64,000 bases of DNA. It comes from Methanoplanus limicola DSM 2279 (GTDB taxonomy: Archaea; Halobacteriota; Methanomicrobia; Methanomicrobiales; Methanomicrobiaceae). Shown one piece after another: positions 1 through 64,000 of the stretch. Numbering within the stretch: the first letter of the stretch is position 1; every line of letters begins with the position of its first letter. Both the position numbers and the translations under genes were made by a program. The stretch spans positions 1,338,077 through 1,402,076 of the forward strand of contig NZ_CM001436.1 in the NCBI RefSeq assembly GCF_000243255.1, in the 5' to 3' direction. The notes beneath the pieces were generated by a model, which had not been told where the DNA came from, searched no databases, and saw only the letters and a list, made by a program, of their open reading frames with translations.

Positions 1-1
1 C

Positions 2-685
2 GGAGCATCTCCTGTGATGGCCCATCATCCCGATGACGCAGAGGAGATGGCGGCGGTTGCGGGCGCTCTTGTTCTGAATATCGGAACACTCTCCCCCGAA
101 CTTGTGGATGCAATGCTGATTGCAGGAAAGAGGGCAAATGAAGCAGGAGTGCCGGTGATCCTTGATCCTGTCGGCGCCGGGGCGACAAAGATCAGGACAG
201 AGAGCACATTTAAAATATTAAAAGAGGTTGAAATTTCGGTTATAAAAGGCAATGCAGGGGAAATTTCGGTAATAGCCGGCACAGGAGGTGTTGTACGTGG
301 TGTTGATTCAGGAGGGTCTGCGGGTGAGCCACTGGAAGCAGCCAGGGCATGCTCTGATCTTACCGGTGCGGCCGTGTTTATGACAGGTCAGGATGATATT
401 CTGACTGACGGCAGGAGGTCATATCTGGTCTCAAACGGCCATCCGATGATGGGCAGCCTTTCAGGTACAGGATGTATGGCGGCATCACTCTGCGGCTCCT
501 TTGCAGCTGCTGGCGATGAACTGCTCCTCTCATCACTCGCTGCGGCCGTAATATTCGGAATTTCCGGTGAGATCGCAGGCAGCTCATGCAAAGGCCCCTA
601 CTCCTTCAGGAATGAACTCTTTGACACCCTCTTCAGGATTAAGAGAGAGACAATAGAGAGATATGCAGATTTCAGGATGATATAA
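2..685 (+). CDS. thiM: Hydroxyethylthiazole kinase ThiM, 5' end outside window
   Basis: Phosphorylates 4-methyl-5-(2-hydroxyethyl)thiazole for thiamine salvage. The reading frame is open to the left edge (GASPVMAHHPDDAEEM), which matches the conserved ThiM segment found about 35-40 residues into the family, so the true start lies outside the window. The GTG at 14 is not the start. Visible motifs are the core strand ALVLNIGTLS, the substrate/Mg segment ILDPVGAGAT, GNAGEI, and the C-terminal anion-hole sequence SGTGCMAAS with the family's conserved Cys. It overlaps thiE by one base (TAATG), so the two are probably translationally coupled. Identity is secure; only the N-terminus is missing. Confidence 0.93.
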   Translation, partial: GASPVMAHHPDDAEEMAAVAGALVLNIGTLSPELVDAMLIAGKRANEAGVPVILDPVGAGATKIRTESTFKILKEVEISVIKGNAGEISVIAGTGGVVRGVDSGGSAGEPLEAARACSDLTGAAVFMTGQDDILTDGRRSYLVSNGHPMMGSLSGTGCMAASLCGSFAAAGDELLLSSLAAAVIFGISGEIAGSSCKGPYSFRNELFDTLFRIKRETIERYADFRMI

Positions 686-1314
686 TGGCATACGGCCTGT
701 ACATTGTAACTGACAGAGTTATCGGGAGGGGAATGACACACGCAGATATGGCTGCACTTGCTGTTGCAGGAGGGGCAGACGTCGTCCAGCTGAGGGACAA
801 GGATATGCCGGCGGCAGATCTTACAGCCGAGGCGGTTAATATCAGGGAAATAACAGAAGATTCCGGCACGCTCTTCATAGTCAATGACAGGATTGATATC
901 GCACTCGCCTCAGGGGCAGATGGTGTGCATCTGGGCCAGTCTGATATCCCGGCAGAATACGCTCGAAAAATAGTCCCTGATGACTTTATTATAGGGATCT
1001 CAGTCTCAACACCAGATGAGGCCCTAAAAGCCCGGAATTCCGGCGCGGACTATGTGTCACCCGGCCCTGTATTCACTACCGCAACAAAGAGCGATGCGGG
1101 TGATGCTCTGGGACTGGATACGGTCTTTACCATTTCAGCCGCAGTTGAAATTCCTGTGGTCCCTATCGGCGGAATATCCGGGAAAAACGCCGCGTCAGTT
1201 ATTGGTGCCGGGGCTGACGGGGTTGCTGTGATATCGGCAGTCTTTGGAAGAGAAGATGCGGTATCGGCTGCGGCAGATCTGAAAAAAATTATAGAGGGTG
1301 CAAAAACAGCCTGA
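685..1314 (+). CDS. thiE: Thiamine-phosphate synthase ThiE
   Basis: Joins the thiazole phosphate made by ThiM to HMP pyrophosphate, giving thiamine phosphate. The 209 residues are normal for a stand-alone TIM-barrel ThiE. Motifs in order are YIVTD at the N-terminus, VQLRDK near residue 35, FIVNDRIDIA followed by GADGVHLGQSD (residues 70-95), the pyrophosphate-binding loop SPGPVFTTATK, and the phosphate-binding PIGGIS near the end. The ATG overlaps the thiM stop by one base. With thiM it is the tail of a thiamine salvage operon that enters from the left. Confidence 0.95.
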   Translation: MAYGLYIVTDRVIGRGMTHADMAALAVAGGADVVQLRDKDMPAADLTAEAVNIREITEDSGTLFIVNDRIDIALASGADGVHLGQSDIPAEYARKIVPDDFIIGISVSTPDEALKARNSGADYVSPGPVFTTATKSDAGDALGLDTVFTISAAVEIPVVPIGGISGKNAASVIGAGADGVAVISAVFGREDAVSAAADLKKIIEGAKTA

Positions 1315-1386
1315 ATTCCGGAATTATACCTGTCTTCAGATACTTCTGGAGGCCGGCTCCGGGTTCTGAGTCATTACTATTATCTC

Positions 1387-1426
1387 CTGCCGGAGAGTTC
1401 AGATATTCCGGCAGTAATTCTTTTTC
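1387..1426. terminator. Hairpin between convergent thiE and HEAT-repeat gene
   Basis: The inverted repeat CTGCCGG (1387-1393) / CCGGCAG (1408-1414) is followed by a T-rich stretch ending in TTTTT at about 1421-1425. It sits between two convergent genes. Use as a terminator is inferred from position. Confidence 0.5.
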
Positions 1427-4400
1427 ACTTAGGGTTATCCAATGAATCTTTTATCCTCTCAATCAGCAATTCAATGATATCCCTTCTGCTGTTATCCTTA
1501 ATGCCGTCTGCATATCTCTCAAGAACCGGGATTACCCCAGGTCCCGACTCAGCAAGGAATCCGGCAGCAGTTTCAGATACTTCAGGGTCACCGCTCAGAA
1601 CAAGTCCGGCAAGTGCCGGCACAGACTCGTCACCCCCTATGGAGAATATGGTTTTTACAGCAGATGTCCGGTCAGGAGCATCCTCCTCACCTGCATAGGA
1701 GACCAGATATCTGACAGCATAACTGCCCGCCTTCTCAACCTCAGCCCAGTTATTACTCCCGATAAGGTCTACAATATTCTCCCTTCTGCTTATGAATTCA
1801 TATAAATCATTGATCTTCTGCTTTCTCTTCCCGGTCTGGGCATTATCTGCTGCTCTCCTGAGATATGGCAGTGACCTGCCCCCGGCCCGGATCATGAATT
1901 TGGATGCAGTCTCCAAGACCACAGGATCGTCATCAGCGCTCTCGACTGACAGTATCCGGAGTGCATCATCACCTCCGATATTTCCTATAATCCGGGCAGC
2001 CTGTCTTCTTGCATCCGGATTGTGCCCTTTCAGTATAATTATAAGCTCTTTTAAAGCAGGCCTGCCCATCTCTTCAATTCCATGCCAGTCCCCTTCCGAA
2101 AAGAGAGAGCGGAATTTCTGCCTGAATTCAATCTTTTTTATAACCCGGCTCAGTCTTTCAGTCTCATCCGGATCAGACCTCTCTCTTTCAGCACGCTTCA
2201 GTGCCGGAAGAAGAAGGGCACCTTTCCTCAGAACTGCTTCCTCCGCCCTGCCCGATACTGAATCATCAACATCAGAAAGTGCACAGACAAGAAGGGGGTA
2301 GAAGTCCGGGCCGCCCGCTGCGATGATAAATTCGAGTGCCTCTTTTCTCCTGCCGGAATAAGGGTTCTCCATTATATTTTTTACAGCCGGAAATGCAGCA
2401 GAACCTGATCTTTCCAGCTCCTTCCATTCACCCAGAGTTGCAAGATAATATGACTTATCGGTGGGATCTTCCGGAATTATGGAGAGGTCCTTCATTGCAG
2501 ATGCAGCAGTCTCCTTTAAAAGATCATTTTCGTCACTCTTCAGGGCCGACAGCAGTCCAGGCCCGGCTTTTGAACCATAACTTTTAAGGGAGGTGACAGC
2601 AGGCCCGCGGATTCTTCCGTTCTTTGAGGCAAAGAGAGATATGAGAAGCGGTATCGCCCTTTCATCGTCAATCTTACCGAGAATTTCCACAGCCGCAAGG
2701 TTTACCTCCGGATTGTTATCCTTTAAGGCATGGGTCAGGGCATCAAGAATCTTTTTGTGTCCAAGCTTATACAGGGCATATATCAGGGACACTCTGACCT
2801 GAGTATCTTTTTCAACAAAAATACGGTCGAATACTGCATTTGAGGCAACTCTGCTGCCTGTTTCCGACAGCTTTTCTGCCGCCAGTATTTTTATCTCCGG
2901 ACTGCCATAGTTTAAATACCTCATAAGGCCGCTTATTCCAGGTTCACCAAATTCCGGCAGAATTCCGGCAATAATCTCACGAAGTTCGTCATCAGCACCG
3001 CTCATTGTATTCAGAAGAGGCTCAACCGCAGGTTCACCCATACTGATAATCTTCTCAGAAGTAGCTTTTCTTCTCTTTTTATCTTCACTTTTCAGACCTA
3101 TTACAAGCCTTGAGATCTCCATTGAGATCTTCTTCTTAAGCTCAAGCTCTTTTTTGATTATGTCATCGATCTCGTTCTGGGTGAGCTGTTTCTTAATATC
3201 CTTTGCAGCTTTTTCATCCTTCTCGGACGATGCATTCTTTATCAGCTCATCGATCTCATCCTGACTGAGTCTGTCACCCAGAAGTTCGGTCGTCTTCTTA
3301 TTGACAGCATAAACAGATCTATGGAGCAGTTCATCGATCTCATCCTGGCTTAGTTTTTTGCCGAGCAGTTCCCCTGTTCTTTCCTGCCTTTCGGATCTCG
3401 CACCACGGATCAGCTCATCGATCTCATCCTGCCTGAGCTTTCTGTCGAGAATCTTTAAGGCGTCCTCATCATCGGCACCTAAAAGCTGATCAAGCAGTCT
3501 GTCAATCTCCCTCACCGACAGTTTTCTTCTGATAAGCCCGGCGGTTTCGCGGCTCTTCTCCGAAATTTTGCTCAGTTCACGTTTAATTTCCCTCTGCCTG
3601 AATATTTCAAGAATTGTCCCGGCATTCCGCCTGACCTCTTCATCACTGTCCTTTATAAAGCCCCTGACATATGATATAACCCTGAGATCATCTATCTTAG
3701 AGAGGACGCTGAGCATTCCAAGTTTTTCCATCTTTGTCCCCTGAATGCTCACCCTTCTGACTTCGTTCATCAGGTAATTGAACATGAAATTGCTTATCCT
3801 TAAGAGGCCAGCCATTGCCTGATTTCTGACATTCAGCTGCGGATCGTTGAGTGACCGGGTGACCGGGAGAATACCCGAAGGATCGCTTATACCGCTTATT
3901 GCTTTGAGTGAAGATATTCTGACGTTTTCATCAGGTGCAAATATCATATTTTCAAGAAACGGGAGGGCATTGTTACCGTTTTTTGCAACCGATTCTGAGC
4001 ATTCGTCCCTTACGCCCTCATCGGGATCAGCAAAATGTCTTATAAGAATCGGTATTGTCTCCTTCTTCCTCAGTTTTCCAAGGGCATAGGCTGTCGCCCT
4101 CCTGACACTTGCATTCTCATCCTCAATCATATCGAAAAAAACCGTTATTGCCTCATCTGACTGCAGATCACCAAGTGCCTCAATTGCGACAACTCTTACA
4201 CTGCTTTTATCATCTTTAAGGAGTTTAAGGAGGGCATCAGCTGACTTTTTGCCATATCTCTTCAGTGATTCAACAGCCACAATTCTTATAACCGGATCAT
4301 CACTTGCAAGGGCCTGGGCAATCCTTTCAGAATTTATAGCCGAAAAACCGCTTTTCTTAAGGTTCTCCTCCCAGTATTCCACAGAATTCAGGTCAAGTAT

Positions 4401-5543
4401 TTCAGACTCCTTTTTAAGAAGCTCAAGCGCCTCATTCTCTTCGGCTCTCTGGTCCTCTTCCTTAAAATACCGGACTGCATCCAGCGCACCTTTCCTGACA
4501 GCAGGATTTTCTGATCTCTTAGCCTCGCCAATGGCAGCATATGCCGGTTTTCCGATTGAATATAGGGTTTTAAGAGTATTTTCCTTAATTATCGGATTTT
4601 CGTCCCCTAAAAGATCAATGAGGCACGGCAGTGCATATCTGCCCATCTTTGTTACATCATTGTAGCTCCCCCTGACCATCAGTGATTTGGCTTTTAAGTA
4701 ACTGTCGGGAGGCCGCCAGCCAACCTTCTCCAGTGACCAGGAGGCCTCAACCCTGACGGCAAATTCAGGATCGTCAAGTGCCCTTACAATATGTGGTATT
4801 AAGACCGGATCCCTCTTGTCACAGGCAGATTCAATAGCGGCCTGCCTGACAGAAGGATCTTTATCCTTAAGCATTTCGCAGAGCAGATGTACCGAACCGG
4901 TCTCACTTACCCTGGCAAGTGTATGCGCAACCTTCTGCCTGAAATGAGGATCAGGATCTTCTGCCCCAAACCTGAGGGCAGTGAGCGCCGGGCGGCCCAT
5001 CTTCCCGAGCTCCTCCCAGTTTCCGGCAGAGAGGTGATAAAATGATTTTTCAACCGGATTCTGTGAGTCCCAGCCGATGTTATCGAGAGACTTTACTGAC
5101 CCCTCCCTTACCGATTTATCACTGTCCTTCAGAAGTGATACGAGCATATTTTTATGGCTCACGTTCGGGTTTGTGAGATAACCGAGGGCTAAAGCAACAC
5201 CCTGACGTGCTCTTGCCCGTCTGTCATTTATAATTGCGGAGAGCGGCCCGACTATGTCACCGCCCTCTGCTGATATCTGCGCTATTGTCCTTGCTGCACC
5301 ATCCCTTGCATTATCCTGTCCGGTTATCAGAAGATTGACAAAAGTGCCGATATTATCCTGGCTGTAAGACCCCAAAACTTCAGCGGCTCCGCTTCGAATA
5401 TTTTCATTGCCACTGTTCAATGCCTTTAAAAGAGGAATGGCTCCTTTTTTGCCAATTTCCTTCAGCCTTTTGATCGCTTTTTTCCTATCCCCCCTGCTGC
5501 CGGAGTCCAGCAGTTCAAGCAATCCCGTTATCTCATCAGACAC
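1425..5543 (-). CDS. Giant HEAT-repeat scaffold protein with five FliM-like peptides
   Basis: A 1372-residue protein built almost entirely of HEAT/PBS-lyase-type helical repeats, with recurrent signatures such as VRxxAxxALGxL and AIPxLLxxL. No signal peptide or membrane segment is visible, so it is probably a cytoplasmic protein-protein scaffold. The HEAT array is interrupted at about residues 670-795 by a charged helical segment holding five copies, 26-29 residues apart, of a motif of the form LSQDEIDELL (variants LSVREIDRLL, LRQDEIDELI, LTQNEIDDII). This motif closely resembles the N-terminal CheY-binding peptide of bacterial FliM. The start is GTG at 5543 with no clear SD; a downstream start cannot be excluded. 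It appears monocistronic. The function is unknown; the FliM resemblance is from memory of that motif. Confidence 0.85.
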   Translation of the reverse strand: MSDEITGLLELLDSGSRGDRKKAIKRLKEIGKKGAIPLLKALNSGNENIRSGAAEVLGSYSQDNIGTFVNLLITGQDNARDGAARTIAQISAEGGDIVGPLSAIINDRRARARQGVALALGYLTNPNVSHKNMLVSLLKDSDKSVREGSVKSLDNIGWDSQNPVEKSFYHLSAGNWEELGKMGRPALTALRFGAEDPDPHFRQKVAHTLARVSETGSVHLLCEMLKDKDPSVRQAAIESACDKRDPVLIPHIVRALDDPEFAVRVEASWSLEKVGWRPPDSYLKAKSLMVRGSYNDVTKMGRYALPCLIDLLGDENPIIKENTLKTLYSIGKPAYAAIGEAKRSENPAVRKGALDAVRYFKEEDQRAEENEALELLKKESEILDLNSVEYWEENLKKSGFSAINSERIAQALASDDPVIRIVAVESLKRYGKKSADALLKLLKDDKSSVRVVAIEALGDLQSDEAITVFFDMIEDENASVRRATAYALGKLRKKETIPILIRHFADPDEGVRDECSESVAKNGNNALPFLENMIFAPDENVRISSLKAISGISDPSGILPVTRSLNDPQLNVRNQAMAGLLRISNFMFNYLMNEVRRVSIQGTKMEKLGMLSVLSKIDDLRVISYVRGFIKDSDEEVRRNAGTILEIFRQREIKRELSKISEKSRETAGLIRRKLSVREIDRLLDQLLGADDEDALKILDRKLRQDEIDELIRGARSERQERTGELLGKKLSQDEIDELLHRSVYAVNKKTTELLGDRLSQDEIDELIKNASSEKDEKAAKDIKKQLTQNEIDDIIKKELELKKKISMEISRLVIGLKSEDKKRRKATSEKIISMGEPAVEPLLNTMSGADDELREIIAGILPEFGEPGISGLMRYLNYGSPEIKILAAEKLSETGSRVASNAVFDRIFVEKDTQVRVSLIYALYKLGHKKILDALTHALKDNNPEVNLAAVEILGKIDDERAIPLLISLFASKNGRIRGPAVTSLKSYGSKAGPGLLSALKSDENDLLKETAASAMKDLSIIPEDPTDKSYYLATLGEWKELERSGSAAFPAVKNIMENPYSGRRKEALEFIIAAGGPDFYPLLVCALSDVDDSVSGRAEEAVLRKGALLLPALKRAERERSDPDETERLSRVIKKIEFRQKFRSLFSEGDWHGIEEMGRPALKELIIILKGHNPDARRQAARIIGNIGGDDALRILSVESADDDPVVLETASKFMIRAGGRSLPYLRRAADNAQTGKRKQKINDLYEFISRRENIVDLIGSNNWAEVEKAGSYAVRYLVSYAGEEDAPDRTSAVKTIFSIGGDESVPALAGLVLSGDPEVSETAAGFLAESGPGVIPVLERYADGIKDNSRRDIIELLIERIKDSLDNPK

Positions 5544-5853
5544 GCAGATAAATCCGTCAATCCCAGTGGTTAGTCAGCATTTGAAAAATCATACCTTCCC
5601 CCGAATTATTGCCCCGGTAATACTGTCCAGTAATATTTCCTTTAAACCGCCTGAATATTAAGGGTTCGTATAAAAATACAAATACAGGTTAAAAAGAGCA
5701 GATAAAACCCCATAATCACTTAAATATCAGAATAAAACTTAATATGCAGATATTTTAACCGGATTTTGGGAAAGAAAGAAAAAAAGAAAATAAAATTTTT
5801 ATTTTTAACATTCCGCAGAAAATACATCAGCTACGCCCTTTTATTGCCGGGAA
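5544..5853. other. Intergenic gap with a T-rich terminator for putP
   Basis: There is no credible gene here. On the minus strand, 5767-5806 reads as several closely spaced T runs just past the putP stop, the usual form of an archaeal intrinsic terminator. The rest must hold the promoter of the HEAT-repeat gene, but I see no convincing TATA box at a standard distance from its GTG. Confidence 0.45.
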
Positions 5854-7344
5854 TTATCCTTTTATCTCCTTTAATTTCTCTTCCGTCTCCTCAAATACCC
5901 TGACAATGCACTCATCCGGAACTGTCATGCGGCTTACAATGTAAATTGCAAGCAGAGAGAAGATGAATCCGGGGACGATCTCATACAGACCAAAGAAGTT
6001 AAACTGCTTCCAGATAAGGACTGTAAGGCCTCCGACAACTATGCCGGCAAGTGCGCCTTCACGGGTGGTCTTCTTCCAGAAGAGTGCCATTAAGATGGTC
6101 GGACCAAATGCAGCCCCGAATCCTGCCCATGCGTACGATACAATTGAAAAGACAAAACTGTTTGGATCTATTGCAAGGGCAATTGCAAATACGGCAACAA
6201 ATAGAACCGATAACCGGCTAACCCATATAAGCTCACGATCTGCTGCATCTCTTCTGAAAAACGCCTTATAAAGATCCTGTGATACTGCGGAAGCACTGAC
6301 CAGAAGCTGCGAGGATGCAGTGCTCATGATTGCGGCAAGAATTCCGCACAGTATAATTCCGGCAATGAAAGAAAAGAAGACATCGCCGGTCATTACCATG
6401 AAAACCGTCTCTGAATCAGCACCGGTCAGAGGTTCACTCAGAAATACTCTGCCGACAAGACCAACAGCAACAGCAGCGATAAGTGCAACAGTTACCCATA
6501 CCATCGCAACCCACCTTGCCTCTTTTATCTCCTCAGGTCTGTTTATTGCCATAAACCTGACAAGAATATGCGGCTGTCCGAAATAGCCAAGTCCCCACGC
6601 AAGCAGTGAAACTATCGCAATAAACGTCAGCGGACTGCCGTCAGCATCTAAAAACGGATTTAAGAGAGATGGATTTATCGCTTCAATTCCGGAGACTGTA
6701 TTGCCAAATCCTCCGACAAGAGTTATCGCAGTGAGCGGGACAATTATCAGTGCAAAGAACATGAGAATACCCTGTATAAAATCGGTGAGGCATACAGCCT
6801 TAAAACCACCTGCAAAGGTATATATGACAACAATAAGCGAGATCAGCAGGAGTGCATATGTATAATCGATCCCGAACACAGTATTGAAGAGTTTCCCGCC
6901 TGCAACAAACTGCGCTGATGTGTATATAAGGAAGAATATCAGGATAAATATAGCCGAAATACCGCCTAAAAGATCATTTTTATCATTGAATCTGTTCTTG
7001 AAAAAGTCCGGAACGGTGAGCGAATCGTTCGCCATCTGGGTATAAACCCTCAGGCGTTTTGCAACAAATTTCCAGTTCAGGAAAGTTCCTGCAATAAGCC
7101 CTATAGCAACCCATATGGCCTGCATACCGGAAAGATATGCAAGACCCGGAAGGCCTATCAGAAGCCATCCGCTCATATCCGAAGCTTCAGCACTGAGAGC
7201 AGCAACATAGCGGTTGATGCTCCGGTTGCCGAGAATATAATCACTTACGGTATTGGTTTTTTTGTAGTATAAAAAGCCGATTATGACCATTAAGGCCATA
7301 TAAACTATAAATGCAGCCACTATTCCTATTCCGTCATTAAACAT
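5854..7344 (-). CDS. putP: Sodium/proline symporter (SSS family, PutP-like)
   Basis: A Na+-coupled solute symporter of the cytoplasmic membrane. Its 496 residues and roughly 13 hydrophobic segments match PutP (about 500 residues). The N-terminal region carries YILGNRSINRYVAALSAEASDMSGW, a near match to the E. coli PutP segment including the Na+/proline site ASDMSGW and the following LIGLPG. The ATG at 7344 is preceded by a clear GGAGGT SD, and the gene stands alone. Proline is the best substrate guess from similarity; betaine or another compatible solute is possible in an organism facing osmotic stress. Confidence 0.88.
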   Translation of the reverse strand: MFNDGIGIVAAFIVYMALMVIIGFLYYKKTNTVSDYILGNRSINRYVAALSAEASDMSGWLLIGLPGLAYLSGMQAIWVAIGLIAGTFLNWKFVAKRLRVYTQMANDSLTVPDFFKNRFNDKNDLLGGISAIFILIFFLIYTSAQFVAGGKLFNTVFGIDYTYALLLISLIVVIYTFAGGFKAVCLTDFIQGILMFFALIIVPLTAITLVGGFGNTVSGIEAINPSLLNPFLDADGSPLTFIAIVSLLAWGLGYFGQPHILVRFMAINRPEEIKEARWVAMVWVTVALIAAVAVGLVGRVFLSEPLTGADSETVFMVMTGDVFFSFIAGIILCGILAAIMSTASSQLLVSASAVSQDLYKAFFRRDAADRELIWVSRLSVLFVAVFAIALAIDPNSFVFSIVSYAWAGFGAAFGPTILMALFWKKTTREGALAGIVVGGLTVLIWKQFNFFGLYEIVPGFIFSLLAIYIVSRMTVPDECIVRVFEETEEKLKEIKG

Positions 7345-7583
7345 CCATAACCTCCGGAGATCCCCTCTGTAAGAACGGGTACCTATTGAAAAAACCTGAA
7401 AAACCGTCCGGATTATTCATATAAAACTTCTTCTTCCGGAAGACAGAGGAAATTCCTCTAAAACTTTTCACCGGGATGTATATATATGGCAATTATTTGA
7501 GGTTTATTTATTGAATCTGACCTTTTACCCCTGATCCTGCAGGGACAATAACTTAATCCTGATTCCTCACCCATTAATATGAA

Positions 7584-8537
7584 ATGGATGAATACGAACT
7601 CGCAATAAGAAATACAGTAGAGATTGTCACCGAGGACCAGTTAAAAGAGCTGATGACCATACCGGAAAGATCCGTTTATGCCGGATATGAGCCATCAGGA
7701 GAGATCCACCTCGGACATCTTGTCACAATTAACAAATTAATGGACCTGAAAGAAGCAGGATTTAAGATTAAAGTTCTGCTTGCAGACCTTCACGCATTCC
7801 TGAACCAGAAAGGCACTATGGAGGAAGTACGTGAGATGGCCGACTACAACAGACGGTGCTTTGAAGCTGTGGGGCTTAAAGGCAAAAATGTGGAATTTAT
7901 CCTCGGAACTGATGTTCAGCTGACTCCTGAATATGAACTCCAGGTTTTAGAGCTTTCACAGCAGATTACGCTCAACCGTGCAAAGAGAAGCATGGATGAA
8001 GTCGGAAGAAATATGGACGCGCCGCGGGTATCACAGATGGTCTATCCTATTATGCAGATGGTCGATATCAACACGCTCAATGTCGATATGGCACTCGGCG
8101 GCATTGACCAGAGAAAGATCCACATGCTTGCAAGGGAGTACCTGCCGACAATCGGTGCAAAAGCACCTCTCTGTATGCACACACCTATTCTAAACGGACT
8201 GAACGGTAAAAAGATGTCATCATCCGAGGGCAATTATATCTCAGTTGCCGACTCTGAGGATGTAATTAAGAAGAAGATGAAGAAGGCTTTCTGCCCCCCG
8301 GAAACAGAGGAAAACCCCGTCCTTCAGACCCTGAAATACCATATATTCCCGAGGATGGAGACTGTCACACTTAAAAGGCCTGATAAATTCGGAGGAAACC
8401 GTGAATTCTCATCATATGAAGAATGCGAGCAGGCATATGCAGCCGGGGATGTTCATCCTGCCGACCTGAAGTCGATGACAACCGACGGTTTGATTGAAGT
8501 CCTTGCAGATGCAAGGGATTACATGAATCAGAACTAA
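7584..8537 (+). CDS. tyrS: Tyrosyl-tRNA synthetase (archaeal type)
   Basis: Class I aminoacyl-tRNA synthetase that charges tRNA-Tyr. At 317 residues it has the compact archaeal/eukaryotic form without the bacterial C-terminal S4 domain. The HIGH-type motif is HLGH (residues 42-45, in YAGYEPSGEIHLGH) and the KMSKS-type motif is KMSSS near residues 210-214. The central LADLHAFLNQKG and QMVYPIMQMVD segments are typical of archaeal TyrRS. It is a single gene followed by small hairpins. Confidence 0.95.
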   Translation: MDEYELAIRNTVEIVTEDQLKELMTIPERSVYAGYEPSGEIHLGHLVTINKLMDLKEAGFKIKVLLADLHAFLNQKGTMEEVREMADYNRRCFEAVGLKGKNVEFILGTDVQLTPEYELQVLELSQQITLNRAKRSMDEVGRNMDAPRVSQMVYPIMQMVDINTLNVDMALGGIDQRKIHMLAREYLPTIGAKAPLCMHTPILNGLNGKKMSSSEGNYISVADSEDVIKKKMKKAFCPPETEENPVLQTLKYHIFPRMETVTLKRPDKFGGNREFSSYEECEQAYAAGDVHPADLKSMTTDGLIEVLADARDYMNQN

Positions 8538-8583
8538 ATTCTGATTTTATGCCGGAAAAGTTATCTCCGGGATTTTTCCCGGG
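8527..8583 (+). terminator. Possible tyrS terminator hairpins
   Basis: Two small inverted repeats follow the end of tyrS. ATCAGAA/TTCTGAT (8527-8545) spans the stop codon and is followed by TTTT. CCGGGA-TTTT-TCCCGG lies at 8567-8582. Neither has a long U tract, so the call is tentative. Confidence 0.35.
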
Positions 8584-8613
8584 TAAAACCGCACAATAAC
8601 ATATTCCGGCAGC

Positions 8614-8632
8614 ATTTATATCATATATAAAA
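8614..8632 (+). promoter_or_regulatory. TATA box of rio1
   Basis: An AT stretch containing TTTATATCATATATAAAA lies 10-25 nt before the GTG codons at 8638/8641. This is the spacing expected for a leaderless transcript. No SD precedes the start. Confidence 0.5.
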
Positions 8633-8637
8633 TTCCG

Positions 8638-9441
8638 GTGGTGAAATTAAAGTTGGACAGAGACAGAATAATAGAGAAACTTGACCGAGAAGTGAGTAAA
8701 CTTGGCGTCAGGATTAAAGATGCCGACAGTATGAAGGTGATGGAGAATGTCTTTGATGACCAGACCCTCGTCGCACTCTATAAACTTGTCAATAAAGGCA
8801 AACTCTCAGTAATAGGCGGGTCTATATCCACAGGAAAGGAGGCCAATGTCTTTTATGCCGAGGATTCAGAAGGGGCCCCGGTAGCGATAAAGATATACCG
8901 CATTCAGTCTGCAAACTTCAATACGATGAACCAGTACCTGGTGGGCGATCCAAGGTTTTCATCGGTCAGGAAATCGAAAAAAGAGGTAATATTCGCTTGG
9001 ACGAGGAAGGAGTACTCAAACCTCAACAGGGCGCACGATGCCGGTATCAGATGTCCGAAGGCGAGATATTTCGACAGAAATATTCTCCTCATGGATTTCT
9101 GCGGCGAGAATGAGATACCTTATCCGCAGCTCAGGCATGCCGGAATTGAAAAAGGAGAGGGGCAGAAGCATTATGATGCTATTATTCATGATATTGACCG
9201 GATGTACAATGATGCAGGACTTGTCCATGCGGATCTCTCCGAATTTAATCTCCTCTTTGACGGATCTGAGCATATTATAATCGATATGGGCCAGGCAGTG
9301 ACACCTGATCATCCGCGTGCTGTGAAGTTTCTCGTCAGGGATATTCTGAATATAAACCGTTTTTTTGCACGGTTGTGTGATATCCGGGACGAGGAGGAGA
9401 TCTTCAGAGAGATTATCGGGGAGGATAAATTACAACCCTGA
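8638..9441 (+). CDS. rio1: RIO1-family atypical serine protein kinase
   Basis: RIO kinase/ATPase that in archaea and eukaryotes acts in maturation of the small ribosomal subunit. The 267 residues show GGSISTGKEANVFYA (nucleotide-binding loop, about residues 59-73), the lysine strand VAIKIYR, the catalytic loop LVHADLSEFN, and the metal-binding IIDMGQAV. All key residues are present. Two consecutive GTG codons (8638, 8641) can serve as start; the TATA spacing allows either. The KH-domain protein downstream is its usual archaeal neighbour, which supports a ribosome-biogenesis role. Confidence 0.93.
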   Translation: MVKLKLDRDRIIEKLDREVSKLGVRIKDADSMKVMENVFDDQTLVALYKLVNKGKLSVIGGSISTGKEANVFYAEDSEGAPVAIKIYRIQSANFNTMNQYLVGDPRFSSVRKSKKEVIFAWTRKEYSNLNRAHDAGIRCPKARYFDRNILLMDFCGENEIPYPQLRHAGIEKGEGQKHYDAIIHDIDRMYNDAGLVHADLSEFNLLFDGSEHIIIDMGQAVTPDHPRAVKFLVRDILNINRFFARLCDIRDEEEIFREIIGEDKLQP

Positions 9442-9616
9442 GAGCGGAGAACTTTTTTTCACCGGATATAAGCGGAAATTCCGTCCGGAGATATTATATT
9501 CTTCACCCGTGCCGGAATAATAAGAAGAAATTATTTTTAGTTTCCGGTTCACCCATATAACTATAGACGGCATCTGACTGTGCAGCAGATCATTCCTGCA
9601 TAAATGCCGCATCCAC

Positions 9617-9628
9617 TACCTTATATGA
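9617..9628 (+). promoter_or_regulatory. Probable TATA box of KH-domain gene
   Basis: ACCTTATATGAG lies about 45-50 nt before the ATG at 9672, which would leave a short leader of about 20 nt. It is identified by sequence and distance only. Confidence 0.35.
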
Positions 9629-9671
9629 GGCATGAGATACAATTGATAACTAACTATTTGATGTTGGTAAT

Positions 9672-10214
9672 ATGGCAGAACAGGAAATAAAAGTTACACA
9701 AAATCGTATTGCTGTAATAATCGGCAAAAACGGTAAAACAAAAAGGACTATCGAGAAAAGTACGGATACTTCACTGAAGATCGACAGTGAGGAGGGCCTT
9801 GTGACAGTCAGCGGGGAGGACCCGGTGAATGTCTTAAATACAAGCCAGATAATACGGGCAATAAACCGTGGTTTCTCTCCCCAGAGAGCACTTACACTTC
9901 TTGACGATGAAGATATGATGCTTGATATCATTGATCTCACTGCATACTGCAATACCACAAAACAGATGGAGAGAATAAGAGGCAGAATAATCGGCAGGGA
10001 GGGCAAATCCCGGGAGCAGATTGAGGATATGACCGGAGCCATAATGTCTGTTCTTGGAAAGACAGTCGCAATTATAGGTGAAGTCGAACAGGTCAGAAAT
10101 ACAAGAACTGCTGTAGAGATGCTCATTGAAGGACTGCCCCACGAGAGCGTCTTCTCATTCCTTGATAAGAAGAATAAAGAAGCAAAGCAGAATATGCTTG
10201 AATATTATTATTAA
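9672..10214 (+). CDS. Two-KH-domain RNA-binding protein (archaeal Pno1/Dim2 homologue)
   Basis: A 180-residue protein with two KH folds. The first GxxG loop is in IGKNGKTKR (residues 19-27) and the second in IGREGKSREQIEDMTG (about residues 108-123). This is the archaeal family related to eukaryotic Pno1/Dim2, which works with Dim1 and Rio kinases in late small-subunit rRNA maturation. Its position right after rio1 fits that role. The start is the ATG at 9672; no strong SD is seen. The family assignment is confident; the processing step is inferred from the eukaryotic homologue. Confidence 0.9.
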   Translation: MAEQEIKVTQNRIAVIIGKNGKTKRTIEKSTDTSLKIDSEEGLVTVSGEDPVNVLNTSQIIRAINRGFSPQRALTLLDDEDMMLDIIDLTAYCNTTKQMERIRGRIIGREGKSREQIEDMTGAIMSVLGKTVAIIGEVEQVRNTRTAVEMLIEGLPHESVFSFLDKKNKEAKQNMLEYYY

Positions 10215-10333
10215 GACTCCGGGCAGCAGTGATCTGATACGCTGCATTAAAGCCCGGTCTGATAATAAAATATACTTTTCCCGGATATGAAACCAACATT
10301 TCCACTCCAGAAGAAACAGTTTTTTAAAAGCTT

Positions 10334-10348
10334 TTTTTTAAATATATT
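10334..10348 (+). promoter_or_regulatory. TATA box of the Hel308-type helicase gene
   Basis: The sequence TTTTTTTAAATATATTAA occurs about 45 nt before the TTG start at 10388. It would place transcription initiation near 10370 and leave a short leader carrying the G-rich SD just before the start. Confidence 0.45.
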
Positions 10349-10387
10349 AATTTTAAGGAGACTTAGACTGGAAGAAAGGGGGTCTCT

Positions 10388-12751
10388 TTGAGAATATCGT
10401 CATTGCCCGTAGGATCAGGCCTTATTGAGGAATATGAGAAAAAAGGAATCATTAACCTCTACCCTCCACAGGAGGAGTGTGTCAGCAGTGGACTCTTCGA
10501 GGGTGCAAACCTTCTGATCTCCATCCCCACTGCCAGCGGAAAGACTCTCGTTGCCGAGATGGCGATGCATCATCATATCTCCGGCAACGGAAAATGCCTC
10601 TATGTTGTACCCCTCAGGGCACTTGCAAGCGAAAAATTCGATGAATTTTCAGGACGCGGACCTAAAGTCGGGATTGCAACAGGCGATCTCGACAGAAGGG
10701 ACGATTATCTCGGAAGAAATGAGATTATAATCGCCACAAGTGAAAAGGTTGATTCACTCCTCAGAAATGGTGCGGGATGGATGAAATCTGTTTCATGCCT
10801 CGTCCTTGATGAGGCGCACCTCATTGATTCACCGGACAGGGGCGCAACGCTCGAGATGGTGATAACAAAACTCCGGTATTTAAACCCTGAAATGCAGATA
10901 ATCGCCCTTACTGCAACTATTGGAAATCCCAGAGTCTTTGCAGGATGGCTGAATGCAACTCTTGTCAAATCAGACTGGCGTCCGGTTGACTTAAAAGAGG
11001 GGATTTTTTACCGGAATTCGATCTTTTTTGGTGAGGAGTTAAAAGAGATAACTCCTGTTACAAAGCATGAGGATGTCAATCTCTGCCTCGACTGTATTAA
11101 AGATGGGGGTCAGTGTCTCGTCTTTGTAAATTCAAGGAGAAATGCCGAGAGCTTTGCGAAGAGAATGGCGCAGGCACTTAAAACGGAGAATACTGAACTT
11201 TCTGAACTGAAAAAAAAGCTTGAGGCTGTCGCTGATACTGAAATGGGTAAAACCCTTGCTGTATGTGCAGGTTATGGCGCAGCTTTTCATCACGCCGGAA
11301 TGAAGAGAGAGCAGAGGGCTGTTATCGAAGAAAATTTCCGCAACGGAAATATTAAGGTTATATCGTCAACTCCCACCCTCGCCGCCGGACTAAACCTGCC
11401 GGCAAGGCGGGTTGTTATAAGAGATTATCTCAGGTTTAAATCAGGAGAGGGGATGCAGCCTATCCCGGTAAGGGAATACAGGCAGATGGCAGGGAGGGCC
11501 GGAAGGCCGCATCTTGACCCTTATGGTGAGGCGGTTCTGATTGCAAAGAGTGAGGAGGCCGGCGCCGGACTTTATGAGGAGTTTATTGAGGCTCCGGCTG
11601 AGGATGTCAAATCAAGGCTTGATGACAATTATGTCCTCACCGGACAGGTGCTCTCATTAATTTCAACCGGTTTTGTAAAAAATGAGAGGGAACTGGCTGA
11701 ATTCCTCGACAGGACTTTTTACAGGTACCTGAACAGGAGCATGAAGCATCTTGAAGAGACTCTTGAAGAAATTATTGACTTTTTAGTCTCCTCCGGAATG
11801 ATAACCTCAATTGGTGACTGCCTCTCTGCAACGGAATACGGCTCTCTTGTATCACGGCTTTATATTAACCCGTACAGCGCCGAGATTATTGCAGCTGAAC
11901 TGAAGCATACTGAAGAAACGGAGGAAGAGAAGAGTTTTACCGATATCGGACTGCTACAGATGCTCTGCGTTACTCCGGATATGTACACGCTTTTTGTCCG
12001 GAAAAATGACATCCCTATGCTTGAGATATTCCTTTATGAGCATGAGGAGGAGCTGTGGTCCGGAGTATCATACGATTCAATGGAGGAGGATTTCCGGATA
12101 CTGAAAACAGCAATGATGCTTAATGACTGGATATCCGAGGTGAACGAGGAGACGGTCTGCAAGAGGTACAGTATCGGGCCGGGGGACATCTACAACTCTG
12201 TTGAGTCCATAAACTGGCTTTTGTATTCAGCGTCAAGAATTGCAGCTATGATGGCTCCTTTTCATAAGAAGCATGTTTATGATCTCTCCCTCAGGATGAA
12301 GCACGGGATTAAAAAGGAGCTTCTGCCACTGGTTAAGTTCAGAAATATCGGACGGGTCAGGGCAAGGAGGCTTTATAATAATAATATGAGAACTGTCTCT
12401 GATCTCAAAAAAGCAGGCTATGACAAGGTTTCCCTGGTTGTGGGTGAGAAGAATGCAAGGAGCATTTTTGATGAAATCCTAAGGTCTGAAGGGGAGGGAC
12501 AGAACAAAAGCAACTCCGGAGTTTCCGGTGATGAAATTCTTAAGGAAAAACTGAAAGTAGGGGAAGTATCTCAGAAGAGAGCGAAAAAAACAGTGAAGGA
12601 AGAAAGTGAAGCCGATGAAACAATCCCTGAAATTTCCCAGGAAGGGATGGACCCCGGCGGAGTGGAAAAAAATTCCGGTAAAGATAGGGTTAAAACCGGG
12701 AAAAAAGCCGGAAAGAATGGATCTACACAATCTACACTGTTTAGTTTTTAA
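10388..12751 (+). CDS. hel308: Ski2-like DNA helicase of the Hel308 family with C-terminal PIP-like motif
   Basis: An SF2 helicase of 787 residues. Motifs in order: PTASGKT (Walker A, about residue 50), VPLRALASEK (Ia), LVLDEAHLID (II), ALTATIGN (III), LVFVNSRR (IV), STPTLAAGLNLPARRV (V) and QMAGRAGRP (VI). A winged-helix/ratchet region follows, then a helix-hairpin-helix-like segment near residues 655-690 (FRNIGRVRARRLYNNN). Hel308 unwinds lagging-strand ends at stalled forks. The last about 85 residues are a charged, poorly conserved tail ending in QSTLFSF, which fits an archaeal PCNA-interacting (PIP) box. The start is TTG at 10388 with a GGGGG-type SD. The N-terminus matches the family, so this start is favoured. 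Confidence 0.9.
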   Translation: MRISSLPVGSGLIEEYEKKGIINLYPPQEECVSSGLFEGANLLISIPTASGKTLVAEMAMHHHISGNGKCLYVVPLRALASEKFDEFSGRGPKVGIATGDLDRRDDYLGRNEIIIATSEKVDSLLRNGAGWMKSVSCLVLDEAHLIDSPDRGATLEMVITKLRYLNPEMQIIALTATIGNPRVFAGWLNATLVKSDWRPVDLKEGIFYRNSIFFGEELKEITPVTKHEDVNLCLDCIKDGGQCLVFVNSRRNAESFAKRMAQALKTENTELSELKKKLEAVADTEMGKTLAVCAGYGAAFHHAGMKREQRAVIEENFRNGNIKVISSTPTLAAGLNLPARRVVIRDYLRFKSGEGMQPIPVREYRQMAGRAGRPHLDPYGEAVLIAKSEEAGAGLYEEFIEAPAEDVKSRLDDNYVLTGQVLSLISTGFVKNERELAEFLDRTFYRYLNRSMKHLEETLEEIIDFLVSSGMITSIGDCLSATEYGSLVSRLYINPYSAEIIAAELKHTEETEEEKSFTDIGLLQMLCVTPDMYTLFVRKNDIPMLEIFLYEHEEELWSGVSYDSMEEDFRILKTAMMLNDWISEVNEETVCKRYSIGPGDIYNSVESINWLLYSASRIAAMMAPFHKKHVYDLSLRMKHGIKKELLPLVKFRNIGRVRARRLYNNNMRTVSDLKKAGYDKVSLVVGEKNARSIFDEILRSEGEGQNKSNSGVSGDEILKEKLKVGEVSQKRAKKTVKEESEADETIPEISQEGMDPGGVEKNSGKDRVKTGKKAGKNGSTQSTLFSF

Positions 12752-12923
12752 TCTCTGAAAAACTGTAATTTATTCTCAGCTTTTTTTTCATTGCCGGATA
12801 ATTTCTTTATTTCCGGTAACAATTTTATAATGAGCTGTTAATTCAGACTGCGTATTTAGAATTTACACCGGAGATATATGTTTTCATACTTACGAAACAT
12901 TATGATGATACAGGAGGGATGAT

Positions 12924-13625
12924 ATGGAATATATTATTTTACAGGCAGAAGTTACTGTTTCTGATGAAGGAGACTTTTTAAAGGGTATCAGGGAAATATC
13001 AGCTGAAAATAATGTTTACATAACCTTTTTTGATGTTGACTATATTGCAGATGTTAAACATATTGAATCTGCACTTTTACATGCCTTAAGGGCATTTTGC
13101 AGAGGGGAAAATATTTCGAGATCACCTGATATGGAGGTTCTTCTCTACGCTGCCGGAACAAGACAGTGCAGTTGTGCAGTTCAGACCGGCCTCAAGAAAG
13201 GGCTGAGTAATTATTATGTTCTCATCTTTGATTTTCCCGGTGAACAAAAAATTTCAGGAGAAGGAAAATTCAGGAGTGATATTCCGGATTTCTTCGTTCT
13301 GGATGATAAAATTACTATTCGGAAATATCCCCGGGATGATTCCTGTAAATCTGATGAATTCGAGGGAAGATATGCAAGAATTCTAACTTCTCTGAGTATT
13401 ATATCGTGCAGCTTCCCTGCGATCGGTGACTTACGGAAGAAAGACCAGGACGATAAAAAATCTGATTTATCTGCGGAAAATATTCCAAAAAATGCAGGAA
13501 GTTCTGAAGGAAAATATGTGAGAAGTTTTTTTGAAATTTCAGAAGATGAAATTCAGGCATCTCCGGAGAAAAAAATTACTGATTTTGTTCTTGAGAGAGT
13601 GGCACTGCTTGAGATAAGTAAATAA
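12924..13625 (+). CDS. cgi121: KEOPS complex subunit Cgi121
   Basis: Probable Cgi121, the KEOPS subunit that binds tRNA and supports threonylcarbamoylation of A37 by Kae1. Recognisable features are the strand around YITFFDVDYIADVKHI, the helix HALRAFCRGENISRS, and the diagnostic EVLLYAAGTRQ (about residues 70-80). At 233 residues it is longer than usual (about 150-180) because of a charged, low-conservation insertion near residues 165-195. The C-terminal DFVLERVALLEI helix is conserved in the family. A strong CAGGAGGGA SD precedes the ATG. No other KEOPS gene is adjacent. Confidence 0.8.
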   Translation: MEYIILQAEVTVSDEGDFLKGIREISAENNVYITFFDVDYIADVKHIESALLHALRAFCRGENISRSPDMEVLLYAAGTRQCSCAVQTGLKKGLSNYYVLIFDFPGEQKISGEGKFRSDIPDFFVLDDKITIRKYPRDDSCKSDEFEGRYARILTSLSIISCSFPAIGDLRKKDQDDKKSDLSAENIPKNAGSSEGKYVRSFFEISEDEIQASPEKKITDFVLERVALLEISK

Positions 13626-14040
13626 TTTAAGAAATTTTCCGGTTTTTTACAGATTTTCAGATTTTTTGAACTTTTTCTGTAAAACCGCAGTTTTTTTTGT
13701 TGATTATATTTTTTTTCGGGTAACAGATGCCTGCTTTTTTGGGAGACAGGAAAGTTCAGGCGAAAATTTACATTTTTGCAGGTTTTCTATATTTTTGATC
13801 TTTTTTTGTGATTTTTTGCAGAATTTTAGCAGAAATTTTCCTGATTTTTTGGAAGTGTCATAGTTTTTTTTCTTCTTTTTCGGGTAAATGTTTCATAATG
13901 TTACAAAATACTTATTCTAAACTGAAAAATTTTTGAATTTTTTGTTTAAAACCCTGAACTTCTTTCTTTGGGTTTATTTTTTTGTAAGCTTTTAAATCTG
14001 TTTTTTTTTAAATTTAAGTAATTTTTAAGAGTTAAATTTT
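13626..14040 (+). other. T-rich non-coding segment left of the origin
   Basis: Several hundred bases dominated by runs of 5-9 T on the plus strand, with no credible gene. They could terminate cgi121 transcription and/or form an easily melted flank of the origin. The T bias flips to A bias in the adjoining repeat region. Confidence 0.5.
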
Positions 14041-14080
14041 TTTAGCATATACCTAAGAACTGGAAATTTTTTCTTCTCAC

Positions 14081-14113
14081 CCCCACCCCTTTGTTTCCTG
14101 TGGAACTTTTTTT
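14081..14113 (-). other. Origin recognition box 1 (inverted)
   Basis: Read on the minus strand this is AAAGTTCCACAGGAAACAAA followed by GGGGTGGGG. It has the archaeal ORB form: a dyad-like CCAnnGGAAAC core with a downstream G-string. It differs from ORB3 by little more than one base in the core. The G-string points left, away from the repeat arrays. Its orientation is opposite to the two boxes at 15486 and 15574. Confidence 0.8.
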
Positions 14114-14234
14114 TGGGATGCGGGTCGGCGGAAAATACCTGTGGCAAAAAAACAGGTAACAGAAAATAATCATAAGTAAATCTGCAAGTAATAATATATA
14201 AAGTACAGACATTTGATATAATTTGAAGAAAAGT

Positions 14235-14340
14235 TGAGAATAAACTGAGAATAAACTGAGAATAAACTGAGAATAAACTGAGAATAAACTGAGAATAAAC
14301 TGAGAATAAACTGAGAATAAACTGAGAATAAACTGAGTAG
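14235..14340 (+). repeat. Nine tandem 11-bp repeats inside the origin
   Basis: The unit TGAGAATAAAC is repeated nine times without a mismatch (14235-14333), followed by a partial TGAG. It shares the core GAGAATAA with the longer repeats to its right. Perfect identity suggests recent expansion or functional constraint. It resembles iterons or a melting element in form; the role is inferred. Confidence 0.95.
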
Positions 14341-14419
14341 TAAATAACCAAGTTAACCAAAGTAAGCAGGAAATAAAGAGATGGACTAGGAATAAAAAAA
14401 ACCGGACAACAACAGGAAA

Positions 14420-15190
14420 ATAACCAAAAAGAAAGAAAAACGGGAACAGGCAGAGAATAAGCAGAATAACCCAACAATAACGGAGAATACCCAAAAAAGC
14501 AAGAAAAAAAGAACAGCCAGAGAATAAGCAGAATAACCAAATAACAGCATGGAAAAAGAGAAAAAACGTAGAACAGTCAGAGAATAAGCAGAATAACAAG
14601 GAAATAACGGAGAATACCCAAAAAAGCAAGAAAAAAAAGAACAGCCAGAAAATAAGCAGAATAACCAAATAACAGCATGGAAAAAGAGAAAAAACGTGAA
14701 CAGTCAGAGAATAAGTAGAATAACAAGGAAATAACGGAGAATACCCAAAAAAGCAAGAAAAAAAGAACAGCCAGAAAATAAGCAGAATAACCAAATAACA
14801 GCATGAAAAAAGAGAAAAAACGTGAACAGTCAGAGAATAAGCAGAATAACAAGGAAATAACGGAGAATACCCAAAAAAGCAAGAAAAAAAGAACAGCCAG
14901 AGAATAAGCAGAATAACCAAATAACAGCATGGAAAAAGAGAAAAAAAACGTGAACAGTCAGAGAATAAGCAGAATAACAAGGAAATAACGGAGAATACCC
15001 AAAAAAGCAAGAAAAAAGAACAGCCAGAAAATAAGCAGAATAACCAAATAACAGCATGGAAAAAGAGAAAAAAAACGTGAACAGGCAGAGAATAAGTAGA
15101 ATAATCCAACAATAACGGAGAATACCCAAAAAAGCAAGAAAAAAAGAACAGCCAGAAATAAGCAGAATAACCCGGTAATAACAGAGAAAT
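14420..15190 (+). repeat. Six tandem ~127-bp A-rich repeats inside the origin
   Basis: The landmark CGGAGAATACCC recurs at 14481, 14608, 14735, 14861, 14989 and 15116, giving periods of 127, 127, 126, 128 and 127 bp. Each unit consists of two related halves of about 63 bp, each starting near GAACAG(C/T)CAGAGAATAAGC. The two end units carry CCAACAATAA before the landmark, whereas internal units carry AAGGAAATAA. Periods not divisible by three mean that the long open frames on the minus strand are not one conserved protein. The array is treated as non-coding. Confidence 0.93.
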
Positions 15191-15485
15191 AAGGAAAAGA
15201 AGAAAAATAAGCAAAATAACCTGGGGATAAACAAGGAGCAAGGGAGAAGAAAAAGAATAAACAAAATCAGAGCAAAAGAAGAGCAAAAATAAGCTAAAGG
15301 TCAGGAAATGATAAAATTTTTCCGGAAACTGAAATATGACCTACTGGTAAAAAATTGAATTTTACTTTCATAAAAGAAGCTTTGTGAAATATTATTTTGT
15401 TCTCCGTGTAAGGACAAAACCAACAGGAGAACTGCAACTTTTTCAGTAAATTTATACAACTCCAAAAAAAACCTGCCAAATCCAA

Positions 15486-15516
15486 AAAAAGTTCCAGTGG
15501 AAATAAAGGGGTGGGG
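15486..15516 (+). other. Origin recognition box 2
   Basis: The core CCAGTGGAAATAAAGGGGTG, preceded by an A run and GTT and extended by a second GGGG string, lies at about 15486-15516. It is same-strand with ORB3 and inverted relative to ORB1, with the G-string pointing right toward orc1/cdc6. Confidence 0.8.
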
Positions 15517-15573
15517 TTATGACCTTCAAAAAATTTTCAGGAAAATGAATAATTTATTCTGAATATTTCAAAA

Positions 15574-15600
15574 ACTCCAGTGGAAACAAAGGGGTTAAAT
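15574..15600 (+). other. Origin recognition box 3
   Basis: The core is CCAGTGGAAACAAAGGGGT, preceded by AAAACT and followed by TAAAT. It is the best ORB match in the window. It lies 88 bp from ORB2 in the same orientation. Confidence 0.82.
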
Positions 15601-15967
15601 GCTATAGGAATGAGATCAATAACAGCAACCGGTAAAGCTTCACCGGCAATGATATTTCCGGAATTTTTGCAAATATTTTAGTCCGGGCCGTTCAGGATAA
15701 AAATTTCTGAAATATGGCATTTTAAGGATTAAAATCTGATTCCTCCGGAATAGAACATTAATTTCCGGGGTCATATCAACAGCACTGCTTATAGTGTTAA
15801 ATTCTGTAATGACAGGAAAAATCCACACCAGGAGTGCGCAGTTTCCTGCTAATAATAATAATAATATTTTCATCAAAAAAGGTCAAATCTTGTCTGTTAA
15901 CAGATTCCGGAGTGGATCATAAATATTCAGTTTAAGAGGACAATTCAGAAAATGAGGAGGAATACTA

Positions 15968-17287
15968 TTGACTAACAGTCCGGATGGGACAAAAGAAATG
16001 GTTCAGGCTGAAAAAAAATCCGGTTCATCCGGACTTTTTAACAAGTACCTGAAAAACAGAGGTATATTCAAAAACAGGGAAGTGTTAAGACATTCTTTCA
16101 GGCCTAATAATCTCCCTCACAGGACACCACAGATTGATTCCATTGCAGCAATTCTTGCTCCCTCTATAAGAAATGAGACACCCTCAAATATTCTTATCTA
16201 TGGCAAAACCGGAACTGGAAAAACAGCATGCGTAAAATATGTTGGGGCTGAACTTGAAAATGCATGCCTTGAGATGGGTAAGAGATGCAATGTCATACAC
16301 CTGAACTGTGAACTTATTGATACCCAGTACAGAGTGCTTGCCCAGATTGCAAATGAAATAGAAAATCTGGACAGCAAACCCAGTGATAAACCACGCACAA
16401 GTATCCCCATGACCGGATGGCCAACTGATCAGGTCTATGCAGAACTGAGAAATCTGCTTGAATCACTTGGCGGAGTTAATGTAATTGTACTTGATGAGAT
16501 TGACAAACTAGTCAAAAAAAGCGGAGATGAGATTCTCTATAACCTTACAAGATTTAATGGCGAGCTAAAGAATGCAAAGATAAGCATGATTGGAATATCA
16601 AATGATTTGCGATTTACCAATTTCCTCGATCCGAGGGTTCTCTCCTCTCTCTCAGAGGAAGAACTTGTTTTCCCTCCCTATAATGCCCCTCAGTTATGTG
16701 ATATTTTACAGGAAAGAGCAGATGTTGCCTTTGAAGAAGGTGTTTTAGACCTTGGGTGTATTCCTTTATGCGCTGCACTTGCCGCCCAGGAACACGGAGA
16801 TGCAAGGAGAGCACTTGATCTCCTGCGAATATCCGGAGAACTTGCAGAGAGAGAAAATGCTCCCAAAGTCTCTGAAGTACATGTAAAATCAGCCCAGCAG
16901 AAGATTGAGACTGACAGTCTTATTGTCTGTGTATCTTCGCTGCCTACACAGAGCAAGGCTGTTCTTTATGCAATGCTGATTTTATCCGATCTCAACAGAC
17001 CGGTTTTCACAACCGGAGAAGTGGCTCAGGTTTACAGAGATGTTGCACAGGCACTTGATGTAGATGTTTTAACCCACAGAAGAATTACAGATCTTATATC
17101 AGAACTTACAATGCTGGGTGTCATCAATTCAAGAGTTGTCTCAAGAGGGAGATACGGCAGAACCAAAGAGATGTGGTTTGGAACCGGAACTTCAGGGATC
17201 AGGGAAACCCTTTCAAAAGATGAGAGGTTTGAAGAAGAGAGACTGCATCAGATTGACATAGGCAGATTCAGAACCCTCTTCAGATAA
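15968..17287 (+). CDS. orc1/cdc6: Orc1/Cdc6 replication initiator
   Basis: AAA+ initiator that binds ORB elements and loads the MCM helicase. The 439 residues show Walker A GKTGTGKT (about 79-86), Walker B VIVLDEID (about 172-179), sensor 1 GISNDLRF (about 209), the arginine-containing LDPRVLSSL segment, and a C-terminal winged helix (about residues 320-420) that reads ORB DNA. The start is TTG at 15968, seven nt after a GAGGAGG SD; the first ATG (15998) has no SD. It lies directly beside the ORB array, so it is probably the cognate initiator and may autoregulate from those boxes. Confidence 0.96.
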   Translation: MTNSPDGTKEMVQAEKKSGSSGLFNKYLKNRGIFKNREVLRHSFRPNNLPHRTPQIDSIAAILAPSIRNETPSNILIYGKTGTGKTACVKYVGAELENACLEMGKRCNVIHLNCELIDTQYRVLAQIANEIENLDSKPSDKPRTSIPMTGWPTDQVYAELRNLLESLGGVNVIVLDEIDKLVKKSGDEILYNLTRFNGELKNAKISMIGISNDLRFTNFLDPRVLSSLSEEELVFPPYNAPQLCDILQERADVAFEEGVLDLGCIPLCAALAAQEHGDARRALDLLRISGELAERENAPKVSEVHVKSAQQKIETDSLIVCVSSLPTQSKAVLYAMLILSDLNRPVFTTGEVAQVYRDVAQALDVDVLTHRRITDLISELTMLGVINSRVVSRGRYGRTKEMWFGTGTSGIRETLSKDERFEEERLHQIDIGRFRTLFR

Positions 17288-18089
17288 ACCAGTTTCCCGG
17301 ATAAAATAGATATTTTTTAGTCAGGATTTTCTTCTGATATTTTCTCTTTCTCTCCGCTGTTTTGTTTTCTTTCTGTTTTCCTTCCCTGTTCTTTTCTGCT
17401 TCTTCTTCTTCCTGTTTCTGCTTGTCCGTTGTTTTGTTTTCTTTCTGTTTTCCTTCCCTGTTCTTTTCTGCTTCTTCTTCCTGTTTCTGCTTGTCCGTTG
17501 TTTTGTTTTCTTTCTGTTTTCCTTCCCTGTTCTTTTCTGCTTCTTCTTCTTCCTGTTTCTGCTTGTTCGTTGTTTTGTTTTCTTTCTGTTTTCCTTCCCT
17601 GTTCTTTTCTGCTTCTTCTTCCTGTTTCTGCTTGTCCGTTGTTTTGTTTTCTTTCTGTTTTCCTTCCCTGTTCTTTTCTGCTTCTTCTTCTTCCTGTTTC
17701 TGCTTGTCCGTTGTTTTGTTTTCTTTCTGTTTTCCTTCCCTGTTCTTTTCTGCTTCTGCTTCTTCTTCCTGTTTCTGCTTGTCCGTTGTTTTGTTTTCTT
17801 TCTGTTTTCCTTCCCTGTTCTTTTCTGCTTCTTCTTCTTCCTGTTTCTGCTTGTCCGTTGTTTTGTTTTCTTTCTGTTTTCCTTCCCTGTTCTTTTCTGC
17901 TTCTGCTTCTTCTTCCTGTTTCTGCTTGTCCGTTGTTTTGTTTTCTTTCTGTTTTCCTTTTCTGTTCCGTCCTGCTTTTTTTACTTTTTTTGTCCTGTTT
18001 TTCTCCTTCTCTTTCTTCTCTTCCGGTTTCTCACTCTGCTGTCCTGTTTTATCAGGGTCCTGCAGAATAAAAACCAGATCCAATAGCAT
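17280..18089 (-). CDS. Lys/Glu/Gln-rich repeat protein (doubtful)
   Basis: An open frame of 269 codons reading a 23-25-residue repeat of the form NREGKQKENKTTDKQKQEEE(A)EK about eight times. The product would be extremely charged and probably helical or disordered, with no known domain. For coding: all repeat periods (69, 72, 75 bp) are multiples of three, and units vary by whole GAA/GCA codons. Against: no SD before the ATG at 18089, open frames also on the plus strand, and a slight overlap with the orc1 3' end. It could be a true protein or an untranslated repeat grown by triplet slippage. Confidence 0.35.
   Translation of the reverse strand: MLLDLVFILQDPDKTGQQSEKPEEKKEKEKNRTKKVKKAGRNRKGKQKENKTTDKQKQEEEAEAEKNREGKQKENKTTDKQKQEEEEAEKNREGKQKENKTTDKQKQEEEAEAEKNREGKQKENKTTDKQKQEEEEAEKNREGKQKENKTTDKQKQEEEAEKNREGKQKENKTTNKQKQEEEEAEKNREGKQKENKTTDKQKQEEEAEKNREGKQKENKTTDKQKQEEEEAEKNREGKQKENKTAERKRKYQKKILTKKYLFYPGNWFI
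17359..17960. repeat. Nine triplet-phased 69-75-bp tandem repeats beside orc1
   Basis: The landmark GTTTTGTTTTCTTTCTG recurs at 17359, 17431, 17500, 17572, 17641, 17713, 17788, 17860 and 17935. Periods are 72, 69, 72, 69, 72, 75, 72 and 75 bp. Differences lie in the number of CTT/CTG triplets. The plus strand is almost pure pyrimidine, opposite to the purine-rich plus strand of the origin repeats on the other side of orc1. Confidence 0.95.
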
Positions 18090-18114
18090 CTATTAATCAT
18101 TATTAAAACAAAAA

Positions 18115-18140
18115 ACTCCGTTGACAAATATTGTCGGAGT
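18115..18140 (+). promoter_or_regulatory. Inverted repeat before the lrp start
   Basis: ACTCCG-TT-GACA / TGTC-GGAGT forms an imperfect dyad ending seven bases before the ATG of the Lrp-family gene. AT-rich TATA-like sequence lies about 20 bp upstream. The placement near the transcription start suggests an autoregulatory operator, or a hairpin. Confidence 0.4.
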
Positions 18141-18146
18141 CGCCCA

Positions 18147-18638
18147 ATGGATGAAAATGACAGGATGATATTATCCATACTTGAGGAAAACTGCAGAATT
18201 TCAGAGCAGGTCCTTGCGGATATGACAAACCTCAGCCGCGAGGAAGTTATATCACGAATAAAAAAGCTTGAGGAAGAAGGAATTATTAAAAATTATGTAG
18301 CGTGCATCGACTGGGAAAAAGCAGGAGACGGAGTAGTTGCAGCCATAATCGAGCTTAAAGTTTCGCCCGAAAAGGACTATGGGTATGATAAAATTGCCGA
18401 GAAGATATCAAAATTCCGGCAGGTAAAATCTCTCAGGCTTGTAAGCGGAGCATATGATCTTGAAATTCTTGTAACCGGAAGGGATATACATGAAATAGCA
18501 AGATTTGTGTCCGGTCAGATTGCTCCCCTTGAGAATATCAGAGAGACCGGGACGATACTTATAATGAAGACCTACAAAGAGAACGGGCAGCTCTATTTTG
18601 AGAAAAAGCCGGTTGAGAGACTTCCATATTCATTTTAA
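18147..18638 (+). CDS. Lrp/AsnC-family transcriptional regulator
   Basis: A 163-residue regulator. The N-terminal helix-turn-helix occupies about residues 1-60 (ILSILEENCRISEQVLADMTNLSREEVISRI) and the C-terminal RAM/ligand domain about residues 65-150. The pairing with the aminotransferase 218 bp downstream is a recurrent archaeal arrangement and suggests that it controls that gene in response to an amino acid. Dyads occur at its own start and upstream of the aminotransferase. The specific effector cannot be read from sequence. Confidence 0.9.
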   Translation: MDENDRMILSILEENCRISEQVLADMTNLSREEVISRIKKLEEEGIIKNYVACIDWEKAGDGVVAAIIELKVSPEKDYGYDKIAEKISKFRQVKSLRLVSGAYDLEILVTGRDIHEIARFVSGQIAPLENIRETGTILIMKTYKENGQLYFEKKPVERLPYSF

Positions 18639-18775
18639 GTGCTGCAGAACGGTAAAAACAGGTATAACTGGTTAAAGCAGTTAAAATCTCAGAATTATAT
18701 TGAGAGTCAGTAAAAAATCAGGACAATAAATATTCATAAATTTCCTGCAGTTCCTGCAGAGAGGATGTAGATTTT

Positions 18776-18789
18776 AGGACTTCAGTCCT
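18776..18789 (+). promoter_or_regulatory. 14-bp palindrome upstream of aminotransferase
   Basis: AGGACTTCAGTCCT is a perfect dyad (6-bp arms, 2-bp centre) immediately before a TTTAAA TATA-like element. It sits where an archaeal activator or repressor overlapping BRE/TATA would bind. The adjacent Lrp-family protein is the obvious candidate, by inference. Confidence 0.4.
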
Positions 18790-18855
18790 GGTTTAAAGAG
18801 AAGATAAATATTACCACATTAAAAAGAGACAGAAGAGAAGAACCGGAGAAAAATT

Positions 18856-20013
18856 ATGAGAGACTTTCGCTCAGAAAGAGTACGCGAAATACCACCTTCA
18901 GGGATAAGAAAATTTTTTGATATAGCCCAGGAGATGGAAGATGTAATATCACTTGGTGTCGGCGAACCGGATTATGATACACCATGGAATGTAAGGGAAG
19001 CAGCAATCAGTTCTATTGAGAAAGGTTATACAGCGTACACCTCAAACAGCGGCTTAAATGAACTCAGAGATGAGATCTCTCTCTACCAGAAGGAGAGATT
19101 CGGGGTTGATTACAATCCTGTAAATGAGGTACTGGTCACCACCGGAGCATCAGAGGCGCTCGATATAACAATAAGAACGGTCGTTAATCCGGGCGATGAG
19201 GTGCTTGTTGCAGAACCGGCATACATAGCATACTGTTCAGGAGTCATACTCTCCGGAGGAGTGCCTGTATATGTGCCCTGCCCTGCAAAGGAGAATTTCA
19301 GGCTCACACCTGACAGCCTTATGGAGAAGATAACTCCAAAATCAAAGGCGCTGCTTTGTAATTTCCCGAACAACCCCTCCGGAGGTGTGATGACTGTGGA
19401 TGACTATAAAGCAATCGCAGATGTCATTGTGGATCATGACCTCCTTTTAATCTCAGATGAGATCTACAATGAGATAACCTACGAAGGAATGCCGTCATCT
19501 GCTGCATGCGTTGAGGAACTACGTGAAAGAACAGTTATAATAAACGGTTTTTCAAAGGCATATTCAATGACCGGATGGCGGATAGGGTACATCTGTGCCC
19601 CGGAGGAGATTGCCGCCGCCGCTCTCAAAATACATCAGTACGTAATGCTCTCCGCACCTACTATGTCACAGTACGCAGCTATTGAAGCTGTTAAAAACGG
19701 CTGGGAGGCAAGAAATGAGATGGTCAGAGAGTATAATATAAGGCGTAACCTCTTCGTAAACGGGATGAGGCGTGCAGGACTTGAATGCCATATGCCCAAA
19801 GGTGCAATATACGCATTCCCGTCTGTTGAGTCCACCGGACTGTCAGATCAGGAATTTGCCGAGCGCCTCTTAAAAGAGAAGCATATAGCCGTAGTTCCGG
19901 GCAGCATATTCGGCCCTTCAGGGGCAGACCATCTCCGATGCTGCTATGCGATTTCAAGGGACAACCTTGTAACAGCGATTGAAAGAATTGAAGAGTTCGT
20001 AAACGAACTTTAG
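18856..20013 (+). CDS. Class I/II pyridoxal-phosphate aminotransferase (AspC-like)
   Basis: A fold-type I aminotransferase of 385 residues. The PLP lysine is in NGFSKAYSMTGWRIGY (about residue 235), preceded by NFPNNPSG and LLISDEIYNEITY. VGEPDYDTP near residue 36 is the usual substrate loop. It transfers an amino group between an amino acid and a 2-oxoacid. Aspartate or aromatic substrates are both plausible, and an aromatic role would suit the aro operon elsewhere in the window. It is preceded by GAAGAGAAGAACCGGAG-type SD sequence and by the dyad at 18776. Confidence 0.9.
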   Translation: MRDFRSERVREIPPSGIRKFFDIAQEMEDVISLGVGEPDYDTPWNVREAAISSIEKGYTAYTSNSGLNELRDEISLYQKERFGVDYNPVNEVLVTTGASEALDITIRTVVNPGDEVLVAEPAYIAYCSGVILSGGVPVYVPCPAKENFRLTPDSLMEKITPKSKALLCNFPNNPSGGVMTVDDYKAIADVIVDHDLLLISDEIYNEITYEGMPSSAACVEELRERTVIINGFSKAYSMTGWRIGYICAPEEIAAAALKIHQYVMLSAPTMSQYAAIEAVKNGWEARNEMVREYNIRRNLFVNGMRRAGLECHMPKGAIYAFPSVESTGLSDQEFAERLLKEKHIAVVPGSIFGPSGADHLRCCYAISRDNLVTAIERIEEFVNEL

Positions 20014-20138
20014 GTTCTGTAAAATGGTCTGTATATGATATTCAGAGCCTGGGAATAATTTTTACAGTTTCCGGGAAATTCTGTGGCAGGGCATCTCCGG
20101 AAAATCCTGTAATCCGGAAAAGTGTAATCCTTTGCGGT

Positions 20139-20162
20139 ACCCCATCATTTCCACTGGAAATC
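20139..20162 (-). other. Isolated ORB-like element
   Basis: On the minus strand the core reads CCAGTGGAAATGATGGGGTA. It differs from ORB2 (CCAGTGGAAATAAAGGGGTG) by two bases within the core up to GGGGT. It is about 4.5 kb from the origin, in the gap before pdxS. It could be an outlying initiator-binding site, a relic, or chance. Confidence 0.5.
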
Positions 20163-20267
20163 ATAATATTTATCGTTTGATCTGAGAAAAAAAGAAATTT
20201 TAATGTTCTTTTTTTGGCTATTAATTTAAAATCACCTAAAAGTCATCCGGGTAAAGCAATGATGACT

Positions 20268-20280
20268 ACCCTATATTTAT
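20268..20280 (+). promoter_or_regulatory. TATA box of pdxS
   Basis: CCCTATATTTATTTT lies about 30-35 nt before the ATG at 20307 and about 20 nt before the in-frame ATG at 20289. The spacing implies a leaderless or near-leaderless transcript starting near 20300. This supports the 20307 start and shows that the longer frame from 20214 lies upstream of transcription. Confidence 0.5.
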
Positions 20281-20306
20281 TTTATTACATGTTCAAACTA
20301 AATGCA

Positions 20307-21203
20307 ATGAAATTAGAAGACCTCAGGTTTGGAACCGAACTATTGAAGAGGGGATTTGCATCTATGCAGAAGGGCGGCGTCATTATGGACGTTGTCAATG
20401 CAGAACAGGCCGAGATTGCAGAGTCTGCCGGCGCTATTGCAGTAATGGCGCTTGAGCGTGTCCCGTCTGATATCAGAAAGGCGGGCGGCGTTGCAAGAAT
20501 GGCAGATGTAGCAAAGATCGAAGAGATTATTGAAGCCGTATCTATTCCGGTGATGGGTAAGGCGCGTATAGGTCACTTTGTTGAGGCACAGGTACTTGAA
20601 GCGATTGGTGTGGATATGATCGACGAGAGTGAGGTTTTAACACCTGCCGATGAAGAATTTCACATCGACAAGCAGAAATTTACAGTACCTTTTGTCTGCG
20701 GAGCAAGAAATCTTGGTGAGGCCTGCCGGAGAATTGCCGAAGGCGCAGCCATGATCAGAACAAAGGGCGAGGCCGGAACAGGAAATGTTGTTGAGGCAGT
20801 AAGGCACATGAGATCAATCTCTGGTTCGATCAGACAGCTTGAAGGCATGAATGACCAGGAGATTGCAATGTACGCAAGAAATATTGAAGCACCATTTGCG
20901 ATTGTTAAGGAATGCTCAACACTCGGCAGGCTCCCGGTTGTAAACTTCTCAGCAGGCGGTATTGCAACGCCTTCAGATGCAGCAATGATGATGCAGCTCG
21001 GTTGTGATGGTGTCTTTGTAGGATCAGGCATCTTCAAGTCAGAGACTCCTGAAGTGATGGCGCGTGCAATCGTTGAAGCAGTGAACAACTTTGAAGATCC
21101 GCTCGCTGTTGCGAATGCAAGCAGAAACCTTGGTGAAGCGATGCCCGGCCTTGACGTACACACATTAAGTGATGAAGAGGTGCTCTCGACACGTGGCAAT
21201 TAA
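20307..21203 (+). CDS. pdxS: Pyridoxal 5'-phosphate synthase subunit PdxS
   Basis: Makes PLP from ribose 5-phosphate, glyceraldehyde 3-phosphate and ammonia supplied by PdxT. The 298 residues match the family. Signatures are [40 protein letters not shown] (the first imine-forming Lys), [19 protein letters not shown] (second Lys) and [21 protein letters not shown]. The frame is open back to 20214, but PdxS proteins begin at the [13 protein letters not shown] segment, so I start at 20307. The gene overlaps pdxT. Confidence 0.95.
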
Positions 21204-21789
21204 GATCGGTGTTCTGGCCCTTCAGGGAAATGTATCCGAGCATATCCATGCATTTGAAGCTGCAATAGCCAGGTCGGGTATCTTTAAAAATTATGAGGTA
21301 TTTCCGTTAAAAAAAGCTGATGATATACCCTCATGCAGCGCAATAGCCATTCCCGGAGGAGAGTCAACTACAATATCAAGACTTATTGATAAAAATCATA
21401 TGAGGGAGGAGTTTGAGAATTTCAGCGGCGGAATTTTTGCAACCTGCGCCGGGATGGTCATGTGCGCCGGTGCCGTCGATGACGAAAGGGTAAAGCCCTT
21501 ATCCCTTATTGATATTGAAGTCGGAAGAAATGCCTTTGGAAGACAGAAGGATTCTTTTGAGGCTGAAATCGAAATCAAAGGATATAAAGAGCCATACAGG
21601 GCGATATTCATACGGGCGCCGGTTGTAATATCGGCAGGCAGTGGTGTTGAAGTTCTTTCTGAGATTGATCAGGGCATTGTTGCCGTAAAATCAGGTAAGC
21701 ATATGGCGCTCTCTTTCCACCCGGAACTGACAGGTGATTTCAGACTTCATATAGATTTTATTAAAAATCTTGGAATAACGGAAGAATAA
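21193..21789 (+). CDS. pdxT: Pyridoxal 5'-phosphate synthase glutaminase PdxT
   Basis: Class I glutaminase that feeds ammonia to PdxS. From the GTG at 21193 it has 198 residues, starting [17 protein letters not shown] as in the family. It shows PGGESTTI, the nucleophile in ATCAGM, and the His-Glu pair in SFHPEL. Upstream ATGs at 21169/21172 would add non-family residues. GAAGAGGTG at about 21174-21182 can act as SD for the GTG. It overlaps pdxS by 11 bases, as expected for a coupled complex. Confidence 0.93.
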
Positions 21790-21973
21790 TTCCAATAAAA
21801 AGAGATCTCCGGTTTAAATAACCGGAATAAATATCCATATCATCTTTTTTAATTTATGCGGGGAATGTTTTTTCAGACGGAATTTATCATTCAGAACCAT
21901 TTCATAAAATTTCCGGAGTACATACGGGAGGACTCTTACTGTTATTACAGTCTGAATCGGTGGTTTTACCGGA

Positions 21974-22117
21974 CAGAATCTGATATTTGAATCTGTTTCC
22001 TGGTGGACAGAATCTGAAATTCTGATATCTCATCTCTTACTTTACCCGGCAGAATCTGAAATTCTGATATTTCATCTCTTACTTTACCCGGCAGAATCTG
22101 AAATTCTGATATTTCAA
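21974..22117 (+). repeat. 42-bp tandem repeats with internal dyad upstream of purA
   Basis: The element CAGAATCTGAAATTCTGATAT starts at 22008, 22050 and 22092, two exact 42-bp steps. A diverged copy lies at 21974. Each full copy contains the inverted repeat CAGAAT-N5-ATTCTG, and copies are linked by TTCATCTCTTACTTTACCCGG or close variants. The array ends about 60 bp before the purA TATA box. It is either a repeated operator or an expanded intergenic repeat. The rest of the gap (21790-21970) shows nothing else. Confidence 0.9.
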
Positions 22118-22179
22118 TTTGTTGTATAATCGGTCAGAAAAATATTCATAATCCGGGTTATCATCAAAAGATTCATCAG

Positions 22180-22190
22180 TGTATATAACC
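22180..22190 (+). promoter_or_regulatory. TATA box of purA
   Basis: TGTATATAACC is centred about 26 nt before the purA ATG (22211). This is the distance expected for a leaderless archaeal mRNA. No SD is present. Confidence 0.6.
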
Positions 22191-22210
22191 CCATCTTTAA
22201 TGAAAAATAA

Positions 22211-23221
22211 ATGAGTTGTACTATAATAGTTGGCGGTTTTTTTGGTGATGAAGGCAAGGGCAAGATTGTTGCCCATGTTGCACATAAAGATAAACCCTCA
22301 ATCATATCACGCGGTGGTGTCGGTCCCAATGCAGGCCACACAGTTCAGGTAGGCGAAAAGGAATACGGTGTAAGGATGATCCCTTCAGGATTTGTATTCC
22401 CGGAAGCAAAATTATGCATTGGAAGCGGTGTTCTTGTAAATCCCGAGGTATTCAAAAGCGAAGTTGATATGGTCGGAGTCGGAGACAGAATTTTTGTCGA
22501 TGGAAGATGCAGTATCATTGAAGAAGAGCATATCCTTCAGGATAAAGCCAATGAGCATCTCTCCAAGACCATAGGTTCTACCGGAACAGGATGCGGCCCT
22601 GCAAATGTTGCAAGAGTTAACAGGGTTGCAAAGCAGGCAAAGGACATTCCTGAACTTAAACCTTATCTGGCAGATGTCGCATTTGAGATCAATGAAGCGC
22701 TCGCAAGGGGAGAAAATGTCCTCCTTGAAGGAACCCAGGGCTTTGGAATTTCACTTTACTTTGGTACATATCCTTTTGTGACGAGCAAGGATACATCAGC
22801 TTCACAGATTGCAGCAGACAACGGTGTGGGCCCTACAATGATCGACGACGTCATTGTAGTCTTTAAGGCATATCCTACAAGAGTCGGTGAAGGTCCGTTT
22901 GGAACTGAGATGACACGTGATGAATCACATGAACTTGGCATTCAGGAATTCGGTACTGTAACACGGCGTGAGAGAAGAATAGGGGTCTGGGACGGCAAGA
23001 TGGCACGTTATTCAGCAATGATCAACGGATGCACAATTGCAGCAATAACAGGAATTGATCATGTAGATCCTGAATGCTTTGGCGCAACAGAGTACGAACA
23101 GCTTACACCAAAAGCACTTGAATTCATAAAGCAGGCTGAAGAGGATATCGGTGTTCCTGTAAAGCTTATATCAACCGGTCCTGAGATGACTCAGATCATT
23201 GATATAAGGGATCGCAAATAA
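22211..23221 (+). CDS. purA: Adenylosuccinate synthetase PurA
   Basis: Converts IMP and aspartate to adenylosuccinate using GTP, the first committed step to AMP. At 336 residues it is the short archaeal form (bacterial enzymes have about 430). The N-terminal GTP/IMP loop is [11 protein letters not shown] and the catalytic Asp-His pair follows in [11 protein letters not shown]. Further signatures are [18 protein letters not shown] and [12 protein letters not shown]. It is probably leaderless and may be controlled by the dyad-bearing 42-bp repeats upstream. Confidence 0.95.
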
Positions 23222-23241
23222 TTTTTTATGAGGGATTAAAA

Positions 23242-23451
23242 ATGAAGATGTCAACCTATGAGATACTCTGCTGTCCTGTATGTAAGGGTGATCTGACTCT
23301 TAAGACCGATAAGAAGGAGATTCTTGAGACTGGTGAGGAAGATATAATTGAGGGTACTCTCAGGTGCGAGAGCTGCGGTGTTGATTATCCAGTCAGTGAA
23401 GGAATACCTGATCTCCTTCCAAGGGACAAAAAAGGAATAATTTCAGGCTGA
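23242..23451 (+). CDS. Trm112-like zinc-ribbon protein
   Basis: A 69-residue protein with two CxxC pairs (CCPVCKGDL and CESCGVDYPV) and the C-terminal GIPDLLP segment of the Trm112/UPF0434 family. In eukaryotes and archaea Trm112 is an obligate activator of several tRNA, rRNA and protein methyltransferases. It lies 20 bp after purA with a GAGGGA SD, so it may be co-transcribed. The partner methyltransferase is not encoded nearby. Confidence 0.82.
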   Translation: MKMSTYEILCCPVCKGDLTLKTDKKEILETGEEDIIEGTLRCESCGVDYPVSEGIPDLLPRDKKGIISG

Positions 23452-23470
23452 AGATCATAGTATAATGCAG

Positions 23471-23496
23471 AACTTTCCGGAATGGTCCGGAAAGTT
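23471..23496 (+). terminator. Strong hairpin after the Trm112-like gene
   Basis: AACTTTCCGGA / TCCGGAAAGTT is a perfect 11-bp inverted repeat with a 4-nt loop (ATGG), 20 bp past the stop codon. It is followed by TTGGTTATT, so there is no long U tract. It may terminate transcription or protect the purA mRNA 3' end. Confidence 0.55.
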
Positions 23497-23710
23497 TGGT
23501 TATTAATATGAAGTGCGGTATATGTGCATATTCTGGGATAATATCCGATAGACTCCGATTATGCCAAAACATTATGCAGTGCACTATAAGCACAGAATTA
23601 AATAACAGGCATACAGTTGTTAAATAGAGAACCAACTTTTGTTGAACAGATGCGGGAAGATTTCATATTCTGATATCCGGAATAAGACAATAGGCACAGG
23701 CAGTAATATT

Positions 23711-24229
23711 ATGGGTGAATTTGAGGTAAATATAAACAAATCAGGGATTAATTCAATAGAGGCACCTGAAGAAGTGGATATAGAGAATGGTGAAAACATT
23801 GTCTTAAAACTGATCAATAACGGAACACCTCTGCATCTTACAGTATCTGCCGTAAACGCCAGGAAATTCACTCCCTTTTTGCATGAAAATCTATTCCTTG
23901 AAAATAAAGTCATACTTAAAATCCCTGTTTTATCTGATGCACCCAAAGGGAGCTTTAAAATTGAGATTATTACAGGTTACGGGACTTTAAGATATGGGAT
24001 TGCCATTAATGTAAAGGACAGGGCAATTGAAATTCCGGATGAGATAGAAGAGATTCCTGAACCTGAGGATCATACTGATCTCTATATGAAAGCCGGATTT
24101 ATGGGTCTTCTTGGTGCAGGGTGGGCCGCATATATATTCGGACTTTATCTTCCGGGAACTGTCCCCGGCATTGTATCGGTAATTCTCATAACTGCTGCGG
24201 CATACATCGGATGGCAATACCGGCCCTGA
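23711..24229 (+). CDS. Conserved archaeal membrane-anchored protein, function unknown
   Basis: The 173 residues from ATG 23711 comprise a beta-rich N-terminal domain (about 1-110, with INSIEAPEEVDIEN and LINNGTPLHLTVS), an acidic linker rich in Glu and Pro, and two hydrophobic helices at the C-terminus ending in GWQYRP. It looks like an extracytoplasmic or cytoplasmic beta-sandwich tethered by a helical hairpin. From memory it resembles a family of unknown function in other archaea (possibly DUF7524), not verified. The frame is open from 23639, but those first 24 residues look non-conserved. It overlaps cbiB by 19 bases. Confidence 0.75.
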   Translation: MGEFEVNINKSGINSIEAPEEVDIENGENIVLKLINNGTPLHLTVSAVNARKFTPFLHENLFLENKVILKIPVLSDAPKGSFKIEIITGYGTLRYGIAINVKDRAIEIPDEIEEIPEPEDHTDLYMKAGFMGLLGAGWAAYIFGLYLPGTVPGIVSVILITAAAYIGWQYRP

Positions 24230-25140
24230 TTATCTGGCTGTCACTCCTGTTTGACAGAGTTTCAGGCGACCCACCAAACAGGTATCACCCGGTTGCCTGG
24301 CTTGGACGGTTTATTGCTCTCTGGGGCAGTCCGGAGATATACCCGGCGTGGTTACAGAGATTATCCGGAGTTATTTTCTCTCTTTTGACTGCGGTTCTCT
24401 TTACGCTGCCGTTTTTGTTGTTTGATATCTTCACATACGGAATAATAGCTTTCATTGCAGGGGCAGTGCTGTTAAAGATCTGTCTTGCCCTGCGCTGCCT
24501 TGAAGAGCATGTTGAATCTGTAACTGAGGCGGTTGAGAAGGGGGACGGACGCAGTGAGGCAGGTATGCTTGTATCCAGAAATACCTCTTCACTCTCTGAA
24601 GAGGAACTGCTCTCAGCTGCGTATGAATCAATGGCAGAGAATCTTGTTGATTCTGTAATATCGCCTCTCTTTTATTATACAATGGCCGGACTTGGAGGCG
24701 CGGCATTCTTCAGGGCGTACAATACCATGGACGCTATGCTGGGATATAAGGATGACAGGAGGTATCTTGGTTGGTTTCCGGCAAGGATGGACGACCTTCT
24801 TAATTTTATACCGGCCAGGATTGCGGGACTATCACTTATAATTTACTTCTTTTTTAATGGCAGTCTGAAGGATGCATGGCTCTGCATGAGGCGGGACGCC
24901 AGGAAAAGGCCGGGAATAAACGGCGGCATTCCCATGGCGCTTATTGCAGGCGGAACGGGGATCAGGTTTGAAAAACCCGGATGCTATACAATCGGTGACC
25001 CTGTTAATACTCTTGCAGAGTCCGGAAAAGAGATTGTAAAAGCTGTCAGGTATGCGACAGTGATCTCAGCCCTCATATTTTCGGCTGTAATTGTCCTTTC
25101 AGGTGATATTGTGCTGAATATTTTTTTCAGACTGATGTAA
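24211..25140 (+). CDS. cbiB: Adenosylcobinamide-phosphate synthase CbiB
   Basis: Membrane enzyme that attaches the aminopropanol (phosphate) arm to adenosylcobyric acid in cobalamin/factor III synthesis, which methanogens need for corrinoid methyltransferases. The 309 residues contain FDRVSGDPPNRYHPVAWLGR at the N-terminus, the highly conserved ENLVDSVISPLFYY, RAYNTMDAMLGYK and GWFPARMDDLLNF. Several hydrophobic segments are visible. I chose ATG 24211 because the family begins a few residues before the DPPxxxHPV motif; the frame from 24121 only overlaps the preceding gene. No other cobalamin gene is adjacent. Confidence 0.93.
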   Translation: MAIPALIIWLSLLFDRVSGDPPNRYHPVAWLGRFIALWGSPEIYPAWLQRLSGVIFSLLTAVLFTLPFLLFDIFTYGIIAFIAGAVLLKICLALRCLEEHVESVTEAVEKGDGRSEAGMLVSRNTSSLSEEELLSAAYESMAENLVDSVISPLFYYTMAGLGGAAFFRAYNTMDAMLGYKDDRRYLGWFPARMDDLLNFIPARIAGLSLIIYFFFNGSLKDAWLCMRRDARKRPGINGGIPMALIAGGTGIRFEKPGCYTIGDPVNTLAESGKEIVKAVRYATVISALIFSAVIVLSGDIVLNIFFRLM

Positions 25141-25321
25141 ATCAGAAGTGTTTTCTGTCAGTGTAAAGGGTATTTGGCAGTTATAATCTGATATCATGGA
25201 CTTACTTACAGTTATTTTCCGGCCTTATCACTTCTGTGAAATATTTAAATCAGATATGATAATGCTTCCTTCATTATATGTGTTCAGAGAGAATTCCCGT
25301 CAGATGGGTGACTTTTTTGTC

Positions 25322-26140
25322 TTATCTTCTGATTTCTTCTGAGAGATCTTTTAGGCCCCGGTAGTATATATCTGCAATATTTTTTATGAAGATCGCAATT
25401 TTGGGGTTTATTAGAATGATTGTATATCCGACTGCGATGAGGGTCAGGAGGGAAAGTCCGAATTCAGATATGATATTATGCGCCCAGAAGTAACTTTCAT
25501 AACCGAACTGTCCGTTTGATGCGATCTCGGGCAGGAAAGGAAACCACTGTTTGGTATATGAAATTATTACAAAGACATTTCTTATGAGATTCATCAGAAT
25601 GATAAGGGCAACAACAGCCACAACTGAGATTAACTTCTGCTTAATTCCGGATTTGGCAGTAAAAACCGCGCCCGTCATAATAGCTATCGCCTGAATGCCT
25701 GTGCATCCCAGCACAATTTCGACTCTGAATATGTCATGCATAAACATATTCCATTCCGGCAGGCTATAGGTGAATCCGAGAGCTGTGAAAACAGTTTCAG
25801 TCATCTTTACATTGAGGAGTATGAGGGTATCTCCAAGAACGGGTATATAGGCAAAGGGTGCGAAGATGAGGTAAGCTATTGCTGCACCCCTTGTGAGCAT
25901 TATTATATTTTCATTCTCTGCGAGGCATTTTTTTACTGTAATTAAAAGTACAGGAAGGGACAGGAATGCCACTATGGGATATGCGATATTATTCTCTGAA
26001 AAATATTCCGGGAAGTTTGCAAATACTGAGGCAACCAGAAATATCCATCCTGCGGAGGCAAATATTTTTTTGTACTTCCCCGGAAAGAGAAATAGAAGAA
26101 AACCTGCAAATGAAATTGATGCAAGCAAGGTCTGAATCAT
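25322..26140 (-). CDS. artA: Archaeosortase A
   Basis: Integral-membrane transpeptidase of the exosortase/archaeosortase family that processes C-terminal sorting signals (PGF-CTERM type) and attaches surface proteins to a membrane lipid. The 272 residues have about 7-8 hydrophobic helices and the complete catalytic set: Cys146 in LGCTGIQ, Arg187 in NLIRNVF and His221 in FWAHNIISE. No PGF-CTERM substrate is encoded in the window. It stands alone, divergent from the sensor kinase at 26295. It probably matters for the same cell surface that the glycan island decorates. Confidence 0.9.
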   Translation of the reverse strand: MIQTLLASISFAGFLLFLFPGKYKKIFASAGWIFLVASVFANFPEYFSENNIAYPIVAFLSLPVLLITVKKCLAENENIIMLTRGAAIAYLIFAPFAYIPVLGDTLILLNVKMTETVFTALGFTYSLPEWNMFMHDIFRVEIVLGCTGIQAIAIMTGAVFTAKSGIKQKLISVVAVVALIILMNLIRNVFVIISYTKQWFPFLPEIASNGQFGYESYFWAHNIISEFGLSLLTLIAVGYTIILINPKIAIFIKNIADIYYRGLKDLSEEIRR

Positions 26141-26294
26141 CTGTCTGTTTTAGTTTGATTTGTGATGCAATAATATTTGCCTGAAATGATCCGGAAATAT
26201 TACAGAATATAACATTTTTGGTGCACTAACGCATATCAGAAAGAATAACAATTAAGTATATTGGAGGATTATAATATCATAATCAGGTGTAATT

Positions 26295-27473
26295 ATGTCA
26301 AGACAAATTGAAGAGAGTAAGCGGGAACTTTCAAGAGTTATGGAACTCCTGAAGGATGAGCCGAGAGGACTTTCAATAACAGATATTTCAAGACTGCTGA
26401 ATATGAACCGGAATTCGGTCTCAAAATATCTTAATATGCTTCTCATATCCGGAAAAGTTGATATGAGGAGTATTGGCGTTGCAAAAGTATATTTTCTCTC
26501 TCACAGGGTTCCAATCTCTGCGATGCTTGATTATTCCTCCGATGCGATTGTTGTTCTGGATGAGAAGCAGAAGGTTGTCCAGGCCAATGATAATTTCATA
26601 TCTTTTACCGGATACAACAGGAATGAACTGATAGGTCTGAGAATTCCTGACTCCTCCCTTCCTGTAGTTACAAATCCGACTGTCCTTAAAACAATAAATG
26701 ACCTTCTCAGGGGAGAAGGCGAAGCAAAAGAGATAGAGTGGGAAGATGAGTCCGGGGATTTTTTCTACCTTGTAAAACTAATACCGACAGTTTTTGATGA
26801 GGGTAATCCGGGAGTTACGATCATTCTTGAGGATGTAACTGAGATCAGAAAGGCGCTGCGTGAGAAGGAGCTCCTGATTGATGAGATACATCTAAGGGTC
26901 AGGAATAACCTCCAGGTGATCTCCAGCCTTCTTAATATGCAGTCACAGGGCATTGAGGATGAACAGTCAAAGGAGGCATTATCGGAGGCGCAGATGAGGC
27001 TATCAGCCCTGGCGCTCGTTCATGAAAACCTTCATTATTCATCAGATCAGCAGCATATCAATGTAGCTGAGTATGTAAAAAGCCTTGCAGAGGATATATC
27101 ATCCGGAATTAACACTGACTGTTCAGGAATTGATGTTGAGATAAGTGCCGATATGGACCTTGGGATTGATCTCTCCATACCGTTTGGGATGATGGTCAAT
27201 GAACTTCTGACAAACTCTTTCAGGCATGCCTTTCCGGATAAGAAAAGCGGCAGAATAACAGTCACGCTTAAGAAGGCTGCACCATCAGTTTATACATTGA
27301 CTTTTGAAGATAACGGAACAGGTTTCCCGGAAGATTTCGACAGGAAGAATATTACATCTCTTGGTCTGTCTCTGGTTAAAAATATTGCAGAGAGGCAGCT
27401 TTCAGGGTCAATGGATATCATCACCGGAAAAGGAACCAGAATAATAATTAATTTCGCAGAGGAGAATAACTGA
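26295..27473 (+). CDS. Sensor histidine kinase A (HTH-PAS-HisKA_2-HATPase), altered H-box
   Basis: A soluble 392-residue kinase. A winged-helix-like domain (about 10-70, ITDISRLLNMNRNSVSKYLNML) is followed by a PAS domain (about 75-190), a HisKA_2-type dimerisation helix (about 195-265) and an HATPase domain (about 285-390). ATP-binding motifs look intact: NELLTN (N302, N307) and DNGTGF (339-344). The H-box reads EIHLRVRNN where the family has E-x-H-H-R-V-K-N-N, so the His directly before Arg is Leu200; His199 remains. The next gene, 9 bp downstream, is its likely response regulator. A second kinase lies convergent at 28175. Confidence 0.88.
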   Translation: MSRQIEESKRELSRVMELLKDEPRGLSITDISRLLNMNRNSVSKYLNMLLISGKVDMRSIGVAKVYFLSHRVPISAMLDYSSDAIVVLDEKQKVVQANDNFISFTGYNRNELIGLRIPDSSLPVVTNPTVLKTINDLLRGEGEAKEIEWEDESGDFFYLVKLIPTVFDEGNPGVTIILEDVTEIRKALREKELLIDEIHLRVRNNLQVISSLLNMQSQGIEDEQSKEALSEAQMRLSALALVHENLHYSSDQQHINVAEYVKSLAEDISSGINTDCSGIDVEISADMDLGIDLSIPFGMMVNELLTNSFRHAFPDKKSGRITVTLKKAAPSVYTLTFEDNGTGFPEDFDRKNITSLGLSLVKNIAERQLSGSMDIITGKGTRIIINFAEENN

Positions 27474-27482
27474 GGGGCAATT

Positions 27483-27863
27483 ATGAAGGAATTCTCGATT
27501 TTGATTGTTGAGGACGATGCTATAATATCAATGGATATAGAGCAGAGAGTTCAGAAGCTTGGCCATAAGGTTGTCGGGGTGGTTGATCGTGCAGAGAAGG
27601 CTTTTCGTGCAATAATTGAAAAAAAGCCGGATCTCATTCTGATGGATATCAATCTCAAGGGCGGGATGGACGGAATATCCATTGCCGACAGGCTGTACAA
27701 GGATATGGGTACAAGGGTAATATATATTACAGCATATTCTGATGAGGGTATGAAGGAAAGGGCCGATAAGACGAATCCTTTGGGTTATATTGTCAAACCA
27801 ATCCGTGAAAATGAACTTAACAGGGTTCTGGCAGCCGCGGAATCTGAACTGTCGGAAAGTTAG
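27483..27863 (+). CDS. Single-domain response regulator (CheY-like receiver)
   Basis: A 126-residue receiver domain with acidic pocket D11/D12, phosphoacceptor Asp55 in LILMDINL, the switch Thr83 in YITAYS and Lys105 in GYIVKPI. There is no output domain, so it acts through a protein partner or as a phosphorelay intermediate. It is 9 bp after sensor kinase A with a GAGGGGCAATT SD, clearly one operon. The five FliM-like CheY-binding peptides in the HEAT protein at 1425 are a possible, speculative kind of target for such a stand-alone receiver. Confidence 0.92.
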   Translation: MKEFSILIVEDDAIISMDIEQRVQKLGHKVVGVVDRAEKAFRAIIEKKPDLILMDINLKGGMDGISIADRLYKDMGTRVIYITAYSDEGMKERADKTNPLGYIVKPIRENELNRVLAAAESELSES

Positions 27864-28114
27864 CAGATATATAATCGGTGTGGATTTATCCGGAATTTAT
27901 CCATGATCTGGCGTTTACTCTGCGTTGTGTGCCATAAATAAAATACATTAAATGCTTATCTTTCATAAGCTTAAATCAGGTTTAAAAAAAAGTCATTTAA
28001 GACTTTTTGTATGTAATGGAGGTGTAATGGTTTTTCCTGATTTCTGCACCGGAACTTTTCCGGTGTTATACTACATAATTGGTTTGAGCCTATATATAAG
28101 ATGGAAATGCCCTG

Positions 28115-28156
28115 AATCATATGGTATAACCGGATGGTTATCCATATGATTTTTTC
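28115..28156. terminator. Long hairpin between convergent two-component genes
   Basis: The arms AATCATATGGTATAACC and GGTTATCCATATGATT pair over 16 bp with one bulge, followed by TTTTTT. The hairpin lies between the response regulator and the convergent kinase B, and can serve both. The rest of the 27864-28174 gap holds only a weak 65-codon frame that I do not believe. Confidence 0.7.
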
Positions 28157-28174
28157 ACATGCAGTTGCCGTATT

Positions 28175-29575
28175 CTAACTGACAGGAAATTTCATTTTAA
28201 TCATGTAATTCTGTTCATCTCCGTTTACAGGTTCTATGCTGAATTCACCTTCAAGCTGTGCAGTAATTATATTTTTTACAAGTTCAATGCCAAGGGATCT
28301 CTCCGACTTCCCGGAGATGATCTCCTGAATTTCACTCTCTTCCGGGCAGCTGCCGCTGTCACTATATATTATTTCGGCAAAATTCCGGTCACATATAACT
28401 GATATTGTTATCCGGCCTTTCTCTGTACTTTTAAATGATTTTTTTGCTGAATATATAAGCAGTTCATTTATGGCAATACTGAGCGGTAATCCTGTTTCAA
28501 CCGTAAATGTACATTTTTCAGCATTTATCAGGTGTTCAATATTTTTTTCCGGAGCATAATTCTGAATTGTCTGCCGGAATAATTTTTCAAAGTGCGGACC
28601 GGCTTCAATGCGGGAGTAATTGTCAGATTCATATACACTCTCGTGTACCATGGCCATTGAAAATATTCTGCTCTCTGCCTCTTTCAGTGCAGATGCTGAT
28701 TCGTTCTCCTCCTCTTCTGAAATTTGCATTCTAAGAAGGCTTTTGATGATCTGTAGATTGTTCTTTACCCTGTGGTGCATCTCTGAGAGCATAAGATTCT
28801 TTTCTTTCAGGGAATTCTGCATTAATGAGAGCATATTTTTTGAATCTGTAATATCAATCAGGAGCAGAATTATCTGGTCCATGAAAAATGAAGGGAGCAT
28901 AATGAGGTGGAAATACCTGTTTAGGGATTCTATGTAGATATCAGTCTCAGAACTTGTCTTCCATCTTCTGACAATTCTTAATCTTTCAGGGCAGAGTCTG
29001 CATATTTCAGGTATGCTTCTGCATATATCCTCTTCAATATCTCTGTCAGAACCTGGTTTTTGCCGCATAAAAGTTTCTTTAAAAATTCCATTGGTTTTTA
29101 TTACTCTAAAACCGGGTTCTTCTTTATTTTCATCGATTATCGCAACCGGAAATTTAACGCTCTCAAAAATATCGTTAAATATCCTCTTCATCTTTGATAA
29201 GCCAACTCCGGAGTTGTAAAGTGGTGTAATATCGGATATTGTATGGAGTAATATTTCATTTTTTGGGCCGGCTGTGCTCTTACTGATTTCGTAGGCCCTC
29301 TTATCCAGTATGATATATTCGCTGTTTCCGGATTTTTCCGGAATAAAATCTTCAATATTTATTTCTCCTTTATTTCCGGTTTTATTTCTGCTGAATAACT
29401 CAGTAATATTTTCCCCGCAGAGGTAGCTGTTTTCATCACCAAAAGTTTTTAAAGCCTCTTTGTTTGCCCAGATGATGGTGCCCCCTTTATCAGTTGCAAT
29501 CAGGGAGAAGGTAATACTGTCCAGTATTTCAGAGCAGTATTTTACAGAAAAATTGTCATTGTTTATTTTTGTCAT
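28175..29575 (-). CDS. Sensor histidine kinase B (PAS-HisKA_2), degenerate ATPase domain
   Basis: A soluble 466-residue protein with a PAS-like domain at about 15-120, a second sensory domain at about 130-245, a HisKA_2 helix with the full EMHHRVKNNLQ motif (His267-His268), and a C-terminal HATPase-like domain. The latter is degenerate. The N-box is NELLIYSAKKS, with Tyr375 where the Mg-binding Asn is expected. The G1 box reads DSGSC (406-410) in place of DNGxG. LGIELVKNI is retained. It probably cannot bind ATP normally but keeps an accepting His, the reverse of kinase A. It is convergent with the kinase A/response regulator operon. Confidence 0.87.
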   Translation of the reverse strand: MTKINNDNFSVKYCSEILDSITFSLIATDKGGTIIWANKEALKTFGDENSYLCGENITELFSRNKTGNKGEINIEDFIPEKSGNSEYIILDKRAYEISKSTAGPKNEILLHTISDITPLYNSGVGLSKMKRIFNDIFESVKFPVAIIDENKEEPGFRVIKTNGIFKETFMRQKPGSDRDIEEDICRSIPEICRLCPERLRIVRRWKTSSETDIYIESLNRYFHLIMLPSFFMDQIILLLIDITDSKNMLSLMQNSLKEKNLMLSEMHHRVKNNLQIIKSLLRMQISEEEENESASALKEAESRIFSMAMVHESVYESDNYSRIEAGPHFEKLFRQTIQNYAPEKNIEHLINAEKCTFTVETGLPLSIAINELLIYSAKKSFKSTEKGRITISVICDRNFAEIIYSDSGSCPEESEIQEIISGKSERSLGIELVKNIITAQLEGEFSIEPVNGDEQNYMIKMKFPVS

Positions 29576-29865
29576 ATTTTATTACCTAACTCCTTTTTCC
29601 TGAAATGCGGGCAGACTTACATTATTGAGTATAGTTCATTCATTAATTTAAAAATCTTCCTCTTAAATAATAATTTTTATCACCGGGTGTAAAAGAGATA
29701 TTTTGTGTTAAAGGGATTATTTAGGCCGTTTATTTGATTTAAAGTGGGATTTATGTATTATTTAATGTGGGTTATATTTTAACAGATAAAACGGGATGTC
29801 TCCCTGTGAAAGGGTTGTCAGTAATTTGCCGGTAATATGCGAAGAACAGATCCGGATATCTTAAT

Positions 29866-29924
29866 TAAACTCGCAGGAAGCTGCATTCGAAAGCGTGGCG
29901 TAGTTAACTCAGAGTTTATCCTGC
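29866..29924 (+). ncRNA. Candidate structured RNA with pseudoknot-like repeats
   Basis: In the 381-bp gap between two minus-strand genes, a GC-richer patch contains TAAACTC-GCAGGA (29866-29878) and GAGTTTA-TCCTGC (29912-29924). The 7-base and 6-base elements are both complementary but in swapped order, which is the topology of an H-type pseudoknot. The short internal stem GCAG/CTGC (29873-29884) competes with it. No tRNA fold was found. The rest of the gap (29576-29860) is AT-rich and unremarkable. The strand is uncertain. Confidence 0.25.
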
Positions 29925-29956
29925 TGGAAATAAATTATGTCTGATATTATATGCTG

Positions 29957-30340
29957 CTATATGGATGTTTCTGATATTTTAAGAGTGGATAGTTTATCCA
30001 TAAATATCTCGCCTTTTTCTGTCAGTCTGTAAATTATCCAGGTGCCTTCTGCTTCACCTCTGATAAGCCCTGAGTTCTGAAGTATTTTAAGGTGGTATGA
30101 AAGTTTTGAATCCGGAATTTCAAGTGCCTGTTTGATGATGCAGACGCATAATTTATGAATATTCAACATTTCAAGAATTGTCATTCTGATTGGGTCTGAT
30201 GCTGCTGAAAAAAGCCCGCTCATCTCCAGTATCTCATCTTTTTCGGGTATTGCATCTATAAGACCTTTTATCCCGCCGCAATCACACAGGTTTTTTTCAA
30301 TACTGCATGGAAGGTTTTTGTCAAGTCCAAAGTTGTCCAA
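29957..30340 (-). CDS. ArsR/SmtB-family metal-sensing repressor
   Basis: A winged-helix repressor of 127 residues. The core is MSGLFSAASDPIRMTILEML, then HKLCVCII (Cys65, Cys67, the ELCVC-type metal/metalloid site on the alpha-3 helix), the recognition helix SKLSYHLKILQNSGLI and the wing GTWIIYRL. Three additional Cys (12, 19, 21) in an N-terminal extension may complete a thiolate site. Its position just downstream of, and in the same orientation as, an iron-type ABC importer suggests metal-dependent control of that cluster or of itself. The metal cannot be deduced. Confidence 0.9.
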   Translation of the reverse strand: MDNFGLDKNLPCSIEKNLCDCGGIKGLIDAIPEKDEILEMSGLFSAASDPIRMTILEMLNIHKLCVCIIKQALEIPDSKLSYHLKILQNSGLIRGEAEGTWIIYRLTEKGEIFMDKLSTLKISETSI

Positions 30341-30491
30341 CTTATATCACCCTTAAGGACAGAAAATTAATTCCGGAGTCCTATACAGTTTTTAGAACTG
30401 TTTATATTTAACAGGATTTCTTATGACTTTCTTCGCTGATTATGTTCCCTGAAAAATAGTTCTTAATGGACAGATATTCTGCGGATTTTTT

Positions 30492-30576
30492 TCTATATTG
30501 TGTGGTAAAATAAATGCCTGACAGATATCCTGAGGATTTTATCTATATTGTGTGGTAAAATAAATGCCTGACAGAT
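30492..30576. repeat. Two 35-bp direct repeats, 50-bp period
   Basis: TCTATATTGTGTGGTAAAAT and the following AAATGCCTGACAGAT occur at 30492-30526 and again at 30542-30576, identical over 35 bp. They lie between the ABC ATPase stop and the ArsR gene, so they are in the ArsR promoter region on the minus strand. They could be regulator sites or a simple duplication. Confidence 0.85.
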
Positions 30577-30598
30577 GAGGCAGGCTGTGAAGGTCTTT

Positions 30599-31357
30599 TC
30601 AGTCAGCTATCGGAACTACAACAGATCCGCCTGTAACACTCTCAACTGCCACACTGACGCCATATACAGCCCTGATGTTTTCAGGATTGATGATCTCTGA
30701 TCCTCCGGCGGCAAATACCCTGTTGTCTTTCAGCATGAGAAAGCGGTCTGAGAACCTCAGGGCGGTGTTTATATCATGCAGGGTCATGACTGCTGAGACA
30801 TTATGCCCCTTTACAACCTCACATATTATTTTAAGGATCTCCTGTTGGTTTCTGAGATCAAGGCTGCTTGTCGGTTCATCGAGAAGCAGAAGTTTTGGTT
30901 CCTGTACTATAGAGCGGGCAATTGATATCTTCTGGAGTTCTCCGCCGCTCATCTGGTCGATGTAACGCATTGCAAGGTCCTCCATCTTCAGTCTTTTTAT
31001 CACGGCATCGACAATCCTGATGTCTTTTTCAGATGTGCTCCAGACAATGTGAGGCCTTCTTCCGAGAAGAATGGCATCATATGCTGTCAGCCGTCCTTTT
31101 TCGCAATGCTGGGGGACATATCCCACCTTTTTTGCAACTTCCGGCAGGCTGAGTTTCATGATGTCCTGATCTTCAACCATGATAGAGCCTGCCCTCGGAT
31201 TGTGTATCCTGTTTATACACTTCAGGAGGGTTGTTTTGCCTACACCGTTTGGCCCGAGAATTGTGAGGATTTCATTGGGCCTGACTGAGAATGAGATCTC
31301 ATTTAAGACTTCCCTGCTTTTGTAGTTAAATTCAACTCCGTTAATATCAAGAATCAA
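30599..31357 (-). CDS. ABC transporter ATP-binding protein, iron-complex/B12 type (FecE-like)
   Basis: The ATPase of a BtuCDF/FecBCDE-type importer. From TTG 31357 it has 252 residues, with Walker A GPNGVGKTT, Q-loop YVPQH, signature MSGGELQ, Walker B LLLLDEPTSSLD and the His switch TLHDI. The open frame runs to 31495, but that extension lies inside the permease gene and is non-family. The TTG shares four bases with the permease stop (TTGA) and follows an AGGGGG SD, so it is translationally coupled. Probable cargo is a siderophore-like iron complex or a corrinoid. Confidence 0.93.
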   Translation of the reverse strand: MILDINGVEFNYKSREVLNEISFSVRPNEILTILGPNGVGKTTLLKCINRIHNPRAGSIMVEDQDIMKLSLPEVAKKVGYVPQHCEKGRLTAYDAILLGRRPHIVWSTSEKDIRIVDAVIKRLKMEDLAMRYIDQMSGGELQKISIARSIVQEPKLLLLDEPTSSLDLRNQQEILKIICEVVKGHNVSAVMTLHDINTALRFSDRFLMLKDNRVFAAGGSEIINPENIRAVYGVSVAVESVTGGSVVVPIAD

Positions 31358-32424
31358 TTTGCATGCCCCCTTATAAGCAGATAGATGAATACCGGTGCTC
31401 CCATGAATGCCGTGAGGATCGCAACCGGAAGTATGTGCGGTGCAAGAATAAGCCTTGCTGCTGTATCGGATGCCAGCAGGAGTATTGCTCCGCATACGAG
31501 AGTTCCCGGAATAAGGAATCTGTGATCGTCTCCGATAATTCTCCTTGTGATATGCGGGCAGACGAGTCCGACAAATCCGATAACTCCGAGGAATGATACG
31601 ATTACGGCTGAGAGGAAGGACGATATGACCATTCCAACGAGTCTTAGCCTCTCAACATTTACTCCAAGGCCTTTTGCAGTCTCGTCTCCGGCATCAATTG
31701 CATTGTAATTCCACATATTCATGATGAAGTAAGCTGAGCAGATTATTGTCAGAATACCCATAAATATGAGTTCACTCCAGTCTGCCCTGCCGACATCACC
31801 GAATGTCCAGAATACGACTGCCGCGAGCTGCACGTCATCTGCAAAGTACTGAAGAAACATCGTCCCGGCAGTGAAGAGAGATCCTATAGCGACACCGGCA
31901 AGGACCATTACTTCGGGTGAAGCACCACGGATTTTAGAGATTAAGAGTATAATTCCGGTTGCGATCATTGCAAAGATGAATGCAACTATGGTTGTGATGT
32001 ACGGGTTGTTTAAGACTACGGCGTTCACTCCGGAACTCTGCATAGTTCCGGTACCAAGAATTATTACAGAGAATGCGGCGCCAAATGCTGCTGCATGGGA
32101 TATTCCGAGTGTGAACGGGGAGCCGAGTGGATTTCTGAGTATGGACTGCATTGCAACACCCGCAACCGCAAGTCCTGCTCCGGCGACGATTCCGGCAAGC
32201 GCTTGGGGCAGTCTTATGTTCCAGATTATTGTCTGCCACTTTGATGATGACGTTACCCCGAGAAGTGTTTCAAGTACATCAAAGGGCGGTATTCCGACTG
32301 CACCGACTGATATTGAATATATGAGTAGTATAAAGAGCAGAACTATTCCTGCAATTATAATTGATATTTTCCTGCCTGTGTATTTTTTGTATTCTTCCGG
32401 AATTTCTCCGCCGTTAAGATGCAT
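31354..32424 (-). CDS. FecCD/BtuC-family ABC permease
   Basis: A 356-residue membrane component with about 10 hydrophobic helices and family signatures RLPQALAGIVAGAGLAVAG, AGVAMQSILRNPLGSP and GFVGLVCPHITRRIIGDDHR (the coupling-helix region contacting the ATPase). It is presumably a homodimer. It is 41 bp downstream of the binding protein and overlaps the ATPase start by four bases, so the three genes form one operon (binding protein, permease, ATPase). Confidence 0.95.
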   Translation of the reverse strand: MHLNGGEIPEEYKKYTGRKISIIIAGIVLLFILLIYSISVGAVGIPPFDVLETLLGVTSSSKWQTIIWNIRLPQALAGIVAGAGLAVAGVAMQSILRNPLGSPFTLGISHAAAFGAAFSVIILGTGTMQSSGVNAVVLNNPYITTIVAFIFAMIATGIILLISKIRGASPEVMVLAGVAIGSLFTAGTMFLQYFADDVQLAAVVFWTFGDVGRADWSELIFMGILTIICSAYFIMNMWNYNAIDAGDETAKGLGVNVERLRLVGMVISSFLSAVIVSFLGVIGFVGLVCPHITRRIIGDDHRFLIPGTLVCGAILLLASDTAARLILAPHILPVAILTAFMGAPVFIYLLIRGHAN

Positions 32425-32465
32425 AATCTGTCCTGAACTGTAAAGGTGGTTTTTTTACCGGAAAA

Positions 32466-33605
32466 TTACTTCATTTCCAGTTTTTTAAAGACTTTATTGT
32501 CAAATTCACTTTTCATCTGATCAAATACCGGTTCTCCTATGAGATAGGTATAGATTTCATCTGCTTTTGTCACGGGATCAATGTCGCTGAATTTATCCGG
32601 GTAAAGAATTTTTCCTGTAAAATAAGCATCAGCAATTTCACTTCCATGGTTTATGGAATACCAGTTGTATGGTAAGACACCGTATACTTCTCCGGATTTG
32701 ACCGCATTTAGTTGTTGATATGATGGATCTTCCTTTAATTCAGTTATTGCATTTGGATCAGTCTGAAGAGTTGAGAGGTCAACAAATATAATTTCAGGAT
32801 CCCATTCAATTATCTTCTCCTTTGCAACATCAGCATGTTCTGTACCCATACCTTCTGCAACATTGAGTGCATTTATGAATGCAAACGGTGGATAGGTTGG
32901 TTCGGTTGACTGGAATCCGTGTGGACCGTGATAGGCTATTCCACCAACGTAGGTTGTCTTTTTCTCTTCGTCAGGAATATTTTCAGTTCTCTTCTGAAGG
33001 TCTCCTGTCATCTCATCAAAGAATGTTATAACATCTTCTGCTCTTTCATCCTGCCCCATAACTTTTCCCATGATTCTCAGGGTTTTATCCATGTCTTCCC
33101 TGTAAACTCCGAGTGTTCCATAGTTGAGGGCTACGACAGGTACTCCTGTCTTTGTTGAAAGTTCATCTGCATCACCTGCGGAGGTTAAAAAGGTCTTAAA
33201 GATGACCTGCGGGTCTGCGGCAACTATCTTTTCAGGATCGTCATTGCCTCTGAATTCCCCTATTAACGGATATTCCTTAAACTGTGGGTTTGCAAGTGAG
33301 TATGGTCTTGCATCAAACATTGTTTCCTTTATCTCAATGTCATCCACACCGACAATTTTATCCTGCGCCTGAAGGTATGTCAGATATCTTAAGCATCCCG
33401 GTCCTGAGCAGACAACCCTTTCAGGGTTTTTTGGAACAGTTACTTCTCTTCCAAGAGAGTCTGTAACTTTAATGGTCTCAGTTACTGATGTTTCATCTGT
33501 ATTTTGTGTATTTACTGAAGCATTTCCGGTGCATCCGCATGTAAATGCCAGTATTAATCCTGCAAGAATTATCAGGACTGTAGCCGGTTTTAAAATTTTT
33601 TTCAT
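32466..33605 (-). CDS. Iron-complex-type ABC substrate-binding lipoprotein
   Basis: A 379-residue extracytoplasmic binding protein. An N-terminal signal with a lipobox-like end (CGCTGN, likely lipid-bearing Cys25) and a short Thr/Ser linker precede the FecB/BtuF fold beginning TIKVTDSLGREVTVPKNPERVV. The motif SGPGCLRYLTYL and the paired helices with ADPQVIF and WDPEIIFVD are typical of class III binding proteins. As first gene of the operon it delivers ligand to the permease at 31354. The ligand (ferric chelate, haem or corrinoid) cannot be settled from sequence. Confidence 0.9.
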   Translation of the reverse strand: MKKILKPATVLIILAGLILAFTCGCTGNASVNTQNTDETSVTETIKVTDSLGREVTVPKNPERVVCSGPGCLRYLTYLQAQDKIVGVDDIEIKETMFDARPYSLANPQFKEYPLIGEFRGNDDPEKIVAADPQVIFKTFLTSAGDADELSTKTGVPVVALNYGTLGVYREDMDKTLRIMGKVMGQDERAEDVITFFDEMTGDLQKRTENIPDEEKKTTYVGGIAYHGPHGFQSTEPTYPPFAFINALNVAEGMGTEHADVAKEKIIEWDPEIIFVDLSTLQTDPNAITELKEDPSYQQLNAVKSGEVYGVLPYNWYSINHGSEIADAYFTGKILYPDKFSDIDPVTKADEIYTYLIGEPVFDQMKSEFDNKVFKKLEMK

Positions 33606-33869
33606 AAATTACGCGTACCTCAACAATAATAGATCTTATTCAATGTAGTTAATAAGAATTTCTAAAAATGTATGAATTATTCAATACTATTTTAATTTTT
33701 TAATAATGATTTACATCACTATTTTACTGTGGTCTGATTATTTCCCGGAAGTGTCCTCCCCGGTATTAATTGTGTTAATGCGGTGGGTCTGTGTTGAAAT
33801 TTGCAGCAAGGGATACCTTAATGTATTTTTGCGCATATGAGTAATATATACAAACGAGGTGAAAGAAAA

Positions 33870-34142
33870 ATGCCAGGATTTGACAGAACAGGACCTCAGG
33901 GAAGAGGGCCGATGACAGGAAGAGGAATGGGACAGTGCCGGTCTGAAAATATTTCAGGTGCGACCGCTCAGGCTGACACAGAAGGAGAAACAGCTAATAT
34001 TGGTGTTATCAGAACTCCTGGCAATGTTCCTCCGGCAGGAAACATTGTATATGGTGCTGGCCGTGGTGGTGTTCCACGTGGTTGCGGAATGGGATTTTGC
34101 GGCGGACGTGGAGGAAGAGGCAGGGGAAGAGGGAGATTCTGA
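33870..34142 (+). CDS. Small Gly/Arg-rich protein (DUF5320-like)
   Basis: A 90-residue protein starting MPGFDRTGPQGRGPMTGRGMGQC, the characteristic start of a small family frequent in anaerobes, often near iron-sulfur or nitrogenase-cofactor-type proteins. The C-terminus is GCGMGFCGGRGGRGRGRGRF, basic and disordered, with Cys residues at both ends. A GAGGTGA SD lies 8 bases before ATG 33870; the upstream ATG at 33837 gives a non-family extension. The function is unknown. A role in metal binding is a guess from the Cys positions. Confidence 0.75.
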   Translation: MPGFDRTGPQGRGPMTGRGMGQCRSENISGATAQADTEGETANIGVIRTPGNVPPAGNIVYGAGRGGVPRGCGMGFCGGRGGRGRGRGRF

Positions 34143-34208
34143 ATAGGATCTCCTTATTTCTCAGAAATAGTGATTATATTTGAATTTTAAATTATTTTTG
34201 TTTCAAAA

Positions 34209-34643
34209 TTATTTTATCTCCAGCCCCTTTGATTCTTTAATGCAGTCTATGGAAGGTACGTAGGGCTTTATATCTATTACCGGGGTATTGTCAAGAGCGT
34301 CAAGTCCGGATACTTTTATGATTCCGTTCTCAACGGAAATTATACGGGCTATATCAAATCCAATCGGGTTTGGACGGTGGGGTGACCTTATGGTGAATAC
34401 TGGCCTTGGAGCCTTTGCACCCGGAGGTGTGCCTGAGAGGAGTTTTCTGTCTGCTTTATCAAACCACAGGAGGACAATCAGGTGTGTGATACCTTCAAAT
34501 GTTCCGAGTCCCTCCCTGAACTCCTCAAAGATCTCTATCTCCATCTCTTCGTCCGGTTTTAATGCGCCCTGTCTTGGTGCATCTCCATGGATTTTGTATG
34601 GCGATTTTACTATCCCTATCGGGACTGTTTCATAGGTTTCCAT
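34209..34643 (-). CDS. trmO: tRNA N6-threonylcarbamoyladenosine methyltransferase TrmO
   Basis: TrmO (TsaA/YaeB family) methylates t6A37 to m6t6A using SAM. The 144 residues correspond to the single-domain form. Visible are PIGIVKSPYK at the N-terminus, the FEGITHLIVLLWF core, and the signature TIRSPHRPNPIGFDIARI. It acts downstream of the KEOPS pathway, one subunit of which (Cgi121) is at 12924. The gene is convergent with the small Gly/Arg-rich gene. Confidence 0.92.
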   Translation of the reverse strand: METYETVPIGIVKSPYKIHGDAPRQGALKPDEEMEIEIFEEFREGLGTFEGITHLIVLLWFDKADRKLLSGTPPGAKAPRPVFTIRSPHRPNPIGFDIARIISVENGIIKVSGLDALDNTPVIDIKPYVPSIDCIKESKGLEIK

Positions 34644-34742
34644 ATCTGCCGCCTGTGTGTCTGGTTAATATTTAATCCGGAAAACCGGATTTTTGGTTAT
34701 TATTTCCTATCCTGGCTCCGGGTTTTGATATCTATATTTTTG

Positions 34743-35360
34743 TTATCTGTTTATGCCAAGGTATTCATTATAGCATGGTATGCAGACAATTTTTCCGTCC
34801 TGAACTCTGGCCCTTGATTCTGATACTGTCTCACCGCATGAACTGCATTCAACCGAGCTGAATATCCTTGCCCTCTCGGGAATATCCGGTTTAACATGCT
34901 TTACCTCAAATATCTCCTCTGCCGGTGATGTAAGGTAGATGTCAATCAGTTTCAGTCTTGCTCTGTCAAATGCTGCTTTTTCTTCAGGTGTTGCGGTTCC
35001 GGCAAAGACATTTGCCCTTGCTTTCATCGCTTTGGGATCGATCTTATCCATTGATGACGTATCTTTCAGGACGATTCTCACTGCATCGCTGCTGTCTCTT
35101 AAGATAAATGTATAGACCTGTTTGCCGTAATCCCTGAATATGAGATTTCCCTTTCCCATTGTACATCCGGTGATATACTGCACTCCGTCAACGCTGCATG
35201 CATCATTTTCTGCAATACAGACAAGTTCTTCGTCCTCTGATCTGCCGGAGAGGAGTTCTTTCATTGCGATCTCTGATGCGCGGTAGCCTATTGCAAGGCC
35301 GGGGCAGTTGTGGCCGTGGAATTTTATTGCTTCTTCGTATGGTTTTATTGTGATTTCCAT
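34743..35360 (-). CDS. FmdE-family protein with C-terminal zinc ribbon
   Basis: A 205-residue protein of the formylmethanofuran dehydrogenase subunit E family. The conserved N-terminal FHGHNCPGLAIGYRAS (Cys19) is followed by CIAENDACSVDGVQYITGCTMGKGNL, giving the Cys/His/Asp set of the family. A C-terminal CSSCGETV ... CIPCYNEY zinc ribbon is present. FmdE proteins occur widely in methanogens, but this gene is not next to fwd/fmd genes, so direct participation in CO2 reduction is not shown; a metal- or cofactor-trafficking role is equally possible. It stands at the left edge of the AT-rich island. Confidence 0.87.
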   Translation of the reverse strand: MEITIKPYEEAIKFHGHNCPGLAIGYRASEIAMKELLSGRSEDEELVCIAENDACSVDGVQYITGCTMGKGNLIFRDYGKQVYTFILRDSSDAVRIVLKDTSSMDKIDPKAMKARANVFAGTATPEEKAAFDRARLKLIDIYLTSPAEEIFEVKHVKPDIPERARIFSSVECSSCGETVSESRARVQDGKIVCIPCYNEYLGINR

Positions 35361-35488
35361 AACAGATATTTTAGTTTTTTATTACTAAATATTATGATTG
35401 TTTTACTTTTTTTCAAGGATAGTTTGGATATTTCAATTTGTAACGGTAAAATTAACTGGATAGTTTAGATTGGTGGCATAATGTATAC

Positions 35489-35500
35489 AAATATTTAATT
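35489..35500 (+). promoter_or_regulatory. TATA box of rfbB
   Basis: AAATATTTAATT lies about 28-33 nt before ATG 35523, consistent with a near-leaderless transcript. The surrounding sequence is strongly AT-rich, so the exact box is uncertain. Confidence 0.35.
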
Positions 35501-35522
35501 CGTATAAATTCGACATAATTTC

Positions 35523-36515
35523 ATGCAGTATGAGGAAAAAACTCTTTTAGTAACCGGGGGTGCGGGTTTTATTGGATCTAATTTTATTCATTATTTAATG
35601 AGTATGGATCAAAATATAAATATAATTAATATTGATGCTCTAACATATGCAGCAAATTTGGAAAATATATCCTGTTTTAATGATTCAAAGAATTACTCAT
35701 TTTTTAAATCTAGCATTTGTGATAAAAAAGGTGTATCTGATGTTATTGAGAAGTTCTCTCCTGATATTATAGTTAATTTTGCAGCAGAATCTCATGTTGA
35801 TCGTAGTATAACTGATCCGGACATATTTTTAACAACAAATGTTCTGGGCACTCATAATTTATTGAATGCGGCAGAAAGACATGGAATAGATAAATTTATT
35901 CAAATATCAACGGACGAAGTTTATGGAACACTGGGTGATATGGGATATTTTACTGAAGGATCACAACTCTCCCCCAGTAGCCCATATTCGGCCAGTAAAG
36001 CTGCAGCGGACATGGTTGTTCTGTCATATTTTAAAACATATGATTTACCTGTGAATATTACAAGATGTTCTAATAATTATGGGCCATATCAACATACGGA
36101 AAAATTAATTCCACTGGTTATTTCAAAATGTTTGAAAAAAGAGGCTATACCAGTTTATGGAGATGGGCTTAATATACGTGATTGGTTATATGTAGATGAT
36201 CACTGTTCTGCAATTTGTAATGTTATAAATAATGGTAAAATAGGAGATGTTTACAATATTGGTGCAAATAATGAGATTAGAAATATTGATCTAGTAAGAA
36301 AAATTATTTCATGCCTGAATGATAAATTGCCCTCATTAAATTTATCTTATGATTTAATCAGATACGTATCTGACAGAAAAGGACATGACAGAAGGTATGC
36401 TATAGATTCAACAAAGATAAGAAATGATTTAGGTTGGAAACCAACGGTAAATTTTGATGAAGGTCTTAATAGGACAGTTGATTGGTATCTTAAGTTTTTT
36501 AATATCAGTATCTAA
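35523..36515 (+). CDS. rfbB: dTDP-glucose 4,6-dehydratase RfbB
   Basis: Short-chain dehydrogenase family enzyme that makes dTDP-4-keto-6-deoxyglucose. The 330 residues contain the Rossmann motif GGAGFIGSNF, AAESHVDRSI, STDEVYG, the catalytic YSASK and the substrate-binding NNYGPYQHTEKLIPL. It is the only plus-strand gene of the island; rfbA and the transaminase that should use its product are at 41.5-43.4 kb on the other strand. Codons are markedly A/T-ending compared with the genes to the left, suggesting transfer. Confidence 0.95.
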   Translation: MQYEEKTLLVTGGAGFIGSNFIHYLMSMDQNINIINIDALTYAANLENISCFNDSKNYSFFKSSICDKKGVSDVIEKFSPDIIVNFAAESHVDRSITDPDIFLTTNVLGTHNLLNAAERHGIDKFIQISTDEVYGTLGDMGYFTEGSQLSPSSPYSASKAAADMVVLSYFKTYDLPVNITRCSNNYGPYQHTEKLIPLVISKCLKKEAIPVYGDGLNIRDWLYVDDHCSAICNVINNGKIGDVYNIGANNEIRNIDLVRKIISCLNDKLPSLNLSYDLIRYVSDRKGHDRRYAIDSTKIRNDLGWKPTVNFDEGLNRTVDWYLKFFNISI

Positions 36516-36582
36516 GTTTCTAAAATTTTTCCGGTTTTTTTTGTCGAAGATCAGAGTAAGATGTGTGTAAATAAATAATAGA

Positions 36583-38847
36583 TTATAATTTATTTAAATA
36601 ATCATCAACATTTTTTCTTCTGAATATCAGTAATATTAAAGATATAATTCCTATTATACTGACAATAATTCCAAATTTAACATCATTTGGGTCAAATTTA
36701 AATTCAACTATTTTTGTGTCAGAATTTAGTATGCTTGCAACCATATTTCCCGTTGGAGCAGCATCCTGGCCATTAACTTTCCAGCCATCATAATATGCTG
36801 TTTTTAGGATCGCAACATCTCCACTCTTAAAATCACCTTCAATAATTATTTTGTCAGGTGAGAATGTTGTAGTTTTAGAAGATATTATATTGTCTCCCCG
36901 AATAACAAATGCATTTGGTAAAACCTCTTCCGGTTTGTATACGGATATATTTTCTATTTTAAATGTGTAATCATGAATATTTTGATTGCCATTGTCTAAA
37001 TATGCGGTGTCTATGATGTAATCTGCTGTGTAGTACGTTACATTCCCAATGTTTATTCCTGCTGGCAAAGACGACTTTAGTACATATGGATAATGCCCTC
37101 TGACGGTATGGATACCGTTTTTCATTAGTATGTAGTTGAAATCCTGATGATAGTATTCCCATCCATTCGTGTATGCCCATATTTGAGAATTATCAGAACC
37201 CATTTCTATTATTTTTTCTGCAATCTCATTTGCAGGACTATTTTCAAGATTGGGATTCATCTCGACTATTTTATTTGCAGGTGAAATATAGGTTAATGTA
37301 GTCATTGAAATGACTAAGAAGGAAATAAGTAATATTGCAATGTATTGATTCTTAAGTCCTAAATTCAAATTATTTTTGTTTATATAAGTTAATGTGATTA
37401 TAGTTATTAGTGTGATGACTATGAATACTGGAATAATATCTAATATCATTCCGGAATTAAAGATAATTAAAATTATTAGATTTATTGTTAAAGTGGATAT
37501 CAGATAATATTTTAATACTTTTTCTGATACTTTCTCTAAGTAGAGTAATGCAATAAATATTATAACTAACAATAAACTGATTACTGATGTAGCATTGGGA
37601 ACTGTCTGATATGGTAATTCAAGTAATTTAATTAAAATTAATCCACCTATTATGAGTTTCAGGTTAAATTTTTGTTCTTTTGAGAGTTTAAGCTTTGAAA
37701 TGTCTTTTGGCAGATTATATAATATTTTGATGCCATAAATTGCGATTACTAAAATTAAAGGTAGTAATGCCCCAAATATCCTCCCCGGACACCGCAAATT
37801 ATCTAGTACAGGTAAATAATGTATGGCCCACAGGAGATTATTTCCACCATCTGCCCAGACTAAAGAGAAGAAAACTGCAATTATTGAAGGGACTGCAATC
37901 TCTTTTTTTCCGAATACTAAACCAATTATTGCAAAGATTATGCATACAATTCCAATTAAAGCACAACTTTCTGGAAACCAGAAAGCTGAGTTAACATCAA
38001 TTGGCGTACCAAGTATTAGTGAGGCAAAATTATTTTCTAATGAACCTCCTCCCTCTAAAACATTGATATTGTCAATACGAATAACATTTTCTGAAAAATT
38101 TATTGAAGGTATTACTTTAATACCCATAATTAGTGTGCTTAATAGTGTTGGTATAAGTAGTACTGATATATATTTAATTATTTTTTTGGTTGTTATAATA
38201 TAATATAGGATGAAGATTGCTATGAGTAAATATGTTAAGATTAAGGAGTAGACGTTTCCCATTGCTAAGAGGAGACAATTGAGTAATGTAATAATTATAT
38301 AATTTTTAATTGTATTCTCTTTTAAGTACAGTATTTTGGCGAAATAATAATATATCAGGGGTATCCAGGCATAGGCAAATACAAAGAATATATGACCTGC
38401 GAATACTCTGGATAACATAAGACCTGAAAAAACATATATCAAAGAAGTCAGTAGTGTTATCTCCTTATTTTTTGTAATTAATGTGCTAAGATTGTACATT
38501 GCAAAATATGCAATTATGATATGGAGAATAACAACAATATTTACCGCATAAATGTTGTTGAAAATAAAATAAATTGGGAATGATAACGGATACAACCGGT
38601 CTGACATTATGTTTGAGATCTCGGGCATTCCGGATAGCCATAAATTATTCCACAGGGATAATGGGTTACTGGCTAAAAAAACACTTGGTTCATAAACCGA
38701 TAGAATATCTTTGTAATCACCAATAAGTAAATAGTTGTTAAGTATTATATAATTAAATGCAATTAATATAATTATTATTGGGAAAAATAGATATAGTATG
38801 TTCCCATATTTTTCTTTTAACTGTTTAATATGGTGATTTATGTTCAT
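36583..38847 (-). CDS. Large multispanning membrane protein (YfhO/GT-C-like)
   Basis: The 754 residues contain about a dozen hydrophobic helices in the first two thirds, a soluble domain of about 150 residues (about 570-720) and a last transmembrane helix before a basic tail. An early GDYKDILSVYEP loop and the C-terminal LKTAYYDGWKVNG segment are typical of YfhO-type proteins, which are linked to glycosylation of surface polymers and belong to the GT-C superfamily. A role in adding a sugar from a lipid carrier on the outer membrane face fits the neighbours. Donor and acceptor are unknown. The composition is very AT-rich. Confidence 0.78.
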   Translation of the reverse strand: MNINHHIKQLKEKYGNILYLFFPIIIILIAFNYIILNNYLLIGDYKDILSVYEPSVFLASNPLSLWNNLWLSGMPEISNIMSDRLYPLSFPIYFIFNNIYAVNIVVILHIIIAYFAMYNLSTLITKNKEITLLTSLIYVFSGLMLSRVFAGHIFFVFAYAWIPLIYYYFAKILYLKENTIKNYIIITLLNCLLLAMGNVYSLILTYLLIAIFILYYIITTKKIIKYISVLLIPTLLSTLIMGIKVIPSINFSENVIRIDNINVLEGGGSLENNFASLILGTPIDVNSAFWFPESCALIGIVCIIFAIIGLVFGKKEIAVPSIIAVFFSLVWADGGNNLLWAIHYLPVLDNLRCPGRIFGALLPLILVIAIYGIKILYNLPKDISKLKLSKEQKFNLKLIIGGLILIKLLELPYQTVPNATSVISLLLVIIFIALLYLEKVSEKVLKYYLISTLTINLIILIIFNSGMILDIIPVFIVITLITIITLTYINKNNLNLGLKNQYIAILLISFLVISMTTLTYISPANKIVEMNPNLENSPANEIAEKIIEMGSDNSQIWAYTNGWEYYHQDFNYILMKNGIHTVRGHYPYVLKSSLPAGINIGNVTYYTADYIIDTAYLDNGNQNIHDYTFKIENISVYKPEEVLPNAFVIRGDNIISSKTTTFSPDKIIIEGDFKSGDVAILKTAYYDGWKVNGQDAAPTGNMVASILNSDTKIVEFKFDPNDVKFGIIVSIIGIISLILLIFRRKNVDDYLNKL

Positions 38848-38934
38848 GCAATATATTGTGATGAATATTACATAAATACTTTTCAGATTAACGACACAGA
38901 GGGTAAATCTATTAATGACTGATCCAAGTGTAAA

Positions 38935-39306
38935 CTAAATCGAATAAAGTACTGGTAAATCTGAATTAAAGACAAATATACCAAGAATAATTATAATTAC
39001 CGCTAAAATCATTCTGGAATTAACTTTTTCTTTTAAAAAAACAGCTGAAAAAATTAATATTATTACAAAATTTAAACTTGAAAATGCATAAAAAAATTTT
39101 AAATCCATTGTTCTGAGTGCCAGTACTGAGCATACAGTTACAAGGATAAAAATCACATAAGCAATTAAAACCGGTAAATTTAAGTAATCTCCAATAATTC
39201 CGTTTATTTTTTTTCCATGTTTTGTAGCCCATTTTAAAATCGTTTGGGATATTCCGGTTAGGAGTACTGCACAAACAGCAAATAGTATATCTATGTTTAT
39301 TAACAT
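38935..39306 (-). CDS. Small 4-helix EamA/SMR transporter (ArnF-like half)
   Basis: A 123-residue protein of four hydrophobic helices, with the LTGISQTILKWATKHG start and LKEKVNSRMILAVIIIILGI end typical of EmrE/EamA half-transporters. It is the second of two adjacent, different four-helix proteins downstream of an ArnC-like glycosyltransferase. That gene order recalls the ArnE/ArnF flippase which moves polyprenyl-phosphate-sugar across the membrane. I infer the same for this pair. Confidence 0.75.
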   Translation of the reverse strand: MLINIDILFAVCAVLLTGISQTILKWATKHGKKINGIIGDYLNLPVLIAYVIFILVTVCSVLALRTMDLKFFYAFSSLNFVIILIFSAVFLKEKVNSRMILAVIIIILGIFVFNSDLPVLYSI

Positions 39307-39330
39307 TTTATTTCCTCCTATTTTTTAGAA

Positions 39331-39702
39331 TTAACCCTTGAAATCTGTCTGTTTTTTTAATTCACCTGATATTATTACAATACCAATAGATATCAGTATA
39401 AGTCCTATGATATTTCCTATAGTAATACCTTCCGCGAAAAGAACTGCTGAAGCAATAAGGATAATAAAATTAAATAGGCTCATAAAAGGATATGCGAATG
39501 AGAGAGGGAAATGTTTCAGCGCCTGTTGCCAGACAATTGCCTGTAGGAACATACAAAACAGGGATAACAAGTAAAATGAATTTGTCAGTATATTTAATGG
39601 GAATAAATATTCTGGTGATATGGTCTTTGCTGCATATTTTCCTGATATACCGGCCATTGCCTGAAATATAATGGCCAGTGTAATATATATTTGATCTTTC
39701 AT
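39331..39702 (-). CDS. Small 4-helix EamA/SMR transporter (ArnE-like half)
   Basis: From ATG 39702 it has 123 residues in four helices, with GKYAAKTISPEY, a central LKHFPLSFAYPFMSL and LFAEGITIGNIIGLILI, the paired signatures of SMR-type half-transporters. The frame is open to 39750, but that extension overlaps the preceding glycosyltransferase gene and adds no helix. It begins 10 bp after the glycosyltransferase stop. With the gene at 38935 it probably forms an antiparallel heterodimer flipping a lipid-linked sugar. Confidence 0.77.
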   Translation of the reverse strand: MKDQIYITLAIIFQAMAGISGKYAAKTISPEYLFPLNILTNSFYLLSLFCMFLQAIVWQQALKHFPLSFAYPFMSLFNFIILIASAVLFAEGITIGNIIGLILISIGIVIISGELKKQTDFKG

Positions 39703-39712
39703 CTGTATGGGG

Positions 39713-40690
39713 TTATAAATGAATTTCGTCAATAGCATACTGCTGACCATATGATACTTCAGTGAGTATTCGCCTGAGATACTCTCCTACAATACCAAGT
39801 GAAAGTAGTGTCATTCCTCCTAAAAAGGTGACTGCAACCATGAGAGAATTCCATCCTATAATTCCATATGAGGAATCTGTTAATGATTTTATTATTATCA
39901 TAGAACCATAACTAAGGCTTAAGAAACTGACTAAGGATCCAATTATTGCAATAATGGTTAGAGGAAGTGATGAATAATTTATAATTAAATTTAATGAATA
40001 TTTGAAATATTTTATGATAGTATAATTTGAATTTCCTGCTTTTCTTTCATTATGTAACACTTTAACATTTGCAATTTTATTAACCGGAGCTGATTTAGCC
40101 ATTAAGCCAAGAATAAAAGGGTATGATGATTTAATTTTTATCATATTCTTAACAACATTACTATGGTATATGGCAAAAGATGACAAGAAGATGTCATCCG
40201 GTAATAATAGTATTTCATGTATAATCTTCTGGAATTTCCGGCTTAAAAAATCCCTGAGAAGATTTTCATTCTTAGATTTGTATTTTCCATAAACTACTAA
40301 GTATCCTTCCTTAATTTTTTCAATCAGTTTCAGTATTTCTTCTGGAGGATGTTGTAAGTCATCATCAATTGTAATTACATATTTTCCGTTACAGTGATTG
40401 AAACCACATAATGTTGCATTATGCTGGCCAAAATTTTTTATTAAATGGATTATTTTAATATTATTATCTTTTTTATGAAGCTCTTTCATTCTTTCCCAGC
40501 AATTATCATTGCTGCAATCATCTACCATTATTATTTCATATGCCGAGTTTAGTTTTTTAAAGACTAATTTTATTTCTTCTATAAGTTCATTTAATGTTTG
40601 ACTGGAGTTATATACCGGGATTACTATAGAGTATTCTATAAGATCTCCTGATTCATTATTTGGTGCGATTCTTTCATTAAATTCTTCCAT
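39713..40690 (-). CDS. Family 2 glycosyltransferase, ArnC/DPM1-like with two C-terminal helices
   Basis: A 325-residue polyprenyl-phosphate sugar transferase. A GT-A domain (about 20-235) shows SIVIPVYNSSQTL, MVDDCSNDNCW and the metal-binding DDDLQHPPEE. Two hydrophobic helices follow (about 245-310, ending near EYLRRILTEV), as in ArnC/GtrB. It should transfer an activated sugar to a polyprenyl (dolichyl-type) phosphate at the inner face, for the two small transporters downstream to flip. It is 8 bp after the methyltransferase at 40699. Confidence 0.88.
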   Translation of the reverse strand: MEEFNERIAPNNESGDLIEYSIVIPVYNSSQTLNELIEEIKLVFKKLNSAYEIIMVDDCSNDNCWERMKELHKKDNNIKIIHLIKNFGQHNATLCGFNHCNGKYVITIDDDLQHPPEEILKLIEKIKEGYLVVYGKYKSKNENLLRDFLSRKFQKIIHEILLLPDDIFLSSFAIYHSNVVKNMIKIKSSYPFILGLMAKSAPVNKIANVKVLHNERKAGNSNYTIIKYFKYSLNLIINYSSLPLTIIAIIGSLVSFLSLSYGSMIIIKSLTDSSYGIIGWNSLMVAVTFLGGMTLLSLGIVGEYLRRILTEVSYGQQYAIDEIHL

Positions 40691-40698
40691 AAATTATC

Positions 40699-41472
40699 CT
40701 ATTTTAATTTTAGTACAAATAATCTTTGAATTCCATAATCACCGAAATTGGGTAGGAATGATGCTAGTCTATTAATTTCAGATAGAGGATCTAATTTATT
40801 TTTATTATTTATTTTTTTAACCCATGGATGAATTACTCTTGACATTATGTAGTATGAACTTGAAAAATCACTGTCTAACTCTACAGAGAAGTTATCATAT
40901 AAATAACTGATCACTTTTTTGTTGAGGTAATTATTATGCCAGGGTTGTTCAAGTTTTTCCAGATCAAATTCTGTTCTGAGTCTGTTTAGATTTTCCCAAT
41001 TTTCTTCCACAGCTTCAGACAGTATTATTTTACCGTCCTTTTTTAATATCTCTTTAATATTTTCCAGAGCAAGAACTTGATCTTCTGGACTTTTTAAATT
41101 GATTAATACTCTTTTTATTAATACAATATCAAATTGTTTTTCTGGATAACTGGATAGATCGAGTATGTTCCCGACAGAGAATGAGATCTGTTCTTTTTTT
41201 TCGAATTTTTTTAGATTTTCTTTCGCGACCTGAATAAGGTCTTCCGAATAGTCTATACCGTTAATTTGTATATCATTAAATCGGTTTATCAGTTCAAAAG
41301 TACAAAATCCATTATTGCATCCAAAATCACAGATTTCTTCAGTACCTGTAATATTTTTTGAAATTTCATCAATTTCTTTTTTAACCATGAAATAATCTCC
41401 CCAGGATGCTTTGTATGAATCCTTTAATTCAGCAAGAGAATTCCAGTGGTTTTGAATATCTTGATATTCCAT
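40699..41472 (-). CDS. Class I SAM methyltransferase
   Basis: A 257-residue soluble methyltransferase. SAM motif I is ICDFGCNNGFCTFEL (about 43-57), the acidic strand-2 end is NGIDYSEDLI, and a post-motif loop reads FDIVLIKRVLINL. The start overlaps the last base of the transaminase stop region (41472), so the two are coupled. Placed between a sugar transaminase and a glycosyltransferase, it plausibly methylates the amino sugar (N- or O-), by inference. The start is ATG at 41472. Confidence 0.85.
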   Translation of the reverse strand: MEYQDIQNHWNSLAELKDSYKASWGDYFMVKKEIDEISKNITGTEEICDFGCNNGFCTFELINRFNDIQINGIDYSEDLIQVAKENLKKFEKKEQISFSVGNILDLSSYPEKQFDIVLIKRVLINLKSPEDQVLALENIKEILKKDGKIILSEAVEENWENLNRLRTEFDLEKLEQPWHNNYLNKKVISYLYDNFSVELDSDFSSSYYIMSRVIHPWVKKINNKNKLDPLSEINRLASFLPNFGDYGIQRLFVLKLK

Positions 41473-42635
41473 TATGATCTAAGGTTTAAGTTCAGAATAT
41501 TTAATAATTGATTAGTTATGTATTCTACCTCCCCAAGTTGAAGAGAGGGATACATTGGCAACCTCAACAACCTTCCACTTAGATTTTCAGTTATAGGGAG
41601 ATCATTCTTTTTATAGCCATAATTCTGTCCCATGGGTGCAGAATGAAGTGGTATATAATGAAATACTGCGAATATTCCTGCTTCTTTCAATTTATGCATA
41701 GCCATATCTCTGATCTCTTCATTCCTGAAGAGTACATAGAACATGTGGGCATTATGTTGGGAATATTCTGGAATGATTGGCAGTCGGATTACTCCTTTAT
41801 CTTCAAAAGGTTTTAGTGCATTATAATATGTATTCCATACCAATAGCCGTTTTTCCTGAATTTCGTCAATATTTTCTACCTGTGCATATAGAAAAGCAGC
41901 TAAAATATCACTTATCAGGAAACTTGACCCGATGTTTACCCATGTATACTTATCCACTTCACCACGGAAAAATTTGCTTCGGTCCGTTCCTTTTTCTCTT
42001 AGTATCTCAGCATATTCAATTACTCTTTCGTCCTCTGTATTAATTGTAAGAGCACCTCCCTCTCCACATACATAATTTTTTGTTTCATGAAAACTGTAAC
42101 AGCCAAAATCTCCGACTGTTCCTAAATATTTTCCCTTATATTTCGCATTAACGCCCTGTGCCGCATCTTCAACAACCCTGAGATTATGATTATTGGCAAT
42201 ATTCATTATTTCATCCATCTGGCATGAAACTCCTCCATAATGAACCGGACAAATAGCTCTGGTTTTTTTTGTTATTTTCTTTATAATATCCTTGGGGTCA
42301 ATATTCAGGGTTTCTTCTGAAATATCTGCAAAAACAGGTTTTCCACCTGCTAAAATAACTGCATTTGCGGTCGAGGAAAAGGTGTATGAAGGAAGGATAA
42401 CTTCATCGCCGGGTTTTAGATTAAGCAGGTGAAATGCAAGTTCAAGGGCACTTGTTCCTGAAGTTGTTAAAAGAACTTTTCGTGCATGGAATTCTGTCTC
42501 AAAGAATTGCTGTACTAATTTTGTGTATTTACCATCTCCACTTATGTGCCCTCCGGATTGAGATGATCTGATAGCATCTTCAATATAGTTAAGTTCATTT
42601 CCTGTTAGATATGGGCGATTAAATGGTATTTTCAT
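41472..42635 (-). CDS. DegT-family sugar aminotransferase, WecE-like
   Basis: A PLP enzyme of 387 residues of the DegT/DnrJ/EryC1/StrS family. The N-terminus IPFNRPYLTGNELNYI is close to WecE/RffA (dTDP-4-keto-6-deoxyglucose transaminase). Further signatures are TSGTSALELA, SYTFSSTANAVILAGGKPVF, VEDAAQG and the PLP lysine in HETKNYVCGEGGA. The likely product is dTDP-4-amino-4,6-dideoxyhexose from the RfbB product. It overlaps rfbA by 17 bases. No acetyltransferase (WecD/FdtC type) is seen; methyltransferases take that place. Confidence 0.92.
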   Translation of the reverse strand: MKIPFNRPYLTGNELNYIEDAIRSSQSGGHISGDGKYTKLVQQFFETEFHARKVLLTTSGTSALELAFHLLNLKPGDEVILPSYTFSSTANAVILAGGKPVFADISEETLNIDPKDIIKKITKKTRAICPVHYGGVSCQMDEIMNIANNHNLRVVEDAAQGVNAKYKGKYLGTVGDFGCYSFHETKNYVCGEGGALTINTEDERVIEYAEILREKGTDRSKFFRGEVDKYTWVNIGSSFLISDILAAFLYAQVENIDEIQEKRLLVWNTYYNALKPFEDKGVIRLPIIPEYSQHNAHMFYVLFRNEEIRDMAMHKLKEAGIFAVFHYIPLHSAPMGQNYGYKKNDLPITENLSGRLLRLPMYPSLQLGEVEYITNQLLNILNLNLRS

Positions 42636-43377
42636 TGTTTTTCTCTGTAAATATATTATTTTTTACTTCAAGAAGGAGGGAATTTGCATACTGGAGTGAC
42701 TCAAAAGTTCCTGCATCGGTCCATCCGCCATTAACTACCCCGTATTGTAGTTTTCCGCGAGCAATATATTCATTATTTACAGAACTTATTTCTAATTCAC
42801 CACGTGTTGATGGTTTGATTGTTCTGATTATGCTAAAGACATCTGAATCATACATATACACCCCAATAACTGCATAATCACTCTCCGGCTTTGATGGTTT
42901 TTCTTCAATTTTAATAATCATCTTTTTCTGTTCGTCGAGGGCAGCAACACCATAGCGTTCAGGATCTCCAACTTTTTTAATTAGTACGTATGCGCCGGAT
43001 TCTTTTTTCAGGTATTCATCTACGTGTGATTTTATACTGTGAGTGAGAATGTTGTCGCCTAAGATTACTGTAATTCTTCCTCCATTTGAAAATCCCTCCG
43101 CAAGAGCAAGTGCATGTGCAATGCCTCCTGCGGATTCCTGTACTTTAAAGGTGAAACTACATCCGAATTCGGCTCCACTTCCAAGTAGCTGAACAATATC
43201 CCCCATATGTTCTTTGCTTGTAATTACGAGTATGTCTTTTATTTCTGCTGAAATCAACTGCCTTATAGGATTGAAAATCATCGGTTCTCTTCCAACCGGC
43301 AGCAGGTGCTTGTTTGTTACCTTTGTTAACGGGGCTAGGCGTGTACCTGTGCCACCTGCAAGTATTATTCCTTTCAA
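42619..43377 (-). CDS. rfbA: Glucose-1-phosphate thymidylyltransferase RfbA
   Basis: Makes dTDP-glucose, the substrate of RfbB. The 252 residues contain the N-terminal nucleotide loop GGTGTRLAPLT, KHLLPVGREPMIFNPI, VILGDNIL and EEKPSKPESDYAVIGVYMYD, characteristic of the short RfbA form. It overlaps the upstream broken methyltransferase by four bases (ATGA-type) and the downstream transaminase by 17, so the block is one operon. Confidence 0.94.
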   Translation of the reverse strand: MKGIILAGGTGTRLAPLTKVTNKHLLPVGREPMIFNPIRQLISAEIKDILVITSKEHMGDIVQLLGSGAEFGCSFTFKVQESAGGIAHALALAEGFSNGGRITVILGDNILTHSIKSHVDEYLKKESGAYVLIKKVGDPERYGVAALDEQKKMIIKIEEKPSKPESDYAVIGVYMYDSDVFSIIRTIKPSTRGELEISSVNNEYIARGKLQYGVVNGGWTDAGTFESLQYANSLLLEVKNNIFTEKNNENTI

Positions 43378-44260
43378 GATATTTCCTCTTTAATTGCTAT
43401 GCATAGCAGACTACTTCCGAATGGCAGATTAATGTATCTTAGAAGTGGTACTTCCATTCTGAAAATCCAGTAAAAAATCCAGTTAAGGATTGGATTAATT
43501 TGTAACTCCATAATATTTTCTTTGACCGCTTTTTTGTGCGTAGAATTTTTGTTCATACAAATTCTTGATGCAAAAATTATGGGGAAAAGAAATGTCATAA
43601 AATAACTGATTTTTATTATTTTGAATCCTGCCTTTTCCATTTTTTCTCTTATTTCATCAGCAGAATATCTTCTTTTATGTCCAGCACCGGAATCTGCATC
43701 AGACCATAATTTTTTGCATGCTGGAACGGTTAGAAATACCTTCCCTTTTTTCTTTAATCCAAGATATATATTTTGAATTGCTGTGGTGTCATCATCGATA
43801 TGTTCCAGAACGTCGAATGCGCAGTATGCATCAAATTCCTCTTTGAATACAGGTTCACATAAATTAAATTCCCAGTATTTATATCCTGAGTTTCTTATCT
43901 GGCAGTATTTTAAACCTTCTGAAAATAGTTCTCCACAATTGGTAATATATCCAATCTCTTTAAGGTATTTTGATACGAATCCAGTACCGGAACCAACTTC
44001 TATGATATTTGAATTAACAGGAACATGCTTTAATAGCGTTTCGCCTATTATATAATTTCTGACCCTGAACCAGAAATTTTTACTTTCAGCGCTATACAGA
44101 CGGTCGAATTTTTCTTTCGGGAAGAAAAATTCTTCATCTTTTTTTCAGAAGTCAGTGAATAAATATCATTATTCAGGGTGTATTTTTGGTTACATTTCGG
44201 GCATATGAAATCCCTGCCTATAATTTCCATACTGTGATGACATTTACTACAAATTATCAA
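43374..44260 (-). pseudogene. Zn-ribbon/SAM methyltransferase with a frameshift in a 7-A tract
   Basis: Two overlapping reading frames together make one protein of about 295 residues. The first (TTG 44260, after an AGGAGGG SD six bases away) gives a Zn ribbon with CSKCHH and CPKCNQ, then runs out of frame at 44048. The second frame continues from DEEFFFPKEKFDRLY through SAM motif I (EVGSGTGF), FDVLEHID and GHKRRYS to the stop at 43374, without any start codon until 43640. The two join at an A7 run (plus-strand T7, 44139-44145); one extra A would restore the frame. This could be a recent mutation, a sequencing error, phase variation or slippage. Confidence 0.85.
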
Positions 44261-44459
44261 TATTTGCCCTCCTGATTAATAACAGTTAAATAATAGCTGA
44301 ATTTTTGTTTGATCTGTTTATTGCAGTTATATTCCCTATAAAACAATACACTGTTACATTCATCATCTGTGAACCCGCAGGCTCATGGGTGACTTTTTTG
44401 ATTTTACAATTTTGATTTTACAATCTGGTTGCTTTTATATTGTGCCACATTTTAATGCA

Positions 44460-45170
44460 TCATGTTTTTTTCATTCCAATATAGTAAAATGAACTTGCAA
44501 TATTGTTTGACATTGGATGATTTATTAACAAAATATCTAAGAACTTCAATGGCCACAATATGAGTGTGAATAATATAAACAATGCTTTATACAGTGGTAG
44601 TATTCTAAACGATAATAGCAATGCAAGCCATTCTGTTAATATCCACACCAGTCCTGATGTTGGTCCTCCAAATACATTTACTTCCTGTTCGGAGAATTTA
44701 TTGTGCAGATTTTTTATTCCGGATATTGTCCATCTTTTATAGTCATGCGGACTTGCGTGGTATCCTGCAATAAATGGTAATGCAGTATATATGTACCCGC
44801 CAGGTTTAAGTAAGCGGTAAAATTCATCCATTACAAGTTCTGGATTGTTGATATGTTCAAGGCTAACCACATTAATTATTCCATCAACCGATTCATTTTT
44901 TAATGGAAGTTTCTTTGCATTGGCGATGAGATCAACATTGGTGTAATCAGAGATATCTATATTTATAATATTATCATGCAGTCTAAAAGGTCCGGAACCA
45001 ATATTTACAATGATATTTTCTTTTGGGTCAAGATATCTGAATATTTTTTGATAGGATGATTTTTTGAAGTAAAAAACAGGAGATATCACTTCTATAAGAA
45101 ATTTATAAAGTCTCGGCTTTTTTTTGACTTTGAATTTTATGGAGTCCAGCCAATCAGAATTTTGAACCAT
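44460..45170 (-). CDS. Class I SAM methyltransferase with hydrophobic C-terminus
   Basis: A 236-residue protein. SAM motif I is IIVNIGSGPFRL, followed by NIDISDYTNVDL, the low-key motif VDGIINVVSLEHI, and LLKPGGYIYTALPF. A hydrophobic C-terminal stretch (about 180-215) may associate it with the membrane. The family is common in surface-polysaccharide clusters. The A/T-rich codon use matches the island. It lies just inside its right edge; about 200 bp of AT-rich sequence without a gene separates it from the broken methyltransferase. Confidence 0.82.
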   Translation of the reverse strand: MVQNSDWLDSIKFKVKKKPRLYKFLIEVISPVFYFKKSSYQKIFRYLDPKENIIVNIGSGPFRLHDNIINIDISDYTNVDLIANAKKLPLKNESVDGIINVVSLEHINNPELVMDEFYRLLKPGGYIYTALPFIAGYHASPHDYKRWTISGIKNLHNKFSEQEVNVFGGPTSGLVWILTEWLALLLSFRILPLYKALFILFTLILWPLKFLDILLINHPMSNNIASSFYYIGMKKT

Positions 45171-45239
45171 AATTTGTATGAAAAGTTTGATTTTTGACTG
45201 ATAAATATGTTACCTGTTTTTTTAGTCACATTCTATTTT

Positions 45240-46364
45240 TCACATATCAGCATGCCACGTAATATGCCTGTTAACAATAAAATTCCACAAAAATGCTACA
45301 AAAATACCAATAATATTAGACACCATATAGTAAATCCCGAAGAACTCTGTCAGACTCATCAGCACGGCGAAGTTAATAACCAGCCCACCAACCGAAACTA
45401 CCTGAAAGGATGCAAACCTCTTCCATACTGATTTTATCCTGTGATTTGCACTTCCTTTTCCACCAAACGTCCACCTGTCGTTTAAGATAAAATTTGTAAT
45501 TATTGATGTTTCTATTGCAATAAGGGCTGATATGAGATAATAAAGCCCGATATATTCAGTAAATGTGTATAGAATTGCAGAATTTACAACAATCCCGGAT
45601 GCACCTACAATTCCGAATTTAATTATCTTTTTCCATTCTTTCCATGTTGCAGTATCGTGATTGAAAAGGGCAAAAGTGCCTATGTCCACACACTGTTTAA
45701 TATAATCCAGCATTGTGCTGAGCTTAAGCTTACTTTCACCAACTTCTCTGTCCTTAAATGTAAACGGAATCTCCTTTGCCCTCTCCCATCTCCCTTTACC
45801 AAGTACTTCCATCAGGATTTTATACCCGCGTGGTTTCAGCCCGGCATTCCGGACAACATCCTTCTTTATGGCAAAAAAACCGCTCACAGGGTCGGTTATC
45901 TCCGGAAACAGCATCCTCCCGAAGAATGTCGCACCGAGTGATATTATCCGGCGCTTTAACGGCCAGTTGGAGATGTCCCCTCCCTTCATATACCTGCTGC
46001 CTATTGCAACATCGTACCCGCCTTCTTTAATGGCCCGGTAAAATTCCGGGATGAGATCCGGCGGGTGTGAAAAATCGGCATCAATGACCTGGATAATATC
46101 TGACGAGGCCTCATCAAAGCCCTCAGCAACGGACTGTGAAAGGCCGTGGTCTTCATGCCTGACAATTATTCTGAGCCTTTCAAACTCACTTTTTAATTCT
46201 TCGACCTTCTGAATTGTCCCGTCCTTTGAGTCATCATCAACTACAAGAATCTCTCCGTTAATTCCGACATTGTCAAGAACCTCAAAATTTTTCCGGATTA
46301 TATTTTCAATATTTGTAAATTCATTAAAAGTGGGGATTATTATTGTTATATCTGAATTATTCAT
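45240..46364 (-). CDS. Dolichyl-phosphate sugar synthase fused to a GtrA-like membrane domain
   Basis: A 374-residue protein. An N-terminal GT2 domain (about 5-235) has ITIIIPTFNEFTNIENI, LVVDDDSKDGT, the metal site DADFSHPPD and GSRYMKGGDISNWPLKRR, close to DPM1-type synthases. A C-terminal GtrA-like domain follows (about 245-372) with four helices, including NFILNDRWTF and NFIVNRHITW. It transfers a nucleotide sugar to dolichyl phosphate and may help present or flip it. Base composition is ordinary again, unlike the genes to its left. It lies two bases after the GT39 gene, in one operon. Confidence 0.9.
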   Translation of the reverse strand: MNNSDITIIIPTFNEFTNIENIIRKNFEVLDNVGINGEILVVDDDSKDGTIQKVEELKSEFERLRIIVRHEDHGLSQSVAEGFDEASSDIIQVIDADFSHPPDLIPEFYRAIKEGGYDVAIGSRYMKGGDISNWPLKRRIISLGATFFGRMLFPEITDPVSGFFAIKKDVVRNAGLKPRGYKILMEVLGKGRWERAKEIPFTFKDREVGESKLKLSTMLDYIKQCVDIGTFALFNHDTATWKEWKKIIKFGIVGASGIVVNSAILYTFTEYIGLYYLISALIAIETSIITNFILNDRWTFGGKGSANHRIKSVWKRFASFQVVSVGGLVINFAVLMSLTEFFGIYYMVSNIIGIFVAFLWNFIVNRHITWHADM

Positions 46365-46366
46365 AT

Positions 46367-47878
46367 TTACCCTGTCTTTGATTTGAAGATGTAGATGTTT
46401 GTATGCTGACCCATAAGTTCAGCGTTATTATCAAGCCACTCTATGGCGTCGCCATTTGGATTTGCAGCAAAGATATCTCCTGTCAGAACATAATATGTCG
46501 TCTTCCCGCCTGCTTCATCGCTGATTTTCTTAAGGGTTTCAGAGTCTGATGCCAATTTTTCAATTGTATTGTCATCAGTACTGCTATAATAATAATTAAG
46601 GGGTTGTCTCATATATCCGGGCATTACAACGATATAATCTCCGTCTTCTGTAATATCACTCAGCTTCCCGGAAAATCCACGCCAGTCATTCTTTGTAAAT
46701 CCGGAATAATACCCTGCAAGCATTGGTATGTTTATCAGCAGTGCAAATACAACCGCAACTGCGGCCACCTTTTTCCACTCAATGTTTCTCGGGACAAAAC
46801 CGGTGACTCCGGCAATTGCCACCAGTAAAAAAGGCATAACAAATATCAGGTACCTCGGAGACATCGGGATTTTTGCTGACAGAATCATGCTGACAATAAA
46901 CGGGATAAATATAGAGAGAATAAGGAGGAGAGCATAGCTTTTATTCTGTGTGTATATCCTGTAAATACCTCCTACTGCAAGCAGAAGCAGAATTACGGTT
47001 ATGAATAAATTCCCTCCGAGAATCATATTGAATGAATCGGTTATCACCGACATCCCGCTAAGTCCCCATGTAGGAGCTGATGCAGTCCTCTTAAAGAAGA
47101 GGCCTACTGTTACCATTATCAGGGGAAGTGATACAATAATAAAAGCGATTACTGACGTTGCAATCGGGATAATCCTCTTTTTGTCAGCCAGTATATCTTT
47201 TCCCTTTACAATCAGTGCATGAAGAACAATCAGCCCCACACCGATAAATACATAGAAATGAGTCCAGAACGCCAGTGCGGAAAATACTCCAAAGAGCAGC
47301 CACCACTTCATCTCATCCGTATTTATCGCCCACAGGTAGAAGAGAATTGCAAGCGAGAAGAAGAAGAGCATTGTTGTGTATGCCCTTGCATCCTGTGAAT
47401 AAAATATATGGAATGATGAGAAGGTCATCAGTGCAGCAGCGAAAATTCCGCCCGTCTTTCCGGTGAAAACTTTACCTATAAGGTATATGACCGGCACTGT
47501 AAAGGCACCGAATAATGCCGGCAGGAACCTCAGGACAAATTCACTGTCCCCAAATGCGAGCATAAAATGCTCCATATAATAGAACAGAGGAGGATTAAAT
47601 TCTCCTGAGGCTGTAGACTCCCATATTCCTGAGAGGCTCTGTGTTGCGAAAGTAAGTGTTGATGCCTCATCAAGCCACAGTGAGTTGAATCCCAGGTTAA
47701 AGAAGCGAAGCACAAATGCAACAATGACCAGACCTATAAGAACCTGTGTCATCATATCGGTCTTAACCGAATTAATTAATCCTTCAGCAGATAAATCCGG
47801 AATTATCTTCCCTGTTTCCGGAGCATTATCATTCTTTACTTCTTCACCTTTCTTTTTCCTGCCTGGTTTCTTCCCCAT
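46367..47878 (-). CDS. GT39/ArnT-like membrane glycosyltransferase
   Basis: A 503-residue GT-C enzyme. A Lys/Gly-rich cytoplasmic N-terminus (about 1-40) is followed by about 11-12 helices. The first external loop has the acidic motif SLWLDEASTLTFA, where PMT/ArnT enzymes hold the catalytic Asp-Glu, then GEFNPPLFYYMEHFML and the SQDARAYTT motif. It should take a dolichyl-phosphate sugar, probably made by the gene downstream, and add it to an outer-surface glycan or protein. A soluble C-terminal domain of about 90 residues follows the last helix. Confidence 0.88.
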   Translation of the reverse strand: MGKKPGRKKKGEEVKNDNAPETGKIIPDLSAEGLINSVKTDMMTQVLIGLVIVAFVLRFFNLGFNSLWLDEASTLTFATQSLSGIWESTASGEFNPPLFYYMEHFMLAFGDSEFVLRFLPALFGAFTVPVIYLIGKVFTGKTGGIFAAALMTFSSFHIFYSQDARAYTTMLFFFSLAILFYLWAINTDEMKWWLLFGVFSALAFWTHFYVFIGVGLIVLHALIVKGKDILADKKRIIPIATSVIAFIIVSLPLIMVTVGLFFKRTASAPTWGLSGMSVITDSFNMILGGNLFITVILLLLAVGGIYRIYTQNKSYALLLILSIFIPFIVSMILSAKIPMSPRYLIFVMPFLLVAIAGVTGFVPRNIEWKKVAAVAVVFALLINIPMLAGYYSGFTKNDWRGFSGKLSDITEDGDYIVVMPGYMRQPLNYYYSSTDDNTIEKLASDSETLKKISDEAGGKTTYYVLTGDIFAANPNGDAIEWLDNNAELMGQHTNIYIFKSKTG

Positions 47879-47929
47879 TTATATCAACAATATCTTTGAT
47901 CTATTTAATAAAAAGACATTTGCTATAAA

Positions 47930-48331
47930 TCAGGTGATAATTTCCTCGTCCTTTCCCTTCCATTCCGGATCAGCAACTGCAAGAAATATAAGATCAGAGC
48001 CTGTGGTATTCTCAATATACTGAACAGCTCCCGGCGGGATATAGACTGCCTGTCCGGGAAATACCTCTTTACTTTCCCCGTCAATGTGCATCATTCCCTT
48101 CCCTGAAAGGATATAATAGACCTCACTTGATTCCTTTAGCCTGTGCGGAACTGTCTTTTCGCATGCCGGCACAACTGCATGCGCAATACTGTATCCAATC
48201 CTTAGATCAAAGTCCTCATTTTTCCGGTGGAGAAGCTCGCACAATATACATCCATCGGCTGAACGGAAATATTCCTCTTCCTTAATATCCTTTATATACA
48301 TTGAGAAGATTTTGTTTCCTGAACTGATCAA
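47930..48331 (-). CDS. Single-domain cupin protein
   Basis: A 133-residue beta-barrel. The metal-binding motif 1 is spread over YSIAHAVVPACEKTVPHRLKESSEVYYIL (His/Glu ligands), and motif 2 is PGQAVYIPPGAVQYIENT. It resembles cupins used as sugar-phosphate isomerases or small-molecule sensors; the residues around motif 2 have no His in the usual place. Its position next to the glycan genes could hint at a sugar role, but the intergenic gap and the lack of overlap make that weak. Confidence 0.78.
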   Translation of the reverse strand: MISSGNKIFSMYIKDIKEEEYFRSADGCILCELLHRKNEDFDLRIGYSIAHAVVPACEKTVPHRLKESSEVYYILSGKGMMHIDGESKEVFPGQAVYIPPGAVQYIENTTGSDLIFLAVADPEWKGKDEEIIT

Positions 48332-48373
48332 TTTTTGTTTTGTAAGTTCAAATATTAAGGCAGGAGTTAAAAT

Positions 48374-48859
48374 ATGTCAAAGAAAGTAAAATTCGAGACA
48401 AACCATGGTGAGATCATCATCACACTCTATGATGACATGCCTGTCACAACCGGAAATTTTGAAAAGCTTGTATCCGAAGGATTCTATGACGGAATAATAT
48501 TTCACAGGGTCATAAACGGATTCATGATCCAGGCAGGATGCCCAAGGGGCACAGGTACCGGCGGTCCGGGTTACAACATCAAAGACGAGTTTGTAAAAGG
48601 GCACTCCAATGTAAAAGGCACTCTTGCAATGGCAAATACAGGACAGCCAAATACAGGCGGAAGCCAGTTCTTCATCAATCTTGTAAACAACAACTATCTT
48701 GACTGGGACAACACCTCCACACCATATAAGCACCCGGTATTCGGAGAGGTCTCAGAAGGTATGGATGTAGTCAATAAAATAGCCAAACTTCCGACTGACA
48801 GAGGCGACAAGCCAAAGAAAGAAGCCAAAATAATCAAAGCAACCCTCATTGAGGAATAA
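48374..48859 (+). CDS. Cyclophilin-type peptidyl-prolyl cis-trans isomerase
   Basis: A 161-residue cytoplasmic cyclophilin. Active-site segments are IIFHRVINGFMIQAGCPRG (Arg and Phe of the FHR motif), GTGGPGYNIKDE, LAMANTGQPNTGGSQFFI and HPVFGEVSEGMDVV. No signal peptide is present. It catalyses proline isomerisation in protein folding. A GGCAGGAG SD precedes the ATG. It is a single gene, divergent from the cupin gene. Confidence 0.94.
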   Translation: MSKKVKFETNHGEIIITLYDDMPVTTGNFEKLVSEGFYDGIIFHRVINGFMIQAGCPRGTGTGGPGYNIKDEFVKGHSNVKGTLAMANTGQPNTGGSQFFINLVNNNYLDWDNTSTPYKHPVFGEVSEGMDVVNKIAKLPTDRGDKPKKEAKIIKATLIEE

Positions 48860-48977
48860 TCAGGCTTTTAAAAAATTAAATTTTTTTGCACTTTTGCGGT
48901 TATATCTGTTTAAATGGATAATTATCTGGCATTGTGCCTTTTATTACTGCTGTAATGATTTCATCCGTCAATGGTAT

Positions 48978-48987
48978 CTTAAATAAA
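48978..48987 (+). promoter_or_regulatory. TATA box of the PolD small-subunit gene
   Basis: CTTAAATAAA is centred about 26 nt before ATG 49008, consistent with a leaderless mRNA. No SD is visible. Confidence 0.45.
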
Positions 48988-49007
48988 ATCAAATTACTTA
49001 TGAAGAA

Positions 49008-50501
49008 ATGAACAGCATCACCACAGCAATAATTACGAGATTTCTGGAGGCAGGGCTTCAGGTACATCCTGAGGTGGTTGTATATCTTCAGCAGTCAGGT
49101 GATGTCACACTAATTGACGGGATAATATCAAATGTACCTGAAAATGCACCTGTTGCACTTCCCTGTCATATCCCGGGATACAGCCAGGAGGGATTTGAAC
49201 CCGTAAGGCCGCGTTTAAAGGAATCGGGCGCTCCGGAAAATCTGCCTCCTGTAAAGGCAGAAAGGGACGGTACACGCTTTACAACACCGGGCAATGTTGA
49301 TATTGTCAGGGGAATAGGTGTTGAGGAGAAAGGCGGAGTTGACTACACCGATTTCACATATTATTTCAGAAACCGGTATGACAAACTCTCTAAATTTCTA
49401 AGGGGGAGGGGTGACCCGATGCCTATATCTGCCCTTACACAGACCGGGAGATATCAGCAGCAGGATGTCGCGGTTATTGGTATGGTCGTCGAACTGAGAA
49501 ATACTGCCAAGGGTCACAGAATGGCAGTAATAGAAGATCCGACTGACAAAATCAATGTACTCTTCAACAACAAAAGAGATTCCTTTGAAGAGGCTGAAAA
49601 ACTGATTCCCGATGAGGTCATACTTGTTAAGGGGAAATTATCAAGTGACGGCAATCTCTTCTTTGCCGATTCACTGCACAGACCTGATATTCCGCTTAAA
49701 AACGCACCTTTTAAGAGTGAAACTTCCGGAAAGGCTGTTTTAATATCTGATGTCCATGTGGGAAGCGATACATTTCTTAAAAAGGAGTGGGAGCGCTTTT
49801 CAGACTGGCTCTATGAATTTGATGCCCGTTATCTTCTGATCGCGGGTGATGTTGTGGACGGCATCGGTATCTATCCCGGACAGGAGAAGGAACTTACCAT
49901 ACAGAGCATTGACGGGCAGTATGAGGCGTTTGGAAAGATGCTCAAGAAACTTCCAAAGGACATACAGATAATCCTCTCTCCCGGAAACCACGATGCAATA
50001 AGAGGTTCTGAGCCTCAGCCGGGTCTTCCTGAACGCTTCTCAAAGCATTTCTCCGAGAATGTCACACTAGTTAAGAATCCGGCCTTTGTCAGGCTTCAGG
50101 GTGTGGGAGTTCTTATGTACCACGGAAGAAGCTATGATGATTTAATCTCCATGATTCCGGGTGCTTCATACACAAAACCGGAGGAGATGATGGTTGAGAT
50201 GCTTAAGAGGCGCCATCTTGCATGCACCTATGGTATGAGGACGCCGATTCTTGCCGCAAAAGAGGATGAGCTTGTAATAGATCCTATCCCCGAAATCCTG
50301 CATACCGGGCATGTGCATATCTGCGGTGCTGTAAACTATCGCGGGGTATTATGCATAAATTCCGGCACATGGCAGTCTCAGACATCTTTTCAGAAGCAGA
50401 TGAATATTCAGCCGACCCCTGCAAGGGCGGTTGTTGTTGATCTGGAGACGCTTGAACCTAAGATATATGATTTCACAGGCAATGTCCCTGTTATGGAATA
50501 A
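49008..50501 (+). CDS. polB: DNA polymerase D small subunit DP1
   Basis: Small (exonuclease) subunit of the archaeal replicative polymerase PolD. The 497 residues comprise an N-terminal helical domain, an OB fold (about 145-225, VAVIGMVVELRNTAKGHRMAVIEDP) and a calcineurin-like phosphoesterase domain with ISDVHVGS, GDVVDGIG, SPGNHDAIR, YHGRSYDD and HTGHVHICG, giving a full 3'-5' exonuclease metal site. The large subunit DP2 is not in the window. The N-terminus fits the family, so ATG 49008 is kept. Confidence 0.95.
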   Translation: MNSITTAIITRFLEAGLQVHPEVVVYLQQSGDVTLIDGIISNVPENAPVALPCHIPGYSQEGFEPVRPRLKESGAPENLPPVKAERDGTRFTTPGNVDIVRGIGVEEKGGVDYTDFTYYFRNRYDKLSKFLRGRGDPMPISALTQTGRYQQQDVAVIGMVVELRNTAKGHRMAVIEDPTDKINVLFNNKRDSFEEAEKLIPDEVILVKGKLSSDGNLFFADSLHRPDIPLKNAPFKSETSGKAVLISDVHVGSDTFLKKEWERFSDWLYEFDARYLLIAGDVVDGIGIYPGQEKELTIQSIDGQYEAFGKMLKKLPKDIQIILSPGNHDAIRGSEPQPGLPERFSKHFSENVTLVKNPAFVRLQGVGVLMYHGRSYDDLISMIPGASYTKPEEMMVEMLKRRHLACTYGMRTPILAAKEDELVIDPIPEILHTGHVHICGAVNYRGVLCINSGTWQSQTSFQKQMNIQPTPARAVVVDLETLEPKIYDFTGNVPVME

Positions 50502-50797
50502 ATATAGGGGCTGTTGCCCTATTTGGGAGTTTTAGCGCATTTTACCGGGTAATGTCCCTGTATTGTGGCTTTTTTGTCCTCTCACTGTGGATGTATGGCC
50601 CTCTTATTAAGTCCGGATAAATACAGCCATAAACCGTATGCAGGTTTATGGTTCTGGCAGTTATTTACTCAGAATAACTGTTATTCGTGATGAAACTGCC
50701 TGACCCTGAATATTACCTGGTTTTACCCTTGTCCTGCTTAAATATCTGTATTTTGCAGATATAATTTAAATACCGGCAAAACACTATTCAGGTTATA

Positions 50798-51301
50798 ATG
50801 AATGAGAAAAACCTGAAGATAATTCTTGCCGCATTTCCGGTTGTGATAATTATTATCGCAGTAATTATTCCGCTCTACACAACCGGGTGGGACGTTGAAC
50901 AGGCACTTTACGGCACGGACCCGGCAGCCGTAATAGAATCGTTTGAGATGAAGGGGAAGGATATGAGCAGCGGATATTTCACCCCTCAGGATTATGTTCT
51001 CTCTGATGACAAAAGCACCCTGACTCTCACAGGAATTATGAAAAATCCTTATTCTGAAGACCTGATCGTAACAGAACTCGGATACAGCATCATAATCGGT
51101 GGTGAAACTGCGGAACTGAAACTTACCCGCAGTGCGGCAATCCCGGCATCCGGCACAAGCGAGGTTGTACTCTCCGCCCCGGTGAGTGATAGCCAGTTGA
51201 GTGCCCTTTCCTCCGGCGAAAAGGTTGCATATGGCGACAGTCCGCTCTCGGATATGGCAATTGATATGTCCGGAATAAAAGTAGTATCAGGGGGTAAGTG
51301 A
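50798..51301 (+). CDS. Membrane-anchored beta-rich protein, function unknown
   Basis: The 167 residues have one N-terminal hydrophobic helix (about 8-27, preceded by NEKNLK), which acts as an uncleaved anchor or signal. A soluble, probably extracytoplasmic domain follows with alternating hydrophobic strands (TLTLTGIMKNPYSEDLIVTELGYSI, SEVVLSAP). The pattern resembles LEA14/immunoglobulin-like sandwiches, but I recognise no specific family. It is one base upstream of the next membrane protein, so the two are co-expressed. The 296-bp gap before it holds nothing clear. Confidence 0.72.
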   Translation: MNEKNLKIILAAFPVVIIIIAVIIPLYTTGWDVEQALYGTDPAAVIESFEMKGKDMSSGYFTPQDYVLSDDKSTLTLTGIMKNPYSEDLIVTELGYSIIIGGETAELKLTRSAAIPASGTSEVVLSAPVSDSQLSALSSGEKVAYGDSPLSDMAIDMSGIKVVSGGK

Positions 51302-51302
51302 A

Positions 51303-51914
51303 ATGACGGATGAATACGTAAATCCGGTAACACAGGGGACTGAGTCTTCACAGAGTGCTGATAAAAATTCCGGCTTTAACTATCCGGGAATCATTGCCGG
51401 AATTCTGATGATAATACTGCCTTTTACAGGGGCGTGGTGGCAGCTGACCTTTGGTGAGGATGCCCTGTATATCGCTGCCTCTCCGTTCACACTAACTGTG
51501 TACTCATTTGGAGACGCGATTATATCTCCTCTGATCACCTCTCTGACGATGGCGCTTACGGGGATCACGATATTATTCGGAATAATTCTTATTTTAGGGT
51601 CAGTATTTGCCAATATGCCGGAGAAGAAGAATATATCCGAAATACTTGTTAATTCAGGTTCTCTGAAGGCTGTATTTGTTGTTCTGGTCTTTTTTGTTGC
51701 AGTAATAACAGCAGGAATAATCTTCTCGCAGTACTTTTCATTATACGGCTTTTCCGGAAGTTTTCCCGTTCTGTCAGGATATTCTGATATGATAATGAAT
51801 TCCGGCGGATTTTCGGTGATAATTCCTGTAAAATCAGAATTGTCACCGGCACTGATTTTTGCTGTTATAGCGGCGGCTGCCGGTCTTGCATCCCGTTTTT
51901 ACGGGAAGAAATAA
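51303..51914 (+). CDS. Four-helix membrane protein, function unknown
   Basis: A 203-residue protein with a short polar N-terminus, a first helix near 26-44 followed by a loop with WWQLTFGEDALY, and three more helices (about 75-100, 118-140, 180-198). It ends in basic SRFYGKK. I recognise no family. It starts one base after the stop of the preceding anchored protein, which suggests that the two form a membrane complex. Confidence 0.72.
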   Translation: MTDEYVNPVTQGTESSQSADKNSGFNYPGIIAGILMIILPFTGAWWQLTFGEDALYIAASPFTLTVYSFGDAIISPLITSLTMALTGITILFGIILILGSVFANMPEKKNISEILVNSGSLKAVFVVLVFFVAVITAGIIFSQYFSLYGFSGSFPVLSGYSDMIMNSGGFSVIIPVKSELSPALIFAVIAAAAGLASRFYGKK

Positions 51915-52206
51915 TCTTTTTTATTTCGGCGGCTTCTCTTTTTTCTGACAGGGCTTTGGCAGCAGGGTATATTTTATATATTTTTGTGTCTTTTATTTGT
52001 GGTAATGTGTGGTGAATGTTTTTTCGCCGGTGAATGTTTTTATCGTTAACAGCCACCGCTCTATACTCCGCACAGAAGTTGCTTTATCTTTTGTGAAATC
52101 GCAACCATCAGCAGCGTTAGCTATTATATCTGCATTTTTCTTTGCTTTTACTTTTTATTATTTTTTTAGCTGGTGCTGCGGCTTTTTGTATGTCTTCTGA
52201 ATAAAC

Positions 52207-52269
52207 GACATCCGAAAAGCCGCCTTACAGCTTATGGCGTACAGTTACTCAGATGGCTTTTCGGGTGTC
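52207..52269. promoter_or_regulatory. 15-bp inverted repeat just upstream of the aromatic-operon promoter
   Basis: GACATCCGAAAAGCC (52207-52221) pairs with GGCTTTTCGGGTGTC (52255-52269) over 15 positions, with one T-G wobble. The 33-base loop contains a small GCC/GGC stem. The right arm ends two bases before the TATA box. It could be an operator or DNA cruciform at the promoter, a terminator for transcripts from the left, or part of a short RNA. Confidence 0.5.
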
Positions 52270-52270
52270 C

Positions 52271-52284
52271 CTTAATTTATATGT
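52271..52284 (+). promoter_or_regulatory. TATA box of the aromatic amino acid operon
   Basis: CCTTAATTTATATG lies about 25-30 nt before ATG 52306. It predicts an essentially leaderless mRNA for the first gene of the eight-gene operon. Confidence 0.55.
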
Positions 52285-52305
52285 AAGTTCATGGAATGAT
52301 TAAAC

Positions 52306-53103
52306 ATGAGGGGAAAAGAGATCCGACTCGAAAGGATAATGAAGAGGGAAACCGGCACAACCGTTATTGTACCGATGGACCATGGTGTATCGTCAGGCCC
52401 TATTCCGGGCCTTATAGATCTTGAAAGAAGCGTTGATCTCATCGCACTCGGTGGTGCAAACGCCGTAATCGGGCACATGGGCCTTGCACTTCACGGACAC
52501 AGAAAGGGAGGGCCGGATATCGGGCTTATACTGCATCTCTCAGCAAGCACAGATTTAGGCCCTGATCCCAATGACAAGGTGATGGTCAATACTGTTCAGA
52601 ACGCCCTTAAAATGGGTGCTGACGGTGTTTCTATGCATGTAAATGTAGGTGCTGAATCCGAGGCGAGGATGCTTTCAGACCTTGGGAGAACGGCAATTGA
52701 GTGCATCGAATGGGGCATGCCGCTTCTTGCAATGATGTACCCGAGGGGCAAAAAGATTAATGACGAAAATATGATAAATTCGGTTAAGATTGCTGCAAGG
52801 GTGGCCTCTGAACTTGGCGCAGATATCGTAAAAACGGTGTACACCGGAGATCCGGACTCCTTCAGGGAGGTTACGGACGGCTGCCACGTTCCGGTGGTTA
52901 TCGCCGGAGGATCAAAGACGAACGACATTGAGACCTTAAAGCTTATTGAGGGTGCAATGGAAGGCGGCGCTGCCGGTGTGTCTATCGGCAGGAATGCTTT
53001 CCAGCATGCACACCCTGACAGGTTCGTCCGTGCCGCTGCAATGATAGTGCATGAGAACAGAAGCGCTGAAGAGGCGATTGAAGTAATTAAAATGGGGATC
53101 TGA
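52306..53103 (+). CDS. ADH synthase family enzyme, copy 1
   Basis: 2-Amino-3,7-dideoxy-D-threo-hept-6-ulosonate (ADH) synthase of the DhnA-type class I aldolase family, the first step of the archaeal route to dehydroquinate (AroA' of Methanocaldococcus, MJ0400). The 265 residues contain VIVPMDHGVSSGPIPGL, HLSAST, MMYPRG with the catalytic Tyr, IVKTVYTGD with the Schiff-base Lys, and GGSKTND followed by SIGRNAFQH. Compared with copy 2, the PMDHGVSSGP segment and AMMYPRG make this the more likely true ADH synthase (inference). It is the first gene of the operon, four bases before copy 2. Confidence 0.9.
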   Translation: MRGKEIRLERIMKRETGTTVIVPMDHGVSSGPIPGLIDLERSVDLIALGGANAVIGHMGLALHGHRKGGPDIGLILHLSASTDLGPDPNDKVMVNTVQNALKMGADGVSMHVNVGAESEARMLSDLGRTAIECIEWGMPLLAMMYPRGKKINDENMINSVKIAARVASELGADIVKTVYTGDPDSFREVTDGCHVPVVIAGGSKTNDIETLKLIEGAMEGGAAGVSIGRNAFQHAHPDRFVRAAAMIVHENRSAEEAIEVIKMGI

Positions 53104-53107
53104 GATT

Positions 53108-53890
53108 ATGATTGGTAAGGAAATCCGTCTTGAAAGGATAATGAACAGAAATACCGGAAGGACAGTTATTATTCCGATGGACCACGGCTTTACGCTCGGA
53201 CAGATAGAGGGTCTTGGCGATATGCCAAAGATCATATCCGATGTATCCGACGGCGGTGCAAATGCCATCGTCCTTCATAAGGGAATGGTCAAGGCAGGAC
53301 ACAGGAAACACGGGCGTGATATCGGACTTATAGTGCATCTGTCAGCGAGCACATCCCTAAACCCCGATCCCAATGACAAAGTTATGGTATGCACGGTTGA
53401 GGAAGCCATCGGCATTGGTGCAGATGCGGTATCCATCCACATCAACCTCGGTGCCCCTCATGAGTCAAAGATGATTGAGGAGGCCGGAAAGGTGTCAAGG
53501 GAATGCACACGCTGGGGAATTCCGCTTCTTGTTATGATATACCCCAGGGGGGAAGGGGTTGATCCGGTTTCACTCCAGTCTGTAGGCCACTGTGTCAGGG
53601 TTGCGGAGGAACTTGGTGCAGATCTCATAAAGACCAATTACACAGGAGATCCTGAGACATTCAGGAAAATTACATCGTCATGCTCGGTGCCTGTCCTGGT
53701 AGCCGGCGGTGAGAAGGCCGGGGACCTTGAAACCCTTAGAACTGTCAGGGAATCTGTCCTGGCCGGAGGTGCAGGTGTCTGCCTCGGCAGAAATTCATTC
53801 CAGAGGAAGAATCCGGCAGAATTCATAAATGCACTCTGCAAAGTTGTCCACGATGAAGAAATGCCGGAAGAGGCGGTAAAAAATCTCTGA
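53108..53890 (+). CDS. ADH synthase/DKFP synthase family enzyme, copy 2
   Basis: The 260 residues are clearly paralogous to the preceding gene: both begin GKEIRLERIM and share PMDHG, HLSAST, DPNDKVMV, YPRG and KTxYTGDPxxFR. The Schiff-base Lys and the Tyr are kept, so it should be active. It differs at the substrate loop (PMDHGFTLGQIEGL) and in GGANAIVLHKG. In Methanocaldococcus the sister enzymes make ADH (MJ0400) and its precursor 6-deoxy-5-ketofructose 1-phosphate (MJ1585). This copy is a candidate for the second activity, by inference. Confidence 0.87.
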   Translation: MIGKEIRLERIMNRNTGRTVIIPMDHGFTLGQIEGLGDMPKIISDVSDGGANAIVLHKGMVKAGHRKHGRDIGLIVHLSASTSLNPDPNDKVMVCTVEEAIGIGADAVSIHINLGAPHESKMIEEAGKVSRECTRWGIPLLVMIYPRGEGVDPVSLQSVGHCVRVAEELGADLIKTNYTGDPETFRKITSSCSVPVLVAGGEKAGDLETLRTVRESVLAGGAGVCLGRNSFQRKNPAEFINALCKVVHDEEMPEEAVKNL

Positions 53891-53901
53891 GGCTGGGTTA
53901 T

Positions 53902-54888
53902 ATGAAGGAATTCTGGGTTGATCTCAGCCGCTGGGACAAGGAACTTGCAACCGCTGCAATTGAGGGCGGTGCAACTGCAATATTATGCGAAAAGGCAGAG
54001 GATGTCAGGAAACTCGGCCGTATTAAAACGATCTCAGCAGATGGCGATCTAGTTTTGGGCAGGGATGTATTTGAAACTCATATTAAGGACACTGAGACAG
54101 CCGGAGAGGCTGCTGAGCTTTCAAAAAAGGGCTACACGATTGTCCACACCACAGACTGGACTGTAATTCCGCTTGAAAACCTGGTGGCAGGTTCTGACCG
54201 GATAATTGCTGCGGCTGAAGACGCAGCAGAGGTAAAGACGGCTCTTGGCGTTCTTGAAAAAGGTGTTGCCGGGATTATCCTGAAAAATCCGACCCCTGAA
54301 AAGATCAGGGAGGTTTCAGCAATAATCAGTGAAGGTACGGGTTTGATAGGTCTTGATACCTTCACAGTGACTTCTGTTTCAGATGCCGGAATGGGCGACC
54401 GTGTCTGTGTTGATACATGCACCCTGATGGAAGAGGGTGAGGGAATGCTCATTGGAAATACGTCATCGGCATTCCTCCTTGTTCATGCAGAAACGCTTGA
54501 AAACCCGTATGTTGCGCCGAGGCCGTTCAGGGTCAATGCCGGAGCAGTGCATGCCTATGCAATGATGGAGAATATGAAAACTTCATATCTTTCTGAGATT
54601 AAATCGGGAGACCGTGTGCTCATCGCAGACAGAGACGGAAAAACGTCAGGTGCGACCGTCGGCCGCGTCAAGATTGAGAAGAGGCCGATGCTTCTCATTA
54701 AGGCTGAATCCGGCGGAAAAGAGCATACCATGATACTCCAGAATGCAGAGACCATCAGGCTTGTAAAAGAGGGCGGAAGTCCCGTCTCTGTCATCTCCAT
54801 AAAACCGGGCGACAAAATCCTCGGCCATATTGAGAAAGGCGGGCGGCATTTCGGAATGGCAGTGGATGAGAGCATTCTGGAGAAGTAA
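53902..54888 (+). CDS. 3-Dehydroquinate synthase II
   Basis: NAD-dependent archaeal enzyme (AroB', MJ1249 family) that oxidatively deaminates and cyclises ADH to 3-dehydroquinate. It is unrelated to bacterial AroB. The 328 residues show the family start KEFWVDLSRWDKELATAAIEGG, the GVAGIILKNP and GDRVCVDTCTLMEEGEGMLIGNTS blocks, and RPFRVNAGAVHAYAMM. It is 11 bp after copy 2 of the aldolase, directly following it in the pathway. Confidence 0.94.
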   Translation: MKEFWVDLSRWDKELATAAIEGGATAILCEKAEDVRKLGRIKTISADGDLVLGRDVFETHIKDTETAGEAAELSKKGYTIVHTTDWTVIPLENLVAGSDRIIAAAEDAAEVKTALGVLEKGVAGIILKNPTPEKIREVSAIISEGTGLIGLDTFTVTSVSDAGMGDRVCVDTCTLMEEGEGMLIGNTSSAFLLVHAETLENPYVAPRPFRVNAGAVHAYAMMENMKTSYLSEIKSGDRVLIADRDGKTSGATVGRVKIEKRPMLLIKAESGGKEHTMILQNAETIRLVKEGGSPVSVISIKPGDKILGHIEKGGRHFGMAVDESILEK

Positions 54889-54902
54889 ACCGGAATTTTC
54901 AG

Positions 54903-55742
54903 ATGAAGGTAGGAATTATTGGCGGCACGGGCGGTATGGGCCGCCTCTTTGCCCCCGTATTTGAGAGGTCAGGTTTTGATGTCGCTGTCTCCGGCAGGAG
55001 CACGCCTCTCTCAAACCGTGATATTGCAGAAGAGTCTGATATTGTCATAGTTTCGGTTCCTATTCATGATACTGTACCTGTAATAGAAGAGATAGCGCCG
55101 TTTCTCAGAGAAGACCAGGTCCTCTGTGATTTTACTTCTGTAAAGAGCGGACCGGTCACTGCCATGTTAAAGACTGACGCAGAGGTCATAGGTCTTCACC
55201 CGATGTTTGGCCCTTCGGTCTCATCACTCTCAGGGCAGACAGTAATTTCAGTTCCTGCAAGGTGCAGGAGGGAGAGTGCTGCTCTCCTTTACAGGGTATT
55301 CAGAGGAGAGGATGCGACAGTCATTGAGATGGATGCCGGAGAGCATGACAGGGTGATGGGTGTTGTACAGGGCCTTGTCCATTTTGCGACCCTCTGTGTT
55401 GCTGATGCCGTCCGGAATTCAGGGCTTTCCCCTGATGTTATAATTCCCGTCATGAGTCCGGTGTACAGGATTGAGATGGGTCTTATCGGAAGGATACTCG
55501 GCCAGAGTCCGGAGCTGTACGGTGATATTCTTATGATGAATTCAGAATCCGGCGTGATGGCCGGGAAATTTTCAGAGTCGTCGGAAAATATGCTTAAATG
55601 TATCTCAGAGAAGGACTTTGAATCTTTTAAGGAGATTTTTGAGAAGAACAGTGAGTTCTTCTCCGGATACATCCCCCAGGCCACGAGGGATACCGACCTT
55701 GTAATTGATGCACTTGCCAAGTCAGGGAGGCCGCTTAAATGA
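54903..55742 (+). CDS. tyrA: Prephenate dehydrogenase TyrA
   Basis: Oxidises prephenate to 4-hydroxyphenylpyruvate for tyrosine. The 279 residues begin with a dinucleotide fold (GIIGGTGGMGRLFAPVFERSG), then VSVPIHDT, LCDFTSVKSGP, the substrate His in LHPMFGPS, and VVQGLVHFATL typical of archaeal TyrA. No ACT or chorismate mutase domain is present, so chorismate mutase must be encoded elsewhere. The stop overlaps the pheA ATG by four bases. Confidence 0.93.
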   Translation: MKVGIIGGTGGMGRLFAPVFERSGFDVAVSGRSTPLSNRDIAEESDIVIVSVPIHDTVPVIEEIAPFLREDQVLCDFTSVKSGPVTAMLKTDAEVIGLHPMFGPSVSSLSGQTVISVPARCRRESAALLYRVFRGEDATVIEMDAGEHDRVMGVVQGLVHFATLCVADAVRNSGLSPDVIIPVMSPVYRIEMGLIGRILGQSPELYGDILMMNSESGVMAGKFSESSENMLKCISEKDFESFKEIFEKNSEFFSGYIPQATRDTDLVIDALAKSGRPLK

Positions 55743-56566
55743 GAATTGCAGCACTTGGCCCGGAAGGGACGTTCAGCCATGAACTTGCCGTGAAGATCTC
55801 AGGTGGTTCCGGGGTTCTTCTGCTCCCTACAATTAAGAGAGTATTTGATGAAGCTGAGTCCGGAAGGTCACTTGGCCTTGTTCCGGTTGAGAACAGTGAT
55901 GCAGGAGGCGTTGGTGAGACCCTTGACGGGCTGATGGATACAGGGTGCAGGATTATTGCTGAGTACTATATGCAGATCCGGCATAATCTGGCATCTGATG
56001 GTGTAACGGCGGGCGGATGCAGAGTTATCTATGCCCACCCACAGTCCCATGCACAGTGCAGCAGGTTTATTGAAGATCTCGGCATTCCTGTCATTCATAC
56101 GGCAAGCAATGCAGACAGTGCACAGCTTGCGCTTAAAAACTCCGGTTCATGTGCAGTTACATCCCTCTCAGCCGCAAAAATTTCCGGTCTTGAAATAATC
56201 AGTCCCGATATTCAGAATTCAGAGAACAATATCACAAGGTTTGTACTTATATCGTCTGACAGAGGGGAACCCTCCGGTGAAAATTACGGTGTGCCGGAAA
56301 TGGCTTTTACTTCCGGCAGGAAAAAGTGCAGTATAATTGTCGACCCGGAGATTGACAGGCCCGGACTTTTATACAGTATCCTTGGTGTTTTTGCAGGTGA
56401 GAATATTAACCTTACAAAAATTGAGTCCAGGCCGTCCAGGAGGGGTATCGGGAGTTATGTCTTCTTCATTGACTTTGAAGCGGAATGCGTGGAGAAACTA
56501 ATATCTTCGCTGAAGAGAATTGCAAAGGTGAAGGAACTTGGATGTTATGGAAGGGAGGAGGTGTAA
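55739..56566 (+). CDS. pheA: Prephenate dehydratase PheA with ACT domain
   Basis: Converts prephenate to phenylpyruvate for phenylalanine. Of the 275 residues, the catalytic domain (about 1-180) has ALGPEGTFSHELA, VPVENSDAGGVGETLDGL and NNITRFVLIS (the TRF motif with the catalytic Thr). The C-terminal ACT domain (about 195-270) has PGLLYSILGVFAGENINLTKIESRPSR, the conserved Phe-binding ESRP element, so feedback inhibition by phenylalanine is expected. It overlaps tyrA (ATGA) and aroA. Confidence 0.94.
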   Translation: MRIAALGPEGTFSHELAVKISGGSGVLLLPTIKRVFDEAESGRSLGLVPVENSDAGGVGETLDGLMDTGCRIIAEYYMQIRHNLASDGVTAGGCRVIYAHPQSHAQCSRFIEDLGIPVIHTASNADSAQLALKNSGSCAVTSLSAAKISGLEIISPDIQNSENNITRFVLISSDRGEPSGENYGVPEMAFTSGRKKCSIIVDPEIDRPGLLYSILGVFAGENINLTKIESRPSRRGIGSYVFFIDFEAECVEKLISSLKRIAKVKELGCYGREEV

Positions 56567-57846
56567 ATACGGGCTTAAAAATTAAAAAGGCGGGAACTGT
56601 TGATGTGGAATTCAGAGCACCGCCGTCGAAGAGTTACACGCACAGGGCACTCATATGTGCCGCACTTGCTGAAGGAGAGTCTTTTATAGGGAATCCGCTT
56701 GATTCCGAGGATATTGATGTGACTGTGAATGCCCTTATCCGGCTTGGGATCTCATGCAGGAAAATAAAAGACGGCATTGCCGTTGAAGGATGCGGAGGTG
56801 TATTTCCGGATGTCGGAGAGGTGATAATTGACTGCAGAAATTCCGGCACAACGCTCAGGCTGCTCTCAACCCTCGCCCTTCTCTCACCCGGAAGAGTGAC
56901 CCTTACCGGCACGAAGAGGATGAAGGAGAGGCCGATAGGGGATCTTGCGGATGCGATAAAGCAGGCCGGTGGCGATGTTATCTTCATTGAGAAGGATGGA
57001 TTTCCCCCTCTGAGAATTTCAGGCAGCCTCTCCGGGGGTAGGGTCATTGTTGACGCCTCTAAGTCAAGTCAGTATGTGTCCTCCCTCATGCTTACAGGGC
57101 CGTACTCTGATCATCCTATGAATATTATGCCCAAAGGGAGTATTGCCTCAAAACCTTATCTCAGGATTACCGCTGACGTTATGAGATCCTTTGGCATTGT
57201 TCCCGCAGATGTGAGCAACGGCAGCATTACGATCCCACAGGATGTATATTCTCCGTCGGACTATGCTGTCGAGGGGGACTACTCCTCTGCATCATATCTG
57301 TTTGCAGTTGCTGCTGTATGCGGCGGGCGTGTGAGGGTGAATAACCTCAATCCGCATTCCCTGCAGGGTGACAGGGCATTCCTGGGGATGTTAAAAGATA
57401 TGGGCTGCGATATTGACCTGAACTCAGGAGAGGATTATGTTGTTGCAGAGTGCCGGAAGGGACTGAAGGGCATTGAAGTGGATATGTCAGGATCTCCTGA
57501 TGTTATCCAGACGCTTGCCGCTGTGGCGCTCTTTGCAGACAGTCCCACAACAATACATGGTGTCGGGAATCTGAAGTACAAGGAGAGTGACAGGATTCAG
57601 GCTGTTATTGATATGGCTGAGGCATGCGGCGGGCGTGCTGAGGCAGGAGACGGGAGTGTTACAATATACCCCGCGGAGTTCAGGGAATGTCTGATCGATC
57701 CCGCTGATGATCACAGGACTGCGATGTCTGCGGCTGTTATCGGCCTTGGTGCAGGCGGGGTTGAGATCAAAAATCCGGAATGCGTCTCAAAGTCATACCC
57801 GGAATTTTTCACTGAATTAAGGAGGGCTGGCTTATTACACGAATAG
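56542..57846 (+). CDS. aroA: EPSP synthase AroA
   Basis: 3-Phosphoshikimate 1-carboxyvinyltransferase, sixth step of the shikimate pathway. About 434 residues contain PPSKSYTHRALICAAL, NSGTTLRLL, GTKRMKERPI, SSQYVSSLM, GDYSSASY, the KESDRI signature and DHRTAMS. The frame extends upstream to 56485, but those residues lie within pheA. I chose ATG 56542 (AAGGA SD six bases before). A striking GGAGGAGGTG at 56554-56563 precedes an in-frame ACG at 56569, so a non-canonical ACG start giving a family-length N-terminus is possible. Confidence 0.92.
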   Translation: MLWKGGGVNTGLKIKKAGTVDVEFRAPPSKSYTHRALICAALAEGESFIGNPLDSEDIDVTVNALIRLGISCRKIKDGIAVEGCGGVFPDVGEVIIDCRNSGTTLRLLSTLALLSPGRVTLTGTKRMKERPIGDLADAIKQAGGDVIFIEKDGFPPLRISGSLSGGRVIVDASKSSQYVSSLMLTGPYSDHPMNIMPKGSIASKPYLRITADVMRSFGIVPADVSNGSITIPQDVYSPSDYAVEGDYSSASYLFAVAAVCGGRVRVNNLNPHSLQGDRAFLGMLKDMGCDIDLNSGEDYVVAECRKGLKGIEVDMSGSPDVIQTLAAVALFADSPTTIHGVGNLKYKESDRIQAVIDMAEACGGRAEAGDGSVTIYPAEFRECLIDPADDHRTAMSAAVIGLGAGGVEIKNPECVSKSYPEFFTELRRAGLLHE

Positions 57847-59237
57847 TTCTTACCGGATTTCGCGGCAGCGGGAAGACAACTGTCGGAAAACTGCTCTCAC
57901 TTAAACTGAATCTGCCCTTCATTGATACCGACACCCTTATTGAGGAAGAGCGGGGAATGTCAGTCTCAGATATATTTGAGGAGTTTGGTGAGGAGGATTT
58001 CCGGCTTACGGAATCTTCTGTGATCTCAGAACTTCCTCCGGGGGACTGTATTCTCTCTACCGGAGGAGGTGTTATTCTTGACCATGAGAATGTCAGGGTC
58101 CTGAGAGAGAATTCACTCGTTTTTTTCCTGAATATCACACCGGAGGAGTCTGTACGGAGAATTACCGGGAGTGAAAGACCGCCTCTGACCTCCCTTCCGC
58201 TTGATCATGAGGTTGCTGTGATAATGAAAGACCGGATGCCGGCTTACCTCAGGTCTTCGGATTTCTGCATTGACGGAGAACGCGGTCCTGAGAAGGTTTC
58301 TGATGAAATAGCCGGGATTGTGGAGTCCGGAGATCTGACCACTCAGGGGAGGGAGTTACTTCAGAAATTCTTTAAAAATTCCATGATGCCCTCAGAGGCT
58401 GAGAGGATACTTGCCCTTGATGCTGTCGGTGAAAGAAAGGCCTTTAATCTCTGCGCAATCTCCGGCAACCCCTGCATGCACTCAAAAAGTCCGGCGATAT
58501 ACAGAAAAATCTTTGAAAATTATGGAATTTCCGGGTTCTATACATATATGGAAGCGGCTGATTTCGGGGAAATTATCAGAACTGCCGAAATTTCAGGTAT
58601 GAGGGGACTTAGCATCACCATCCCGTTCAAGGAGGACGCTGTGGATTTCATGAGTGAAATTTCACCCGATGCTGCGGCGATAGGTGCGGTAAATACTGCC
58701 GTTAATTTCTGCGGCAGATTTTACGGCTTTAATACCGACTGGATTGGAATTGCAGAACCCTTAAAGAGTTCGTTTAAGAATGCAGGCGAGAGCATAAAGG
58801 GTAAGAGTGCGGTTGTGGTCGGTGCAGGAGGCGCTGCCCGTGCGGCTGTTTATGCTCTGATTGTCCTTGGATTTGATGTGACTGTATTAAACCGGAATGA
58901 GAAGAAGGCTGCTGAACTTGCGGAGTCGTTTGAATGCCGTTCAGGCGGGTTAAATGAGATACACAGCTGTGTTTTTGATGTAATTATCAATGCGACTCCG
59001 GTGGGGATGAACAGGTCCGGGGGCTCCGTTGTCCCTGAATCTGTCCTTAGAGAGGGCATGAGGGTCTTTGATCTCGTGTACACGCCGGCTGATACAAAAC
59101 TCCTGAAGATGGCTGAGAAGAAGGGGTGCATACCTATCTCCGGTACTGAGATGTTTGTGCACCAGGCAGTGGAGCAGTTCTTCCTGATGTTTGGTTTCAG
59201 GCCGGAAGAAGAGTTTATCCGTGAGGCGATGCTTTGA
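57834..59237 (+). CDS. Shikimate kinase-shikimate dehydrogenase fusion, apparent ATT start
   Basis: A 467-residue bifunctional protein. Residues 1 to about 165 form a bacterial-type P-loop shikimate kinase (Walker A GFRGSGKTT at about 8-16, IDTDTLIEEE, STGGGVI, ERPPLTSLP lid). From about 200 onward is AroE-type shikimate dehydrogenase (NPCMHSKSPAIY, ITIPFKED with the catalytic Lys, NTDWIG, VVGAGGAARAA, INATPVGM). The first in-frame ATG (57957) would remove the P-loop. The frame upstream has no ATG, GTG or TTG before the preceding stop, but ATT 57834 sits seven bases after a perfect AAGGAGGG. Most archaea use a GHMP-type shikimate kinase instead. It overlaps aroA by 13 bases and aroC by four. 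Confidence 0.88.
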   Translation: MTRIVLTGFRGSGKTTVGKLLSLKLNLPFIDTDTLIEEERGMSVSDIFEEFGEEDFRLTESSVISELPPGDCILSTGGGVILDHENVRVLRENSLVFFLNITPEESVRRITGSERPPLTSLPLDHEVAVIMKDRMPAYLRSSDFCIDGERGPEKVSDEIAGIVESGDLTTQGRELLQKFFKNSMMPSEAERILALDAVGERKAFNLCAISGNPCMHSKSPAIYRKIFENYGISGFYTYMEAADFGEIIRTAEISGMRGLSITIPFKEDAVDFMSEISPDAAAIGAVNTAVNFCGRFYGFNTDWIGIAEPLKSSFKNAGESIKGKSAVVVGAGGAARAAVYALIVLGFDVTVLNRNEKKAAELAESFECRSGGLNEIHSCVFDVIINATPVGMNRSGGSVVPESVLREGMRVFDLVYTPADTKLLKMAEKKGCIPISGTEMFVHQAVEQFFLMFGFRPEEEFIREAML

Positions 59238-60244
59238 ACACCTTCGGCAGATTTTTCAGGTTTACGACATTCGGCGAGAGCCATGGCAGGGCACTTGGAG
59301 TTGTTGTTGACGGCTGCCCTCCCGGGATTGAATTTTCAGAGGCTGATATGATACCGCTCCTTGAGAGAAGAAGGCCGGGTTTGTCCCCGCTTTCAACTCC
59401 GAGGTCTGAGTCCGATAACCCTGAGATACTCTCAGGTATATTTGAGGGTAAGACTACCGGAATGCCGGTTGCCATGATTGTCAGAAACAGGGATGCAAGA
59501 AGCGGTGATTATGAATCCGGAAAAGAGCTGTTCAGGCCCGGACATGCGGATTACACCTACCGTGAGAAGTACGGAATCCGTGATTACCGCGGCGGCGGCC
59601 GGAGTTCGGGCCGGGAAACGGTTTCGAGGGTTATGGCGGGTGCCCTTGCGATGAAGATGCTCTCTATAACCGGCATATCATTTAAAAGCAGGATTTTATC
59701 AGTGCACGGTATATCCGATCCGGGTTTGTTTGAAGATGAGATTCTCTCGGCAAAATCGGCCGGTGATTCTGTAGGCGGTGTTGCTGAGGTTACTGTAAAG
59801 GGATGCCCTGCCGGAGTCGGCGATCCGGTATTCGGCCGGCTTGATGCTGCTCTTTCGGCTGCGATGATGTCAGTCGGTGCTGTGAAAGGTGTTGAGATTG
59901 GGGACGGTTTCTCTTCAGCGGAAGTTTTTGGGAGTGAGAATAATGACTCTATGGCTTCCGATGAGTACGGCAATGTGAAATTTCTTTCAAACCATTCGGG
60001 CGGTATTCTCGGCGGCATCTCAACCGGAGAGGATATTGTCATCAGAATTGCTGTAAAACCGACACCATCCATATCGTCTGAGCAGCAGACTGTTGATATT
60101 CACGGGAATAACCGGTTAATCTCAACCGGAGGAAGGCATGATCCCTGCATAGTGCCGAGGATTACTGTTGTTGCGGAGGCAATGGCGGCGGTTGTGATTG
60201 CCGATTCGTACCTCTCAATGAGGGCATATGCCCCTTTTGAATAA
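59234..60244 (+). CDS. aroC: Chorismate synthase AroC
   Basis: Converts EPSP to chorismate with reduced FMN. The 336 residues start NTFGRFFRFTTFGESHGRALG with the FMN/His motif. Further signatures are LLERRRPG, DYRGGGRSSGRETVSRVMAGAL and the C-terminal GGRHDPCIVPRI. The start is TTG at 59234, overlapping the upstream stop by four bases (TTGA). It is the last gene of the operon, followed by a hairpin and T run. Confidence 0.95.
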   Translation: MNTFGRFFRFTTFGESHGRALGVVVDGCPPGIEFSEADMIPLLERRRPGLSPLSTPRSESDNPEILSGIFEGKTTGMPVAMIVRNRDARSGDYESGKELFRPGHADYTYREKYGIRDYRGGGRSSGRETVSRVMAGALAMKMLSITGISFKSRILSVHGISDPGLFEDEILSAKSAGDSVGGVAEVTVKGCPAGVGDPVFGRLDAALSAAMMSVGAVKGVEIGDGFSSAEVFGSENNDSMASDEYGNVKFLSNHSGGILGGISTGEDIVIRIAVKPTPSISSEQQTVDIHGNNRLISTGGRHDPCIVPRITVVAEAMAAVVIADSYLSMRAYAPFE

Positions 60245-60261
60245 TTTTATGGGTTTTTTTG

Positions 60262-60289
60262 GCAGAATATCTGCAAAATTCTTTTTTTG
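60262..60289. terminator. Terminator between aroC and the pilin-like gene
   Basis: GCAGA-ATA-TCTGC (60262-60274) is followed by TTTTTTT at 60282-60288. An earlier T run lies at about 60254. It separates convergent genes. Confidence 0.6.
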
Positions 60290-60303
60290 TGATGCAGGTT
60301 TTA

Positions 60304-60792
60304 TTATATTTCAATAGAATTTCTGCATATTGTTATATCCTTCTCTGTATCCACCAGAATAAATGTCCATGTTCCTCCGTCAAGGCCTGTAACATTGCCT
60401 GATTCAGGATTTTGTGCAGAAAGTACAAATTTTTCTTTAATTTTATGATAGAATAGATAGCCTGTATCCCCTGTTCTGAAATCTGTAAGACAGTTCCCTT
60501 TTGTTACTGTATGCATCTGTCCGTTGGGGTCTATTATTTTGATCTCCGCTTCATCGCCGGACTGTACGAGAATGTCATCCCCGGCAGCGTTGAATACCTT
60601 GAAGTAGTAGCCTCCTTCCGTTGCTATGACCGGTTCAATCTCGAAGTAAGCCTGTTTCGGACTTTCCTTCCAGACCGGAAGTCCGAATACGTACACCCCT
60701 GCAACCGCTATGAAGACAAGTGCAAGCCCCACCATCAGAAGGGTACCGATTATCGGTGCTTCTGCCCTTTCATGTTCAGTTATCTTCAGCAT
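60304..60792 (-). CDS. Archaeal type IV pilin-like protein
   Basis: A 162-residue protein with a short polar leader and ERAEAPIIGTLLMVGLALVFIAVAGVYVF, the N-terminal hydrophobic helix typical of archaeal pilins processed by a class III signal peptidase. A beta-rich head domain follows (EPVIATEGGYYFKVFNAAGDDILV, GGTWTFILVD). It is likely a surface filament subunit or membrane-anchored pilin-like protein. No pilus assembly genes are near. It starts at ATG 60792. Confidence 0.82.
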   Translation of the reverse strand: MLKITEHERAEAPIIGTLLMVGLALVFIAVAGVYVFGLPVWKESPKQAYFEIEPVIATEGGYYFKVFNAAGDDILVQSGDEAEIKIIDPNGQMHTVTKGNCLTDFRTGDTGYLFYHKIKEKFVLSAQNPESGNVTGLDGGTWTFILVDTEKDITICRNSIEI

Positions 60793-61013
60793 CTGATTCC
60801 TGTTATGGTTTTTCCCCGGAATTACATCTTTTTGAGAGAATTTTATAATCTGAAATCGCTATCCGGATATTAATTTATAAAAGATCACGATGGGATTTAT
60901 AATTTTGGCGTAATATGCATCAGTCTGAAGGATGTTATGTTTTTGAGATTTTTTGCTGCTTTTTTCTTCTTAAAGTGTCAGAATCACTCATATGCCTGTT
61001 ATTCATACTTATT

Positions 61014-61367
61014 TTAGATGTAGGGGTTTACGGTAATTTTGAAGGTAAGATTTTTCAGCTCGTCTTCGGTGATGCTGTTAACAAGCAGGCGGCTGATTAC
61101 CTCGTCGCCATGGGCTTTCCGGATTGCACTTATCGCCTCCGCAGCCGTATCCAACTGCGGCGCAATCCCGGCTAAAAGCACCATTGCGGGCTTGAGCATT
61201 GCCGGATTTTTGACTACAAAAGTTCCAACCGTCGCCGCTGCCTTTGCCGCATCACCATACGCCGGGATCAGTGCTGCAAGGTTCAGGCCCGTTCCTATCC
61301 AATCTCCGCCGGAGATTGTTGCCCCGATGTCGCGAAGGTCATCTTTTCCTGAAGATGATATGCTCAA
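61014..61367 (-). pseudogene. Fragment resembling a pre-toxin/polymorphic-toxin region
   Basis: A 117-codon frame that opens with TTG inside the last codons of the NCS2 permease, immediately after an in-frame TGA, with no SD. The sequence DWIGTGLNLAALIPAYGDAAKAAATVGTFV resembles the Ala/Gly-rich hydrophobic pre-toxin segment found before toxin domains in large secreted proteins. The remainder (AEAISAIRKAHGDEVISRLL) is helical. No secretion signal or toxin domain remains, so it looks like the leftover of a larger gene truncated on the permease side. It could also be a small functional protein coupled to the permease. Confidence 0.45.
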
Positions 61368-62640
61368 GAATCAGAACACTGACCACTCCGGCAACAAAAC
61401 CGTTGGCGACAACCGGGCGTATAAGTAAAGGCAGTGAATCTGCGGCATCTGGTGGCAGAAATGAGATCAGGTTACCAAGAATGATGGGAAAACCGATGAT
61501 AATTCCGTTATCGAAGTCAAACGGCTTACCTCTCAGGTCCCTGAAGAATACATAGAGAGCGGCAGAAAACTGAGATGACATGACAAAGAGAAGCAGACAC
61601 CCTATGATAAGTGTTGGAATGGCGGCCATAAGGGGCACTGCTCCGGGAATAACGGCAAGTAATACCAGAATAACACCTGCCGGAATCAGGGTATATCGTG
61701 ATGCATTCTTAGTGTCAAGTATCATTCCGGCACTTGTTGAGTAATTGACACCACCGACAGCACCGAAAAATCCGGAGAATGCGTTAATAATTCCGGTAAA
61801 GAACACTCCCCGCTTGTACCTCTCTCTCATACCTTCGGCTTCTGTTATATCACCAATTCCCTGAATAGAGCCGATATCGTTTACAATAAGAGCAAGATAG
61901 CAGATTAAAAATGAGATTATCACCCCTGGTTCAAATTCAGGATGAATTATTATAGAGTTTATTTCAGGCACATAAACCGCAGCAGAAAGTCCGTTCTCCA
62001 GAAATGATGTCAATTCCTGGGGGAAAACGATGAAATATGCCGCCGTTCCGATGATTATAATCCAGAGCAGAATTGTTGCCTTCCACAATCCCTTAAGAAC
62101 CCGGTTGGCATAGATTATCAGCATCATTGCAGAAAAAGCAAAAATCAGTTTTAAAAAGACTCCCTCATCACAGCAGTCTCCGATAATCAGGTCAAGTATT
62201 GTCGGTATGAGTGTGAATGCTATCAGCATAAGAACAACTGTAATAACCCGTGTGGTAAACATCCGCCCGACAAACTGCAAAAGCCCTGCAGCAGCAATAA
62301 GGGAGCCTATAACCGCACTAATTACAATGGCAGTATAAACTGAATCCGGAGAATAACCGGCAGATGAAATAGTCCCTACAAGAAGCACTGCTGCAGGGCC
62401 AAACACCACCGGAAGCCTGTGTCCTGCGATAACCTGTATGACAAGAGCGACACCGGTTATGAACAGAAGCTTTTGCAGGTAAAAATTCGCTTCACCCGGA
62501 TTATCGGTGTGCATCCCGGAGATTATCATTCCGATAATCAGCACGAATGAAAGCGAAATAGCCGCCCACATAATCCCGGTGGCGACATTCTCCACAAGTG
62601 GTGGCTTTTCATCTACCTCATACCTGAATTTCATCTGCAA
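61339..62640 (-). CDS. NCS2-family nucleobase permease (uracil/xanthine type)
   Basis: A membrane transporter of 433 residues with about 12-14 hydrophobic helices, an N-terminal YEVDEKPPLVENVATGIMWA typical of the family, GHRLPVVFGPAAVLL (the crossed-strand substrate region) and the family block INAFSGFFGAVGGVNYSTSAGMI. It should import a purine or pyrimidine base with a cation. The conserved substrate Glu is not in a canonical place that I can identify, so specificity is open. It overlaps the pre-toxin-like fragment by 29 bases. Confidence 0.85.
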   Translation of the reverse strand: MQMKFRYEVDEKPPLVENVATGIMWAAISLSFVLIIGMIISGMHTDNPGEANFYLQKLLFITGVALVIQVIAGHRLPVVFGPAAVLLVGTISSAGYSPDSVYTAIVISAVIGSLIAAAGLLQFVGRMFTTRVITVVLMLIAFTLIPTILDLIIGDCCDEGVFLKLIFAFSAMMLIIYANRVLKGLWKATILLWIIIIGTAAYFIVFPQELTSFLENGLSAAVYVPEINSIIIHPEFEPGVIISFLICYLALIVNDIGSIQGIGDITEAEGMRERYKRGVFFTGIINAFSGFFGAVGGVNYSTSAGMILDTKNASRYTLIPAGVILVLLAVIPGAVPLMAAIPTLIIGCLLLFVMSSQFSAALYVFFRDLRGKPFDFDNGIIIGFPIILGNLISFLPPDAADSLPLLIRPVVANGFVAGVVSVLILEHIIFRKR

Positions 62641-62773
62641 ATTCAGTTTATACCCGGAAATTAATACCTCTTGTCATCATCCTGCGGTCAGCAGACAGGA
62701 CGCTGCTGAAACTGCCTGAAACATTTGCGTTAAAAAAAGAAATATTATGGGATAAAATCCCTTTCCGGTAATA

Positions 62774-63379
62774 TTACTGCTGTTCTTCACTCATTGAAGA
62801 TGAGATCTCCTCCGGTGTCTTTCCCCTGAACATAAGGCCGGTAATTACCATTACAATACCCCAGGCAACCGCAAAAATACCGAGAATCCAGACCATTGTT
62901 TCAGTGCCTATTCCGGGGAACATCATTATGTAAAAGCCTACAAAGAGTGAGAGTAAACCTGCAATTACAAGGAGTATCTTATAGCCAATTCCGGCGTTTC
63001 CTGTAAAGGCCATCCAGAAATCAGTAAATCCGGTCATCAGTGCCCAGAATGCTATCAGGTATGTAACCAGAAGCCATGCGGAAAGAATATTCGATATTGC
63101 GAAAAATCCAAGGATTACTGCAATAACGCCGAGAATTATGAGAGCGGCAGATGCACCTGCGCCCTCATGCGACTTTGCGCCCTGAATGATCGTAATAATT
63201 CCATAGACGATTACAAGGGCGCCGATGAAGTAACCAAAGAAGAGAATTACAAAAGGAGTCCATACCAGCGCTGCTGTCCCCATAATCAGTGCAAAGAGGC
63301 CCATCAGGACAAAAGTCCACCATCCGGGTGTGAAATTCATTGCACACCCTAAACTGTTATTTTCAGTCATTTTAATCAA
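62774..63379 (-). CDS. HdeD/DUF308-family six-helix membrane protein
   Basis: A 201-residue protein with six hydrophobic helices arranged as repeated hairpins, starting WWTFVLMGLFALIMGTAALVWTP and showing the internal repeat pattern LIILGVIAVILGFFAI and LLVIAGLLSLFVGFYIMMFPG of HdeD proteins. HdeD is linked to acid resistance in enterobacteria; the archaeal role is unknown. A Ser/Glu-rich tail (EEISSSMSEEQQ) follows the last helix. The start may be ATG 63379 or 63370. Confidence 0.85.
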   Translation of the reverse strand: MIKMTENNSLGCAMNFTPGWWTFVLMGLFALIMGTAALVWTPFVILFFGYFIGALVIVYGIITIIQGAKSHEGAGASAALIILGVIAVILGFFAISNILSAWLLVTYLIAFWALMTGFTDFWMAFTGNAGIGYKILLVIAGLLSLFVGFYIMMFPGIGTETMVWILGIFAVAWGIVMVITGLMFRGKTPEEISSSMSEEQQ

Positions 63380-63490
63380 CCTTATGCTCTATTCTAAAGC
63401 ATTAAGTAATATAATTGTTCGTATCCGGAAATCCATTCTTGTGAGCCGGAAAGTATTCCTGAGATATTTCTAATCGGGTAAAAATAAGAT

Positions 63491-63877
63491 ATGATTAATA
63501 CATCCGGGGAGCAAGAAGAGAGTATGGCATTCTGGATTCCGGCATTTGCCGGGTTTCTCGTTATGATTCTGCTTGCACTGCTCTTTGGACATGCTCATCC
63601 TATGGCATCTTTTGCCGCACCTGTAATCGGTGGTTTCATCGCCGGAATACTGGTCAGTGAGGGGACGATGGAGGGAGCTAAGGCAGGATTCACCTCCGGA
63701 ATATTCGGCGCAATTATCGCTTCCGTACTGATTCTGGTCGGGGGACTTGCATTTTTCGGCATAAGCGGACTTGCGGTTGGCATTGTTGTTGACATAGTAA
63801 TTATTCTGATTTTCTCACTCTCCTTAGGCATTCTTGGAATGATCGGCGGTGCAGTCGGCGGGCTTTTCTCCCGCTGA
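63491..63877 (+). CDS. Small four-helix membrane protein (DUF5518-like)
   Basis: A 128-residue Gly/Ala-rich protein with four hydrophobic helices: AFAGFLVMILLALLFG, FAAPVIGGFIAGILV, GIFGAIIASVLILVGGLAFFG and the C-terminal IILIFSLSLGILGMIGGAVGG. The YGGFIAGxL-EGxxAGFxSGxxG pattern is shared with small archaeal membrane proteins of the DUF5518 type, from memory. Function unknown. ATG 63491 is used; ATG 63524 (MAFWIP) is an alternative. Confidence 0.75.
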   Translation: MINTSGEQEESMAFWIPAFAGFLVMILLALLFGHAHPMASFAAPVIGGFIAGILVSEGTMEGAKAGFTSGIFGAIIASVLILVGGLAFFGISGLAVGIVVDIVIILIFSLSLGILGMIGGAVGGLFSR

Positions 63878-64000
63878 TCCTGCTGAAGAGAAGAATAAAT
63901 TACGGATTCATATTTTTCACACTCCTTTTTCATGGCATACACGCAGAGATATATCTCTTTTAAGCTGCCATATTCATGTGATGGAAACCGGGATTTACAG

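Follow-up and report, generated by a model that had tools for sequence, protein, structure and literature searches.

A protein of the methanogen Methanoplanus limicola DSM 2279 carries, between two arms of HEAT repeats, five tandem copies of a 28-residue unit whose core resembles the bacterial FliM peptide that binds CheY. The repeat is real, and the array it forms is under tighter constraint than any other part of the protein. On balance, we favor the view that tandem duplication within this lineage produced an alpha-helical connector between the two HEAT arms, one that most likely presents a repeated binding face. Its resemblance to the FliM peptide is probably no more than any well-capped helix would show.

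Architecture of the scaffold protein

The gene lies in a 64,000-nucleotide stretch of contig NZ_CM001436.1 (positions 1,338,077 to 1,402,076), the whole of which is hereafter called the window; coordinates are positions in the window unless given in Mb or with a locus identifier. The features discussed are as follows.

1425..5543, minus strand: HEAT scaffold protein gene, 1372 amino acids, a single open frame with a GTG start (Pfam HEAT_2, E 9.4e-97)
3621..5543, minus strand: N-terminal HEAT arm, about residues 1-641 (Pfam HEAT_2; paralog alignment up to residues 640-667)
3156..3521, minus strand: five-copy 28-residue array, predicted helical, residues 675-796 (translation of the open reading frame and ortholog alignment)
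3492..3521, minus strand: copy 1, LSVREIDRLL, without the Gln, starting at residue 675
3408..3437, minus strand: copy 2, LRQDEIDELI, starting at residue 703
3324..3353, minus strand: copy 3, LSQDEIDELL, starting at residue 731
3240..3269, minus strand: copy 4, LSQDEIDELI, starting at residue 759
3156..3185, minus strand: copy 5, LTQNEIDDII, starting at residue 787, within the invariant AKDIKKQLTQNEID
1428..3140, minus strand: C-terminal HEAT arm, about residues 802-1372 (Pfam HEAT; paralog alignment from about residue 796)
27483..27863, plus strand: stand-alone receiver domain (Pfam Response_reg, E 7.5e-21), a proposed partner of the array and a poor match

Significant HEAT profile matches (Pfam HEAT_2, HEAT, and HEAT_PBS) run along the length of the protein, with 12 stretches assigned to HEAT_2, and Pfam gives only HEAT-type and related helical-repeat families. 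A sequence-only reading of the window had described five tandem motif copies within this scaffold. We find all five, in one reading frame; their spacing, put at 26 to 29 residues in that reading, is in fact exactly 28, four times over. The FliM-type pattern (LSQxEIDxLL-like) is matched over its core by four of the five copies, the exception being copy 1. When the protein was shuffled 5,000 times, no more than one motif match was obtained, versus the four observed. Searching the 3.2-Mb genome with a FliM-like DNA pattern returned three occurrences, all of them within the array, and a reversed control pattern returned none. Because TRF detected no tandem repeat at the DNA level in the array, the duplications are taken to be old.

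Paralogs from the same genome and from relatives have the same two HEAT arms joined by a short or low-complexity Pro/Ala-rich linker and lack the array, which is thus an insert between the arms. The two from M. limicola itself (G000:C1:775710-778778 and 779092-781125) share the HEAT arms of the scaffold at about 35% identity; neither has the array, and the two-armed one uses a short linker between its arms. These large paralogs, of 1,022 and 677 amino acids, adjoin each other at one locus (L009:10711-16126, equivalent to G000:C1:775710-781125).

Conservation and distribution

Among 232 genomes of the class, we found array-bearing orthologs in 8 (M. limicola included), from three genera of one methanogen family. 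All eight keep the five copies in register, and the only indel among their arrays is a single-residue deletion common to two of them. Between four representative genomes, identity is 66% in the array, 50% in the N-terminal HEAT arm, and 37% in the C-terminal arm. Within the array, the motif (87%) and the upstream TxxLLxKK (83%) are both more conserved than the HEAT arms, and the spacers between motifs are 62% conserved. Even if it docks no receiver, then, this conserved tandem helical insert is the part of a HEAT scaffold under the strongest constraint in one methanogen family. In one ortholog (G013; L017 / L063), the frame is lost just after the array, leaving two overlapping frames, by sequencing error, pseudogene formation, or frameshift.

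The five copies in each of the eight orthologs give 40 units. Every unit has a hydrophobic residue at both position 0 and position 5; S, T, N, or D occurs at position 1 in 38 units, E at position 4 in 39, and Gln at position 2 in 32. The whole conserved unit reads TxxLLGKKLSQDEIDELI.

A search for the motif in other archaea had been proposed. Single matches do occur, scattered across the archaeal phylum and a few-fold more frequent than those of the control, but the tandem form is confined to the array gene, with no second unit in any other protein among 294 genomes of the phylum. We therefore rejected the idea of an archaea-wide motif.

A probable capped-helix connector

The conserved positions fit a known way of starting a helix, the capping box with an N'-N4 hydrophobic pair (PMC4515027): Leu at position 0, S/T/N/D at 1, Glu at 4, and Ile at 5. 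Each 28-residue unit is probably a pair of helices: a short one that ends in LLGKK and, after a tight turn at KL(S/T), another of sequence QDEIDELI, whose start would be set by an (S/T)xxE capping box together with the hydrophobic Leu...Ile pair around it. As a spacer, five such units would have a set length and register, and the repeated conserved face would most likely bind a partner several times over. The Gln at position 2 is unexplained by helix capping, and it is a FliM contact residue.

AlphaFold models were made for segments of 301 and 161 residues from seven or eight related sequences; the HEAT repeats flanking the array were modeled with fair confidence, and the array itself had a mean pLDDT of 52.7 with a pTM of 0.25 in one run and values of <50 over most of its length in the other. 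In these low-confidence models, helices begin at or just past the S/T position in most motifs. Given that low confidence, the helices may instead stand apart from one another along a flexible tether.

The matches in the PDB are all helix starts. The unit profile matched a designed repeat with five LSVDEIKELI units at a period of 33 and a scallop myosin light chain (KLSQDEIDDL), and the array profile weakly matched calmodulin (TNLGEKLTDEEVDEMIREA; E 0.1-0.25). The helix starts of calmodulin (TNLGEKLTDEEVDEMI) and the myosin light chain have nearly the same residues as the array, and the calmodulin likeness spans most of the unit. Both are EF-hand proteins, whereas the array has no significant EF-hand match (EF-hand_7, 14.9 bits against a cutoff of 30), and its Pfam matches to known domains are all weak. 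FliM is absent among the PDB matches listed, from a library that excludes FliM peptides of <20 residues. No receiver binds the myosin light chain, calmodulin, or designed-repeat matches. The array illustrates how easily a capped helix can be mistaken for a docking peptide.

Does the array dock receivers?

The sequence-only reading took the motifs for FliM-type peptides, and the likeness on which it relied is real. The array shares the Leu, Gln, Glu, Ile, Asp, and Leu positions of the N-terminal peptide of FliM and FliY (LSQxEIDALL) and of the CheY-binding end of CheZ. Contacts with CheY are listed for FliM residues D3, S4, L6, Q8, I11, D12, L14, and residue 16 (PMC3774744). Among the four genomes, array positions equal to L6, Q8, I11, D12, and L14 are 87% identical, versus 40% at the noncontact positions 9 and 13, so that, as in the FliM peptide, the CheY-contact positions are among the most conserved. 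The step from likeness to function holds up only in part, since nearly the same sequence occurs also in proteins that bind no receiver and no fitting receiver was found among the 40 examined. A FliM-type peptide forms the N-terminal end of its C-ring protein (FliM, FliN, or FliY); the array, in contrast, is archaeal, has five copies, and sits internally, at residues 675-796 of 1,372. Upstream in each of its units is the conserved TxxLLGKK, where FliM has nothing and needs none.

True docking on the alpha4-beta5-alpha5 face of CheY or another phosphorylated receiver, several copies of which the scaffold would gather, is in our judgment unlikely, although it has some points in its favor besides the contact positions. 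In E. coli CheY numbering, used throughout for receivers, the CheY of this genome keeps a hydrophobic groove (V95, I99, Y106, and V108). Archaeal CheF binds CheY elsewhere than on the groove face (PMC9126983), which leaves the groove free. In Halobacterium, the HEAT_PBS protein OE2401F, like the scaffold an archaeal HEAT-repeat protein, couples the Che system to the archaellum (PMC2666748).

The receivers themselves argue against docking. The basic rim is missing from the genome's CheY: K91, K92, K119, and K122 are replaced by Q, E, E, and N, and the residue at 119, the most important position of the rim on which FliM Asp12 depends, is thus a Glu. The receiver at 27483, named earlier as a possible partner, has K95 and D99 in place of the I95 and A99 that the groove requires; with charged groove positions, it was rejected. 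We examined 40 of the 46 receiver matches in the genome, and none of the 40 combines the groove with a full basic rim (K/R at 119, 122, and 91 or 92). Nor does CheY appear to have coevolved with the array, as the seven array-positive and four array-negative genomes compared share the same residues on its contact face, save for one conservative I99V. CheY sequences of E. coli and T. maritima served as references; the contact residues of the former agree with the published contact table, and the T. maritima sequence also agreed on checking.

Genomic context likewise gives no link to chemotaxis. No che genes were recognized near the array gene at any of seven orthologs, nor were archaellum genes recognized near the orthologs, and the neighboring genes differ between genera. 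The cluster of che and archaellum genes, whose names were read from sequence with Pfam matches supporting CheF and the receivers, lies at about 2.76 Mb, 1.4 Mb from the scaffold gene at 1.34 Mb. OE2401F adjoins cheF in the che region; the scaffold gene and its orthologs do not. Gene order was accordingly rejected as evidence of a link. Nearly all relatives have CheF, but of the 232 genomes from the class, only 8 have the array; this disparity counts against docking, and co-occurrence with a gene nearly universal in the sample is uninformative.

Possible self-association of the array

The helices could instead associate with one another, so that two or more scaffold proteins would assemble via their arrays, an arrangement that we hold to be rather improbable. 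A period of 28 equals four heptads, the units are amphipathic with conserved L/I positions, and the spacer conservation given above would suit such an interface. However, each KL(S/T) turn breaks the hydrophobic spacing, which makes a continuous coiled coil unlikely.

Similar tandem motifs in bacteria

Tandem versions of the motif exist in bacteria. In 84,980 genomes, we looked for pairs of closely placed motifs, Q(D/E)EID followed by QxEID, and obtained 30 stretches, of which 27 lie in a single frame. Among the proteins they mark are FliM, FliN, and CheZ, all expected to bind CheY, but also a Treponema Lon protease, TPR proteins of Hydrogenedentota, and proteins from Bacteroidales, a group without flagella. 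With matches both in and outside chemotaxis, such tandem motifs have arisen more than once.

Proteins outside chemotaxis such as the Lon protease lend something to the idea that the array consists of short peptides on a flexible tether that dock a partner other than a receiver, one restricted to these genera, their likeness to FliM being coincidental. High conservation confined to three genera and the missing link to chemotaxis genes would agree with this, but no candidate partner was found and the neighboring genes vary between genera, and we give the idea little credence. Also improbable is the fullest form of the docking proposal, a multivalent array in an archaeal HEAT scaffold that would gather several phosphorylated receivers, convergent on the bacterial FliM peptide and using the CheF-free face of CheY. 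Were receivers docked in this way, the array would be a convergent solution to signal output and, to our knowledge, the first known FliM-like CheY contact in archaea.

The Lon protease of Treponema sp. UBA1793 (L081:3487-6441) has four tandem L(T/S)Qx(E/D)IDxL units as an insert that separates the Lon lid from the protease domain. Two TPR proteins of Hydrogenedentota (L088:3966-7514 and L091:2-2587) carry several spaced QDEIDxLL motifs in an N-terminal region of low complexity. In a CheZ-family protein of Melioribacteraceae (L096:5079-5888), two QxEIDKL motifs lie at the C-terminus, the end through which the E. coli CheZ binds CheY.

Follow-up and report, generated by a model that had tools for sequence, protein, structure and literature searches.

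A conserved one-sided module and tandem arrays between the origin recognition boxes of a very probable replication origin in Methanoplanus limicola

Inverted origin recognition boxes (ORBs) with long tandem arrays between them precede the orc1/cdc6 gene of Methanoplanus limicola DSM 2279. Does the chromosome start its replication here, and if so, which part of the enclosed DNA serves the opening of the helix? To our knowledge, very little has been established on the DNA that archaeal origins need for firing besides the ORBs. The genome was available as one contig of 3,200,946 bp. Our window, the whole stretch of DNA that was analysed, comprised 64,000 nucleotides (genome positions 1,338,077-1,402,076), and coordinates below refer to this window unless given as genome positions. 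The assembly is an improved high-quality draft in one scaffold, with circularity unproven (PMC4149034).

Three ORBs were found at genome positions 1,352,161-1,353,671, just upstream of orc1/cdc6 (Table 1). Coordinates and strands bore out what a sequence-only reading of the same DNA had described, a left box inverted relative to two right ones, with the G-strings outward: the left box reads CCCC... on the plus strand and the right boxes end in GGGG. The left ORB and right ORB 1 form a 33-nt inverted repeat that is 91% complementary. The boxes had few mismatches, and only 0.06 ORB core matches are expected by chance in 64 kb. Across the 3.2-Mb genome, a search allowing up to 3 mismatches gave four ORB cores, all within 6.1 kb (14085-20157), and a reversed control pattern gave 0 matches in the whole genome. 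The spacer between the inverted ORBs is AT-rich, with 32% GC compared with 42.2% for the genome (PMC4149034). Its AT skew is +0.60, a strong A bias that was not found in the relatives. The outward arrangement upstream of orc1 was present in nearly all Methanomicrobiales genomes examined, and the right ORB pair, at 83-84 bp spacing, is common to M. limicola and its sister species.

Table 1 Features of the orc1/cdc6-proximal region of M. limicola, in window coordinates.
Feature	Position	Strand	Description
Left ORB	14081-14107, core ~14085-14103	-	2 mismatches; reads AGTTCCACAGGAAACAAAGGGGTGGGG on the minus strand; points left, outward
Conserved core block	14104-14228		~125 bp just inside the left ORB, between it and the 11-bp array
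B word	14129-14139	-	GGTATTTTCCG; overlaps the 3' hairpin arm; direct copy of A (8/11, offset 31)
A'/B hairpin	14136-14158		inverted repeat TACCTGT-N9-ACAGGTA; arm sequence varies between genera, pairing kept
A word	14160-14170	-	ATTATTTTCTG; most conserved motif together with 14171-14203
40-bp motif match	14160-14199	+	score 34.4; next best 17.8 in 1.66 Mb of own genome
Least stable 60 bp between the ORBs	14165-14225		at the TATA-like end; predicted melting start
TATA-like box	14193-14203	-	CTTTATATATT; ~25 bp 5' of A in reading direction
11-bp array	14235-14337	+	unit TGAGAATAAAC; 9.4 copies, 100% match
127-bp array	14426-15172	+	5.9 copies, 94% match
Right ORB 1	15491-15516, core 15494-15512	+	0 mismatches; TTCCAGTGGAAATAAAGGGGTGGGG; points right, outward
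Right ORB 2	15575-15595, core 15577-15595	+	0 mismatches; CTCCAGTGGAAACAAAGGGGT; points right
orc1/cdc6 initiator gene	15968-17287	+	439 aa, TTG start, Pfam Cdc6_lid + Cdc6_C
Distal ORB-like box	20139-20157	-	follows an aminotransferase gene, in an intergenic gap downstream of orc1

Nucleotide skew was calculated for the window together with 80 stretches of 20 kb, and local changes were evaluated at scales of 150, 300 and 500 kb. Whichever scale was used, the sampled bins had their strongest combined GC-up/AT-down switch at 1,355,000, next to the ORBs (1,352.2-1,353.7 kb). AT skew was positive in every sampled stretch before the switch and mostly negative for ~0.5 Mb after it. Both GC and AT skew reversed again near 1.9 Mb, only ~0.55 Mb from the origin, hinting at very unequal replichores, a rearrangement, a second origin or a problem of the draft assembly. 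The uniqueness of the ORBs, their conserved outward design and the position of the strongest skew switch lend good support to an ORB-type origin next to orc1. Judged from this sequence evidence, chromosome replication in M. limicola very probably starts at this locus, as had been proposed. A divergent Orc1/Cdc6 paralogue with 27% identity is encoded 42 kb from the origin (genome positions 1,312,214-1,313,317), and no ORB was found near it at up to 3 mismatches.

Just inside the left ORB, ahead of the first array, lies a conserved module that the sequence-only reading had missed. Identity to the sister species was 90% over 14081-14228 and 91% over the 125-bp core block alone, as opposed to 54% in the left flank, 78% in the right ORB pair and 61% from the right ORBs to orc1. 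The core of the block recurs in relatives. Read toward its ORB, the module begins with a TATA-like box (consensus T[AT]TATA, most positions 87-97%); after ~25 bp there follow a word A resembling ATGACTATTnTC, its inverted copy A', its direct copy B and finally the ORB. The M. limicola module is read leftwards and is a weak example with respect to A and B, which agree at 8/11 positions, with hairpin arms of 7 bp and B ~25 bp from the ORB core. No Rfam family came near threshold for the core block, and a small gene was rejected as well, its only open frame having non-synonymous differences to the sister species (by eye). Single-strand DNA folding of the whole block was unremarkable (z 0.35), and the hairpin therefore rests on comparative evidence. 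None of the seven loci scanned had the module repeated next to its downstream ORBs.

For the comparison, the first 37 loci served for iterative training of a matrix of the 40-bp motif, to which a score cut-off of 14 was applied. The simulated null, which keeps composition and not relatedness, had a 99% value of 11.2 and a maximum of 20.1. About 28 of the 37 relatives scored above 14. The same was true for 35 of 68 held-out loci, each of these 35 having a same-direction ORB 36-67 bp ahead of the motif, and many held-out loci below the threshold show an equal motif-to-ORB distance. The module is read to the left in 6 genomes of the first set and to the right in the rest, and the ORB ahead always points the same way. 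On the Orc1 tree, one or two changes are enough to account for these left-reading modules, and they are consistent with inversion of the segment between the inverted ORBs.

The words of the module change together. Within species, A and B agreed at 7.86 of 11 positions, compared with 6.60 (maximum 7.00) after halves were swapped between species. Pairing of the hairpin was better than in shuffles (p<0.05) in 36 of 58 loci. Its covariation score was 0.325 against 0.202 ± 0.022 in shuffles, none of 500 of which reached it, and slid controls stayed at or below 0.158. The arms differ by genus, among them ACGATACAC, AAAAGCA, TGATGAGAAGA, GGAAAGG and TACCTGT. A matrix-free test required A and B to agree at 9 or more of 12 positions at an offset of 31-37, with B ending 0-9 bp before an ORB and a TATA-like box before A. 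This geometry was present in 34 of 77 named Methanomicrobiales loci (0.98 expected) and, outside the order, in 12 of 30 loci from six families of the same phylum (0.87 expected in simulated sequence), counts that overstate independent events because the loci are related, many of them closely. M. limicola itself fails this strict geometry, which its relatives show, by its longer B-to-ORB gap. None of five haloarchaea had it by the same test. As far as the open-access literature was searched, no earlier description of the module was found, and it appears to be undescribed so far.

The 11-bp and ~127-bp repeats between the ORBs, described in the sequence-only reading, were confirmed (Table 1), and the word GAGAATAA was counted 17 times from 14230 to 15300. 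Each 127-bp unit is in turn made up of two half-units of ~60 and 67 bp, with a 37-nt word in 13 copies. Coding was rejected for these arrays, since the 414-aa minus-strand ORF is a by-product of the T-poor plus strand and the 127-bp period, with its 126-128-bp spacing, disrupts the frame. Tandem arrays are common in this genome, with 90 in the 1.66 Mb sampled, which makes those at the origin less exceptional than they look; the 127-bp array ranked third by score, and a 72-bp array downstream of orc1 ranked fourth. The latter (17353-17967; 8.5 copies, 95%) lies right behind orc1 and is T-rich on the plus strand. Its period is a multiple of 3, and it is crossed by a Lys/Glu/Gln-rich minus-strand ORF of 269 aa (17280-18089) that had no Pfam match. 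Two more short arrays are located at 22008-22116 (42 bp × 2.6) and 30469-30576 (50 bp × 2.1).

The sequence-only reading had taken the two spacer arrays for a working element, either an expanded unwinding element or binding sites for Orc1, MCM or a DNA-bending protein. We know of no binder for either array. Their location between the ORBs and their A-richness on one strand (AT skew +0.60) speak for such a role, and the complementary strand would offer T-rich single strands, which are preferred by Aeropyrum Orc1 (PMC8287685). The comparison with relatives argues the other way. No array sequence aligned in the genome of the sister species (G001), although its Orc1 is 95% identical; the spacer there holds a 20/60-bp array of different sequence and an IS66-type transposase ORF. 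This ORF encodes 593 aa with an IS66-type transposase domain and lies between the sister's ORBs (L116, 3359-5140), which is evidence for a spacer tolerant of large insertions. Spacers across Methanomicrobiales ranged from ~0.16 kb (G034) to 2.7 kb (G001), with about 1.4 kb in M. limicola. About a third of the genomes have tandem repeats between the ORBs, with a different sequence in each, and three (G003, G009, G015) have ~310-bp spacers free of arrays. The units are also not initiator-like: compared with the 18-bp ORB core, their best matches were 9/18 and 11/18, at or below shuffles, and the arrays were rejected as initiator sites. Nor do the arrays lie exactly where the helix is predicted to open, as had been claimed; the least stable 60 bp were found at the TATA-like end of the module instead. 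The 11-bp array is the exception, since it touches the core block and continues its low-stability zone (mean 1.137 compared with 1.314 kcal/mol/step for the window), whereas the 127-bp array is more stable than both the core block and the left flank. Similar arrays being common elsewhere in the genome also speaks against a special role, and we regard the arrays as an improbable working element. Absent in the sister species, unrelated in other relatives, not ORB-like and not the least stable DNA, they are best read as species-specific filler, that is, expansions in an insertion-tolerant spacer. They may still serve as a weak aid to melting or to T-rich single-strand binding. As to where and how the DNA opens, the short conserved element beside one ORB makes a better candidate than the arrays. 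Within the window, an AT-rich island at 33600-41000 (GC down to 0.28) accounts for most of the DNA of lowest stability and was possibly acquired.

The module could also be a promoter, with a short transcript running from near A through the A'/B hairpin into the ORB, either as orc1 mRNA under Orc1 autoregulation or as an origin RNA that aids opening or priming. In archaea, the TATA box lies ~25 bp from the start site, and the TATA-like box is centred ~25 bp before a conserved ATGACT. The hairpin arms covary, which would suit a transcript, and since the module faces orc1 in most genomes, an orc1 promoter is possible there. However, no BRE-like purine-rich element is evident beside the TATA-like box, several genomes have no reading frame after the ATG (by eye), and no RNA family was matched. 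In Methanoplanus and in G003, G009 and G015 the module faces away from orc1, yet it is the best-conserved DNA there, which makes a role for orc1 only unlikely in this group. Overall, we hold a promoter to be an unlikely explanation of the module. Alternatively, the whole region might do no more than regulate orc1, its ORBs serving autoregulation, and replication would then start elsewhere. In favour of this, the skew does reverse at ~1.9 Mb, and Thermococcus kodakarensis is reported to be able to do without its origin, replicating origin-independently (PMC5663688). Against this stand the coincidence of the strongest skew switch of the genome with the ORBs and the finding of every ORB of the genome at this locus, and such a purely regulatory region is very improbable.

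We consider it probable that the locus is an oriC1-like origin with an asymmetric module at its core, in which melting begins at the TATA-like end, the module acts in a ucm-like manner and the arrays are filler. In this mechanism, the neighbouring Orc1 would bind the outward-facing ORBs, as inferred from their conservation. Melting would most likely start at 14165-14225 rather than in the arrays, and the module would most likely be a site that is recognised by its sequence and borders the unwinding element. There, a factor other than Orc1, a local hairpin or both may retain MCM on one side or let it go. The arrays would be recent slippage-type expansions that at most extend an easily opened, strand-biased region. 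A further idea, which we put forward as doubtful, is that TATA-A-A'-B-ORB is ancestral to the origins of methanogen-type Halobacteriota and that its A' can pair with either A or B, as a structural switch. If so, mutually exclusive hairpins, formed in a short origin transcript or in the bubble of melted DNA, would gate opening, or primer or MCM handling, on one side, and the words of the switch would turn over between genera while the pairing persists.

The module has been kept over several families while the spacer was freely replaced by arrays and even by a transposase gene. The conspicuous repeats of an origin can thus be its least informative part. Direct or AT-rich repeats are present in bacterial origins as E. 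coli 13-mers and plasmid iterons. The M. limicola arrays share with these the presence of direct repeats inside an origin, but units of the iteron type, conserved in relatives and similar to initiator sites, were not found, the 11-bp and 127-bp arrays not being conserved even within the genus.

As an origin, the locus belongs to a known kind. The archaeal oriC1 of Pyrococcus, Sulfolobus and Aeropyrum are ORB-type origins (reviewed in PMC4010727), and the M. limicola locus resembles them in its inverted G-string ORBs around an AT-rich region, its place upstream of orc1/cdc6 and the skew switch. The AT-rich region of these models is compact, the Sulfolobus ORB3-DUE-ORB2 spanning 130 bp, whereas here it is a ~1.4-kb spacer filled with species-specific arrays, and M. 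limicola adds the one-sided TATA/A/A'/B module beside one ORB. Haloarcula hispanica oriC1 has an inverted repeat inside its inverted ORBs that enhances firing (PMC3936714). Its arms are G-rich, with one at each ORB (PMC3936714), in contrast to M. limicola, where TACCTGT/ACAGGTA lies wholly beside the left ORB, and where arms of this type are variable and tied to a TATA-like box and the third copy A.

The distal ORB-like box also has a parallel. A box at a comparable place downstream of orc1 was found in 30 of 59 related loci, with distal boxes in relatives ~+3.0-3.3 kb from the orc1 start (e.g., L165, L173, L151), often as two outward-facing boxes separated by ~215 bp and lacking the module. 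ORB-like boxes downstream of the initiator gene are also known from H. hispanica oriC2D (PMC3936714), which has eleven of them, compared with one to three here. The M. limicola box is possibly an initiator-titration site.

The closest functional comparison is with ucm, which was recently shown to be essential in Sulfolobus by authors who asked about analogous factors in more distant archaea (PMC12141716). In linker scanning of that origin, the ORBs and ucm proved necessary, and the remaining DUE tolerated substitution (PMC12141716). UBP binds both ucm and MCM and has more than 300 genomic sites; its gene is an acquisition in Desulfurococcales and Sulfolobales, the only groups from which UBP is known (PMC12141716). 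In both systems, a short conserved motif lies in the ORB-bounded AT-rich region. Sulfolobus ucm is 11 bp long and has no A/A'/B structure, whereas in methanogens the word sequences change between genera. The M. limicola motif differs from the ATTATACAAAC-type sequence and, instead of hundreds of sites, has one strong match in the sampled half of the genome (1.66 Mb), so that the module may work like ucm but is not classed as ucm. It would be the methanogen counterpart of ucm by function, not by sequence, and it provides methanogens with a concrete, position-fixed candidate element.

Follow-up and report, generated by a model that had tools for sequence, protein, structure and literature searches.

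In a 64,000-nt stretch of the Methanoplanus limicola DSM 2279 genome (the window), the gene that we call kinase A encodes a histidine-kinase fold in which the phosphoacceptor histidine is replaced (Table 1). Our preferred reading, to which we give a probability of roughly 0.45, is that A is a DNA-binding regulator and not a working kinase, its dead core docking on the stand-alone receiver encoded next to it and reading that receiver in its phosphorylated form, as DivL does with DivK.

Table 1. Features of the kinase A locus, numbered from the first nucleotide of the window.
Feature	Position	Strand	Basis
Gene for archaeosortase A, divergently transcribed from kinase A	25322..26140	-	NCBIfam TIGR04125 exosort_PGF_TRM, 204.5 bits (cut-off 75)
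Half-site GCATATCA of a candidate operator, 64 bp ahead of the A start codon	26231..26238	+	Conserved among relatives
Kinase A: winged HTH - PAS - HisKA_2 - HATPase, Leu200 for acceptor His	26295..27473	+	ORF, 392 aa
Winged helix-turn-helix region of A, aa 1-73	26295..26513	+	Pfam HTH_IclR; dN/dS 0.011
Leu200 codon of A at phosphoacceptor position	26892..26894	+	Sequence; alignment to EL346
Intact N box NELLTN (302-307) to G1 box DNGTG (339-343) of A	27198..27323	+	Sequence
Stand-alone receiver (REC only) with Asp55 site, acidic pair, Thr and Lys	27483..27863	+	Pfam Response_reg, 74.8 bits; 126 aa
Kinase B: PAS - HisKA_2 - degenerate HATPase, genus-specific	28175..29575	-	ORF, 466 aa
Degenerate G1 box of B, DSGSC (sister species: DSGSR)	28346..28360	-	Sequence, pairwise alignment
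Tyr375 codon of B at Mg-binding Asn position, N box	28451..28453	-	Sequence
Phosphoacceptor His268 codon of B	28772..28774	-	Sequence

Pfam profiles identified four domains in A: HTH_IclR (27.4 bits; cut-off 22), PAS, HisKA_2 (79 bits; curated cut-off 22.3) and HATPase_c (46.5 bits). Its H-box reads E197-I-H-L200-R-V-R-N-N, with leucine where HisKA_2 kinases carry a histidine before the arginine, and both the N box and the G1 box are intact, much as an earlier, sequence-only reading of this DNA had described. That reading overlooked the N-terminal winged HTH, as well as the age of the A family and its usual intact-kinase neighbour. Compared with the sister species, A contains no stops and has a dN/dS of 0.060, which is lowest in the HTH (0.011), 0.035 in the DHp and highest in the ATPase domain (0.146). 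AlphaFold modelled the HTH_IclR region with low confidence (block means of 58-77 for residues 1-50 and below 50 for residues 56-80).

The main doubt of the sequence-only reading, namely which histidine is the true acceptor of this family, is answered by homology in favor of position 200 over His199. In the profile alignment from which this assignment comes, Leu200 matches the sole box histidine of EL346 (EVQHRVKNH) and of the Brucella LOV kinase (EIAHRFKNS), and both of these kinases are phosphorylated on that histidine. In PdtaS the two box histidines were mutated together and so were not separated, according to an excerpt of that study (PMC8131098). An H-box pattern that left the acceptor codon free, and required histidine at the 199 equivalent, matched 118 sites in 28 genomes of the window's family; 104 of them code for histidine at the acceptor, and the 14 that do not are all A orthologues, indicating that the loss in A did not arise by chance.

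The A family is old, being found in 39 of the 232 genomes of the order, 37 of them with a kinase core (the families labelled f3 and f4 are presumably Methanofollis and Methanoculleus). The acceptor position is Gln, Leu, Tyr, Met, Ile or Phe in 36/37 cores, and the remainder of the H-box is largely retained; six different replacements within an otherwise kept box argue for selection for "not His". The single histidine, in G101, counts against our reading, as do G002 and G027, in which the A gene is broken across two frames. The ATP boxes are retained in most lineages, beyond what docking strictly needs, which also counts against it; in four Methanocalculus-type genomes and in G136 the ATP site is degenerate, while the kinase C described below is intact. 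In G022 and G024, whose contigs end soon after A, the core is absent and HTH-PAS is left; C is not seen in the region, nor is a stand-alone receiver found close by.

A stand-alone receiver adjoins A in all 37 loci, with its phosphorylation residues all retained. A separate HisKA_2 kinase, C, occurs within the examined region of A in 31/37 loci (divergent in 30) and is intact in every full-length copy. This linkage persists where the surrounding genes change; neighbors of the locus include putative PurA and PdxS genes. The C copies cluster together in a quick tree, in which a long branch places four Methanocalculus-type A rows within the C group, so the C and A labels each need two changes. The tree comes from a quick search and not from a completed careful one. 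Duplicates, sequences under 150 aa and kinases with an H-box outside the script's expression were removed before it was built, which left 31/37 A cores; L060, L062, L063, L176 and L182 have no row of their own. Six genomes carry A with no C nearby. In three genomes of one genus the receiver and an A with intact ATP boxes persist, and both C and B are missing from the vicinity. C also appears to be absent from the window's genus, as the seven HisKA_2 genes of genome G000 all fell outside the C rows of the quick tree.

A short site upstream of A also recurs among relatives. GC[AC]TATCA occurs at positions -62 to -69 in 15 genomes of the window's family, and in a second family (6 whole genomes) the palindrome TGCCTATCA-N4-TGATAGGCA is found at one place per genome, always upstream of A (backwards control, 0). 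Altogether, a conserved short site precedes A in 21/34 genomes checked (a set that includes G000 and leaves out G037, G042, G057, G066 and G136), and where tested it is nearly unique genome-wide. That 13/34 genomes lack it, among them G003, G009 and G015, where A and the receiver are both present, counts against our reading. Among the 12 genomes of the window's family searched besides G000 and G001 (G017 lay outside this search), a variant site was present at A in 11, with no match in G010. Two extra variant sites, upstream of a receiver-PAS protein (G019) and, as judged by eye, beside a pilin-like gene (G016), were not repeated in other genomes. In a k-mer motif test of six representatives, 1/200 shuffles scored as high as observed; this is weak alone, and the weight of the site rests on its genome-wide uniqueness. 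The site lies directly upstream of a TATA-like sequence (recognized by eye), and could be a promoter element or belong to another factor.

We infer that the winged HTH of A would bind this upstream site, that the PAS domain and kinase core would dimerise, and that the acceptor-less core would act as a docking platform sensing the phosphorylation state of the neighboring receiver. In most relatives the intact kinase C nearby would phosphorylate the receiver; in the window's genus, with C gone, the phosphate donor would be another kinase, possibly acting through B. Having no acceptor, A could bind the phosphorylated receiver and neither drain nor donate its phosphate, and a receiver that has no output domain would thus gain transcriptional output. 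The locus, including the archaeosortase A gene, may in this manner be autoregulated. A further point against this reading is that, at three loci, short HTH-PAS relatives carrying a DHp-like helix lack an adjacent receiver, so that HTH-PAS proteins are not coupled to receivers as a rule.

An unlikely, though the best surviving, alternative is that A is a dedicated receiver phosphatase set by its PAS signal and by nucleotide, with C or another kinase phosphorylating the receiver. Histidine mutants of histidine kinases can keep phosphatase activity, and the ATP boxes of most A members, together with Asn204 (four places after the acceptor and retained in most members), are consistent with such a role. 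An excerpt of a census of archaeal two-component systems also proposes histidine-kinase-like proteins as receiver phosphatases (PMC5847659). However, three genomes have Ser at position 204, and a phosphatase role would account for neither the HTH nor the conserved upstream site.

The sequence-only reading had instead paired A with kinase B, said to hold the full H-box but to have lost ATPase residues. B indeed carries E-M-H-H268-R-V-K-N-N in both species of the genus, together with NELLIY (Tyr375 for Asn) and D406-S-G-S-C410 at its ATP site; Pfam finds PAS and HisKA_2 (83.8 bits) and HATPase_c only below threshold (16.3 bits; cut-off 26.4). The defects of A and B are therefore complementary, in both genomes of the genus. 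We rejected B as a decaying pseudogene because of its dN/dS of 0.167 and lack of stops in the comparison with the sister species, and as a displaced copy of C because it joins Methanogenium-type kinases (L044, L045, L052, L053 and L057) in the quick tree, a join flagged as one of long branches. It is doubtful, somewhat more so than for the phosphatase, that the two form a split kinase in the window's genus, in which the ATPase of A would phosphorylate B at His268, either within a heterodimer or in trans, and the phosphate would move on from B to the receiver, making good the loss of C. Such a role would fit the apparent absence of C and the DHp of B, which is constrained like that of canonical kinases (dN/dS 0.041, with 0.035 for A and 0.037-0.090 for four canonical kinases in the same species pair), and it has a precedent in CheA3 and CheA4 of Rhodobacter sphaeroides, which phosphorylate only together (PMC3591291, excerpt). 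Nevertheless, the part of the earlier proposal that stands is that the defects are real and maintained (dN/dS 0.060 and 0.167); the pairing is not general, with B orthologues in 2/60 genomes, both in the window's genus, against an acceptor-less A in 36/37 loci, which places B later than the acceptor loss. In addition, the ATPase is the least constrained domain of A. Likeness between the DHp helices of A and B gave no signal of a shared receiver: in a gapless count they share 13/21 residues in helix 1 and 11/32 in helix 2, which is not above the level in other pairs. Dimers of kinase-fold proteins usually bring together two similar DHp domains.

Less likely still is a combined history in which, across an archaeal family, a histidine-kinase core has become the input of a DNA-binder, so that docking of the phosphorylated stand-alone receiver on the dead core switches the HTH bound at a single, locus-private operator, and in which, in the window's genus, the ATPase of A was re-recruited after the loss of C with B as its substrate, rebuilding a split kinase. 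It is also improbable that A acts on C, either by phosphorylating it through its ATPase or by tuning it in A-C heterodimers, by analogy with the proposed tuning of CckA by DivL. The persistent linkage and the mostly kept ATP boxes of A may speak for this, but C is complete by itself, remains intact where A has a degenerate ATP site, and is missing near A in the six genomes mentioned above. As C stands beside A in most loci and is intact wherever complete, it needs no helper; together with the genomes in which A has neither B nor C nearby and with the decayed ATP sites, this argues that partner catalysis is not the conserved role of A. Autophosphorylation of A on the adjacent His199 is highly improbable: this residue is retained in 36/37 cores, but its equivalent is Gln or Ala in EL346 and the Brucella LOV kinase and Asn in the A of G136, and all 104 canonical boxes carry a histidine there as well (as the pattern required), so that its conservation is no pointer to phosphorylation.

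Returning to A as a DNA-binding reader of the receiver, its N-terminal module (residues ~10-195) resembles that of archaeal HTH-PAS regulators, found in many proteins of these genomes, but the regulators we examined end in more PAS domains or in a short HisKA-like helix pair with no HATPase. In a census of archaeal two-component systems (PMC5847659, excerpt), stand-alone receivers make up ~40% of response regulators, most with a function that could not be inferred, and receiver and HTH genes are often adjacent, their interaction undemonstrated. An intact kinase, an output-less receiver and a DNA-binder with a dead core would together offer a testable route from such receivers to transcription.

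A and B share the HisKA_2 and HATPase domains of HisKA_2/HWE kinases such as EL346, LOV-HK and PdtaS, and the best solved match to the A structure model is the EL346 kinase core (4r39_C; Z 18.6, rmsd 3.5 over 177 residues); unlike these kinases, A has no acceptor histidine and B lacks the ATP-site Asn and a G1 glycine. Like CheA3 and CheA4, of which one protein has no acceptor and the other no catalysis (PMC3591291, excerpt), A and B show complementary loss in two proteins, but whole domains are missing there and single residues here, where the pairing is confined to one genus and the two do not co-occur across relatives. The model of A also matches DivL (4q20_B; Z 15.1, rmsd 4.8 over 152 residues), and A likewise has a kinase fold with the acceptor histidine replaced. 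DivL is a bacterial HisKA rather than HisKA_2 protein with no known HTH, whereas A is archaeal and has a DNA-binding domain. Caulobacter DivL, in the excerpted account (PMC4211667), joins a PAS domain to a DHp-CA fold with Tyr for the acceptor His and binds the phosphorylated stand-alone receiver DivK, with neither kinase nor phosphatase activity; the corresponding role of the receiver is putative for A. If our reading is right, the DivL principle would extend to archaea and be joined there to a DNA-binding output.

The three open reading frames lie where the sequence-only reading had placed them (table). According to Pfam, kinase A is composed of a winged HTH, PAS, HisKA_2 and HATPase domain in that order, the gene between A and B encodes a receiver domain alone, and kinase B consists of PAS and HisKA_2 with an HATPase domain scoring under the cut-off. 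The defects described for both kinases were also found: A carries Leu200 in place of the acceptor His that precedes Arg in the H-box, and B retains its acceptor (His268), with Tyr375 replacing the N-box Asn and DSGSC at the G1 box. The acceptor position itself had been left in doubt, and this was settled as far as alignment allows: in a profile of 13 A sequences, Leu200, and not His199, falls on the sole His that EL346 and the Brucella LOV kinase each have in the H-box, and opposite His199 these two kinases carry Gln or Ala. An AlphaFold2 model of A (mean pLDDT 79.3, pTM 0.56; low confidence at residues 56-80) has a long helix at 182-217 in the dimerisation/His domain (DHp). In a second look, EL346 ranked top among solved structures aligned to it (4r39_C; Z 18.6, rmsd 3.5, 177 residues) and DivL was also matched (4q20_B, Z 15.1), a list that tells little on the HTH and PAS parts.

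Features of the A locus, with positions within the window
Feature	Position	Strand	Remark
Archaeosortase A	25322-26140		divergent to A
Candidate site	26231-26238		upstream of A
Kinase A	26295-27473	+	without acceptor His
Leu200 codon of A	26892-26894	+	
Receiver	27483-27863	+	
Kinase B	28175-29575	-	degenerate ATP site
ArsR-like gene and iron or cobalamin type ABC transporter	29957-33605		after B; named by eye

A is an old family: searches of 60 relatives and then of 232 genomes of the order (E at most 1e-80) detected it in 39 of the 232, two of which (G022 and G024) encode HTH-PAS only, with the kinase core absent. Over the 37 cores, the acceptor residue was Gln in 16, Leu in 9, Tyr in 6, Met in 3, and Ile, Phe and His in one each, and His199 was conserved in 36. 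The sole core with His (G101; box AIHHRLRNTLQ, locus L171) has relatives with Tyr, a possible reversion. When 28 genomes of the window's family were searched for H-boxes with any codon permitted at the acceptor position, the pattern matched 118 sites (the A genes of G003, G009, G013 and G015 fall outside it), 104 with His-His and 14 without the second His; all 14 were A orthologues, so acceptor loss is a property of the A family rather than noise. Side observations include A copies broken into two overlapping frames (L083 in G002; L093 in G027, whose C kinase is also split) and copies lacking both acceptor and ATP boxes beside an intact C and receiver (L090, L091, L092 and L175 from Methanocalculus-type genomes; L168 in G136).

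B, by comparison, is young. Among the 60 genomes its only orthologue is in the sister species (81% identity; 2/60 in all), with the same defects (NELLIY, DSGSR), and the next-best match in another genus shares 43% identity over the kinase core alone. In the sister species a transposase-like open frame, named by eye, separates B from the ArsR-like gene. The co-occurrence of both genes and their defects, proposed as a check on a trans-phosphorylating pair, was thus not borne out beyond this genus. Phosphorylation of B by A in this genus is consistent with the residues of both and with the loss of C there; it cannot explain why A lost its acceptor, because that loss is older than B, and we consider such transfer unlikely.

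Neither A nor B is decaying. When the genes of this genus's two species were compared, dN/dS (our own Nei-Gojobori script) was 0.060 for A (HTH 0.011, PAS 0.021, DHp 0.035, ATPase 0.146) and 0.167 for B (DHp 0.041, ATPase 0.172). Four canonical kinases from these species gave 0.037-0.090 for DHp and 0.061-0.140 for ATPase. The DHp of A, though it has no acceptor, is constrained as tightly as a working one.

A receiver adjoins A in all 37 loci (same strand in 29, converging in 8), with its acidic pair, Asp, Thr and Lys conserved in every one. A His-His HisKA_2 kinase, C, occurred in the fetched region of 31/37 loci; 30 of these have it in divergent orientation to A, and in G136 it lies downstream. 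The N-box Asn and G1 box were present in 31/31 full-length copies (30 from A loci and one from G025, where the contig stops short of A), and the C kinases clustered in a quick tree. C was not beside A in the fetched regions of G000 (the window's genome), G001 (the sister species), G003, G009, G015 and G045, and in the quick tree no HisKA_2 gene from G000, nor any of those fetched from G001 and G003, grouped with C; B lies downstream of A in G000 and G001, where C is missing. In the core-less G022 and G024, C was not seen in the region, and the genome yielded no close stand-alone receiver, a result weakened by contigs ending ~560-580 bases past A. Archaeosortase A-like genes, including a second copy in each genome, lie between C and A in G002, G008, G013 and G019 (e.g., L069 6056-7910), and a link of the signalling locus to surface-protein processing is possible; in a second family, this place is taken by genes for a chemoreceptor (MCPsignal) and a CheW-like protein (L086 4001-6676 and similar loci). 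Short HTH-PAS proteins of 282-294 aa (L219 312-1196; L220 303-1172 and 1427-2275) close with a helix pair resembling HisKA (IRNPLQ) that scores under the Pfam cut-off; they lack HATPase and apparently the acceptor His, and no receiver was found in the surroundings of such genes at three loci.

Of 34 genomes from which the region upstream of A was extracted, 21 carry a candidate site there, GC[AC]TATCA (one-base variant in G129): 15 belong to the window's family and have it at -62 to -69, and 6 belong to the second family, with the site at -150 or -151. In the latter it is one arm of a palindrome; searches of 6 whole genomes that tolerated up to two mismatches placed this palindrome once per genome, in every case 130-155 bp upstream of A (backwards control, 0 matches). 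A stricter pattern for the first family matched the A promoter in 11/12 genomes searched besides G000 and G001, which carry a variant site and did not match, with one extra match in each of two genomes (control, 0). The site was absent in G003, G009, G015, G022, G024 and 8 genomes of a third family; for six representatives by themselves, 1/200 shuffles scored as high. A locus-private site is thus well supported in two families, and A, having an HTH, may bind it.

Most likely, the receiver's signal reaches DNA through A: C or another kinase would phosphorylate the receiver, which has no output domain, and A would supply the HTH. DivL binds DivK~P without kinase or phosphatase activity, and its authors propose that a kinase fold was reused to sense a phosphorylated receiver (PMC4211667). 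By the same logic, the His-less DHp of A could dock the receiver while neither taking nor giving phosphate, and the six different acceptor replacements fit selection for loss of transfer. Docking alone leaves the conserved ATP boxes of A unexplained; they could be accounted for if A changes shape with bound nucleotide or serves as a phosphatase.

Split kinases such as CheA3/CheA4 (PMC3591291) and acceptor-less kinase folds such as DivL are known kinds, and section 7 of an archaeal census reports the opposite case, with His retained and the ATPase absent (PMC5847659). So far as the literature searched shows, a conserved archaeal HisKA_2 family that is HTH-fused and without an acceptor is a previously undescribed variation on these kinds.
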